The notes under the pieces: model-generated | Databases searched by the model: none | What the model saw: the letters and a program-made list of their open reading frames with translations, nothing else | What the model was told of the DNA's origin: nothing | Part shown: one piece after another, positions 1-27,776 of the stretch | Layout: each line of letters opens with the position of its first letter | How positions within the stretch are numbered: the stretch's first letter is position 1 | Made by a program: the position numbers and the translations under genes | DNA from: a virus | Virus record (IMG/VR): IMGVR_UViG_3300018080_000498 | Location: 1-27,776 of that record | Reading direction: 5' to 3' (one strand) | DNA: 27,776 nucleotides

Positions 1-378
1 ATCTTTATCTTTTGGCTGGTAGTGCCAAGCTTTCACTTGTAAAGTAGCTTCAGCAAACTTATCGTTACATTTAGCAAAATCTTCTTCAGATTTAATATCT
101 TCTGCAAACAATGTAAAGAATATATCTGCAACTTTCTTTTGTCCTTCTTCACTTGATAAATCAAGAAACGGACTGAAAAGTCTACGCCCAGCGTTAGCCT
201 GACCATCTGCAACTTCAAGTTCATATCTTAAGAACTCATGACCCTTATAATCTTCTTTGTCACCTTCATAAGGTTCCACCCTTGAGTAATTCACTACACA
301 GTTGTAAGTCCCCTTAAAAGGTTCAAATCCATCAGTAATCTTTTCCGGTTTATAATCTTTTAAAAATTCAAAAGCCAT
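1..378 (-). CDS. DUF669-like recombination/ssDNA-binding accessory protein (3' end beyond window)
   Basis: This reading frame starts at 378 and stays open to the left edge, giving 126 residues with the C-terminus missing. Its ATG overlaps the stop of the upstream Sak4-like gene (TAATG), and GGAGG lies just upstream, so the start is secure. The protein begins MAFEFLKDY, then has the pattern F.P..GTY..VV..., a charged linker, and GHEFLRYELEVADG. It continues with GRRLFSPFLDL and a segment rich in acidic and aromatic residues. That layout resembles DUF669 proteins, which commonly sit beside phage Sak4 or single-strand annealing genes and are thought to act on single-stranded DNA. The family call rests on pattern memory and neighbourhood. 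A different SSB-like fold is possible. Confidence 0.6.
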   Translation of the reverse strand, partial: MAFEFLKDYKPEKITDGFEPFKGTYNCVVNYSRVEPYEGDKEDYKGHEFLRYELEVADGQANAGRRLFSPFLDLSSEEGQKKVADIFFTLFAEDIKSEEDFAKCNDKFAEATLQVKAWHYQPKDKD

Positions 379-1076
379 TATTTTTCCTCCTTAGTTTTAA
401 AATACTTAATCAATTCTTTATAATCCAATGGTAACACTTCAGGCAACAATCCTGTCCTATCACCGGCTTCCCAATTCATACTTGGCTTAGTTTTTATCAC
501 TCTCCTTTCCTCCCCATCTTGAGCAATCTCACTATCTACAAATAATATCAAATCCGACATATTTAAAAAGATGTTCTTATTCTTACCGCTTATAGAAATA
601 GTCCACCTGTTATACTTCCTTGTCTTAGTTTCTATTTCTTCTTTAACTGAATGTGACACCATGACTAGTCCATATGGCATACTGGCAAGTTTCATAATAA
701 CTCTATTCAATTCGGAAGTTACTAAATGCCAACCTTTTCCATGAGCGAGTTCCGAAGGATGATTAATCCCATTCTCTGCACACACCGCAGCTGAACAGTA
801 AACAACCAAGTTATCTATAGTATCTATTATAACCGTCTGAAAGTCATGCTTTCCGCCAGCTATCTCTTTACAAGCTGCAAGGAAAGTTTCCCAACTATTA
901 CAATTAGTTTTAAATACTTCCAGATGGTTTAACCCAGCTTCAGTTGCTAAGAATATAGGTTTAGGAAATTGGCTACACAGCGTTGACTTCCCTATCTTAG
1001 CTCTCCCATAGATTAACGTAGTTTGCTTTTCTAAACCTAAGACTTTCTTAGATTTCTCTTGTGGTAATAAACTCAT
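378..1076 (-). CDS. Sak4-like RecA-fold ATPase (phage recombinase, AAA_24-type)
   Basis: The 232-residue protein has a clear Walker A motif, GRAKIGKST, at residues 24-32 after a short N-terminal strand (TTLIY). A Walker B strand, TVIIDT, follows with Asp near 85. The sequence ATEAGLNHLE after the P-loop helix is typical of the phage nucleotide-binding proteins that include Sak4, single-strand annealing ATPases distantly related to RecA/Rad51. The length fits the family. The start has a strong GGAGG ribosome site. It sits in the leftward operon and is coupled by a 1-base TAATG overlap to the DUF669-like gene, a pairing often seen in phage recombination modules. The role in annealing or recombination-dependent replication is inferred from family and context. 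Confidence 0.82.
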   Translation of the reverse strand: MSLLPQEKSKKVLGLEKQTTLIYGRAKIGKSTLCSQFPKPIFLATEAGLNHLEVFKTNCNSWETFLAACKEIAGGKHDFQTVIIDTIDNLVVYCSAAVCAENGINHPSELAHGKGWHLVTSELNRVIMKLASMPYGLVMVSHSVKEEIETKTRKYNRWTISISGKNKNIFLNMSDLILFVDSEIAQDGEERRVIKTKPSMNWEAGDRTGLLPEVLPLDYKELIKYFKTKEEK

Positions 1077-1089
1077 AACATCCTCCTGT

Positions 1090-1329
1090 CTAAAATATCG
1101 GTTTCTTAGTTTTAACCTTCTCCCTTTGAAAAGGCTGGCTTAAATAAGTTTCCTGGTTCTTCAAAGCATATTTCATTACATGAGTATCCATAAGCTTTGA
1201 TTTTAAAACTTCAAGCTGTTTAACATCTATAAGGTCTGATTTTTGTAACGCATTTAATAAGAATATAACTGTATCTCGTAACACTTGTATCTTTTCTTTA
1301 TCGGTATACTTCTCTTTCTTCTTCGCCAT
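1090..1329 (-). CDS. small basic hypothetical protein (79 aa)
   Basis: The longer frame could start upstream at 1350, but the ATG at 1329 has GGGAGGGAG immediately before it and gives a conventional MAKKKEK start, so I chose it. The product is lysine-rich at both ends (MAKKKEKYTDKEK and EKVKTKKPIF) with an amphipathic, probably helical middle (LRDTVIFLLNALQKSD). No catalytic motif is visible and I do not recognise the family. It lies 13 bases upstream of the Sak4-like gene, and its 5' end overlaps the preceding cysteine-rich gene by 32 bases, so it is co-transcribed with them. A small DNA-binding or adaptor role for the recombination genes is possible but not shown. Confidence 0.7.
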   Translation of the reverse strand: MAKKKEKYTDKEKIQVLRDTVIFLLNALQKSDLIDVKQLEVLKSKLMDTHVMKYALKNQETYLSQPFQREKVKTKKPIF

Positions 1330-1492
1330 ACTCCCTCCCATTTCTACCAAAAGCTCTCAACTGTTTCCCTTTACTACATGGCATATAATCTTTACAATGA
1401 TGAACCAATGACATATTACTTAAGTTGCTTCCCACCGGACACCAATCGTTAGAACTACAACTGTCACATAAATGATATATCTTACGCCTCAT
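1298..1492 (-). CDS. small cysteine-rich protein, probably zinc-binding (64 aa)
   Basis: The start at 1492 (MRRKIYHLCDSC) is preferred over an upstream TTG because GGGGAG lies upstream at a good distance and the tiny upstream gene ends three bases before it. The protein has five cysteines in the order CDSC, WC, HC and PC, with a nearby His pair, all in the first 40 residues. That pattern suits one zinc site. The tail is charged (REYGEEEREVYR). Proteins of this kind are common in phage early regions, where they may bind nucleic acid or host proteins. I cannot name a family. Its 3' end overlaps the next gene by 32 bases in another frame. Confidence 0.65.
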   Translation of the reverse strand: MRRKIYHLCDSCSSNDWCPVGSNLSNMSLVHHCKDYMPCSKGKQLRAFGRNGREYGEEEREVYR

Positions 1493-1494
1493 AG

Positions 1495-1569
1495 TTACTC
1501 CCCAATCGTTAAAATAATCAACCAGATACAAATTATTCCAAAGAATAAAAATGTAATGATAATCGGCAT
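1495..1569 (-). CDS. tiny hydrophobic membrane peptide (24 aa)
   Basis: A 24-codon frame begins at an ATG two bases after the stop of the preceding tiny gene (TAG-A-ATG) and ends two bases before the next start. The product (MPIIITFLFFGIICIWLIIL, then TIGE) is almost wholly hydrophobic, enough for one membrane span. There is no good ribosome site of its own, so translation would rely on coupling. The exact tiling between stops and starts is the main support. It could be a chance hydrophobic frame in AT-rich DNA. Confidence 0.4.
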   Translation of the reverse strand: MPIIITFLFFGIICIWLIILTIGE

Positions 1570-1570
1570 T

Positions 1571-1642
1571 CTAATCAACGAAGCTCGTTATAATAAGTAA
1601 TGTCGCAAAACATATAAAAAATACTCCCAGAAAAATCTTCAT
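1571..1642 (-). CDS. tiny hydrophobic membrane peptide (23 aa)
   Basis: The ATG at 1642 follows a strong AAGAGGAGG ribosome site and overlaps the stop of the 58-residue gene before it (ATGA). The peptide MKIFLGVFFICFATLLIITS (then FVD) is a single predicted membrane span. Good initiation signals make this one more credible than its tandem neighbour. Both are too short to classify. Tiny phage membrane peptides can act in lysis timing, membrane-based inhibition or anchoring, but nothing here decides between these. Confidence 0.5.
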   Translation of the reverse strand: MKIFLGVFFICFATLLIITSFVD

Positions 1643-1815
1643 AAATATTTCCTCCTCTTATTAAAATCATAGTTAGGATTCTCTTTTATATTCTTACCAA
1701 TAACCCAATCCATAAACTGAAATAGTGTTGCATTCGCTGGAACCCATTTAGTTTCTTGTTGAAACAGTTCTACATAATGACCTAAATCATCTACAAATAT
1801 TTTGGTAGCGTTCAT
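1639..1815 (-). CDS. small hypothetical protein (58 aa)
   Basis: This frame starts at 1815, within the ATGA overlap with the SWIM-like gene, preceded by GGAGGTGATT. It ends in an ATGA overlap with the tiny membrane peptide. The product starts MNATKIFVDDLGHYVELFQQ, contains TKWVPANATLFQFMDWVIGK, and ends with a basic segment (FNKRRKYL). It is soluble-looking with aromatic residues. No motif is recognised. The two coupled junctions and a full-strength ribosome site make it a real gene. Function is unknown. Confidence 0.65.
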   Translation of the reverse strand: MNATKIFVDDLGHYVELFQQETKWVPANATLFQFMDWVIGKNIKENPNYDFNKRRKYL

Positions 1816-2162
1816 ATAATCACCTCCGGTACATCTATCCCACTATCTTCTAAATGGTTTATATGGTCACAAACGCCCTCTTCAATAAAATCGTTACAAT
1901 CACAATATATCCGATAATCTTTATCACGATACAAATAATGTTTCATACAAGTCTTGGTATCTTTAACTATACAGAACAATTTCGCCGCCTTCGGAACAAC
2001 ATTAGTTTCTCTTGGTTTAATAGTAACATCGTATTGACGTTTATCTATTTGATCCTCTAGTATAAACTTTAACGAATCAGCTAAGTAGTGCATTTTCTTA
2101 ATCTCAAAATTCTGTGACTCTTTTAACTGACAAGCTATCTCAAAACAGTAAGTATCTTTCAT
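1812..2162 (-). CDS. SWIM-like zinc-finger protein (116 aa)
   Basis: The C-terminal third carries YCDCNDFIEEGVCDHINHL, which fits the CxCx(n)CxH signature of SWIM zinc fingers with n = 8. It is preceded by a beta-rich stretch (HYLYRDKDYRIYCDC) like that preceding the finger in SWIM proteins. The N-terminal half (KMHYLADSLKFILEDQIDKR, VTIKPRETN) is of no recognised family. SWIM domains bind DNA or proteins, and in bacteria they occur in SWI2/SNF2-type proteins and in small phage proteins. The gene lies in the leftward cluster of zinc-binding genes and is coupled to the next gene by an ATGA overlap. The zinc-binding call is well supported by residues. The partner is unknown. Confidence 0.6.
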   Translation of the reverse strand: MKDTYCFEIACQLKESQNFEIKKMHYLADSLKFILEDQIDKRQYDVTIKPRETNVVPKAAKLFCIVKDTKTCMKHYLYRDKDYRIYCDCNDFIEEGVCDHINHLEDSGIDVPEVII

Positions 2163-2197
2163 AACTCCCCCTTATTTGAATCTGGCAAAAAGAGGTT

Positions 2198-2506
2198 TTA
2201 AACCCTCTTATTTTTAGTCAAATTAATTGATTTTAAGCGATTTGCCCCCTGTTCCACAATTTTCTTACGTTGAACGTCTGTCAGGGTATGCCAACTTTTT
2301 ATTCCAGCCCACTCTTTTTTTGTAAGTCCTTTATATGGCAAGAGTTGTAGATATTTTTTACCAATCTTTAACCGAGTAGGTTTTTGAGCCTTACATTTAT
2401 CTTCATCAGGCAATCTTCTTGACCTCAAATCTATATTAGGATCTAAAGGACATTTAGGTGCAGAACACACATTAAAACTTGGACATTCACACATCGGTTG
2501 GCTCAT
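2198..2506 (-). CDS. cysteine-rich small phage protein (102 aa)
   Basis: The protein begins MSQPMCECPSFNVCSAPKCP, with four cysteines in 14 residues, then LDPNIDLRSRRLPDEDKCKA, a fifth cysteine. It continues with a basic helical region containing GLTKKEW and WHTLTDVQRKKIVEQG. The cluster CEC..C..CPLDP followed by EDKC is reminiscent of a recurring type of short phage protein, but I know no function for it. Translation starts after AAGGGAG. It is part of the leftward operon, 14 bases after the zinc-ribbon gene. A metal-binding N-terminus with a DNA- or RNA-binding C-terminus is a fair inference only. Confidence 0.68.
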   Translation of the reverse strand: MSQPMCECPSFNVCSAPKCPLDPNIDLRSRRLPDEDKCKAQKPTRLKIGKKYLQLLPYKGLTKKEWAGIKSWHTLTDVQRKKIVEQGANRLKSINLTKNKRV

Positions 2507-2520
2507 ATCATCTCCCTTCG

Positions 2521-2673
2521 TTATTCTACTTCATTTCCCCAAGAATCAAACGCTGCTCCACAATTATTACATTCCCACCACTTATTTTCATGTTCCCCTT
2601 GCTCATTCATAAATTTTGACTCTTTTTCCAACATTTCTTTATCACAAAATGGACAAACTGGATAATTTAGCAT
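2521..2673 (-). CDS. zinc-ribbon protein (50 aa)
   Basis: A 50-codon frame starts at 2673 after a G-rich ribosome site (AGGGGGG). It reads MLNYPVCPFCDKEM, an acidic linker, then KWWECNNCGAAFDSWGNEVE. The two CxxC knuckles (CPFC and CNNC) about 25 residues apart form a classic zinc ribbon. The second knuckle with CGAAFD resembles Lar-type phage restriction-alleviation ribbons, but such ribbons are too generic for a firm assignment. It starts 11 bases after the transglycosylase stop and is co-transcribed with it. Confidence 0.72.
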   Translation of the reverse strand: MLNYPVCPFCDKEMLEKESKFMNEQGEHENKWWECNNCGAAFDSWGNEVE

Positions 2674-2683
2674 AAATCCCCCC

Positions 2684-3115
2684 TTATTTAGCTAATCGTT
2701 TATACTTTTGTATATAGTTTTGTGTTTCTTTCGGAATTCTATATTTATATTGTGGAAAACAGTATTTTATACCGGCATTATAAGCTGAAAGCACTAAATC
2801 CAAGTTTTCTGGATCTAAACCATAATGTTTTAACAGTTGTGGAATTCTGACATGGAAATACCAATAAGCAACCTTATAACAATCCTTATCATTATACATA
2901 CTTTTCATGTTTAACATAGATTTTTTGTGAAATTGGCGATAATCAGCCAAACACACTTCAGTTATCTGCCACTTTCCGGTGGCACCACTATGCTTATTAT
3001 ATTTATATTTTCCGTTGGAAGATTCGATTTGTGCAATAGCTTTCATATCGATTTCTAAACCATATACACATGAAGAAATAGTTAGAAAAATAAGAATTGC
3101 AACTAGAAATTTCAT
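2684..3115 (-). CDS. exported lytic transglycosylase (SLT domain)
   Basis: The start at 3115 is chosen over the longer frame because GGGAGG lies upstream and it reveals a proper signal sequence, MKFLVAILIFLTISSC. ISSC fits a lipobox; cleavage after VYG by signal peptidase I is the alternative. The mature domain shows SLT landmarks: AIAQIESSNGKY with the likely catalytic Glu at precursor residue 31, SGATGKWQIT, and LSAYNAG near the C-terminus. At 143 residues it is little more than the catalytic core. The enzyme would cleave the glycan backbone of peptidoglycan outside the cytoplasmic membrane. Its location among early genes rather than virion genes, with its own promoter at 3138-3166, suggests use during infection, for example in lysis. 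A virion role is not excluded. Confidence 0.85.
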   Translation of the reverse strand: MKFLVAILIFLTISSCVYGLEIDMKAIAQIESSNGKYKYNKHSGATGKWQITEVCLADYRQFHKKSMLNMKSMYNDKDCYKVAYWYFHVRIPQLLKHYGLDPENLDLVLSAYNAGIKYCFPQYKYRIPKETQNYIQKYKRLAK

Positions 3116-3137
3116 GAAATACCTCCCGCTTAAGTCA

Positions 3138-3166
3138 AATATACCTAATAGTTTACAAAAAGTCAA
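3138..3166 (-). promoter_or_regulatory. sigma-70-type promoter with overlapping direct repeats
   Basis: On the minus strand TTGACT (3166-3161), a 17-bp spacer and TATATT (3143-3138) stand just before the ribosome site of the transglycosylase gene. The 11-mer AAGTCAAATAT (plus strand) occurs twice, at 3132-3142 over the -10 and 3160-3170 over the -35, 28 bp apart. That suggests a regulator binding both elements. Expected transcripts would have a very short leader. Confidence 0.6.
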
Positions 3167-3202
3167 ATATTTTCTTAACATTTTTTTAAAAAACTCTTTA
3201 AC

Positions 3203-3367
3203 TTAGTCGTTATCGGCACTTGCAAGCGGTTTTTTAAACAAAATATCCGGCTTTTTTTCAAACTGAAATTTGTTAGACCCCCTAAACCCACACCGCCGAC
3301 ACCAACGATCCACCGCTGTCGTTTGCACCTGACTAGAACCACATTTTGGACATTGTAACTTTATCAT
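3203..3367 (-). CDS. zinc-ribbon protein (54 aa)
   Basis: The ATG at 3367 follows TTAAGGAGGTTTCTC, a near-ideal ribosome site, so the longer in-frame extension is rejected. The sequence MIKLQCPKCGSSQVQTTAVD then WCRRCGFRGSNKF has two CxxC knuckles (CPKC, CRRC) 15-20 residues apart, a compact zinc ribbon, followed by a lysine-rich tail ending PLASADND. Such ribbons resemble those in transcription factors and topoisomerases and may bind nucleic acid. It is the first gene after the promoter at 3536-3565, with a leader of about 160 nt. Confidence 0.72.
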   Translation of the reverse strand: MIKLQCPKCGSSQVQTTAVDRWCRRCGFRGSNKFQFEKKPDILFKKPLASADND

Positions 3368-3423
3368 GAGAAACCTCCTTAAAGTTTTTTTGGAAAGAGC
3401 CTCGCACACGAACTTAGCAAATG

Positions 3424-3473
3424 ATTTTCAGGAAAATGGCATATGAAAACCAAAAATTGATTTACTTTTCCTG
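3424..3473. repeat. nested inverted repeats in the leader of the zinc-ribbon gene
   Basis: CAGGAAAA at 3429-3436 is matched by its exact complement TTTTCCTG at 3466-3473. A smaller perfect hairpin, ATTTTC-AG-GAAAAT, occupies 3424-3437, so two alternative pairings compete for the same bases. Both lie in the untranslated leader between the promoter at 3536-3565 and the gene starting at 3367. They may be an RNA switch, an attenuator or operator half-sites. The rest of the gap 3368-3586 holds no gene that I can see. Confidence 0.4.
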
Positions 3474-3535
3474 TGTGTGACGAAGTGTTTCCTTTTCTCT
3501 TGTTATGTTTTTATACACTTAGCCATATAAATATA

Positions 3536-3565
3536 CTTATAGCTATACATATCTTACCATGTCAA
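3536..3565 (-). promoter_or_regulatory. sigma-70-type leftward promoter
   Basis: The minus strand has a perfect TTGACA (3565-3560), an 18-bp spacer and TATAAG (3541-3536), in the only sizeable gap of the left arm. It would serve the zinc-ribbon gene at 3203-3367 and possibly the genes beyond. The spacer is one base longer than ideal. Confidence 0.5.
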
Positions 3566-3586
3566 TGAGCAAGTACTTACAGTTGA

Positions 3587-3736
3587 TTACATCTTAAAGC
3601 CTTCTGTATTCCAATTATTTGTTTCATTGTTACAAGTGGGACATTTAACCTTGTCATGCTCAACATCTTGGAGTATGTAATACTTTCCGCAATGCTCACA
3701 TTGTCCATAAACCTTTGTTTTTTCTGCTTGCTTCAT
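3587..3736 (-). CDS. zinc-ribbon protein (49 aa)
   Basis: A 49-codon frame starts at 3736, eight bases after the preceding stop, with TAGGTGA as a modest ribosome site. It reads MKQAEKTKVYGQCEHCGKYY, then KVKCPTCNNETNNWNTEGF. The CEHC and CPTC knuckles are 19 residues apart, as in a rubredoxin-like or transcription-factor-like zinc ribbon. It is the third stand-alone ribbon in the left arm and differs in sequence from the other two, so they are not recent duplicates. Confidence 0.62.
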   Translation of the reverse strand: MKQAEKTKVYGQCEHCGKYYILQDVEHDKVKCPTCNNETNNWNTEGFKM

Positions 3737-3744
3737 GGTTTCAC

Positions 3745-3966
3745 CTACCTTTTCATAAAAGCTTGTACGCCGTCAAAATTGACATTCAAATATACTATTG
3801 TGTCTGTTGTATCAGTTTTTATAGCTTTTTGGATCTTTTCTAGTGGATCATTTTTACTTACATTCCAATTAGATAAGCTTGTAGCTTCAAAGCGTTGACC
3901 TCTGAAACTTACTTTATCGCTTGGAATATAACCCTTATTAAGATCTCTTTTAATCCATACTTTCAT
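3745..3966 (-). CDS. small hypothetical protein (73 aa)
   Basis: The ATG at 3966 follows AAGGGAGGTGAGAAAC and is preferred over the in-frame GTG nine bases upstream, which overlaps that ribosome site. The sequence MKVWIKRDLNKGYIPSDKVS, then RGQRFEATSLSNWNVSKN and DTTDTIVYLNVNFDGVQAF, alternates basic and hydrophobic positions and looks like a small mixed alpha/beta fold. No motif is recognised. It lies downstream of the hairpin at 4031-4054. Confidence 0.6.
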   Translation of the reverse strand: MKVWIKRDLNKGYIPSDKVSFRGQRFEATSLSNWNVSKNDPLEKIQKAIKTDTTDTIVYLNVNFDGVQAFMKR

Positions 3967-4030
3967 GTTTCTCACCTCCCTTGCTTATGTAATTGTTTAC
4001 CTCATCAGTTAAGCCGTAACAAACGACTCA

Positions 4031-4054
4031 AGACGCCCCTTTTACAGGGCGTTT
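4031..4054 (-). terminator. hairpin terminator candidate
   Basis: ACGCCC (4033-4038) pairs perfectly with GGGCGT (4047-4052), extended by one G-T and one A-T pair, with an 8-nt loop. It lies 6 bases beyond the stop of the leftward gene at 4060-4341. On the minus strand it is followed by CTTGAGTCGTTTGTT, a weak U-tract, so termination may be partial. Together with the promoter at 4725-4752 it would delimit the first leftward transcript. Confidence 0.5.
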
Positions 4055-4059
4055 CGGTA

Positions 4060-4341
4060 TTAATGGCCAAATTGTGACATAGTTTCATAATAAACACTAC
4101 CTTTGGCATGAGGGTCAAAACTTCCCAGCCTCTTATTTTTCATACTCCCATCATTGCAATATGGATATGAGCCACGAAGTATTAAATCGCCATTGTAGTC
4201 CGTTTTAATCCTTAAAGTGAATATATCGCCATAAGGTTCATTAGTTGGTTCTTGCTTCCATGTTTGGCAACTTGCCCCACGATTGATATAACTTGTCATT
4301 CTACATTTAGCACTTTTACCGCTTTTGGATACTTCCAACAC
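4060..4341 (-). CDS. hypothetical protein, start codon uncertain (no ATG)
   Basis: The open frame encodes up to 93 residues from a GTG at 4341, with no ribosome site in front of it. Reading further upstream in the same frame gives NYDYVIVLEVSKSGKSAKC, which looks like genuine protein sequence, yet a stop codon precedes it and no ATG, GTG or TTG supplies a start there. Two ATGs nearby (ATGACTATG) are in another frame. The product contains DIFTLRIKTDYNGDLILRGS and ends YYETMSQFGH. I do not recognise a family. Translation could be coupled to the upstream gene, or the 5' end may have been damaged by a small indel. The upstream gene is itself interrupted. Confidence 0.45.
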   Translation of the reverse strand: MLEVSKSGKSAKCRMTSYINRGASCQTWKQEPTNEPYGDIFTLRIKTDYNGDLILRGSYPYCNDGSMKNKRLGSFDPHAKGSVYYETMSQFGH

Positions 4342-4357
4342 TATTACATAGTCATAA

Positions 4358-4648
4358 TTAGTCTGATTCTTTTACTTCTTCATTTATCATACTAATTAGT
4401 TCTTCGGTATTAACTTCTTTACTAACATTGCTTGGTCTTAGCTGGCTTTGATGTCTGCTTGTTGATACAGAATACTTATCACTATTTTCATACCATATAC
4501 CATTAATGCTAGCATACATTGGAAAATGTTTACCATAGGAATAAACAACATATTTATTCCCTTCCCAAGTTCCAAAGGTATTGCTTGCTTTGAACTATTG
4601 GCGTGCGTTAACGCAGCTTTTTGCCTCTTTGTTTGATGTTCTAATCAT
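4358..4648 (-). pseudogene. small phage protein gene interrupted by an in-frame TAG
   Basis: The ATG at 4648 follows AAAGGAGGTAGAAAG, an excellent ribosome site. The frame reads MIRTSNKEAKSCVNARQ, then TAG at 4597-4595, then continues open for 78 codons: FKASNTFGTWEGNKYVVYSY, GKHFPMYA, IWYEN, KYSVSTSRHQSQLRP, and an acidic tail. The block YVVYSYG.HFP ... WYEN ... KYS.STS.HQSQ.RP recalls a small phage and plasmid protein family that starts with a similar N-terminus, so the two halves look like one gene of about 96 codons. No usable start codon lies between the TAG and the conserved core. An in-frame ATG at 4702 with its own GGGAG could add 18 residues at the front. Either this is a nonsense mutation, a sequencing or assembly error, or the TAG is read through. 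Confidence 0.6.
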
Positions 4649-4724
4649 CTTTCTACCTCCTTTGTTAGTGTTGCTTGTTTTATCTTGGTTTTTGTTTAAC
4701 ATCTTATCTCCCTTTGTTAACTCT

Positions 4725-4752
4725 AGTATATCACACACTCACACATTGTCAA
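4725..4752 (-). promoter_or_regulatory. near-consensus sigma-70 promoter, leftward
   Basis: The minus strand carries TTGACA (4752-4747), a 16-bp GT-rich spacer and TATACT (4730-4725). Transcription would start near 4718, just before the first ribosome site of the left arm. It is one of the two best promoters in the window, and the other, at 5203-5231, points the opposite way. Confidence 0.7.
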
Positions 4753-5202
4753 GTATTTATTTTAACTTTTTTTGCCTTTTAAAAACCGCAAAGTCTTTTT
4801 GATATATCATCAAAGTCTAGCCATTATATATGTTTAGTATTATTTCCTATATATGGAAGCTTTAGGTTAGGTTGGGGATAGTCTATGCATTTTTGAGTAT
4901 ATGCTCATAAATAAAAGAAAGCGCTCCACTTTGCCCTATGTATGCGTATAAATAGCCAGATATACACCCAAAAGCTTTATTTTTTTAGATTTCTTCCCCG
5001 TAGTTAACATAATATATATTATCGGCGCTTTGTTTGCTTTGTTTTGTTGTAAATTGCTCAAGATTTGCTTGTAGAAGTGCTTCGTGCAAGGGGCGGGGGG
5101 ATACAACTACATCTATACTTCCACCTAAGCTCCAGGGTATAAAATACATTAAGTGACACAACAGTTAGCTTTACAATATCCATAAAAAAATGTTTACAAA
5201 AG
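4753..5202. other. intergenic control region between divergent arms
   Basis: I see no credible gene here. The stretch is very AT-rich with several ordered sequences. TTTGAT-ATATC-ATCAAA is an inverted repeat at 4798-4814, flanked by two copies of CAAAGTCT (4789-4796 and 4811-4818) just upstream of the leftward promoter. TGAG..CTCA is a short dyad near 4894. ATAATATATATTAT at 5009-5022 is a perfect 14-bp palindrome. A small hairpin at 5068-5090 is followed directly by GGGGCGGGGGG (5090-5100), a striking G-run in AT-rich DNA. These could be operators, an origin or a packaging recognition region. No function is shown. Confidence 0.5.
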
Positions 5203-5231
5203 TTGACAATATACTATATGTAGTGTATACT
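5203..5231 (+). promoter_or_regulatory. consensus-like sigma-70 promoter, rightward
   Basis: TTGACA (5203-5208), exactly 17 bp, then TATACT (5226-5231) give one of the best matches to a bacterial housekeeping promoter in the window. The start would be near 5238, giving a leader of about 300 nt before the small terminase gene. The promoter sits inside a repeat array, so it is probably repressed or otherwise timed. Confidence 0.7.
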
Positions 5232-5260
5232 TTGTAATGTATACAATATGTAGTATATGA
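5216..5260 (+). repeat. operator-like AT-rich repeats over the rightward promoter
   Basis: ATATGTAGTGTATAC (5216-5230) and ATATGTAGTATATGA (5246-5260) are imperfect direct repeats offset by exactly 30 bp, about three helical turns. GTATAC occurs at 5225-5230 and 5239-5244. ATATACTATAT (5209-5219) is also nearly the complement of the second repeat, so the same half-site appears in both directions. One copy overlaps the -10 element, the expected position for repression. Confidence 0.5.
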
Positions 5261-5280
5261 CATTGTTTTTTTGTTCATTT

Positions 5281-5541
5281 AAAGAATGGTTTGTGGCAGA
5301 ATAAGCCGACCTTTGGGTTAATGTACTGTACCGTCAGGTAGCCGAAAGACCGAGGGCAACGCTGTAGGTTGGATTAGGACTAATGGAAACATTAGAGAAG
5401 ATGGCGAAAAAAGATAGACTAACAAATACGGTCTGTTGGTATAGGTACTGGTTAGATGTCTTTTATCATGGTGCAAAGGCAGACCAGTTGTAGGTAATGC
5501 AATCAATCCTACCAAACTATTTTTTAAACAAAAGGGGAAGC
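5281..5541 (+). other. structured leader RNA upstream of the small terminase gene
   Basis: This stretch is richer in G+C than the control region before it and contains several clean pairings. These are TC(A)GGT..ACCGA around 5332-5353, a perfect CTAATG-GAAA-CATTAG hairpin with a GNRA tetraloop at 5380-5395, GGTCTG (5430-5435) with CAGACC (5480-5485), and GTAGG..CCTAC around 5491-5512. The last hairpin encloses the in-frame ATG at 5497 and ends before the real ribosome site, so it could control terminase translation. No known ribozyme, riboswitch or intron signature was found. One weak short frame overlaps it (5383-5493). Confidence 0.4.
5383..5493 (+). CDS. possible 36-aa leader peptide
   Basis: A frame of 36 codons (METLEKMAKKDRLTNTVCWY, then RYWLDVFYHGAKADQL) ends in TAG just before the small terminase. 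It is in the same phase as the terminase frame, separated only by that TAG and the next few codons. AGGA lies only three bases before the ATG, which is too close, and the ATG sits in the stem of a perfect hairpin. Composition looks protein-like, but the leader may simply be RNA. Confidence 0.28.
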   Translation: METLEKMAKKDRLTNTVCWYRYWLDVFYHGAKADQL

Positions 5542-6066
5542 GTGGAGCAAAAGATAGTAGTTGCAGACGAATATGAGGCACGGGTAGCCGAGTTCGATCT
5601 TAAAGACGAGCAACACCAATTCTTATTAAATTATCCTGATATGCCGAACCGAAACCGGCAAAACTGCGAACTTATTGGGATCAATGTCAATAAATTTTAC
5701 AGATGGCGTAAACAGCCGAAATTCAAAGCTGCCCTGAAAGTGGCTCGGGATGAGGCTAATTCACGGCAACGGCTTCGTGATATGGAACACGTTGAACGTG
5801 CTGAAGATCAACTTTTTGAAAACATTTTAAACGGCAAAGAAGTTAGCCTTTTATTTTATTTGAAAAACCGGTGTCCAGAGCGTTGGAAAAACGATTATGA
5901 ATTAGGCCAGGTATTTATCCAAAACAATAAATTAAATATGAACTTTATTAAAACAGAATTTGCAGAATTATCAAATAAAGATTTGTTGAAAAAGATAGAC
6001 GGGATGGCACGGGAAATTCAAATCGCTAAAAAAGAGGGAGAAAACGATGAACTTAGGAATTTGTAA
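5542..6066 (+). CDS. terS: terminase small subunit-like DNA-binding protein
   Basis: The GTG at 5542 with AAAGGGGAAG before it is preferred. An in-frame ATG at 5497 would add 15 residues but lies within a hairpin. The 174-residue protein has an early helix-turn-helix-like segment (DMPNRNRQNCELIGINVNKF, then YRWRKQPKFKAALKVARDEA), which matches the recognition part of small terminases. It is followed by a helical oligomerisation-type region with LLFYLKNRCPERWKNDY, a phrase typical of the family. The C-terminus is charged. It lies two genes before the large terminase. Its role would be recognition of the packaging site on concatemeric DNA and loading of the large subunit. The fold call is good; the DNA site is unknown. 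Confidence 0.72.
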   Translation: MEQKIVVADEYEARVAEFDLKDEQHQFLLNYPDMPNRNRQNCELIGINVNKFYRWRKQPKFKAALKVARDEANSRQRLRDMEHVERAEDQLFENILNGKEVSLLFYLKNRCPERWKNDYELGQVFIQNNKLNMNFIKTEFAELSNKDLLKKIDGMAREIQIAKKEGENDELRNL

Positions 6067-6577
6067 AGCGTGTAGGCAACGCAACGAGTTACACGGGGGT
6101 CGAGATGGTATGGGTTATTGCGAAAGTTGTCTAAAGAATGGTGCTGATTTAGATAACAGGTTTCGTGAACCTAACGAAGAAAAATTAGATATGTTAAAAC
6201 CATCTGAAAGAGATTTTACGAATGCTAGTGGCCCGGCACTAAGCCACAAACAAGAACTGTTAGATTTTATTATCAGTCATGTAGATTCTAACTGGATAGA
6301 CAATTTTCTTATAAGTTATATGGAACAGTTAAAACAATCTTATGGCTGGGTAAATGTTTTACAAAATATTGATAACGAATTAATTCTTTTCAGGATGGCA
6401 ACTGAACTAGGTTACGGCAAGATAGAGCCAGAAACCACATTAGATTATCTAAGAGGTTTAACTACTGAAACAGTTTCAACTGTAGTAGAAGGAATTGATA
6501 AACGAGCTAAATATGGCAAGAAGTCAAAAGGAAGAAAATCTAAGAAAGTTGCTACTGGAGTTGAACCAAAGGCGTAA
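6047..6577 (+). CDS. zinc-ribbon protein between the terminase genes
   Basis: The ATG at 6047 follows GAGGGAGAAAACG and overlaps the end of the small terminase gene by 20 bases. The 176-residue product begins with a zinc ribbon (ICKACRQRNELHGG then GYCESCLKNG: CxxC and CxxC about 19 residues apart). A helical middle follows (LSHKQELLDFIISHVDSNWI, FLISYMEQLKQSYGWVN) and then a very basic tail (RAKYGKKSKGRKSKKVA). I do not recognise the family. Placement between the terminase genes suggests a packaging or head-assembly accessory, or a DNA-binding protein acting at the packaging site. The last 65 bases overlap the large terminase start. Confidence 0.68.
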   Translation: MNLGICKACRQRNELHGGRDGMGYCESCLKNGADLDNRFREPNEEKLDMLKPSERDFTNASGPALSHKQELLDFIISHVDSNWIDNFLISYMEQLKQSYGWVNVLQNIDNELILFRMATELGYGKIEPETTLDYLRGLTTETVSTVVEGIDKRAKYGKKSKGRKSKKVATGVEPKA

Positions 6578-8012
6578 AGCGAACCCTTTGGCGTTTTTTA
6601 TTCCTAATGGTAAGCAAGAAGAATATTTAAAAGTTCCGTCTTTTATAAATATATTCTCTACCGGTAACGGTGTTGGCAAAACTGTATGTGCTGTTAACAT
6701 GATAGGGAATCTTCTTATGGGGCCACAAAACGAATGGTTCAACATACCACGTTACGATAATTTTCCTAGACCTAACACAGGTCGTATAATTTCTACACAT
6801 AAAAATATTGAAGCAAACATTCTTCATGCTGTCCAGGAATGGTTACCCAAACATACATATATGGCTCGTAAGGGCGGTAAAACTTTTTATTCTAAGTTTG
6901 AGTTTATGAACGGCTCAAGTTTTGATCTTATGACATATGATACCGACCCGGAACAGTTTGAAGGTCCCACATTAAATTGGATATGGTTTGATGAGCCGCC
7001 TCCACAACGTATCTTCTCAGCTTGTGTTTCACGACTTAGAAAAGGTGGACTCATAATTATTACGATGACTCCACTATATAGTGGTGGCTGGTTATTTGAC
7101 AAGATTAACGACCCTTTCTCTAACGCTGGTGACTATTTTCTTGTAACAGCAGAAATTGAAGACAATTGCAAGACTCACGGCATACGGGGTATATTGAATC
7201 ACGATGATATAGAACGGATTATTGCTGAATATCCTCCTGAGGAAAAAGCGGCAAGAATATCTGGCGAACCAATACATTTATCGGGGCGAATCTTCTCCCT
7301 GTTTGACCCTGATGTGCATTGTGTAACTCCCGAACACCTCCCGATCTCTGATTCGACTTTATACCTCGTATGCGACCCTCATGATAGAAAACCGTTTGCA
7401 TTAGGTTGGTATGTAATAGATTCTACGGGTGACGCATATATAGTTGATGAATGGCCAAACGATCCGTACCATTCAATGAAGTCTTGCGATTTAACAATAA
7501 AAGATTATGTAGATATTATAAATGAGAAAGAAAAAGCTTTAGGACGTAAGTCTGAGGTAAGAATCATAGATGCTCGTTATGGTAATCGTAAATCTGTACA
7601 AACCGGAGATACTATCCGGGACGAGTTTGATGATTATGGTATACATTTCATGAATAGTTACACAGATGAGAATGCTTCTATACTTACAGGCCACCAAAGA
7701 ATTAAAGAGATGTTATGGTATGACAGAGATTCTGAGATTTCACATACTAACAAACCAAAACTATTTTGTTCCAAAAAATGTTTGAACCATATATACGCTT
7801 TCTTGCATTATGCGTATGCAGATAACAAGCGTATGGAATCAGCGTTAAAAGAGAAACCTCAGGAAAAATATAAAGATTTCATGGATTGTCTTAGATACTT
7901 CGTAATGGATAATCCTTATGTAGATAATCAAGAAGAAGTCTATGAACCTCATGTGCCGACTAGTTGGGATAAGTACCGACAAGGTGAAGCACTAACAAGT
8001 TATGGAGTTTAA
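6513..8012 (+). CDS. terL: terminase large subunit (packaging ATPase/nuclease)
   Basis: The ATG at 6513 (MARSQKEEN) gives 499 residues, and a TTG 18 bases upstream is a weaker option. Walker A is TGNGVGKT at residues 50-57 and Walker B is LNWIWFDEP with the Asp-Glu pair at 160-161. The C-terminal RNase H-like nuclease domain opens with LVCDPHDRKPFALGWY and has RIIDARYGNRKS in the middle. It closes with an acidic residue in FMDCLRYFV, supplying the expected acidic triad. This is the motor that translocates DNA into the procapsid and cuts the concatemer. It is followed after two bases by the portal gene, the standard order. Confidence 0.93.
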   Translation: MARSQKEENLRKLLLELNQRRKANPLAFFIPNGKQEEYLKVPSFINIFSTGNGVGKTVCAVNMIGNLLMGPQNEWFNIPRYDNFPRPNTGRIISTHKNIEANILHAVQEWLPKHTYMARKGGKTFYSKFEFMNGSSFDLMTYDTDPEQFEGPTLNWIWFDEPPPQRIFSACVSRLRKGGLIIITMTPLYSGGWLFDKINDPFSNAGDYFLVTAEIEDNCKTHGIRGILNHDDIERIIAEYPPEEKAARISGEPIHLSGRIFSLFDPDVHCVTPEHLPISDSTLYLVCDPHDRKPFALGWYVIDSTGDAYIVDEWPNDPYHSMKSCDLTIKDYVDIINEKEKALGRKSEVRIIDARYGNRKSVQTGDTIRDEFDDYGIHFMNSYTDENASILTGHQRIKEMLWYDRDSEISHTNKPKLFCSKKCLNHIYAFLHYAYADNKRMESALKEKPQEKYKDFMDCLRYFVMDNPYVDNQEEVYEPHVPTSWDKYRQGEALTSYGV

Positions 8013-8014
8013 AT

Positions 8015-10078
8015 ATGGCTAAAGAAAAAGAAGTTAAACAAAGTCCAGTTAGTTTAAAGAAAGTAAACAAACTAAACCTTAACCAAAAACGTGAGGATTT
8101 TATAAAAGATTTAAGGGGTAAGATTAGTAAAGATGTGGGAGACAGGGAAACTCGTGATGAGAAACTTGAGAGATGGTATAAGAAACGGTACGGGATTAGA
8201 CCTTCTAACAAAACTTTTCCTTGGCCAGGTTCTTCGAACATCAACATTTTCTTGACAGACGAAAAGATACGCCGAATGAAACCTAATTATGTTAACTTAG
8301 CTTTTGAAGGTGACCCTGTAGTACAGTTTCAAGCTTTAGGTGCAACGCCGTTAGAACGTGCACAAGCCGGTGAACTTCTTATGGATTGGCTACTACGTTT
8401 CAAGATGAACCAAGCTCCCGGTATAAACTACTTCCGTGGATTATCACTTGCAGTTGATCGTATGCTTGAAAAAGGTAAAGGTTATGTAAAAGTAGTTTGG
8501 GATTATGATGCACATAATACTACTAGTATAATAGATTTAAATGCGTTACCTGCCGAAGTGCAACAAGTTTTAGATGATCCTTTAGTAACAGATGAAGATT
8601 TGTTAGGGTTAGTTTTTGGTCTTACGGGTTTAAACCCGGAAATAGACGAAGATTTAGAACAAGCGGCTTCACTTGTAGAACAATTTCGTAACCAAGATAC
8701 TCTATTAAAATATAAAAATAAAACTGTTATATATAACGGGCCTCGTGTAGTACCTGTAGATGATAGAGATTTAATTGTTCCGTCATTTACTACCGATATA
8801 CAAAACTGCGTAAGAATTACACATCGTATACATATGACAGAAAACGATTTGCGTACAGCAGCAGACGTTGGTAAGTACGATTCTAAAGCAGTTGAAAAAG
8901 TTTTAGATGCTGTAACGAACCCAACTACAAGGGCAACTAACCAAACCGTAGCGAATACTACAACTTTAGATAATATCCAAATCTTGAAGATGAATCGTGA
9001 AGGTGCAGGTCAGTTCCAAAAAGATACGGAACTCATAGAAATCTGGGAAGTTTATACTTGGTATGATATAGACGGTGATGGAGTACAAGAAAAAGTTGTT
9101 ATTACTATGGATCCACAGACTATGGAAGTGCTTAGGTTTATTGAGTTCCCATATGACCATTATAAATGGCCTTTTGTAGTGTTTGACTATGAATTAAATG
9201 ATGATAGGTTCTATTCACAAAGAGGTCTACCTGAAATCCTTGACCATTATCAAACTGTTCTTACAGTTCAAGAGAACGCTAAACTAGATCGTATGACACT
9301 TGCTAACTCATTACAGTTTAAGTATCGTATCGGTGCGGTCAACATGAAGAATATCCGATTTATCCCAGGACAAGGTATCGGTGTACATCGTATGGAAGAT
9401 TTACAAGAGCTACCTATACAAAACTTAGACGTTTCGTTTGACCAAGAGATGACTAAGGTCCGTGGACTTGCAGAATCTTATATCGGTCAACCTGATATAG
9501 CTGCTACAGCTAGTGATAGACGTACAGCGTTTGAAATAAGTGAACTTACTTCCATGGGTAAACAGGTATTTTCGTTTGATTCAAGACTTTTTAAAGATAG
9601 TTTAACAAAACTTTATGACCAAGTATTTGAATTATGGATTCAGTTTGGCCCGGATCAAGTTGAGGTTCGTATTACTGGTTCTCAGCCGATAGTTTTAACT
9701 AAACAAGACATACTTGGCAACTTTGTTATCGTTCCAAGTGGTGATTTTACTGTTTTAAGCAGAACTTTAGAGGTACAAAAAGCTTTTTCTGAGCTTCAGT
9801 TAGCTCTTGGTGACACAAGTGGTGCTATAGACCAATACGCAGCATGGGAAAACTATCTAATCAAGTCTGATCCTCGTGGTAGCAAGAGAATCTTGCGTAG
9901 CAGGGAAGAATTTCAACAAATTCAGCAGCAACAGCAAGCTGCACAGCAACAAGCTATAGAAGATAAGAAGGTAATAGCAGGTAGAAAACCTGCACAACCA
10001 CAAATCGGGGACGCTGCAACAGGTTTAGTACAGTCTGGCAGCTTATTAAGAGGAGGTAGAAGTGGACAGGGAGTCTAG
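8015..10078 (+). CDS. portal protein (P22-like)
   Basis: The 687-residue product follows the large terminase and starts with a basic segment. It then has WYKKRYGIRPSNKTFPWPGS and SNINIFLTDEKIRRMKPNY, typical of P22-type portals. Later landmarks are the acidic IDGDGVQEKVVITMD, RFIEFPYDHYKWPFVVFDYE, and the crown-proximal helix region with DRRTAFEISELTSMGKQVF. The C-terminus is glutamine-rich (QQIQQQQQAAQQQ) and resembles the helical barrel and tail of this family. It forms the dodecameric ring through which DNA enters and leaves. It ends in TAG, overlapping the next gene by 17 bases. The family call is strong in context. Confidence 0.88.
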   Translation: MAKEKEVKQSPVSLKKVNKLNLNQKREDFIKDLRGKISKDVGDRETRDEKLERWYKKRYGIRPSNKTFPWPGSSNINIFLTDEKIRRMKPNYVNLAFEGDPVVQFQALGATPLERAQAGELLMDWLLRFKMNQAPGINYFRGLSLAVDRMLEKGKGYVKVVWDYDAHNTTSIIDLNALPAEVQQVLDDPLVTDEDLLGLVFGLTGLNPEIDEDLEQAASLVEQFRNQDTLLKYKNKTVIYNGPRVVPVDDRDLIVPSFTTDIQNCVRITHRIHMTENDLRTAADVGKYDSKAVEKVLDAVTNPTTRATNQTVANTTTLDNIQILKMNREGAGQFQKDTELIEIWEVYTWYDIDGDGVQEKVVITMDPQTMEVLRFIEFPYDHYKWPFVVFDYELNDDRFYSQRGLPEILDHYQTVLTVQENAKLDRMTLANSLQFKYRIGAVNMKNIRFIPGQGIGVHRMEDLQELPIQNLDVSFDQEMTKVRGLAESYIGQPDIAATASDRRTAFEISELTSMGKQVFSFDSRLFKDSLTKLYDQVFELWIQFGPDQVEVRITGSQPIVLTKQDILGNFVIVPSGDFTVLSRTLEVQKAFSELQLALGDTSGAIDQYAAWENYLIKSDPRGSKRILRSREEFQQIQQQQQAAQQQAIEDKKVIAGRKPAQPQIGDAATGLVQSGSLLRGGRSGQGV

Positions 10079-10415
10079 AGAACAGCTACATATTTACGAA
10101 TCTTTAATAGAAAAGAAAGAACAACTATTAGATTTAACTAAACATCCAGCTTGGTCGGAATTCTTAAAAGAGTTAGGCGAACTAAGAGTTGACTCACTTT
10201 CAGAAGCTATCAAAGAAGGTGATACAACTGATGCAAAAGCGTATGCAAGGGCTTTAAATGTAATGATTAACTTCTTATTGTCGTTAGACAACACAGTTGA
10301 GCTAGACAATTTGCAGTTACAAAAGAAACGGTTACAAGAAGACATAGAAAGGTTTGAAAGAGATAGGTATAGAACACACGAAGAAACCATGACTGGATTG
10401 GGGGGAACCATATGA
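10062..10415 (+). CDS. small helical head-region protein (117 aa)
   Basis: Translation starts at GTG 10062 after AAGAGGAGGTAGAA, inside the portal gene's end. The product is almost entirely helical and charged ([40 protein letters not shown]), so coiled-coil oligomerisation is likely. It has no cysteines and no recognised motif, and ends LGGTI. The position between portal and scaffold suggests a head assembly accessory, but I cannot name a homologue. The stop overlaps the next ATG (ATGA). Confidence 0.66.
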
Positions 10416-10564
10416 GTCCATTAAAACGTGGTACAAGTAAGAAAGTTATATCTCAAAATATTAGTGAACTTGTTTCAAGTGGTAGGCCACAACGTCAAGC
10501 TATCGCAATCGCATTAAGCGAAGCTAAACGAAAAAAGCGAAAAAAGAAAAAGAAGGGGAAATAA
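10412..10564 (+). CDS. DUF6496-like small basic protein (50 aa)
   Basis: The frame begins in the ATGA overlap after GGGGGAAC. The sequence [20 protein letters not shown], then [20 protein letters not shown], and a final run of Lys and Arg match the DUF6496 pattern (KRG.S.K.IS.NI..L...G.P..QA.AIAL..A). These are tiny basic proteins common in phage structural regions and of unknown function. The lysine-rich tail suggests contact with DNA or acidic capsid surfaces. Confidence 0.72.
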
Positions 10565-10713
10565 TGGCTAGTGTTTATAAAGAGAAAATAATAGATATTT
10601 ATAATCAGGCTATGAAGGATGACCCCATAAGACGTAACACAAAGCTTATGGAATGTATAGTTTTAGGAATGTTGGCGTTAATTGATGACAAGGAGGATAA
10701 AGATGGCAAGTGA
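10564..10713 (+). CDS. small hypothetical protein (49 aa)
   Basis: The ATG shares its A with the stop of the preceding gene (TAATG) and the frame ends within the start of the next one. AAGGGG lies at a workable distance upstream. The product, [20 protein letters not shown] then PIRRNTKLMECIVLGMLALI, looks helical with a hydrophobic second half and a charged tail (DDKEDKDGK). No family is recognised. Tight coupling on both sides supports reality. Confidence 0.55.
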   Translation: MASVYKEKIIDIYNQAMKDDPIRRNTKLMECIVLGMLALIDDKEDKDGK

Positions 10714-10921
10714 TATGGTAAAAGATGTATTAAATCCTATAGGTAAGCCTAATAAAATGGAAACCAATATAGGTGCTGTTAAAGCTGGGCCAGCAAAAAA
10801 GTTTGATACAAAAGTTAATATGACAGGCGTGAAATGGTCAGGGGCTAGTTATTCGCAACCTGATAGACCTGCAAAAAAAGAAAAAGTTCATAACCCTTAT
10901 GCTGGAAAGGGAAGATTTTAA
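10703..10921 (+). CDS. small basic hypothetical protein (72 aa)
   Basis: The ATG at 10703 is preceded by AAGGAGGATAAAG, so a longer frame beginning at 10682 is rejected. The protein is rich in Lys, Pro and Gly (LNPIGKPNKMETNIGAVKAG, KWSGASYSQPDRPAKKEKVH) with little predicted secondary structure, ending NPYAGKGRF. It looks disordered. Small basic tails of this sort occur in head decoration or minor structural proteins, but nothing identifies it. Confidence 0.6.
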   Translation: MASDMVKDVLNPIGKPNKMETNIGAVKAGPAKKFDTKVNMTGVKWSGASYSQPDRPAKKEKVHNPYAGKGRF

Positions 10922-10931
10922 TATACCTTAC

Positions 10932-10973
10932 TTGACGGGTCAAAGTCATGGACTATAGTCAGCACACCTGACT
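10932..10973 (+). promoter_or_regulatory. candidate promoter and dyad before the scaffold gene
   Basis: TTGACG (10932-10937), a 16-bp spacer and TATAGT (10954-10959) lie in the 80-bp gap before the scaffold gene. A perfect dyad, AGTCAG-CACAC-CTGACT (10957-10973), overlaps the end of the -10 and the likely start site. That suits an operator or a 5' stem on the capsid transcript. No T-run follows, so it is unlikely to be a terminator. Confidence 0.42.
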
Positions 10974-11001
10974 TAAAACAAGTGAAGAAAAGGAGAGAAA
11001 A

Positions 11002-11868
11002 ATGGCTAAGAAGAAAGCAGAAATAGTAGAAACACCAGACGAAACTCAGGAAGTTGTTGAAGAACAAGTAGCTGAGGAGCAAGTTGGGACTGAGGAAACC
11101 CAACCAGAGGAATCGTCTACCTCTGAAGAAGAAGCCTCTGAACTTACAGTAGAACCTGTTGAGGAACAACCTCAAGAGAGTGATACTGAAAAGCTTCGGT
11201 TACAGATGGAAAAGATGCAAGACTCTATGCAGAAACGTATAGATGAACTTACATACAGAGCCAAAAGTGCCGAAGAGCAAGCCAAGTCAAGTAAGGGCAA
11301 GACTTGGGACGATTTATCAGTTGATGAACTCAAAAAATACCGGACATATTATCGCCAAGAAGCGAATGATAGTATGGTAGATTTCTTAAACGATAAAATC
11401 GTAGAACAAAGTACAAAGCAACAAACTTTGGAACAAATTAAATTAGAAAGAGCTAATGCAATTAGAGTAAACTCATGGGCAAGAGTAGTGGAGGATTACC
11501 CAGAACTTAAAGATCCTAATTCGGAGCATTACAAAAAGACTGTTGAAGTTATCCAGCAGAATCCTTTGTTTGATGATATTAAACAAGCTCCTGAAGGTCA
11601 TGCAGCAGCAGCTAGATTGGCCGCTGAAGAACTCTTGCGAAGCAAGTTAACTTCTACCACAAAAAAGGTAAAAGCTGCTAAACAAAAGCTTCAGAGTGAG
11701 CAGAATAAATTAGGATTAGAATCTGGTAGTGGTAAACAGATAAGTGATTCTCCGTCAACTAAGTTGGAAAAACTTAGAGTAGCAGCTGAAAATTCTGGTA
11801 ATCCTTACTCAACCCAATGGAGAACTTACCTAAAAGCGTTAGACAATAAAGCTCAAGGAGGACGATAA
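11002..11868 (+). CDS. scaffolding protein
   Basis: The 288-residue protein directly precedes the capsid gene and has the scaffold signature. After MAKKKAEIVET comes a long, strongly acidic and disordered segment (roughly 15-65, repeated Glu with Gln, Ser, Thr, Pro). A coiled coil follows (LRLQMEKMQDSMQKRIDELT, residues about 65-90), then a helical middle and a basic, alanine-rich C-terminal region (KLTSTTKKVKAAKQKLQ), where scaffolds usually bind the coat protein. It would organise the procapsid and leave before or during packaging. The ribosome site is AAAAGGAGAG. Its stop overlaps the capsid ATG (TAATG), giving coupled production. No protease motif was seen. Confidence 0.78.
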   Translation: MAKKKAEIVETPDETQEVVEEQVAEEQVGTEETQPEESSTSEEEASELTVEPVEEQPQESDTEKLRLQMEKMQDSMQKRIDELTYRAKSAEEQAKSSKGKTWDDLSVDELKKYRTYYRQEANDSMVDFLNDKIVEQSTKQQTLEQIKLERANAIRVNSWARVVEDYPELKDPNSEHYKKTVEVIQQNPLFDDIKQAPEGHAAAARLAAEELLRSKLTSTTKKVKAAKQKLQSEQNKLGLESGSGKQISDSPSTKLEKLRVAAENSGNPYSTQWRTYLKALDNKAQGGR

Positions 11869-12776
11869 TGGCTGTAATTACAACATATGACGATGGTAAC
11901 AGGTTAGAAGATGTCATGATGGCAGTTGTTCAGTTGTCCCCAACAGATACTCCGTTTACTTCAGGTATTGCGAAAACAAAAGCAACAAACACTGATCACC
12001 AGTGGCCCGAAGATACACTGGCAGCTCGTGGGGATAACGCAGCAGTTGAAGGAAGTGCTTTCACTTTCGGGACTGTAACTGCACCAACAAGGATACAAAA
12101 CTGTACTCAGATATTTGAGAAAACTTTTCATGTTTCCTCAACTGAAAGATGGGTACGTGGTGCTGGTATAGATGATATGTATCAGTATCAAAAACAAAAA
12201 ACACTCATGGAAATTGCAAACGATATAGAACACGCATTTATCCGTGGTTCAAAAGCTAGTGGTAACGCTTCAACAGCTCGTAGAATGGCTGGTGCTTTAA
12301 ACTACATAACAACAAACGCAACTACGGTTGCTTCAGGTACAACATTAACAGAAAGCTTTTTCAATGGCTTAGCTGAACTCATTTACTTACAGGGCGGCAG
12401 ACCAGATGAAGTATATGTTGGTGCAAGATTGAAAAGAATAATTTCTAGCTACACTGCTGGAAACACAAAGAATATCGCAGCTGATGACAAAAGACTTGTC
12501 AACGCAGTTGATGTTTATGAATCAGACTTCGGTCTAATGAAACTTTTCCTTGCTCGTGATATGCTCACAGGAACAAATGCAAATGCTATTATGATGATTG
12601 AAAACAGAAAATTCAAGATGGCAGTTGGTGAACCTGTAAACGTATTACCGACAGAAGAAGTTGCACAAGACACAAATGGTACAAAAGGTGTTATACGTGG
12701 TGAATTAACACTTGAAGTTCTCGGTGAAAGACATAATGCAGCGGCATTTGCTCTCTCCAATGAATTTCCATCATAA
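11868..12776 (+). CDS. major capsid protein (SU10-like HK97 fold)
   Basis: The 302-residue protein opens with a short arm (MAVITTYDDGNRLEDVMMAV), then LSPTDTPFTSGIAKTKATNT and WPEDTLAARGDNAAVEGSAF. These are hallmarks of the SU10-type capsid family (DUF5309-like) within the HK97 fold. ERWVRGAGIDDMYQYQKQK and DIEHAFIRGSKASG continue the match, and GGRPDEVYVGARLKRIISSY marks the A-domain region. Length, position after scaffold and GGAGG ribosome site all fit. It forms the icosahedral shell. No N-terminal delta domain is present because the scaffold is a separate gene. Confidence 0.88.
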   Translation: MAVITTYDDGNRLEDVMMAVVQLSPTDTPFTSGIAKTKATNTDHQWPEDTLAARGDNAAVEGSAFTFGTVTAPTRIQNCTQIFEKTFHVSSTERWVRGAGIDDMYQYQKQKTLMEIANDIEHAFIRGSKASGNASTARRMAGALNYITTNATTVASGTTLTESFFNGLAELIYLQGGRPDEVYVGARLKRIISSYTAGNTKNIAADDKRLVNAVDVYESDFGLMKLFLARDMLTGTNANAIMMIENRKFKMAVGEPVNVLPTEEVAQDTNGTKGVIRGELTLEVLGERHNAAAFALSNEFPS

Positions 12777-12792
12777 CAGGAGGTAATGTTAA

Positions 12793-12918
12793 ATGTTAGT
12801 AGCAGCAGGTCAAGGAGTAGTAAACTATTTAGCTAGTGTTGGAACTTCTTTAGTTGATTTAACTGTAGGAGTTGGCAATGGTATAGCTAACTGTTTTATG
12901 AAACTGTTAGGACAATAA
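12793..12918 (+). CDS. 41-aa hydrophobic glycine-rich peptide in the capsid block
   Basis: The ATG at 12793 has AGGAGG at a slightly long distance; an ATG seven bases earlier leads to a short closed frame. The peptide MLVAAGQGVVNYLASVGTSL, then VDLTVGVGNGIANCFMKLLG, is amphipathic to hydrophobic with many Gly and Val. It sits between the capsid gene and a strong terminator, so it should share the high capsid expression. It may be a cement, decoration or membrane-active peptide. I recognise no homologue. Confidence 0.55.
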   Translation: MLVAAGQGVVNYLASVGTSLVDLTVGVGNGIANCFMKLLGQ

Positions 12919-12924
12919 GTGTAC

Positions 12925-12958
12925 GGGGGGTTTACAACTTAAGCCCCCCTTCACTTTT
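12925..12958 (+). terminator. strong intrinsic terminator after the capsid block
   Basis: GGGGGGTTT pairs with AAGCCCCCC (one G-T pair, 12925-12933 with 12941-12949), leaving a 7-nt loop. TTCACTTTT follows. The stem is the most GC-rich pairing in the window. It closes the scaffold-capsid-peptide block and should limit expression of the genes beyond, which would depend on partial readthrough because no good new promoter is visible before 12982. Confidence 0.72.
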
Positions 12959-12960
12959 AA

Positions 12961-12974
12961 ACTTGTAAACAAGT
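12961..12974 (+). repeat. short perfect dyad before the next gene
   Basis: ACTTG-TAAA-CAAGT is a perfect 5-bp inverted repeat eight bases before the ATG at 12982. It covers the region where a ribosome site would be expected, and no strong one is visible there. It could be an operator or a translational hairpin. It may also be chance in AT-rich DNA. Confidence 0.35.
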
Positions 12975-12981
12975 AGTAAAC

Positions 12982-13428
12982 ATGAAAAAAGGATTTTTTA
13001 GTAACGCACCAATATTTAACGAAGAAGAAGCGAAACATAAACTTATTATGGAGCGTATCGCTATTATGAAAATGGCTGATGAAGGTATCCATAGTAAAGC
13101 TATTCTAAATTATTGGTCAGATACTTCAGGAGAATGTCATGCATTTCCCATATTTACAACTGATACAGCTGCTGATATTTGTAATCGCTATAGTGATTTG
13201 TATCCTATTGAACTTGAGCAGATGATTAAAGATGTCTCAGATACTAACGAAAATCTATATAACTCGGATGGAATGAGTAAGTATAGAACCAAGATGTTAA
13301 AACTTAAAGTGCCAATTATTATGTATAGAGCCTTGCAATATTTAGACCCAGATTTTTGGGAGAATAGAAAAAACATGAATTGGGTAATGGAATATTTACC
13401 AAAACTAAAGGTGGGAACTAATGTCTGA
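12982..13428 (+). CDS. hypothetical protein after the capsid block (148 aa)
   Basis: The product starts MKKGFFSNAPIFNEEEAKHK and contains GIHSKAILNYWSDTSGECHA and FPIFTTDTAADICNRYSDLY. A helical C-terminus with KLKVPIIMYRALQYLDPDFW follows. It looks like a compact, mainly helical soluble protein. No motif identifies it. The ribosome site is poor, matching reduced expression after the terminator. Its end overlaps the next gene by eight bases. Position suggests a minor head or neck role. Confidence 0.65.
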   Translation: MKKGFFSNAPIFNEEEAKHKLIMERIAIMKMADEGIHSKAILNYWSDTSGECHAFPIFTTDTAADICNRYSDLYPIELEQMIKDVSDTNENLYNSDGMSKYRTKMLKLKVPIIMYRALQYLDPDFWENRKNMNWVMEYLPKLKVGTNV

Positions 13429-13903
13429 AGAACTTGCTCCTATTAAAATACAAACGGTTGCACAACCAAAAATAGATGCGTCAGTTTCGGGTGATGCTCC
13501 TATTACTCTACCGGGTCGCACAATGCCACCTGATGTTGTAGAAGCTGTACTTGGGTACTTAAATGCCGAGCGTAGCGAGGTATCTCCCGACGAGCTTAAA
13601 GCAGTATACGATTATGTTGTAGACAAAAGTCCAACAGCTTCATCAGAAGATATAAGATTTACATTGTTTGCATTAACAAGCAAGCTTCCAGCGTCTAAAA
13701 AGAGTTTATTTAAACAAGTTTTTGATGTTTCACAGAAAGTCGCCCAGAAACGTGACGTTACAAGTACTGTGAAACAAGCCCAAAGAGTTTTAAAGAAAGA
13801 AATACCTGTACTAGAAAAACAGGCACAGAAAACGGGAGATTGGAGATTTTATTTAAGAGCGGTAGAAAAAAAGGCGAAACTAGATGAAATTTTGCGTTCT
13901 TAA
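13421..13903 (+). CDS. hypothetical protein with disordered N-terminus (160 aa)
   Basis: The ATG at 13421 overlaps the preceding gene and follows AGGTGGGAAC. Residues 1-40 are proline-, alanine- and serine-rich (PIKIQTVAQPKIDASVSGDA, PITLPGRTMPPDVV). After that the chain is helical (AVLGYLNAERSEVSPDELKA) with a basic C-terminus (KQAQRVLKKEIPVLEKQAQK). No known family. Odd point: codons 48-55 coincide with a hairpin repeat of a type common in bacterial genomes (13563-13586), which keeps the frame and adds charged residues NAERSEVS. Confidence 0.66.
   Translation: MSEELAPIKIQTVAQPKIDASVSGDAPITLPGRTMPPDVVEAVLGYLNAERSEVSPDELKAVYDYVVDKSPTASSEDIRFTLFALTSKLPASKKSLFKQVFDVSQKVAQKRDVTSTVKQAQRVLKKEIPVLEKQAQKTGDWRFYLRAVEKKAKLDEILRS
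13563..13586 (+). repeat. ATCCTGAGCG-type interspersed hairpin repeat inside a gene
   Basis: ATGCC-GAGCGTAGCGA-GGTAT-CTC matches the general form of the interspersed bacterial repeat ATCCT-GAGCG(A/T)AGCGA-AGGAT-CTC. The two stem arms differ from that form in a compensating way: ATGCC still pairs with GGTAT. The bases around it (CCCGACGAG) are also GC-rich. The local composition differs sharply from the AT-rich gene around it. The comparison to the general repeat is from memory. Confidence 0.55.
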
Positions 13904-14048
13904 TGACAGTTTAGACAAAGTTATGCTCGTGTATAAACATGAGGATATTAAAGATAAAATTGATAAGCTTATCAAGTCAGGTAAGTCATTTGACGATGCT
14001 TATGAAGAAGTCGCTAACGAAATTAAAATAAAGACAGGTGAGTTATAA
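13884..14048 (+). CDS. small hypothetical protein (54 aa)
   Basis: The frame starts inside the end of the previous gene and finishes in a TAATG overlap with the next. It reads MKFCVLNDSLDKVMLVYKHE, then DIKDKIDKLIKSGKSFDDAY, EEVANEIKIKTGEL, mostly helical and charged. No strong ribosome site, so coupling with the upstream gene is likely. Unrecognised. Confidence 0.5.
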   Translation: MKFCVLNDSLDKVMLVYKHEDIKDKIDKLIKSGKSFDDAYEEVANEIKIKTGEL

Positions 14049-14203
14049 TGGGACAATTACAATCAGAAATTATCCAAAAGGAACATTTAGAGTTAACTGA
14101 TAGTGACGGATTCAAAAGGGTTTTTATGTATGGTTGGGATTACAATGCTTTAGAACCTGTGAAAGTAGCTGTAGATGATCAAGGTAGAATGCAAATAGCA
14201 TAA
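14048..14203 (+). CDS. stand-alone copy of the fibre N-terminal module (51 aa)
   Basis: The 51-residue product begins MGQLQSEIIQKEHLELTDSD and ends with the block FMYGWDYNALEPVKVAVDDQ, GRMQIA. The next gene's N-terminus has MGQKINEILSKEHDG and LYGWDYTNLVPRRLAVDANG, AVDV: the same start, the KEH motif, YGWDY, L.P and AVD...G in register. This is therefore a short paralogue of the fibre's first 50 residues with nothing attached. It may be a free anchor domain, a duplication remnant after fibre exchange, or a separate minor tail protein. The ATG is coupled to the previous stop, and AGGTGAG lies upstream. Confidence 0.66.
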   Translation: MGQLQSEIIQKEHLELTDSDGFKRVFMYGWDYNALEPVKVAVDDQGRMQIA

Positions 14204-14212
14204 GGAGATAAG

Positions 14213-17125
14213 ATGGGACAAAAGATAAACGAAATTTTAAGTAAAGAGCATGACGGTACTAATGAAATTAAAGGTAAGAAAGCTATGCTCTATGGTTGGG
14301 ATTATACTAACTTAGTCCCACGAAGATTAGCTGTAGATGCTAATGGTGCAGTAGATGTTAGTGGTTCAGCTGCTTTGAATCTCCAACAGGTTTTAGATAA
14401 TGGTAACACTTACACAACTTCAGCTATACATACAGGAGCAGATTATTTAGCTGGTATGGAACTTAGTTTCCTTCCAGCATCAAGCTCAAATTTGCTTTCT
14501 CGTTTAGTTGAAACTAATACTAACAATGCTATAGGTGCAGGTGATATAGGATTAATAAGAAAAGTAGATACAAGTGGAGTTTCTATAACTGGTGACACTA
14601 TCACATTTGATACCCCTATAGTAGATTTAATAGCTACCTTTGGAACTCAACATTCTGTAATATCTCAATATTTTATTTATATAGAACTTGTAGGGTCAAC
14701 AAGTGATGATGGACTTTATATAGTTCAAACTATTACAGGTGCCAGTAATAACATAGCTACTGTAACGGATATTAATGGTGGAACACCTAGTTTTCCTGCA
14801 GAAAGTTGCACAGCTAATGCTTCATGGGTAAGTTGGTCTTTGTTTGCTTCTGATAGTTTCCCAGCTATTACATCTAATGTATCAAGTTTTAATACTTCTA
14901 TATCAGGAACTTTATGTATTGGACATGGTAACGTAGTTCCTTTTGGAACAGCTGCAGAAGATGCGTATGCTATATTTATTACTAACGATTCACCTACAGA
15001 TGGTATTATCGGTGGGTTTAATAGTGACCCTACTGGACCTATTATTGGTGGTACAGGAGCTACTTTACCTACAACTACAGGTTGGGGATTTATAGCTAAT
15101 CTTACAAACCTTACTACAGGTGCAGGTATGTATCTTGGTATGCCTTACTCTAATGAAAGATGGATACATATTGTAGATGATATTAAAGCAGGTTCACCTA
15201 CAACATATTTCTTATTAGACCCATCAGGTATATTTCATGATTCTAATGCTGTAAGTGGAAACATTTTACAATTAGATTCTGGTGGAACTACACAACTTCA
15301 GGTAAATTTTCAAGGTGATACGCAAATAAGAAACCATGCTGCTATTGGTCCATCAGCCACAACTGCAGCTACAACTATTGTAAGAGTTGCAGACAATATA
15401 TCAGGAAGTGGAACCGAGTTAATAGGTGTAGATTCTTTTATGAGCTTTAATGGCGCAACTATGGCTAATGAAATTATTGGTATTTATGGAGTTGGTCAAA
15501 GTAATGCTTCAGTTTCAGCTACCGATGCTATAGGTGTTAAAGCGCAATCAAGGTCAGTTAGTAACACTTTGACTAATGGTTATGGTATGTATATAGAAGA
15601 TGCTTTTGTTCAAGGTGGTGCTTCTCTTACTAACAACTATGGTTTATACATGGAAGATATGAACGCTGGCGGCACAAGTAACTGGGGTGTATATGTAGTA
15701 GGTGGCTTATCATTCTTTGGAGATGGTGTACAATTAGGACAAATAGCTTCACCGCCATCAACTACAGATGGAACTATATATTATGATTCTACAAATGGTT
15801 TCCAATTTAGAGAAGCAGGTGTATGGTTAGATTTATCAGGTGGACTTACAATTTGGCAAAGAACCGGAACTGATATTACTCCATTAAATAGTGGTGATAC
15901 ACTCACAATGGACAATGATATTAGACTTGACGATAATACTGGTACATCACCAATGCTTAAATGTATTAATGGTTCTAATAACGAATTTCAATTATATATA
16001 GATTCAGCAGACGAAACTTTTATGGGTTCTTATGGAGACTTTCAAATTGTACCAGGATGGCAGAATCTTTTAACACCACCAAAACTATTTATTACTGCTG
16101 GCAGTCAAGTATTAAATCTTACTGTAGAAGATGCAGTAACAAGATTCACTATCAAAGGTGATGATACTCAAGATCCAGGTGGTTTAATAGAACTTGTAGG
16201 TGGAGATGCTTTAAGTGCTGGAGATGGTGGAAGTGTTAGAATTTATGGTGGAGACGAATCTGGTGGTAATACCGATGGAGATGTATTACTTGCTTATGAT
16301 GGTTCAGCGGCTAAAGGTAGAGTTGCAGTTGGAGTTAATACTTTCACAGGTACAGAAATATTAAGAGTAAATGGCGCAACTGAATTAGAAGATGGTGTTA
16401 ATATTACATTACCTTTAGCTTCAACAGATCAAGGTATTGTTATAAACAATAATACAAGTACCAATACTGATAGTATGCAGTTCTTTGATAGCGGTACTCA
16501 AGTAGGTTTTATTAATGCTTCTGGTGTAGTTTGGTCTGGAACATTTACTAACAACATTGTGCTTGATTATGGTGCTGGTATGACAATGGCTGGTACAGGT
16601 CGCAGACGTGGTATTGTAAGTAAGCCTGCAGACCAATTAACACCTAATGCGGCTACATATAATACAATTATTTGTGGTGCTGCTGGAACGTCTATATCAG
16701 TAAACACTTGGAATACTGTAGATTTTGACCAAACTTCTCCTGAAGCAGCGATTCTTCACTTTCAGATACCAGCAGAATATGATGCAGGTACAGATATATC
16801 AGTAGAAATACATTGGGCAAGTTTAGCTACTGCAGGTGATTGTAGATGGCAATTAGGTGTATTAGCGGTAGGTGGAAATGAGAGTTATGTAGGCGCAATA
16901 TCTTTTCAAACACCCATAAACACAACAGCACAGGGAACTGCGGGTGATAGGAACTCTACAAAATTTACAGTAACAGGAACAGGTTTTGAACCAGAAGATG
17001 ATGTGGCTTTAATTATATTTAGAGATGCAGGTAACTTAGCGGATACTATGGCTTCAGATGCGAACCTTTTAAGTGTATCACTTGGCTATCTTAAAGGACA
17101 ATGGGGTAATGGAGCTACTGTATAA
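14213..17125 (+). CDS. large tail fibre/tailspike-like protein (970 aa)
   Basis: A 970-residue protein rich in Gly, Thr, Ser, Asn and Asp, with the low complexity typical of beta-structured phage fibres. Residues 1-50 are the module shared with the 51-residue gene before it and probably attach the fibre to the tail. The middle contains repeated Asn-Tyr-Gly units (NGYGMYIED, NNYGLYMED, NWGVYVVGG) and then TTDGTIYYDSTNGFQFREAG, a linker common in fibre proteins. The C-terminal part (ILHFQIPAEYDAGTDISVEI, FEPEDDVALIIFRDAGNLAD) looks like a beta-sandwich receptor-binding or trimerisation domain. No enzyme motif is evident. GGAGA precedes the start. Confidence 0.8.
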   Translation: MGQKINEILSKEHDGTNEIKGKKAMLYGWDYTNLVPRRLAVDANGAVDVSGSAALNLQQVLDNGNTYTTSAIHTGADYLAGMELSFLPASSSNLLSRLVETNTNNAIGAGDIGLIRKVDTSGVSITGDTITFDTPIVDLIATFGTQHSVISQYFIYIELVGSTSDDGLYIVQTITGASNNIATVTDINGGTPSFPAESCTANASWVSWSLFASDSFPAITSNVSSFNTSISGTLCIGHGNVVPFGTAAEDAYAIFITNDSPTDGIIGGFNSDPTGPIIGGTGATLPTTTGWGFIANLTNLTTGAGMYLGMPYSNERWIHIVDDIKAGSPTTYFLLDPSGIFHDSNAVSGNILQLDSGGTTQLQVNFQGDTQIRNHAAIGPSATTAATTIVRVADNISGSGTELIGVDSFMSFNGATMANEIIGIYGVGQSNASVSATDAIGVKAQSRSVSNTLTNGYGMYIEDAFVQGGASLTNNYGLYMEDMNAGGTSNWGVYVVGGLSFFGDGVQLGQIASPPSTTDGTIYYDSTNGFQFREAGVWLDLSGGLTIWQRTGTDITPLNSGDTLTMDNDIRLDDNTGTSPMLKCINGSNNEFQLYIDSADETFMGSYGDFQIVPGWQNLLTPPKLFITAGSQVLNLTVEDAVTRFTIKGDDTQDPGGLIELVGGDALSAGDGGSVRIYGGDESGGNTDGDVLLAYDGSAAKGRVAVGVNTFTGTEILRVNGATELEDGVNITLPLASTDQGIVINNNTSTNTDSMQFFDSGTQVGFINASGVVWSGTFTNNIVLDYGAGMTMAGTGRRRGIVSKPADQLTPNAATYNTIICGAAGTSISVNTWNTVDFDQTSPEAAILHFQIPAEYDAGTDISVEIHWASLATAGDCRWQLGVLAVGGNESYVGAISFQTPINTTAQGTAGDRNSTKFTVTGTGFEPEDDVALIIFRDAGNLADTMASDANLLSVSLGYLKGQWGNGATV

Positions 17126-17134
17126 GGAGGAATA

Positions 17135-17269
17135 ATGGCAGAATGGGAAAATAAACCAATAGATATAGGAACAGAAGCAACAAGTATTATTCTTGTTAGT
17201 CCAGATGGTACTGAATATAAACTTGTAGTAGATAACAATGGTATCTTCTCAACAGAGGAGGTAGCATAA
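17135..17269 (+). CDS. small fibre-region protein with module-like core (44 aa)
   Basis: The ATG follows AAGGAGGAATA. The product MAEWENKPIDIGTEATSIIL, then VSPDGTEYKLVVDNNGIFST, EEVA has a core (LVSPDGTEYKLVVDNNGIFS) that aligns loosely with the YGWDY...VAVDDQGRMQI block of the two upstream proteins: hydrophobic strand, Asp turn, K/R-L/V-V-D, D/N-G. It may be a third, diverged copy. It ends in a TAATG overlap with the next gene. Confidence 0.6.
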   Translation: MAEWENKPIDIGTEATSIILVSPDGTEYKLVVDNNGIFSTEEVA

Positions 17270-17601
17270 TGGCTAACGTATTCGCAACAGAAACTTATGT
17301 AAAAGGCAGAAACAAGACTGGTGATTATACTGGTACTGGCGTAGCGTTTGATATATCAACAGGTTTTGAACCTAGAGCTATGCAGATTATAGACGATGCT
17401 ACTGGTGAGATGATAGTCAAGAACAAGAACCAAGCAAGTAGCAAATGTTTCTTAAACAAAAAATTTGGTAATGATCAAGTTTGTAAAACATACATCCTTA
17501 CGAATAATGGTATAACTTTCGGAATAGATAAAGTAACTATTGGTACAAGCCAATATATTAATTCCGATGGTGAATCTTATTCGTATGTAATATGGGGGTA
17601 G
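17269..17601 (+). CDS. small tail/fibre-associated protein (110 aa)
   Basis: The protein starts MANVFATETYVKGRNKTGDY, then has GFEPRAMQIIDDATGEMIVK, and ends GITFGIDKVTIGTSQYINSD, GESYSYVIWG. The layout GF.P....I.D..G, a middle segment, then G..G......IN..GE.Y.YV.WG at the very end is a fold pattern often found in short phage fibre or receptor-binding domains. GGAGG precedes the start inside the previous gene. The stop is TAG, and the next ATG is in the same frame two codons on. Confidence 0.6.
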   Translation: MANVFATETYVKGRNKTGDYTGTGVAFDISTGFEPRAMQIIDDATGEMIVKNKNQASSKCFLNKKFGNDQVCKTYILTNNGITFGIDKVTIGTSQYINSDGESYSYVIWG

Positions 17602-17604
17602 AAT

Positions 17605-17718
17605 ATGGCGATTTATAAAACAACGTGTAATGATTGTCACGTAGAATACTTTACAGAGAATGTAGAAACAAATTGCGAGTTATGCAACTCAAGTAACATA
17701 ACTCAAGTGGAACAATAA
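17605..17718 (+). CDS. mini zinc-ribbon protein (37 aa)
   Basis: A 37-codon frame reads MAIYKTTCNDCHVEYFTENV, then ETNCELCNSSNITQVEQ. CNDC and CELC, 15 residues apart, form a minimal zinc ribbon. GGGGGTAG upstream can act as ribosome site. Stand-alone ribbons within a fibre cluster are odd; the others in this window lie in the early arm or between the terminase genes. It is in phase with the preceding gene, so a TAG readthrough would append it to that protein. Confidence 0.55.
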   Translation: MAIYKTTCNDCHVEYFTENVETNCELCNSSNITQVEQ

Positions 17719-17727
17719 GGAGGAATG

Positions 17728-17973
17728 ATGGCTGATGTAAGCGAAGCAAAGAATTTTTGTAATTTACAAGAAATTACAGCAACTGCTGGTAAGACACTAA
17801 CAGCGACTGTAGATGTTAATGCTGGATTTGCAGTAGTATTGAACATTTACATTAAAGATGGTGAATCTATTATTGATTCTAAAGAGGTAACACCAACAGC
17901 TGCGCAGAAAGCTGGAGTTATGATAGAAAGATTACTTTATTTAAACGCTAAGCCTATGGTAGCAGCACTGTAA
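17728..17973 (+). CDS. hypothetical structural-region protein (81 aa)
   Basis: Two tandem ATGs (17725, 17728) follow AAGGAGGA. The second has the better spacing and gives MADVSEAKNFCNLQEITATA. The rest (GKTLTATVDVNAGFAVVLNI, YIKDGESIIDSKEVTPTAAQ) alternates polar and hydrophobic residues like a beta-sandwich, ending in a short helix. No motif recognised. It sits between fibre-associated genes and the holin-like gene. Confidence 0.6.
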   Translation: MADVSEAKNFCNLQEITATAGKTLTATVDVNAGFAVVLNIYIKDGESIIDSKEVTPTAAQKAGVMIERLLYLNAKPMVAAL

Positions 17974-17983
17974 GGAGGACTGT

Positions 17984-18253
17984 ATGCCAGATGAAAATAA
18001 ATTGCATGAGCTTGAAATTAAAGTAACTAAAATAGAAACAAGTGTAGAACATATTAAAGATAGGTTAGATAACGGCATCAGCCAAACCATGACTAAGATA
18101 TGGGACGAGATGAATAAACGTATTATTCCAGCAGTAGAAGATTCACAGTTCTGGATAGGTCATTTAAAAAAGTTTTTCTTTTGGGGTAGCACGACTTTAG
18201 TAGTCGGTTCCATTGTAGGAATCGCAACATATATAATCAAAATAAACTTTTAA
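17984..18253 (+). CDS. XhlA-like holin/membrane protein (89 aa)
   Basis: The protein has an N-terminal heptad-rich coiled coil (KLHELEIKVTKIETSVEHIK, DRLDN, about residues 5-50) and one C-terminal membrane span (FFFWGSTTLVVGSIVGIATY). It ends in a short basic tail. That layout and size match haemolysin XhlA-type proteins, which associate with the membrane and act with holins or endolysins in Gram-positive phage lysis. Similar one-span proteins serve other phage roles. No endolysin gene is adjacent; the only peptidoglycan enzyme seen is the exported transglycosylase of the left arm. AAGGAGGACTGT precedes the start. Confidence 0.6.
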   Translation: MPDENKLHELEIKVTKIETSVEHIKDRLDNGISQTMTKIWDEMNKRIIPAVEDSQFWIGHLKKFFFWGSTTLVVGSIVGIATYIIKINF

Positions 18254-18271
18254 AAAGGGAGAGAGGTAAAA

Positions 18272-18493
18272 ATGGCTATTGATTTAACAAAAATGAGTGT
18301 TGAAGAGTTAAAAGCCCTAGCTTATGACATTTCTATTGAAATGGGTAAGAATAGGCAAAGTTTACAAATTGTTGAGGCTGAGATTGTAAAAAGAAATCAG
18401 CCAGTTGAAGCGATTAACGCTTCAGAATGTGAAGCAAAAAAGGGAGAAGAGGTAAAGGATGAAGCAGAATTTAAACCCTGCACAGAAAAATAA
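18272..18493 (+). CDS. small acidic coiled-coil-like protein (73 aa)
   Basis: The start at 18272 follows AGGGAGAGAGG. The sequence MAIDLTKMSVEELKALAYDI, then SIEMGKNRQSLQIVEAEIVK, is helical and resembles the short helical hairpins of many phage accessory proteins. The C-terminus is acidic (SECEAKKGEEVKDEAEFK). No function recognised. It overlaps the glycosyltransferase gene by 35 bases. Confidence 0.58.
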   Translation: MAIDLTKMSVEELKALAYDISIEMGKNRQSLQIVEAEIVKRNQPVEAINASECEAKKGEEVKDEAEFKPCTEK

Positions 18494-20834
18494 GTTATCT
18501 TTAGCAATGATTGTTAAGGACGAAACTACTGAGCTAGACTCATGTTTGGCTTCTATAGCAGATTTCGTTGACGAGATAGTAGTGGCTTGGAACGGAACTA
18601 ACGAGGAGACTAAACAAATACTAGAACGCTATTCCGCTAAGATAGTAAAATATCAATGGAATGACGATTTTGCCGAAGCTCGGAATGCTTCTTTTCAAGC
18701 TACTACTAATCCCTTTGTGTTATGGTTAGATTCAGATGATACAGTTGAGGGAGCAAAGAATATACCAACTCTTATGCAACAGTTTGATGACCCCCATTTA
18801 GGGGCATTATGGGCATACTATGATTATGACCAAGATGAGTATGGTAATACAACTATGGTAGTTTGGCGTGAAAGAATAGTTAGAAAAGATTGGTTCAGTT
18901 GGTCAGGTAAACTTCACGAAGAATGTTTAAAGACTAAAGACTGTATTCAATCCAAGATACCTAAAGAACAAATGTTTATAAAACATCATCCGCAGAAAGA
19001 TAGAATAAATCGTTCTGGAGAACGCAACTTAAGAATCTCTGAAAAGGTTTATAATGAAGAACACAATTCAGGTGATGTAGACGCTTTTAATGTATGGAAT
19101 TATGCCCGTAGTTTAAACGCTATGGGCAAGTTCCAAGAATCAGCAGGTATCTTTGAAGAATTTATTGCTATAACTTCTAGTGATGAACATAGGTATCAAG
19201 CTTGTTCAATACTTTCTGAAATATATCGGAAGATGCACCAATACGATAGAGCGTTAGATACAGATTTAAGAGCTATTAAGATTAAACCTAAATGGCCAGA
19301 TGCTTATTTTAATATGGCTCGTAACTACTTCTTAACTGAAGATTGGGATAACGTAATCTTTTACACAGATCTAGGGTACAAGATGGAGCATCCTAAAGAG
19401 AAGCTTCCAGTACCTTATGACCCATTAAGTTTCACAGTTAAGCCTTTAGAGCCTCTTACATACGCACTTGTTCAACAAGGTAAGTTTAATGAAGCCTTAG
19501 TTGCTTCACAGAAAGCTTTAAAGTTTTTACCTGATAACAAATATTTTAAAAATTGGATTAAGATACTTACTAAAGCTATTGAAAGAGAATCTGTAGAAAA
19601 AGCTTGTCTTACAGTTTATGAATATTTGCAAAAGAATGAAGGCGATAAGATAGAACATTTCGTAAACGCTTTACCAAAGATAGCTCAAGACCATCCACTT
19701 TTTGTTTGGTTACAAAACAAGCATAAAGATTGTGGTGATGGTTCTAACAGAATAATCATATATTGTGGAACAGGTATCATGCTTTGGGACGCTAAGAGTG
19801 CTGAGGAAGGTATCGGTGGCTCTGAAGAAGCTGTAATAAACATCTCACGAGAACTTGCTAAACAAGGTTGGGAAGTAGAAGTTTATAACAACTGTTTAGA
19901 CGAAGGTATCTATGACGGTGTATTGTGGCAAGGTGTTTGGCGCTACGACCAAAATAGGCCATGTCATACATTTATTGGGTGGCGTGACACAAGGTCTATT
20001 ATGTACGCTCCGAAAGAAAGTTATAAGGTTCTATGGTTGCACGATGTTACTAAGTACGAATATTTTACTGATGCACAACTTGCCGCTATAGATAAGATAT
20101 TTGTGCTAAGTAAGTATCACCGAGAGAATTTACCAGAAATTCCAGACGATAAGTTTTGGATAACTTCTAATGGGATTATTCCATCACACTTTGACGAGAA
20201 AGTTACACGGAACCCAAAAGCGTGCATTTATGCGAGTAGCCCTGATAGAGGTTTAGAACGTGTCTTAGAGAATTGGAAAGATATTAAGAAAGAAGTACCT
20301 GACGCAGAGTTGCATATCTTTTATGGATTTACCAAGAACTATGATGTGTTACACCGTTATAATCAAAACATGAAAGATTTTAAACAATACATCTTAGAAC
20401 TATTAGACCAAGATGGCGTTACTTATCATGGCATGGTAAATCATAAAGAGTTAGCTAAATGGTTTCTATATTGTGGACTTTGGTTATACCCAACAAGCTT
20501 TACAGAAATCAGTTGCATAACAGGTATGAAAACACAAGCCGCAGGAACTGTACCAATAATTAGCAACGTAGCGGCATTAGATGAAACAGTTAAGTTCGGT
20601 GTCAAAGTAAACGACCCTAAAGACGAAGCTGAACTTAAAAGATGGAAAGAACAAACAATTTACTATTTAAAGAACCCAGACAATCAAGATGACATTCGTA
20701 AAGATATGATGGAATGGGCTAGATACACATATGATTGGAAACGGGTTGCAAAAAATTGGAGTGACTTTTTTAAAGATGCTAGCAAGAGTGAAACCAGATT
20801 ACAGCGAAGCGATGCTCAGAAAGAACAGGTTTAG
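18459..20834 (+). CDS. two-domain glycosyltransferase (GT2 + TPR + GT-B)
   Basis: The 791-residue protein joins three parts. Residues 13-110 are a GT-A, family-2-type domain: LSLAMIVKDETTELDSCLAS, the IVVAWNG strand, DDFAEARN and WLDSDD with the metal-binding DxD at 91-93. Residues about 200-370 are TPR-like helical repeats (NYARSLNAMGKFQESAGIFE, DRALDTDLRAIKIKPKWPDA). Residues about 430-780 look like a GT-B transferase: GIGGSEEAVINISRELAKQG, then YASSPDRGLERVLENWKDIK, and ELHIFYGF. Two transferase domains could add successive sugars or one could be regulatory. Start ATG 18459 follows GGAGAAGAGG. Targets may be the virion fibres, phage DNA or the host surface. It opens a three-gene glycan cassette inside the structural operon. 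Confidence 0.82.
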   Translation: MKQNLNPAQKNKLSLAMIVKDETTELDSCLASIADFVDEIVVAWNGTNEETKQILERYSAKIVKYQWNDDFAEARNASFQATTNPFVLWLDSDDTVEGAKNIPTLMQQFDDPHLGALWAYYDYDQDEYGNTTMVVWRERIVRKDWFSWSGKLHEECLKTKDCIQSKIPKEQMFIKHHPQKDRINRSGERNLRISEKVYNEEHNSGDVDAFNVWNYARSLNAMGKFQESAGIFEEFIAITSSDEHRYQACSILSEIYRKMHQYDRALDTDLRAIKIKPKWPDAYFNMARNYFLTEDWDNVIFYTDLGYKMEHPKEKLPVPYDPLSFTVKPLEPLTYALVQQGKFNEALVASQKALKFLPDNKYFKNWIKILTKAIERESVEKACLTVYEYLQKNEGDKIEHFVNALPKIAQDHPLFVWLQNKHKDCGDGSNRIIIYCGTGIMLWDAKSAEEGIGGSEEAVINISRELAKQGWEVEVYNNCLDEGIYDGVLWQGVWRYDQNRPCHTFIGWRDTRSIMYAPKESYKVLWLHDVTKYEYFTDAQLAAIDKIFVLSKYHRENLPEIPDDKFWITSNGIIPSHFDEKVTRNPKACIYASSPDRGLERVLENWKDIKKEVPDAELHIFYGFTKNYDVLHRYNQNMKDFKQYILELLDQDGVTYHGMVNHKELAKWFLYCGLWLYPTSFTEISCITGMKTQAAGTVPIISNVAALDETVKFGVKVNDPKDEAELKRWKEQTIYYLKNPDNQDDIRKDMMEWARYTYDWKRVAKNWSDFFKDASKSETRLQRSDAQKEQV

Positions 20835-21279
20835 GTTAGATCATATTCCTGATGAGTATATGCACAAGAGAATCCTAATTATAGGTGATGCTCAAATGGT
20901 AGAAAGTAGCTACCTAAGAGATAAAGGTTTCACTAATGTAGTATCTTCAGAAAGAGATTATCCATTTGGTTTGCAACTCAGTTTTGATATAGAAGATGAA
21001 TTTTTAGACCAGAAATTTGATTTAATATATTGCTCTCATGTACTAGAACATTGTATGTCCGCATATAAGGCGTTACATAATCTTAAAATGATGTTAAATG
21101 GCGAGCTTATGATATTCGTGCCAGCAGAAGAAGATTGTTGGATAGAGGATTATCATATAAGCTGTTTCACGTCTAACGGGTGGCACAATTTAATTAAGAG
21201 GGTGGGTTTAAGATTACTTGAGAGTAAAGAGTTTAAGAATAATGATAGAAACGAATATTATTTTAAGGTGTCAATATGA
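20776..21279 (+). CDS. SAM-dependent methyltransferase-like protein
   Basis: The frame opens at 20731, inside the previous gene. I list the ATG at 20776 (MLARVKPDYSEAML, GGAG 14 bases upstream), but 20812 (MLRKNRFRLDHIPDEYMHKR) is also possible, since no site is strong. The protein has a class I-like Rossmann layout: KRILIIGDAQMVESSYLRDK (motif I strand and loop, without the usual GxGxG), NVVSSERD, and the diagnostic FDLIYCSHVLEHC, a variant of the D(L)I..SHVLEH motif. LNGELMIFVPAEEDCW follows. Such small enzymes methylate sugars or nucleotides in glycan clusters. The gene lies between two glycosyltransferase genes, so sugar methylation is the likeliest role. Confidence 0.68.
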   Translation: MLARVKPDYSEAMLRKNRFRLDHIPDEYMHKRILIIGDAQMVESSYLRDKGFTNVVSSERDYPFGLQLSFDIEDEFLDQKFDLIYCSHVLEHCMSAYKALHNLKMMLNGELMIFVPAEEDCWIEDYHISCFTSNGWHNLIKRVGLRLLESKEFKNNDRNEYYFKVSI

Positions 21280-21854
21280 TAGGTGTAGCGATTCCCTGTT
21301 TTAAACTAGACGATTATTTAGAAGCTGTTATGAAACAGTTTGAAGAATGGAATCGTATTGCACTTGTAGAAAAAGATTTCAAGTTTCATGATCAAGTTGA
21401 AGTAAGGAACGATGTTATTTCAACTTTAAAAGATTGTGACTTTGTTTTCACTATAGACGCAGATGAGTTTTTACTTAAAGAAGACCAACACAAAATAGTG
21501 AAGACAATGAAAGAGGGCGATTATGATGCTGGCTTTTGTCCCGTGATAGATTATACAAGAGATTTAAAACATAGATATAAACGTGATGGAGAACATATGC
21601 CAGTTGTGATAATTGATCCCAAAGAGGTATCATTTTATGAAACTAGATGTGTCAATTATAAGAAACCTGTTTATTTTAGGGATATTTATTTACATCATCT
21701 GGGTTTTACTTTTGATGACGATAAACTGGGATGGAAAAAACGTAACTACTGGAATACAGGAAATAGACAAGAGGTTGAAGAAATCATGCAAAAAGAAACC
21801 GAACCTTGCGAACTTCCTGAAGAAATTATGGAGGTTTTAAATGCTAATTTTTAG
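21276..21854 (+). CDS. short glycosyltransferase-like protein (192 aa)
   Basis: It starts in an ATGA overlap with the methyltransferase gene. MIGVAIPCFKLDDYLEAVMK is a GT-A-like first strand. CDFVFTIDADEFLLKEDQHK carries a DxD motif (DAD) as in family-2 or related transferases and is placed as expected. FRDIYLHHLGFTFDDDKLGW supplies the later His-rich segment seen in similar enzymes. At 192 residues the nucleotide-binding part between strand one and the DxD is short, so this may be a reduced or damaged enzyme. Its end contains the ribosome site of the next gene, which overlaps by 14 bases. Confidence 0.62.
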   Translation: MIGVAIPCFKLDDYLEAVMKQFEEWNRIALVEKDFKFHDQVEVRNDVISTLKDCDFVFTIDADEFLLKEDQHKIVKTMKEGDYDAGFCPVIDYTRDLKHRYKRDGEHMPVVIIDPKEVSFYETRCVNYKKPVYFRDIYLHHLGFTFDDDKLGWKKRNYWNTGNRQEVEEIMQKETEPCELPEEIMEVLNANF

Positions 21855-22866
21855 TGAGATGAAAACACAAGTGGGAGAAAGGATACAGAAGCAAGATGCT
21901 AACTTCTTGGATAAGATAGGTAATTGGATTAATTATAGATATGATGATATTCTTTCCCGTAAAGATTGGCCTCAGCTCTATAGAGTAGCAAACATAACAG
22001 CAACGAGCGGACAAGAAACTATGGGACTTCCTTATGATGCTGCTTATGTTATTAGTGCAGTTGACAGAATAAATAATATAGTTTTAACTCCATTAGATGC
22101 TTCAAGAGGTGGAAGGTTTTATGCAAATTATCAGAATTCACCTGGATTACCTAAACAATACTGGGTAGAAGGTGTAACAATGCGTAATAGTATTTCCGAG
22201 TTAGGTGGACCTGTTCCTGGATATAACATAAAAGCTTTTACATCTAATCCTTCAGCTCCTAGCGTAGACGTAACTATATGGGGTATTAATGATACTGATG
22301 GCTCAGAAATAGTTGAAACTCAAACTGTATCTGCAACTCCAGTAACTTTCACAAAGAGTTTTGCTAGAGTGGATAGAGTAAGCAAAAGTAGTGATGACCC
22401 TTATGCAGGTACTAGTTTCGAAAATACTGTTAACATCCAGTACTATACTGGAATAGGTGGACTTTTAGGTACTATAGCAAATATTAGTGGAGCTTCATTT
22501 TCATCAAGTTATCTTAATTTACACTTAAATCCTAAGCCTAATTCAAACGTAGTATATACAGTAACATATAAAACTAATCAAATAAGGTTGCAGGAAGAAA
22601 ACGATGTGCCAATAATCGATTGTTCACAAGCATTAGTCATAGGAGCTTATGCAGATGCACTTAAAGAACAACGACAATTTACAAAAGCTAAAGCACTAGA
22701 ATACAATCCAAACGACCCAGATGACCCATCAACTTATGAAGGTAAAGTAAGACAATTAATTAATCAGTTAGAACAATGGTCAGAGAACGTACCACAAGCA
22801 GTTCCGATGGTTGACCCGTTACCGATAGACACAGTTTGGAGAGAAGGAACTACGATAATTAATTAA
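21841..22866 (+). CDS. neck/head-tail adaptor protein (341 aa)
   Basis: The start at 21841 follows GGAGG within the previous gene. MLIFSEMKTQVGERIQKQDA, then NFLDKIGNWINYRYDDILSR, KDW is a helical opening typical of P22-like adaptor or neck proteins that dock under the portal. LPYDAAYVISAVDRINN, the beta-rich middle (GYNIKAFTSNPSAPSVDVTI) and the helical ending (QLINQLEQWSENVPQAVPMV) continue that type. It precedes the nozzle-like protein as in P22-type gene order (adaptor before stabilisation proteins). Exact homology to a named gene was not determined. Confidence 0.68.
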   Translation: MLIFSEMKTQVGERIQKQDANFLDKIGNWINYRYDDILSRKDWPQLYRVANITATSGQETMGLPYDAAYVISAVDRINNIVLTPLDASRGGRFYANYQNSPGLPKQYWVEGVTMRNSISELGGPVPGYNIKAFTSNPSAPSVDVTIWGINDTDGSEIVETQTVSATPVTFTKSFARVDRVSKSSDDPYAGTSFENTVNIQYYTGIGGLLGTIANISGASFSSSYLNLHLNPKPNSNVVYTVTYKTNQIRLQEENDVPIIDCSQALVIGAYADALKEQRQFTKAKALEYNPNDPDDPSTYEGKVRQLINQLEQWSENVPQAVPMVDPLPIDTVWREGTTIIN

Positions 22867-22876
22867 GGAGATATAA

Positions 22877-24433
22877 ATGCCAGACCAATTAGATGACCAA
22901 TTTGCGGTAATAAAAGTTTTAGATGTAAGTGCTGGGCAGTTCTCTGAACAACATCCTACTGACGCTCTTGTTATGCCTCAAAATGCTGCTTCAGCTTTAA
23001 TAAATGTTGATATAGATGCACTTGGTAAAAGAAAGAAAAGAAAAGGTTATGATTTAATAGCTAATAATGTTGGTGTTAATAAAGTTGCAGGATTAATAGG
23101 TTTTGCCCCAACAGCAGGAACTAAGATACTTCTCATGGAATCTAATGGTGTTGTATATACATGGAATGGAGCTGCTGGTACATGGACAAGTTCTATTACA
23201 CTTACAGCACAAGATATAGCTGAATTTGCGATTGGTGGAAACTTAGCTTTTAGGTTAAGCCAAATAGAGAATGTAAGATCTTTTAATGGTTCAGTATGGG
23301 CAGATGAAGGAAACCTTAATACAGATTTTCCTAGAGCTAAGATAGCTTTTTGGACTAGTAACCAACGTATGCTTGCGTTTAATACAGTAAGTGAACCTAA
23401 CGGAATGTATTATTCAGATACAGGCGATCCTCAAACTTGGGATAGAACTACTGATTTATTTAGAATAGGTCGTGAAGGTGACGAAGGTATTACAGGAGCA
23501 ATAGAGTTTACTTCAGGTGACGTTGTTGTATTTACTAAAGACAATATGAGTAGTATTAATATACAAGACCCTACTCCTGCAAATTGGACACAAGCTAAAA
23601 TTGCTGATATAGGCTGTCTTGCTTTTAGAACTTTAAGACAGATGGGACAAGACGCTTTATTTCTTTCAGATGATGGTGTGCGTTCCGTAGTTCAATCAGC
23701 GCAGGATAAGAAACGTGGTGCTTCATTACCTATATCATTTCCAATACAAGATTGGATAGATAGAATTAATTTTACTCAAGTAGATAAAGCAACAGCGTGG
23801 GTATGGAGAGATAAATATTACCTTGCAGTCCCAATAGATAGTGCAACAGAAAACTCTCATGTATTAGTATGGAGTCAAAGAGCGCATGCCGCTAATGGTG
23901 GTAAAGGTGGCTGGAGTATATATGAGAATATAGCAAGTAATGCTTTTGGTCAAATAAACTTTGGTAACAAACCAAGAGTATATTTTGGAGATTCGGGGAC
24001 TGGTTCAGTATATATGTTTCGTTCAAGTGAACCTTCAGAAGAATCTGATACTGATAATGGAACTAATATAGAATATCAAGAGATTAGTAGAGCATATGAT
24101 TTTGGTTCTTTAGAAGTTGATAAGACTTATGAACATATAGAAGTAACAGCGATTTCTACTTCAGGGAATTTAATTATAGATGCACAAATAGAGAACACAG
24201 GTTTTACAAGAATAGCTGAAATGGATTTAACAGGGTTTTTACCACAATTACCTATAGCATTACCATTTGATTTAGGTGGAACCGTTCTTGTTCGTGAGAA
24301 GTTTGATTTAGAGCAATTAGGACGTGGAAGATATATACAAATCCAGCTTACTGAAGATACAGAATCTGGTGACGTAGAAATACTAAGTTATTCATTAGCA
24401 GCGTTTATAGAAAATATAGAAAATAACGACTAG
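22877..24433 (+). CDS. P22 gp10-like tail hub/stabilisation protein (518 aa)
   Basis: The protein starts MPDQLDDQFAVIKVLDVSAG, with LVMPQNAASALINVDIDALG and KRKKRKGYD, the typical opening of phage stabilisation or nozzle proteins, which list positions at which the chain joins the tail. WNGAAGTWTSSITLTAQDIA, SFNGSVWADEGN, FWTSNQRMLAFNTVSEPNGM, and FTKDNMSSINIQD follow as repeated beta blades consistent with a propeller. The later part (LFLSDDGVRSVVQSAQDKKR) fits too. It would close the tail and hold the packaged DNA. The start has AAGGAGATATAA; the stop TAG overlaps the next ribosome site. Confidence 0.68.
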   Translation: MPDQLDDQFAVIKVLDVSAGQFSEQHPTDALVMPQNAASALINVDIDALGKRKKRKGYDLIANNVGVNKVAGLIGFAPTAGTKILLMESNGVVYTWNGAAGTWTSSITLTAQDIAEFAIGGNLAFRLSQIENVRSFNGSVWADEGNLNTDFPRAKIAFWTSNQRMLAFNTVSEPNGMYYSDTGDPQTWDRTTDLFRIGREGDEGITGAIEFTSGDVVVFTKDNMSSINIQDPTPANWTQAKIADIGCLAFRTLRQMGQDALFLSDDGVRSVVQSAQDKKRGASLPISFPIQDWIDRINFTQVDKATAWVWRDKYYLAVPIDSATENSHVLVWSQRAHAANGGKGGWSIYENIASNAFGQINFGNKPRVYFGDSGTGSVYMFRSSEPSEESDTDNGTNIEYQEISRAYDFGSLEVDKTYEHIEVTAISTSGNLIIDAQIENTGFTRIAEMDLTGFLPQLPIALPFDLGGTVLVREKFDLEQLGRGRYIQIQLTEDTESGDVEILSYSLAAFIENIENND

Positions 24434-24444
24434 GAGGTTTTAAA

Positions 24445-25668
24445 GTGGCAGTTCTAAATAGAGGAAAAACATTTACGGTAAATGAGACCGTAACAAATAC
24501 TAAGCTTCATCAGCTTATAGATAACGGGACTGTATCAGATATAGACCAAGCAGACATAGCGGCTGCACATGGTTTAACGATTAGAAGTGGAGCAAACCCT
24601 TCTGATACAGATGCACTTTGGGTAGACACTTCTGGTGTGGTAGACATACTCAAAGTTTATGATGGGACAAGTTGGACAGAAGTTCCTACTATACCTTCTA
24701 GTGGCCTTTCAACAGGTGACTTGATGGTATGGGACGGTACTAACTGGACTACTGGCGTAGATATGACTTTGCAGATAGCAAGTCAGGCACAAGGAGATAT
24801 TTTATATTATGATAGTTCAGATTGGGTAGTTTTGCCTGCAGGAACAAATGGACAGTTCTTAAAAACTCAAGGTGCAGCAGCAGATCCTATTTGGGCAGAT
24901 GCCCCAGCGGTAGTTGGTGAAGGACGATATGGATTAGATTGTCTTAGGAACTCATCAACTGTTATAGATGTAACAGCAGGAGAAATTAATGTTGGTGGGA
25001 CTATTGTTACTAAAACAGCTACAACTTCTCTTACTTTAAGTGTAGGAGCAGATTGGGCAAGTGGCATAAGTGGTCAAGCTGTAAGCACTTATGGATATGT
25101 TGGTATAGATGCTTCAGGTAATATTAAACTTGATACAACAGCTCCGACTCATTCTGATTTTGCTTTAACATTAACTAATTCACCTAAAGCTTATGCGTCA
25201 TGGAGTGGAACTACTTATAAAGTTATAGGTTGGTTTTATATGAACGCAACAGGTTCAGGTGAACTTGATACATATGGAGTAAGTAATGTTAAAGTTGGTG
25301 ATACATCTAATACTATTAGTAGTATAGGTTCTACAGATATTTCTACTGGCTCTGGTAGTGCAACCTTGATGAATGCTGATATGGAACTTAGATTTTATTG
25401 TACAGGTAGACCTGTAAAAGTTAATTTTGCAGCTCCTTTAAGAGATGCTAGTGGCAGTAATGCGTTCTCCTATATTTTTGTAGACGATATTCAACAAGTA
25501 CGAACTTATCATACTGGAAACGTTAATAATCCGCATAGTCTAGTATTCGAAGATAGACTTACAGAAGGTGTTCATAAAATAGATATTCGTTGGTCAACTT
25601 CAGGTGGGACTATATGGCAAGAAGGGGCAACGTCTGGAAATCGTGTAATAGTAGTAAGTGAGAAATAA
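24445..25668 (+). CDS. second tail fibre protein (407 aa)
   Basis: Translation begins at GTG 24445 after GGAGG. The N-terminus (VAVLNRGKTFTVNETVTNTK) and IDQADIAAAHGLTIRSGANP are a typical fibre opening. It is followed by repeated Gly-Asp-Trp units (GDLMVWDGTNWTTG, GDILYYDSSDWVVLPAGTNG, QFLKTQGAAADPIWADAP). The C-terminal third (MELRFYCTGRPVKVNFAAPL, IFVDDIQQVRTYHTGN, KIDIRWSTSGGTIWQEG) looks like a jelly-roll receptor-binding domain. It lies well away from the 970-residue fibre and shares no obvious sequence with it, so the virion may carry two fibre types. Confidence 0.74.
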   Translation: MAVLNRGKTFTVNETVTNTKLHQLIDNGTVSDIDQADIAAAHGLTIRSGANPSDTDALWVDTSGVVDILKVYDGTSWTEVPTIPSSGLSTGDLMVWDGTNWTTGVDMTLQIASQAQGDILYYDSSDWVVLPAGTNGQFLKTQGAAADPIWADAPAVVGEGRYGLDCLRNSSTVIDVTAGEINVGGTIVTKTATTSLTLSVGADWASGISGQAVSTYGYVGIDASGNIKLDTTAPTHSDFALTLTNSPKAYASWSGTTYKVIGWFYMNATGSGELDTYGVSNVKVGDTSNTISSIGSTDISTGSGSATLMNADMELRFYCTGRPVKVNFAAPLRDASGSNAFSYIFVDDIQQVRTYHTGNVNNPHSLVFEDRLTEGVHKIDIRWSTSGGTIWQEGATSGNRVIVVSEK

Positions 25669-26153
25669 TGGTTAAACGTAAACATACTTTTAATAATATT
25701 AAATATAAAGAACTAATAGCTTTTATTAGAGAACATTGCACAGAATGTTATATAGGAACTAATGAAAGTCTTGACAGAGAACTTGACTGGTTCTTAGCTA
25801 ACAAAAGACTTTTTACTATTAGAAGCAATGGACGGCTTATAGCAATATGTGCGTTCATGGTATTAGAAAGCCCTGAAGAATTAATTACAGGAGAATGGCC
25901 GATAGAAGATGTTGAAGGAAAATATTTATTTGTCAGGTTATTAGGTATACATTCTGCCGCTAGGAATAGAGGTATAATGAGTTATATGGGAACAAAATTA
26001 TTGAGTTGGTTTGATAATTTAGAATATTTAATTTACAGACGTAATGGAAAGCATGGTAAGTTAAAGATAAGAAACATGGAAAAGTTTATTAATAAGGAGG
26101 TATCAAATGGGTGGCGGCGGACAGGAAATGCCCCAAGCTCCTTCTCCAGGTAA
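25668..26153 (+). CDS. GNAT-like acyltransferase (161 aa)
   Basis: The TAATG overlap with the fibre stop fixes the start. FTIRSNGRLIAICAFMVLE supplies a GNAT beta-3/beta-4 hairpin. KYLFVRLLGIHSAARNRGIM is the acetyl-CoA-binding strand and loop (motif A, with RNRGI in place of Q/RxxGxG). NLEYLIYRRNGKHGKLKI completes the domain. GNAT enzymes transfer acyl groups from CoA to amines; phage copies modify fibres, glycans or host proteins. It follows the second fibre directly, so fibre modification is attractive but unproven. Its last 47 bases overlap the next gene. Confidence 0.6.
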   Translation: MVKRKHTFNNIKYKELIAFIREHCTECYIGTNESLDRELDWFLANKRLFTIRSNGRLIAICAFMVLESPEELITGEWPIEDVEGKYLFVRLLGIHSAARNRGIMSYMGTKLLSWFDNLEYLIYRRNGKHGKLKIRNMEKFINKEVSNGWRRTGNAPSSFSR

Positions 26154-26856
26154 GGTAGCAAGGCAAGCAATAAATGCAGAATTAAAATTATTGCCAAGAA
26201 GAGTAGCAGCAGAAGAAGCTTTTGCACCAAGACTTGCACAACTTCAAGCAGATATACTTGGCAGATTTGCACCACAAGTTGCAGGTATTCAAGCAGGATT
26301 ACAAGAACAATTTGGTGGAAGGTTAGCAAGATTTGGCAGACAGTTACAAGAAGAATTATTCCCTGAAGAAATAGCAGCAGGTAGACAAGTAGGTCAAGCT
26401 ATTCTTGGTGATATAGAAGCAAGTGAACGTGGTGAGTTACCAGCAGGAATTCAAGATGCTCTATTAGAACAATTCAGAGCAGGTGAAGCTTTTGGTGGTA
26501 GACTTGGTGGACCAGTAGGTGCAGTAAATATTGGTCGCAAATTTGCAGATGTATTATTAAGACAACGTGGGCAAGCATTACAAAGAGGACAACAATTTGC
26601 AGGTAGGATAACACCACAAGCAGCACCAACAATAGGATTAGCAAGTCCATCACAAGCACAGCTTGGGTTAACAGGAGAAACTTTAGGACCTGCATTTGGT
26701 TTAGCAGGAGATGTATTTAGAACGCAAGCAAGTTTAGCACAACAGCAGACAAGTCCATTAGGAACAATTTTAGGAACACTTGGTGGAGGATTAGCAACAG
26801 GTCTTGGTGGCGGTTTTGGAAAAGCTTTAGGTGGCAGCAGATTTTTCACAGGATAA
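26107..26856 (+). CDS. probable internal virion/ejection protein (249 aa)
   Basis: The ATG at 26107 follows AAGGAGGTATCAA. The product is unusually rich in Ala, Gly, Gln, Arg and Leu: MGGGGQEMPQAPSPGKVARQ, long amphipathic helices (LAQLQADILGRFAPQVAGIQ, GRQLQEELFPEEIAAGRQVG), and a glycine-rich hydrophobic end (LGTILGTLGGGLATGLGGGF) that could enter a membrane. It contains no Cys or Trp. Such composition and the late position beside another helical protein match P22-like ejection proteins or a minor tail protein, which form a channel for DNA entry. The compositional bias gives the opposite strand a long spurious frame. Confidence 0.66.
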   Translation: MGGGGQEMPQAPSPGKVARQAINAELKLLPRRVAAEEAFAPRLAQLQADILGRFAPQVAGIQAGLQEQFGGRLARFGRQLQEELFPEEIAAGRQVGQAILGDIEASERGELPAGIQDALLEQFRAGEAFGGRLGGPVGAVNIGRKFADVLLRQRGQALQRGQQFAGRITPQAAPTIGLASPSQAQLGLTGETLGPAFGLAGDVFRTQASLAQQQTSPLGTILGTLGGGLATGLGGGFGKALGGSRFFTG

Positions 26857-26874
26857 AAATAAGGAGTATATAAA

Positions 26875-27776
26875 ATGGCAAACAATTTTGGTAGAAGTTT
26901 TGCTGAAGCTTTTCAAAGGAGTGCATCTGGTCTTGGAGAAGCCATAACTGAAGGTATAGAATCTGGAGCTAAAAGATCTGTTGCTAAAAAACAGCGTGAC
27001 AAATTTTTATCAATTCCGGGATTACCTCAAGCTGCTAAAGATACTATTGAAGCAGGGGGTACACTTTCAGAAGGATTAGCAATAGCTAAATTAGGACAAG
27101 GTGATGTGTTAAGTCCACAAGAGAAGACGCAAGGTCTTTTCATGGGCAATCAATTACTTCATAGTCCTGATCCTGAAATAAGAGCATTAGGTAAACAGAT
27201 GGTAGCGAATGCTTCTGGTATAGATCCAACGGCATTAGGTAAACAAGCTCAAACTATGAAGCAAGAACAAACTGCTGAAGATATACAAACAGTAGCAGCT
27301 GATGGAGTGCCTGTAGATGATGTAGTAGCAACTAATAGTATACAAACTGCAACAGGACAAGTTCCACCAGTAGATGGGGAAACACTTCCAGTTGATGAAC
27401 CCCCCATCCCTCCAATAATCGGAGAACGGGCAGAAGAAGAAGTTACACAACCTGTAGAACGTGTAACTAAACCTACTACAGAAGAAGCTAAGCAAGAGAT
27501 TCAACGAGAAGATGTAAAGCAAAGAAAACTTACTGAAGGAGATATACCTTTGGGTGAGGGTAAGAGAAAAGCTAAACGTGGACTTATTCTAGATAGTTTT
27601 AAAGAAGGTGGGGGAACTCTTGTTAATATAGATGCTGAAATAGCTAAAAAAATTGCATCAGGTGCAGCCACAGAATCTATAAAAACTGCTTCTAAAGCGT
27701 TAGAAACAGATGTTAATATGCGCCGTGTAATTGCGCTTATGTCAACACTTGTAGCTAAAGCTAGAGGGAAACAAAT
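26875..27776 (+). CDS. probable internal virion protein (3' end beyond window)
   Basis: The ATG at 26875 follows AAGGAGTATATAAA and the frame stays open to the right edge, 300 codons. It reads MANNFGRSFAEAFQRSASGL, GEAITEGIESGAKRSVAKKQ, RDKFLSIPGLPQAAKDTIEA, then an extended acidic and proline-rich linker (QTATGQVPPVDGETLPVDEP). It then becomes helical again, with FKEGGGTLVNIDAEIAKKIA and near the edge NMRRVIALMSTLVAKARGKQ. The helix-linker-helix form, high Ala, Gln and Lys, and the position after another helical virion gene suggest an ejection or internal core protein. No lysozyme or protease motif is seen in the visible part. Confidence 0.62.
   Translation, partial: MANNFGRSFAEAFQRSASGLGEAITEGIESGAKRSVAKKQRDKFLSIPGLPQAAKDTIEAGGTLSEGLAIAKLGQGDVLSPQEKTQGLFMGNQLLHSPDPEIRALGKQMVANASGIDPTALGKQAQTMKQEQTAEDIQTVAADGVPVDDVVATNSIQTATGQVPPVDGETLPVDEPPIPPIIGERAEEEVTQPVERVTKPTTEEAKQEIQREDVKQRKLTEGDIPLGEGKRKAKRGLILDSFKEGGGTLVNIDAEIAKKIASGAATESIKTASKALETDVNMRRVIALMSTLVAKARGKQ

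Follow-up and report, generated by a model that had tools for sequence, protein, structure and literature searches.

A divergent homologue of manA RNA lies ahead of the terminase genes of an SU10-like phage and may act as a free RNA

Introduction

What is the structured RNA encoded just ahead of the terminase genes of an SU10-like phage, and does it serve the genes that follow it? The stretch of DNA analyzed here, referred to throughout as the window, is a virus record of 27,776 bases (IMGVR_UViG_3300018080_000498) from a podovirus, with genes for a capsid and a portal of SU10 type. A first-pass annotation had described a GC-rich leader with several clean pairings between a promoter and the small terminase gene, could match it to no ribozyme, intron, riboswitch, or phage packaging RNA, and offered a regulatory leader, a packaging-associated RNA, or a transcription attenuator as possible readings. 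On sequence grounds, positions 5267-5525 of the window encode a divergent homologue of manA RNA, a folded RNA found mainly in phages, and the question becomes what a member of this class is doing at this position.

Weinberg et al. (2010; PMC2864571) reported manA in T4-like cyanophages, in two gamma-proteobacteria, and in marine samples, and placed it among cis-regulatory RNAs and riboswitch candidates. Rfam files the family (RF01745) as cis-regulatory, the Rfam 14 report gives 48 significant pairs for the original manA alignment (PMC7779021), and the S-CREM1 paper retains the cis-regulatory label (PMC9964418). A transcriptome study of the megaplasmid pMP7017 finds manA next to a tmRNA and an array of tRNAs and states that some manA motifs adjoin tRNAs, so adjacency of manA to tRNAs is already published (PMC10832533). 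In the open-licence literature, represented mostly by titles and abstracts, we found no proposal of manA as a free-standing RNA gene, no placement of manA in an SU10-like phage, and no ligand for it.

Results

Organization of the locus

Genes run leftward from about position 4341 and rightward from the GTG start of the small terminase gene, and the region between these two sets contains two strong sigma-70-like promoters, one facing each way (Table 1). The rightward promoter, which the described RNA follows, is the top-scoring site in 4300-6100, tied with one site on the opposite strand, and a transcript from it would start near 5237. The predicted transcript opens with a candidate hairpin whose bases could alternatively form an operator. 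The described GC enrichment is borne out (0.43 at 5300-5499 versus 0.285 at 5100-5299), as are the other features described, and the view that the terminase transcript begins with a real structured RNA is supported. Of its proposed boundaries, 5281-5541, the GTG start beyond the downstream end was placed at 5542, and the RNA core itself was relocated to 5267-5525 on the plus strand. The gene that follows is identified by matches to PHROG families of the terminase small subunit, the best at E 3.2e-6.

Several other features of the window were noted. TATAC/GTATA and TATGTAGTRTAT repeat units at 5210-5262 overlap the rightward promoter and could be a repressor operator. Upstream of the same promoter, at 5090-5100, lies a G-rich tract, GGGGCGGGGGG, and a similar tract, GGGGGCGGGGGG, precedes the small terminase gene of a relative (L009, 2448-2459); given this similarity, a conserved DNA element, for example an origin or a packaging site, may lie there. 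Amid the structural genes, 18459-20834 encodes a 791-aa protein with glycosyltransferase family 2, TPR, and group 1 glycosyltransferase domains.

Table 1. Positions of the RNA, its helices, and flanking elements in the window
Feature	Position	Strand	Basis
Second strong sigma-70-like promoter, leftward	4752-4725	-	11/12 consensus matches
Sigma-70-like promoter, TTGACA-17 nt-TATACT	5203-5231	+	11/12 consensus matches
Candidate 5'-terminal hairpin, AATGT/ACATT plus ATAC/GTAT	5236-5264	+	Sequence and pairs
Divergent manA RNA core	5267-5525	+	RF01745 match 5267-5522; R1 model match 5269-5522
Closing helix, 5' strand (13 bp here)	5281-5293	+	Covariation; family pairs at 5289-5293, GUUUG
Conserved single-stranded motif, UG + GCAGAAUAA	5294-5304	+	Alignment A3 rows, conserved columns
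Arm helix, 5' strand UGUACC (pairs with 5438-5443)	5327-5332	+	Rfam match, predicted fold
6-bp hairpin with GAAA loop	5380-5395	+	Rfam match, predicted fold
Hairpin AUAGAC/GUCUGU	5414-5436	+	Predicted fold
Arm helix, 3' strand GGUAUA	5438-5443	+	Rfam match, predicted fold
Long hairpin, outer helix ACUGGUU/GACCAGU	5447-5488	+	Rfam match, predicted fold
Conserved 3' hairpin GUAGG/CCUAC (5490-5494/5508-5512), in-frame ATG 5497 in loop	5490-5512	+	Rfam match, predicted fold
Closing helix, 3' strand	5513-5525	+	Covariation; family part CAAAC at 5513-5517
AGGGG ribosome-binding site of terminase gene	5533-5537	+	Sequence
Terminase small subunit, GTG start	5542-6066	+	PHROG 309, E 3.2e-6
Terminase large subunit	6495-8012	+	Pfam PF03237, E 2.2e-7

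The RNA is a divergent homologue of manA

Scanning the window against Rfam at the gathering score gave no match, and a relaxed search was therefore needed. At the relaxed threshold RF01745 aligns to the core over all 192 model positions with 49.6 bits (E 1.6e-11), which misses the family's gathering cut-off of 55.2 bits, a threshold set by curators rather than a biological feature. Because the score lies under this cut-off we name the RNA a divergent homologue and not an Rfam member; the first-pass statement that it resembled nothing known gives way to a full-length, sub-threshold match to manA. A separate model, R1, was built from 22 manA RNAs of other contigs with the window excluded and with a structure that omits the closing helix. 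Run across the window without filters, R1 recovered the same element at 28.3 bits (E 4.8e-8), the next best site scoring 5.0, and four relatives without the RNA gave at most 6.9 bits. The window score falls among those of other divergent members (24-60 bits). BLASTN of the region against named phages returned nothing useful.

Most hallmarks of the family are present. The closing helix is followed by UG (GUUUG-UG ... CAAAC), GAAUAA follows at 5299-5304, and the arm helix carries its GNRA-type hairpin, which is the perfect six-pair stem with a GAAA loop singled out by the first-pass annotation. The family's 3' hairpin (GNNGG/CCNNC, loop UA...AAU), whose loop holds the ATG that the annotation had reported in the last hairpin, directly abuts the closing helix at 5513. 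The GGUGGUG hairpin and the ACCA arm loop are absent from the window RNA, which has the loop UAACAAAUACG instead, and gaps in these two arms also occur in several other divergent members.

Covariation supports the fold

Elements of the family came from loci located by BLAST, by protein, and by patterns on the 3' hairpin and the GAAUAA region, so conservation at these two places is partly built in; the patterns did not include the closing helix, promoters, tRNAs, or terminators. Alignment A3 holds 39 matches from 40 cluster representatives (L059 is absent), and 5 of the 39 rows have gapped closing-helix anchors (L163, L051, L238, L263, L243) and were dropped from the count for that helix. The 34 rows with intact anchors form 164 of 170 standard closing-helix pairs. 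In the 17 rows without the usual GGGAG, 79 of 85 pairs are retained and 15 rows are perfect, where 20,000 shuffles gave a mean of 50.0 pairs and a maximum of 68. Across 55 pairs of A3, 90.6% of cells are paired versus 59.9% in shuffles (none of 500 as high) and at most 46.9% in slid controls, a figure that is favoured because A3 was fitted to the R1 structure, whereas the closing helix lay outside R1. Both sides change across A3 at 51 of the 55 pairs. The window row contributes 37 standard pairs, one that is not, and 17 in gaps, and 16 of the 37 differ from the commonest pair on both sides. The compensatory changes that the first-pass annotation had named as its check are thus found, in the closing helix and in the 55-pair test.

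Folded without constraints, 5236-5545 (-78.9 kcal/mol) adopts exactly the structure obtained when six family helices are imposed. The folding energy itself is ordinary (z -1.31), with 20 of 200 shuffles folding as well or better, and what stands out from chance is the family match together with covariation, not folding energy. Two ideas about the closing helix were dropped. Its bracketed notation in the Rfam structure line had been read as a pseudoknot, and the helix is nested. The usual 3' end of manA, ACCUCC, resembles the anti-Shine-Dalgarno sequence, and a role of that kind was abandoned since in the window the covarying helix has CAAAC there.

Carriers and neighbours of manA RNAs

BLAST with two manA RNAs returned 39 and 45 named phage records, all from cyanophages or marine viruses. 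Fifteen complete cyanophages were chosen, one record per phage, leaving out duplicates, near-duplicates, and unannotated marine records; every one contains exactly one manA match at E <= 1. The copies are sense-oriented before genes and have seven kinds of neighbour: the RNA lies after gp23 in five genomes, after pstS in three, before talC in three (one with an opposite-strand ORF between), and before gp32, purL, a carbamoyltransferase gene, and tRNA-Gly in one each. Tiny annotated hypothetical proteins overlap manA in P-HM1, P-SSM4, P-HM2, and S-SSM5 (L131, L133, L135, and L136).

In a broader set of 84 records, made up of 80 of at least 120 stretches found by pattern and four capsid relatives, 59 contain manA by a match at E <= 0.1, and a single record, G015, shows a further copy of lower score (49.2 bits). 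The family collection comprises at least 152 elements in 40 clusters at 88% identity; matches cut by a contig end or scoring 22.5 bits or less are omitted, except L059, and the coordinates of L051 and L059 combine Rfam and R1 ends. The manA model also gives short matches of about 90 nt (L010 1830-1924, L256 12129-12223, L189 3415-3503, and L257 1534-1622), which may be miniature manA-like RNAs; the one in L010 adjoins tRNA-Asn. Three phage contigs with manA (L053, L058, and L081) also contain tmRNA genes matching the permuted tmRNA model of Rfam, and L051 has a glutamine riboswitch match (RF01739, 1573-1622) just upstream of manA on the same strand.

Promoters, tRNAs, and terminators at the ends of the RNA

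Promoters were counted for the 146 elements with enough upstream sequence, and here as elsewhere the element counts are not independent, members of one cluster being related. A promoter with at least 10 of 12 consensus matches and a -10 box ending 3-15 nt before the RNA accompanies 92 of the 146 elements in 19 of 40 clusters, as compared with 159 of 25,902 control positions (0.6%), and in 72 of these 92 elements the -10 box stands 6 or 7 nt before the RNA. Allowing 50 nt and requiring at least 11 of 12 matches again gives 92 of 146 elements, now in 22 of 40 clusters with the window included (control, 94 of 12,963). The -10 box of the window lies 36 nt upstream of the RNA, versus the usual 6-7 nt. 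A tRNA on the same strand occurs within 15 nt of 26 of 152 elements, in 9 of 40 clusters (control, 193 of 26,558, or 0.7%), some of these calls being doubtful as ARAGORN was run at a relaxed threshold. In four clusters at least one member has manA flanked by tRNAs on either side, and in L010 the RNA sits directly between two tRNAs. Downstream, at a distance of up to about 120 nt, a terminator-like site is present for 22 of 151 elements, spread over 12 of the 40 clusters (control, 71 of 5,343, or 1.3%). The RNA of the window has no tRNA neighbour, and searches of 4300-6100 and of the sequence past the element turned up no terminator-like site. Neither a close promoter nor a tRNA was seen in 15 of the 40 clusters, the window among them.

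The RNA is not tied to the terminase module

Relatives of the large terminase were found with an alignment of five large terminases. In the best 80 of 92 such relatives, 43 of which include 1.7 kb or more of sequence ahead of the match, R1 detected the RNA in none at E <= 1, with the window positive alongside. The Rfam manA model found none in 47 of these records searched whole, in a run made without a positive control. Phages whose major capsid protein is about 80% identical lack the RNA, and a protein search with the small terminase found no relative in viral contigs. Since 0 of 80 terminase relatives carry it, the RNA looks like a local acquisition and not part of the terminase module, and its position ahead of terminase here is probably happenstance for a phage RNA gene.

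Discussion

Taken together, the data lead us to favour, with moderate confidence, a phage RNA gene whose product works mainly as a free, discrete RNA and not in control of the next gene. One copy per genome, many kinds of neighbour, and defined ends argue for a discrete trans-acting RNA, and the tRNA sandwiches are the strongest point, since no protein gene directly follows the RNA there. The position of the promoter alone fits a free RNA and a leader equally, and among the points against a free RNA are that the window copy has neither tRNA neighbour nor terminator, its promoter standing 36 nt away, that 15 of 40 clusters lack both a close promoter and a tRNA, and that G015 has a second copy. 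The RNA would be transcribed rightward from the promoter that its consensus match suggests, and it folds into a multi-branched domain closed by one helix, as covariation across the family shows. It would then act on some target besides the following gene, which is most likely also how the relatives in cyanophages and tRNA arrays work. At the head of the terminase transcript it would either be processed free or be kept on a read-through mRNA. Many relatives lie among phage tRNAs and tmRNAs, and for this reason the target may be the host translation or RNA-processing machinery. A broader proposal, which we advance tentatively and with slightly more doubt than conviction, is that all manA RNAs form a widespread class of autonomous trans-acting RNA genes of phages and plasmids, one per genome, expressed from their own promoter or excised from a tRNA array, and are not switches.

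The principal alternative, possible but less probable, has the RNA acting in cis, as a leader or riboswitch governing how the terminase operon is translated or transcribed. The RNA is sense-oriented and stops 7 nt short of the ribosome-binding site, cyanophage copies likewise precede genes in sense orientation, and the 2010 survey lists manA as cis-regulatory "Y" and riboswitch "y" (PMC2864571). In the minimum-energy fold predicted for the full transcript, 5261-5272 is paired, with many G-U pairs, to the ribosome-binding site and start codon of the terminase gene, and such masking of the start site would suit a cis role. A leader is harder to reconcile with seven kinds of neighbour at one copy per cyanophage genome, with copies sandwiched between tRNAs, and with absence of the RNA from all 80 terminase relatives. 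The regulatory leader of the first-pass annotation is therefore retained as a possibility and is not our first choice.

The other two readings in that annotation fare worse. A transcription attenuator, to which the U run at 5520-5525 after the family part of the closing helix might point, is very unlikely given that this U run lies within the extended closing helix itself and that terminator-like sites are absent from 4300-6100 and downstream of the element. The phi29 pRNA is a packaging RNA, and a counterpart in the window would be suggested by adjacency to the terminase genes and by nothing else. We give this still less credence, as the relatives of the RNA stand beside gp23, pstS, talC, gp32, purL, and tRNAs rather than terminase, and with none of 80 terminase relatives carrying the RNA there is no conserved tie to packaging genes. 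Chance hairpins without a functional RNA, consistent with the ordinary folding energy, can be practically dismissed in view of the Rfam and R1 matches, the covariation of the closing helix and the 55 pairs, and the double changes in the window row.

Since 2010 manA has been an orphan riboswitch candidate, and its annotation is still cis-regulatory. If the RNA acts free, neighbouring genes are the wrong guide in looking for a ligand, and the fitting experiments would be deletions and pull-downs in the course of infection, which cultured cyanophages make possible. The copy in the window shows, as judged from its sequence, that the class reaches SU10-like phages, and its divergence indicates that the Rfam cut-off misses members outside cyanophages.

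Compared with RF01745, the window RNA has the closing helix, GAAUAA, arm helix, GNRA hairpin, long hairpin, and 3' hairpin in the same order. It differs in the 42- and 41-nt stretches that replace two short arms, in a closing helix of 13 bp, and in having no GGUGGUG loop, and its carrier differs from the usual ones in being an SU10-like phage with terminase downstream. The manA motif of pMP7017, a bifidobacterial plasmid, is reported to have a tRNA array and a tmRNA adjacent. GOLLD and ROOL are described as phage-borne structured RNAs of unknown function often found near tRNA islands (PMC12286853). Both are much larger than manA and differ from it in structure, and manA is not known to form cages; manA may resemble them as a free phage RNA without being a member of either class. 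The manA layout of a closing stem, a 2-nt linker, and an abutting 5-bp 3' hairpin can also be compared with that of the acceptor and T arms of tRNA, and this tRNA-like arrangement suggests that manA RNAs may engage the tRNA-processing or translation machinery.

Follow-up and report, generated by a model that had tools for sequence, protein, structure and literature searches.

Glycosylation of the virion has been described for the mycobacteriophages Che8 (gp110), Corndog (gp38) and Myrna (Freeman et al. 2023, cited in PMC12363180 and PMC12691614), and in the portions of the literature available to us it is demonstrated for phage virion proteins only in some mycobacteriophages. In bacteria, GmaR glycosylates flagellin, and its TPR was proposed by the authors as the flagellin-recognising part (PMC9638930). 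Chlorovirus PBCV-1 builds the glycan of its major capsid protein with the multi-domain glycosyltransferases A064R and A111/114R, of which A064R has a methyltransferase cap (PMC7826918). A197 of STIV (PDB 2c0n) is a small, reduced and essential GT-A protein, with the major capsid protein as its presumed target (PMC10551542).

The locus compared here with these systems lies in a window of 27,776 nucleotides, which is the whole stretch of viral DNA analysed (IMG/VR record IMGVR_UViG_3300018080_000498, positions 1 to 27,776). Three plus-strand ORFs, located at 18459-20834, 20731-21279 and 21276-21854, overlap in series as the first-pass annotation had described, and encode GT791, MT182 and GTA192, respectively. 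That annotation placed them between a holin-like gene and the neck gene, which holds for the downstream side. The neck/adaptor gene (341 aa, 21841..22866, + strand; SU10_adaptor match of 1.7e-12 for the copy in a relative) follows directly, and its ATG (21841) falls within the 3' end of the GTA192 gene, which makes co-transcription with the cassette probable. Upstream, a 73-aa ORF lies between GT791 and an 89-aa coiled-coil/TM ORF, which is weakly assigned as a holin (PHROG holin E 0.097). A promoter scan gave fewer matches than in shuffled DNA and carries no information on promoters.

GT791 (791 aa, 18459..20834, + strand) has a GT-A domain of the GT2 class, a TPR domain and a GT-B domain of the GT4 class. 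This fusion, already read by the first-pass annotation, was confirmed by Pfam matches above the curated cut-offs, a 17-sequence alignment, Foldseek and an AF2 model (pLDDT 90.1, pTM 0.64). The GT-A domain (residues 14-143, 18498..18887, + strand) matched Glycos_transf_2 at 3.5e-15. The TPR domain (residues 209-361, 19083..19541, + strand), helical in the model, matched TPR_11 at 7.8e-08 and TPR_12. The GT-B domain (about residues 430-775, 19746..20783, + strand) matched Glycos_transf_1 at 4.7e-07 over residues 594-747 and has the two Rossmann domains of a GT-B fold (Pfam, Foldseek). The closest solved folds were SunS/ThuS and then SPY and OGT, all of which are protein glycosyltransferases. The model fitted the SunS/ThuS peptide S-glycosyltransferase 7msp with 3.1 A over 297 columns (TM 0.71 to target), and the GT-B head fitted 7qsg with a TM of 0.70 to target. 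Against OGT/SPY Foldseek gave 1e-13 to 1e-16, yet the overall TM was about 0.3 because domain placement differs. By phmmer, the GT-A sequence matched the GT domain of GmaR (3e-13) and SunS (1.3e-6); the GT-B domain alone had no match among PDB sequences. A GT-A domain joined to a TPR/helical domain is also the arrangement of GmaR/SunS-type enzymes (Pfam, model, Foldseek). These nearest folds lend support to the earlier suggestion that the TPR part may dock onto a structural protein.

Catalytic residues, whose loss in relatives the first-pass annotation had proposed looking for, were mostly kept. Across 17 divergent sequences the DxD, HE and GGSE motifs are invariant or nearly so, as are the phosphate-binding Arg and the first EX7E Glu. 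In the GT-A domain, D91-S-D-D94 (18729-18740) has an invariant D91xD93, as the GT2 class and the SunS fold would have it, and is followed just downstream by the invariant H153 and the nearly invariant E154. In the GT-B domain the conserved columns are GGSE 453-456, H528, R597 and E683. The second Glu of EX7E is lysine in the window (K691, 20529-20531) and in most relatives, Glu in L012, L014, L016, L023 and L037, and Asp in L074. Synonymous sites of GT791 are near or at saturation, with non-synonymous differences of 0.26-0.31; by this sequence comparison the ORF is not a chance one and is under purifying selection.

MT182 (182 aa as listed, 20731..21279, + strand) probably starts at 20776 or 20812. 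The methyltransferase-like label was borne out weakly, by a Methyltransf_11 match of 24.4 bits against a Pfam cut-off of 21.2, mainly in the C-terminal half. Motif I is degenerate (ILIIGDAQ), with ILIIGDAQMVESS at the position of the GxGxG of class I SAM methyltransferases, and no orthologue was found in relatives. For GTA192 (192 aa, 21276..21854, + strand), the label of a reduced GT-A protein stood. GTA192 is itself below the Pfam cut-off and its L008 orthologue is above it (4.6e-09). A D-x-D-E motif is invariant in an alignment of six GTA192-type sequences (D61-A-D-E64 in GTA192), and the model (AF2 pLDDT 87.8, pTM 0.86) matched the GT-A folds of SunS (1.3e-6), SpsA and TarS in Foldseek. 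Compared with a longer paralogue, GTA192 lacks about 27 aa in the stretch from the second strand to the DxD helix. Its orthologues were found in L005 (two), L008, L010, L011 and L060; no relatives of MT182 or GTA192 were found in named phages.

An independent scan by capsid protein gave 25 informative contigs. The GT fusion, either as one ORF or split over two, was present in all 25, as a rule shortly after the capsid gene; the related outgroup phages had none (0/5). The fusion, which the first-pass annotation had considered unusual, belongs to the core genes of a phage group and is not an isolated oddity. The group consists mostly of uncultured tailed phages, mainly from metagenome and environmental records, with capsid identities to the window of 28-88%. 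One branch of the capsid tree (SH-aLRT 100) splits the GT-bearing capsids from the five GT-less outgroup capsids. The GT and capsid trees correlate with a Mantel r of 0.86, a value reached in none of 5000 permutations, and share 17 of 28 splits, while shuffles shared at most 3. The ORF p148 (12982..13428, + strand) follows the major capsid gene (11868..12776, + strand; PHROG 1328, E 2e-65) in 33/33 GT-bearing loci and in 0/5 outgroups (iterative HMM). This new small ORF is a candidate adaptor or acceptor.

Thus GT genes are linked to structural genes across relatives, as expected of virion glycosylation. The annotation's linkage to the virion operon stands, but the conserved neighbours are the capsid gene and p148, not fibres or a holin. 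Its virion-linked role gains support from capsid co-inheritance, protein-GT folds and nucleotide-sugar genes in relatives. As for position, which it had proposed comparing, relatives mostly share one place, and in the window GT791 sits away from it. Nearness to the capsid gene is not universal: L003, L026 and L027 have the GT between terminase and portal. A bacterial origin of the full fusion was rejected, since the sole full-length genome match, L037 (a Patescibacteria MAG), adjoins a phage capsid gene and is therefore phage DNA. The remaining bacterial matches are mostly GT2-TPR only, of about 360 aa. A tblastn search with GT791 at E 1e-5 matched no mycobacteriophage.

We surveyed 144 ORFs downstream of the GT against 42 outgroup ORFs. 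Glycos_transf_2 was found in 23 of the 144, together with methyltransferases, GDP-mannose dehydratase, DegT aminotransferase, UDP-sugar dehydrogenase, LicD and cytidylyltransferase, and none of these families occurred in the 42 outgroup ORFs. GDP-mannose dehydratase was paired with the aminotransferase in relatives, and LicD with the cytidylyltransferase. By gene content, the genes after the GT turn over between relatives and form an exchangeable set.

From the observed architecture, folds, motif conservation, synteny, capsid co-inheritance, purifying selection and accessory turnover, we consider the cassette a likely soluble cytoplasmic system, predicted to glycosylate a structural protein of the phage itself while virions are assembled. 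The glycan would be O-linked or otherwise side-chain-linked, and the likeliest acceptors are the major capsid protein and a small capsid-associated protein such as p148. The TPR of GT791 would hold the acceptor, the GT-A head would attach the first sugar and the GT-B head of the same chain would add the second. GTA192 would then supply a further sugar and MT182 would cap or adjust the glycan, these last two steps being the weakest of the scheme for this window. Acceptor, linkage, step order and benefit, be it shielding, adhesion or a change of host range, are what we infer. Several points count against this reading: capsid Ser/Thr content is not raised (0.179 in GT-bearing vs 0.196 in GT-less phages), EX7E has K691 as its last residue, MT182 is degenerate and orthologue-less, the GT of L003, L026 and L027 is away from the capsid gene, and the overall TM to OGT/SPY is low. 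An N-x-T loop motif of the capsid is not diagnostic, since 3/5 GT-less outgroups have N-x-S/T counterparts. As possible support for protein targets, bacterial GT2-TPR genes were examined for a place beside flagellin, but 11 Bacillales genomes had no shared stretch.

The best surviving alternative, although an unlikely one, is that the cassette alters host surface glycans late in infection, so as to mask receptors, exclude superinfection or free progeny from debris. Host O-antigen is a frequent target of phage glycosyltransferases, and the LicD, GDP-mannose dehydratase and aminotransferase of relatives are typical of surface polysaccharides. Against this, GT791, MT182 and GTA192 have no obvious transmembrane segment, and GT791 has a protein-GT fold and is co-inherited with the capsid gene. 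Neither a GtrA-type flippase nor the initiating phosphoglycosyltransferase PF02397 was found in 25 records (several of them fragments), which disfavours gtr seroconversion and polysaccharide export or initiation, respectively. An integrase was found in 1/17 records, so lysogenic conversion is unlikely. Slightly less probable is a takeover function in which host proteins are glycosylated. Folds of the SunS, GmaR and OGT type do take many kinds of protein substrate, but the virion-operon position and the overlap with the neck gene argue against it, as does the fact that the GT has been kept one-to-one beside or near the capsid gene across deep divergence. We think it improbable that the GT domains have lost catalysis and act in assembly as a scaffold or chaperone: EX7K and the MT182 motif would fit, whereas the other conserved motifs, the canonical EX7E of five relatives and the co-occurring sugar-nucleotide genes do not. 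Phage glycosyltransferases commonly act on DNA (PMC12619734), but glycosylation of the phage's DNA, known from T4-like and other hypermodified phages, is rejected as very improbable here, given the virion operon, TPR and protein-GT fold and a thymidylate-synthase-family (hydroxymethylase) gene in 0/17 records, including the complete ctxSa4 and ctf1B273.

Beyond glycosylation of a structural protein in this phage, we see about an even chance that capsid glycosylation is a core trait of this previously undescribed phage group. Its GT-A-TPR-GT-B protein would be inherited with the capsid gene and p148, followed by a hot-swap cassette that sets the surface sugar of the individual phage; the predicted decorations include GDP-perosamine-type and LicD/phosphate-linked ones. 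As the two-headed initiator is kept and the later genes are exchanged, the outer glycan would differ from phage to phage. Sequences and models suggest that these phages may coat their own particles with custom sugars. If so, this would be an ancestral capsid-coupled trait whose outer sugars evolve by gene exchange, like bacterial capsules and O-antigens. Glycoengineering would also gain a soluble bifunctional protein glycosyltransferase, and the role of virion sugars could be studied outside any animal immune system.

Virion glycosylation is already known in mycobacteriophages; the two-headed architecture, the lineage-wide capsid coupling and the swappable cassette appear to be new. Like the proposed system, mycobacteriophages encode their own glycosyltransferases, theirs sugar-coating capsid and tail tube; in the parts of that literature available, no two-headed TPR fusion or capsid-coupled cassette was found described for them. 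PBCV-1 resembles the window in its virus-encoded multi-domain glycosyltransferases, by analogy and not homology, but it is a eukaryotic algal virus with an N-linked glycan. To our knowledge, its glycosyltransferases have no TPR. Like STIV A197, GTA192 is a small reduced viral GT-A protein (weak Foldseek match, E 1e-3, TM 0.37), although STIV is an archaeal virus. GmaR of Listeria and SunS/ThuS share the GT-A-TPR N-terminal half with GT791 and act on a peptide or a self-assembling structural protein (flagellin), but they are without the GT-B head and occur in a bacterial or prophage context rather than a virion operon. Like GT791, OGT/SPINDLY (GT41) have a TPR followed by a GT-B head, and they act on proteins; in contrast to them, GT791 has a GT4-like C-terminal head (Pfam) and an extra GT-A head before the TPR.

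A plus-strand block running from 5497 to the right end of the window, an entire viral contig of 27,776 bases, carries terminase, portal, capsid, neck and fibre-type genes. Among these structural genes lie the three overlapping ORFs described in the first-pass annotation: GT791 (791 aa, 18459-20834), MT182 (182 aa, 20731-21279, though translation probably begins at 20776 or 20812) and GTA192 (192 aa, 21276-21854), all on the plus strand. On its ATG side the neck/adaptor gene begins at 21841, inside the 3' end of the GTA192 ORF, with GGAGG just upstream, so the three cassette genes and the neck/adaptor gene are very probably co-transcribed, as judged from the sequence. A GNAT acetyltransferase-like gene is kept in the tail/internal-protein module (window 25668-26153; L002:258-692 and L009:16008-16496 in two relatives) and could serve further virion modification or encode an internal virion protein.

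GT791 matched Glycos_transf_2, TPR and Glycos_transf_1 in Pfam. The AlphaFold2 model, built from 17 sequences (window and relatives), had a mean pLDDT of 90.1 and a pTM of 0.64; the individual domains are therefore confident and their mutual arrangement less so. SunS/ThuS were the nearest solved folds for the N-terminal half, SPINDLY and O-GlcNAc transferase (OGT) the next-nearest for the TPR-GT-B part, and by sequence the GT domain of GmaR was closest to the GT-A head. Because of these similarities, GT791 looks like a GmaR/SunS-type enzyme, which it resembles in its GT-A and TPR half, combined with an OGT-like arrangement around one common TPR, but its C-terminal head is GT4-like, not GT41 (Pfam). 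Flagellin is the protein to which GmaR transfers GlcNAc, and recognition of flagellin by the GmaR TPR was proposed in the same study (PMC9638930).

Loss of catalytic residues across relatives, considered in the first-pass annotation, was not seen at eleven positions invariant in the 17 GT sequences (D91, D93, D94, H153, G453, G454, S455, E456, H528, R597 and E683); E154 was nearly invariant. The second Glu of EX7E in the GT-B head varies: Lys replaces it in the window and in the majority of relatives, L012, L014, L016, L023 and L037 retain it, and L074 has Asp. Since this position touches the nucleotide in GT-B enzymes, the change may point to a modified donor site and not to loss of activity. 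GTA192 retains the DxD and the GT-A fold, and is about 27 residues below its longer paralogue in L005. MT182 activity is doubtful because methyltransferase similarity lies mainly in the C-terminal half and the GxGxG of motif I is absent. Synonymous sites were near or at saturation in GT and GTA192 comparisons, with non-synonymous differences of 0.26-0.31 in GT and, among the closest pairs of GTA192, about 0.30, and omega was 0.14-0.20 in pairs where it was computable; both genes are thus under purifying selection.

Profile scans found full-length GT relatives in many viral contigs. The single full-length match in bacterial genome records, with a phage capsid gene adjoining GT, was L037 (WARV01000001.1); filed as Patescibacteria, it carries the virion operon of this phage group and is either a misbinned contig or a hint of a host. 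A capsid-protein search, used to escape the bias of GT-based searching, gave 26 contigs, several of them near-copies, with a pattern derived from the capsid proteins of phages that bear GT; in the 25 with DNA past the capsid gene, GT was present in 25/25, either fused or split into two ORFs. GT was absent from all five outgroup phages, one of them Pelagibacter phage HTVC106P, at capsid identities of about 30-33%; one branch of the capsid tree (SH-aLRT 100) divides these five from the GT-bearing phages. GT and capsid trees agreed (Mantel r 0.86; 0/5000 permutations as high) and had 17/28 splits in common, shuffles reaching at most 3. The simplest reading would be that an ancestor acquired GT once and that GT has since been passed down mostly vertically, together with the capsid gene.

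In L008, as in the window, GT lies behind the fibre genes; in most relatives the order is capsid, the small ORF p148, GT, accessory sugar genes, fibres and neck. L003, L026 and L027 have GT in two pieces between terminase and portal. In the first two (L003:3472-7788, L026:9992-14032) the break falls at the hinge joining the halves of GT-B, with a 522-aa GroEL-like ORF, identified by eye and record annotation, between the pieces; GT is likewise two ORFs in L021, L022 and L074-L077.

By iterative HMM, relatives of p148 (window 12982-13428) occurred in 33/33 GT-bearing loci, nearly always directly 3' of the capsid gene, and in 0/5 outgroups even at relaxed thresholds. It had no Pfam match above cut-off, and may be an adaptor or acceptor. 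A terminator-like hairpin of 10 pairs (12925-12949) between the capsid gene and p148 could lower expression of downstream genes. In GT-bearing capsids the loop near residue 153 of the window capsid protein (11868-12776) is shorter than in outgroups by roughly 10-20 residues. Within region ~128-158 they conserve Ser/Thr at 128, 131, 152 and 156, with Ser at 128, 131 and 156 mostly absent in outgroups. The short loop and serines are candidate acceptor or docking sites, but may be no more than clade markers. The capsid gene is in two pieces in L014 (7652-9208) and L067 (24-1492), and a homing-endonuclease-like ORF adjoins it in L014 and L037 (L037:4104-4637); introns or inteins are possible in these three.

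Within 5.5 kb 3' of GT in 27 contigs we surveyed 144 ORFs, 23 of which matched Glycos_transf_2. Others matched GT4-type transferases, methyltransferases, GDP-mannose 4,6-dehydratase, DegT aminotransferase, UDP-sugar dehydrogenase, cytidylyltransferase and LicD; none of 42 ORFs 3' of the capsid gene in the five outgroups matched these families. L011 has cytidylyltransferase and LicD together with GDP-mannose dehydratase and aminotransferase; in known pathways these last two enzymes together produce GDP-perosamine. A Polysacc_synt_2 dehydratase and a UDP-sugar dehydrogenase are encoded in L001. The L060 cassette (L060:12429-16005) includes a fusion of GT2 with a methyltransferase as well as a radical-SAM/SPASM protein, which suggest additional chemistry on protein or sugar. 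The proposed initiator GT is retained; the other cassette genes turn over. In L002, a complete relative, an annotated nicotinate phosphoribosyltransferase stands beside PRPP synthetase (13430-15609), possibly for NAD salvage.

We favour glycosylation of a virion protein, with a predicted glycan, by a soluble two-headed enzyme whose TPR would dock. That the same enzymes modify host proteins is possible. Modification of surface polysaccharide is argued against by the lack of any obvious membrane segment and, in records several of which are fragments, by finding neither a GtrA nor a PF02397 gene and almost no integrases. DNA modification is likewise argued against, no thymidylate-synthase-family gene being found in the records searched, which are partly fragments.

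For virion-protein glycosylation, we found neither a GT-A-TPR-GT-B fusion nor a capsid-coupled exchangeable glycan cassette described for phages in the open-licence literature; as the search was limited to such papers, novelty is unproven. In chlorovirus A064R, which builds a capsid glycan, two glycosyltransferases are fused with a methyltransferase (PMC7826918), and STIV A197, a small essential GT-A enzyme, is thought to act on the STIV capsid (PMC10551542). According to work cited in PMC12363180 and PMC12691614, mycobacteriophages encode the enzymes that glycosylate their capsid and tail tube. We file the cassette as a variant form of phage virion glycosylation with a predicted glycan.
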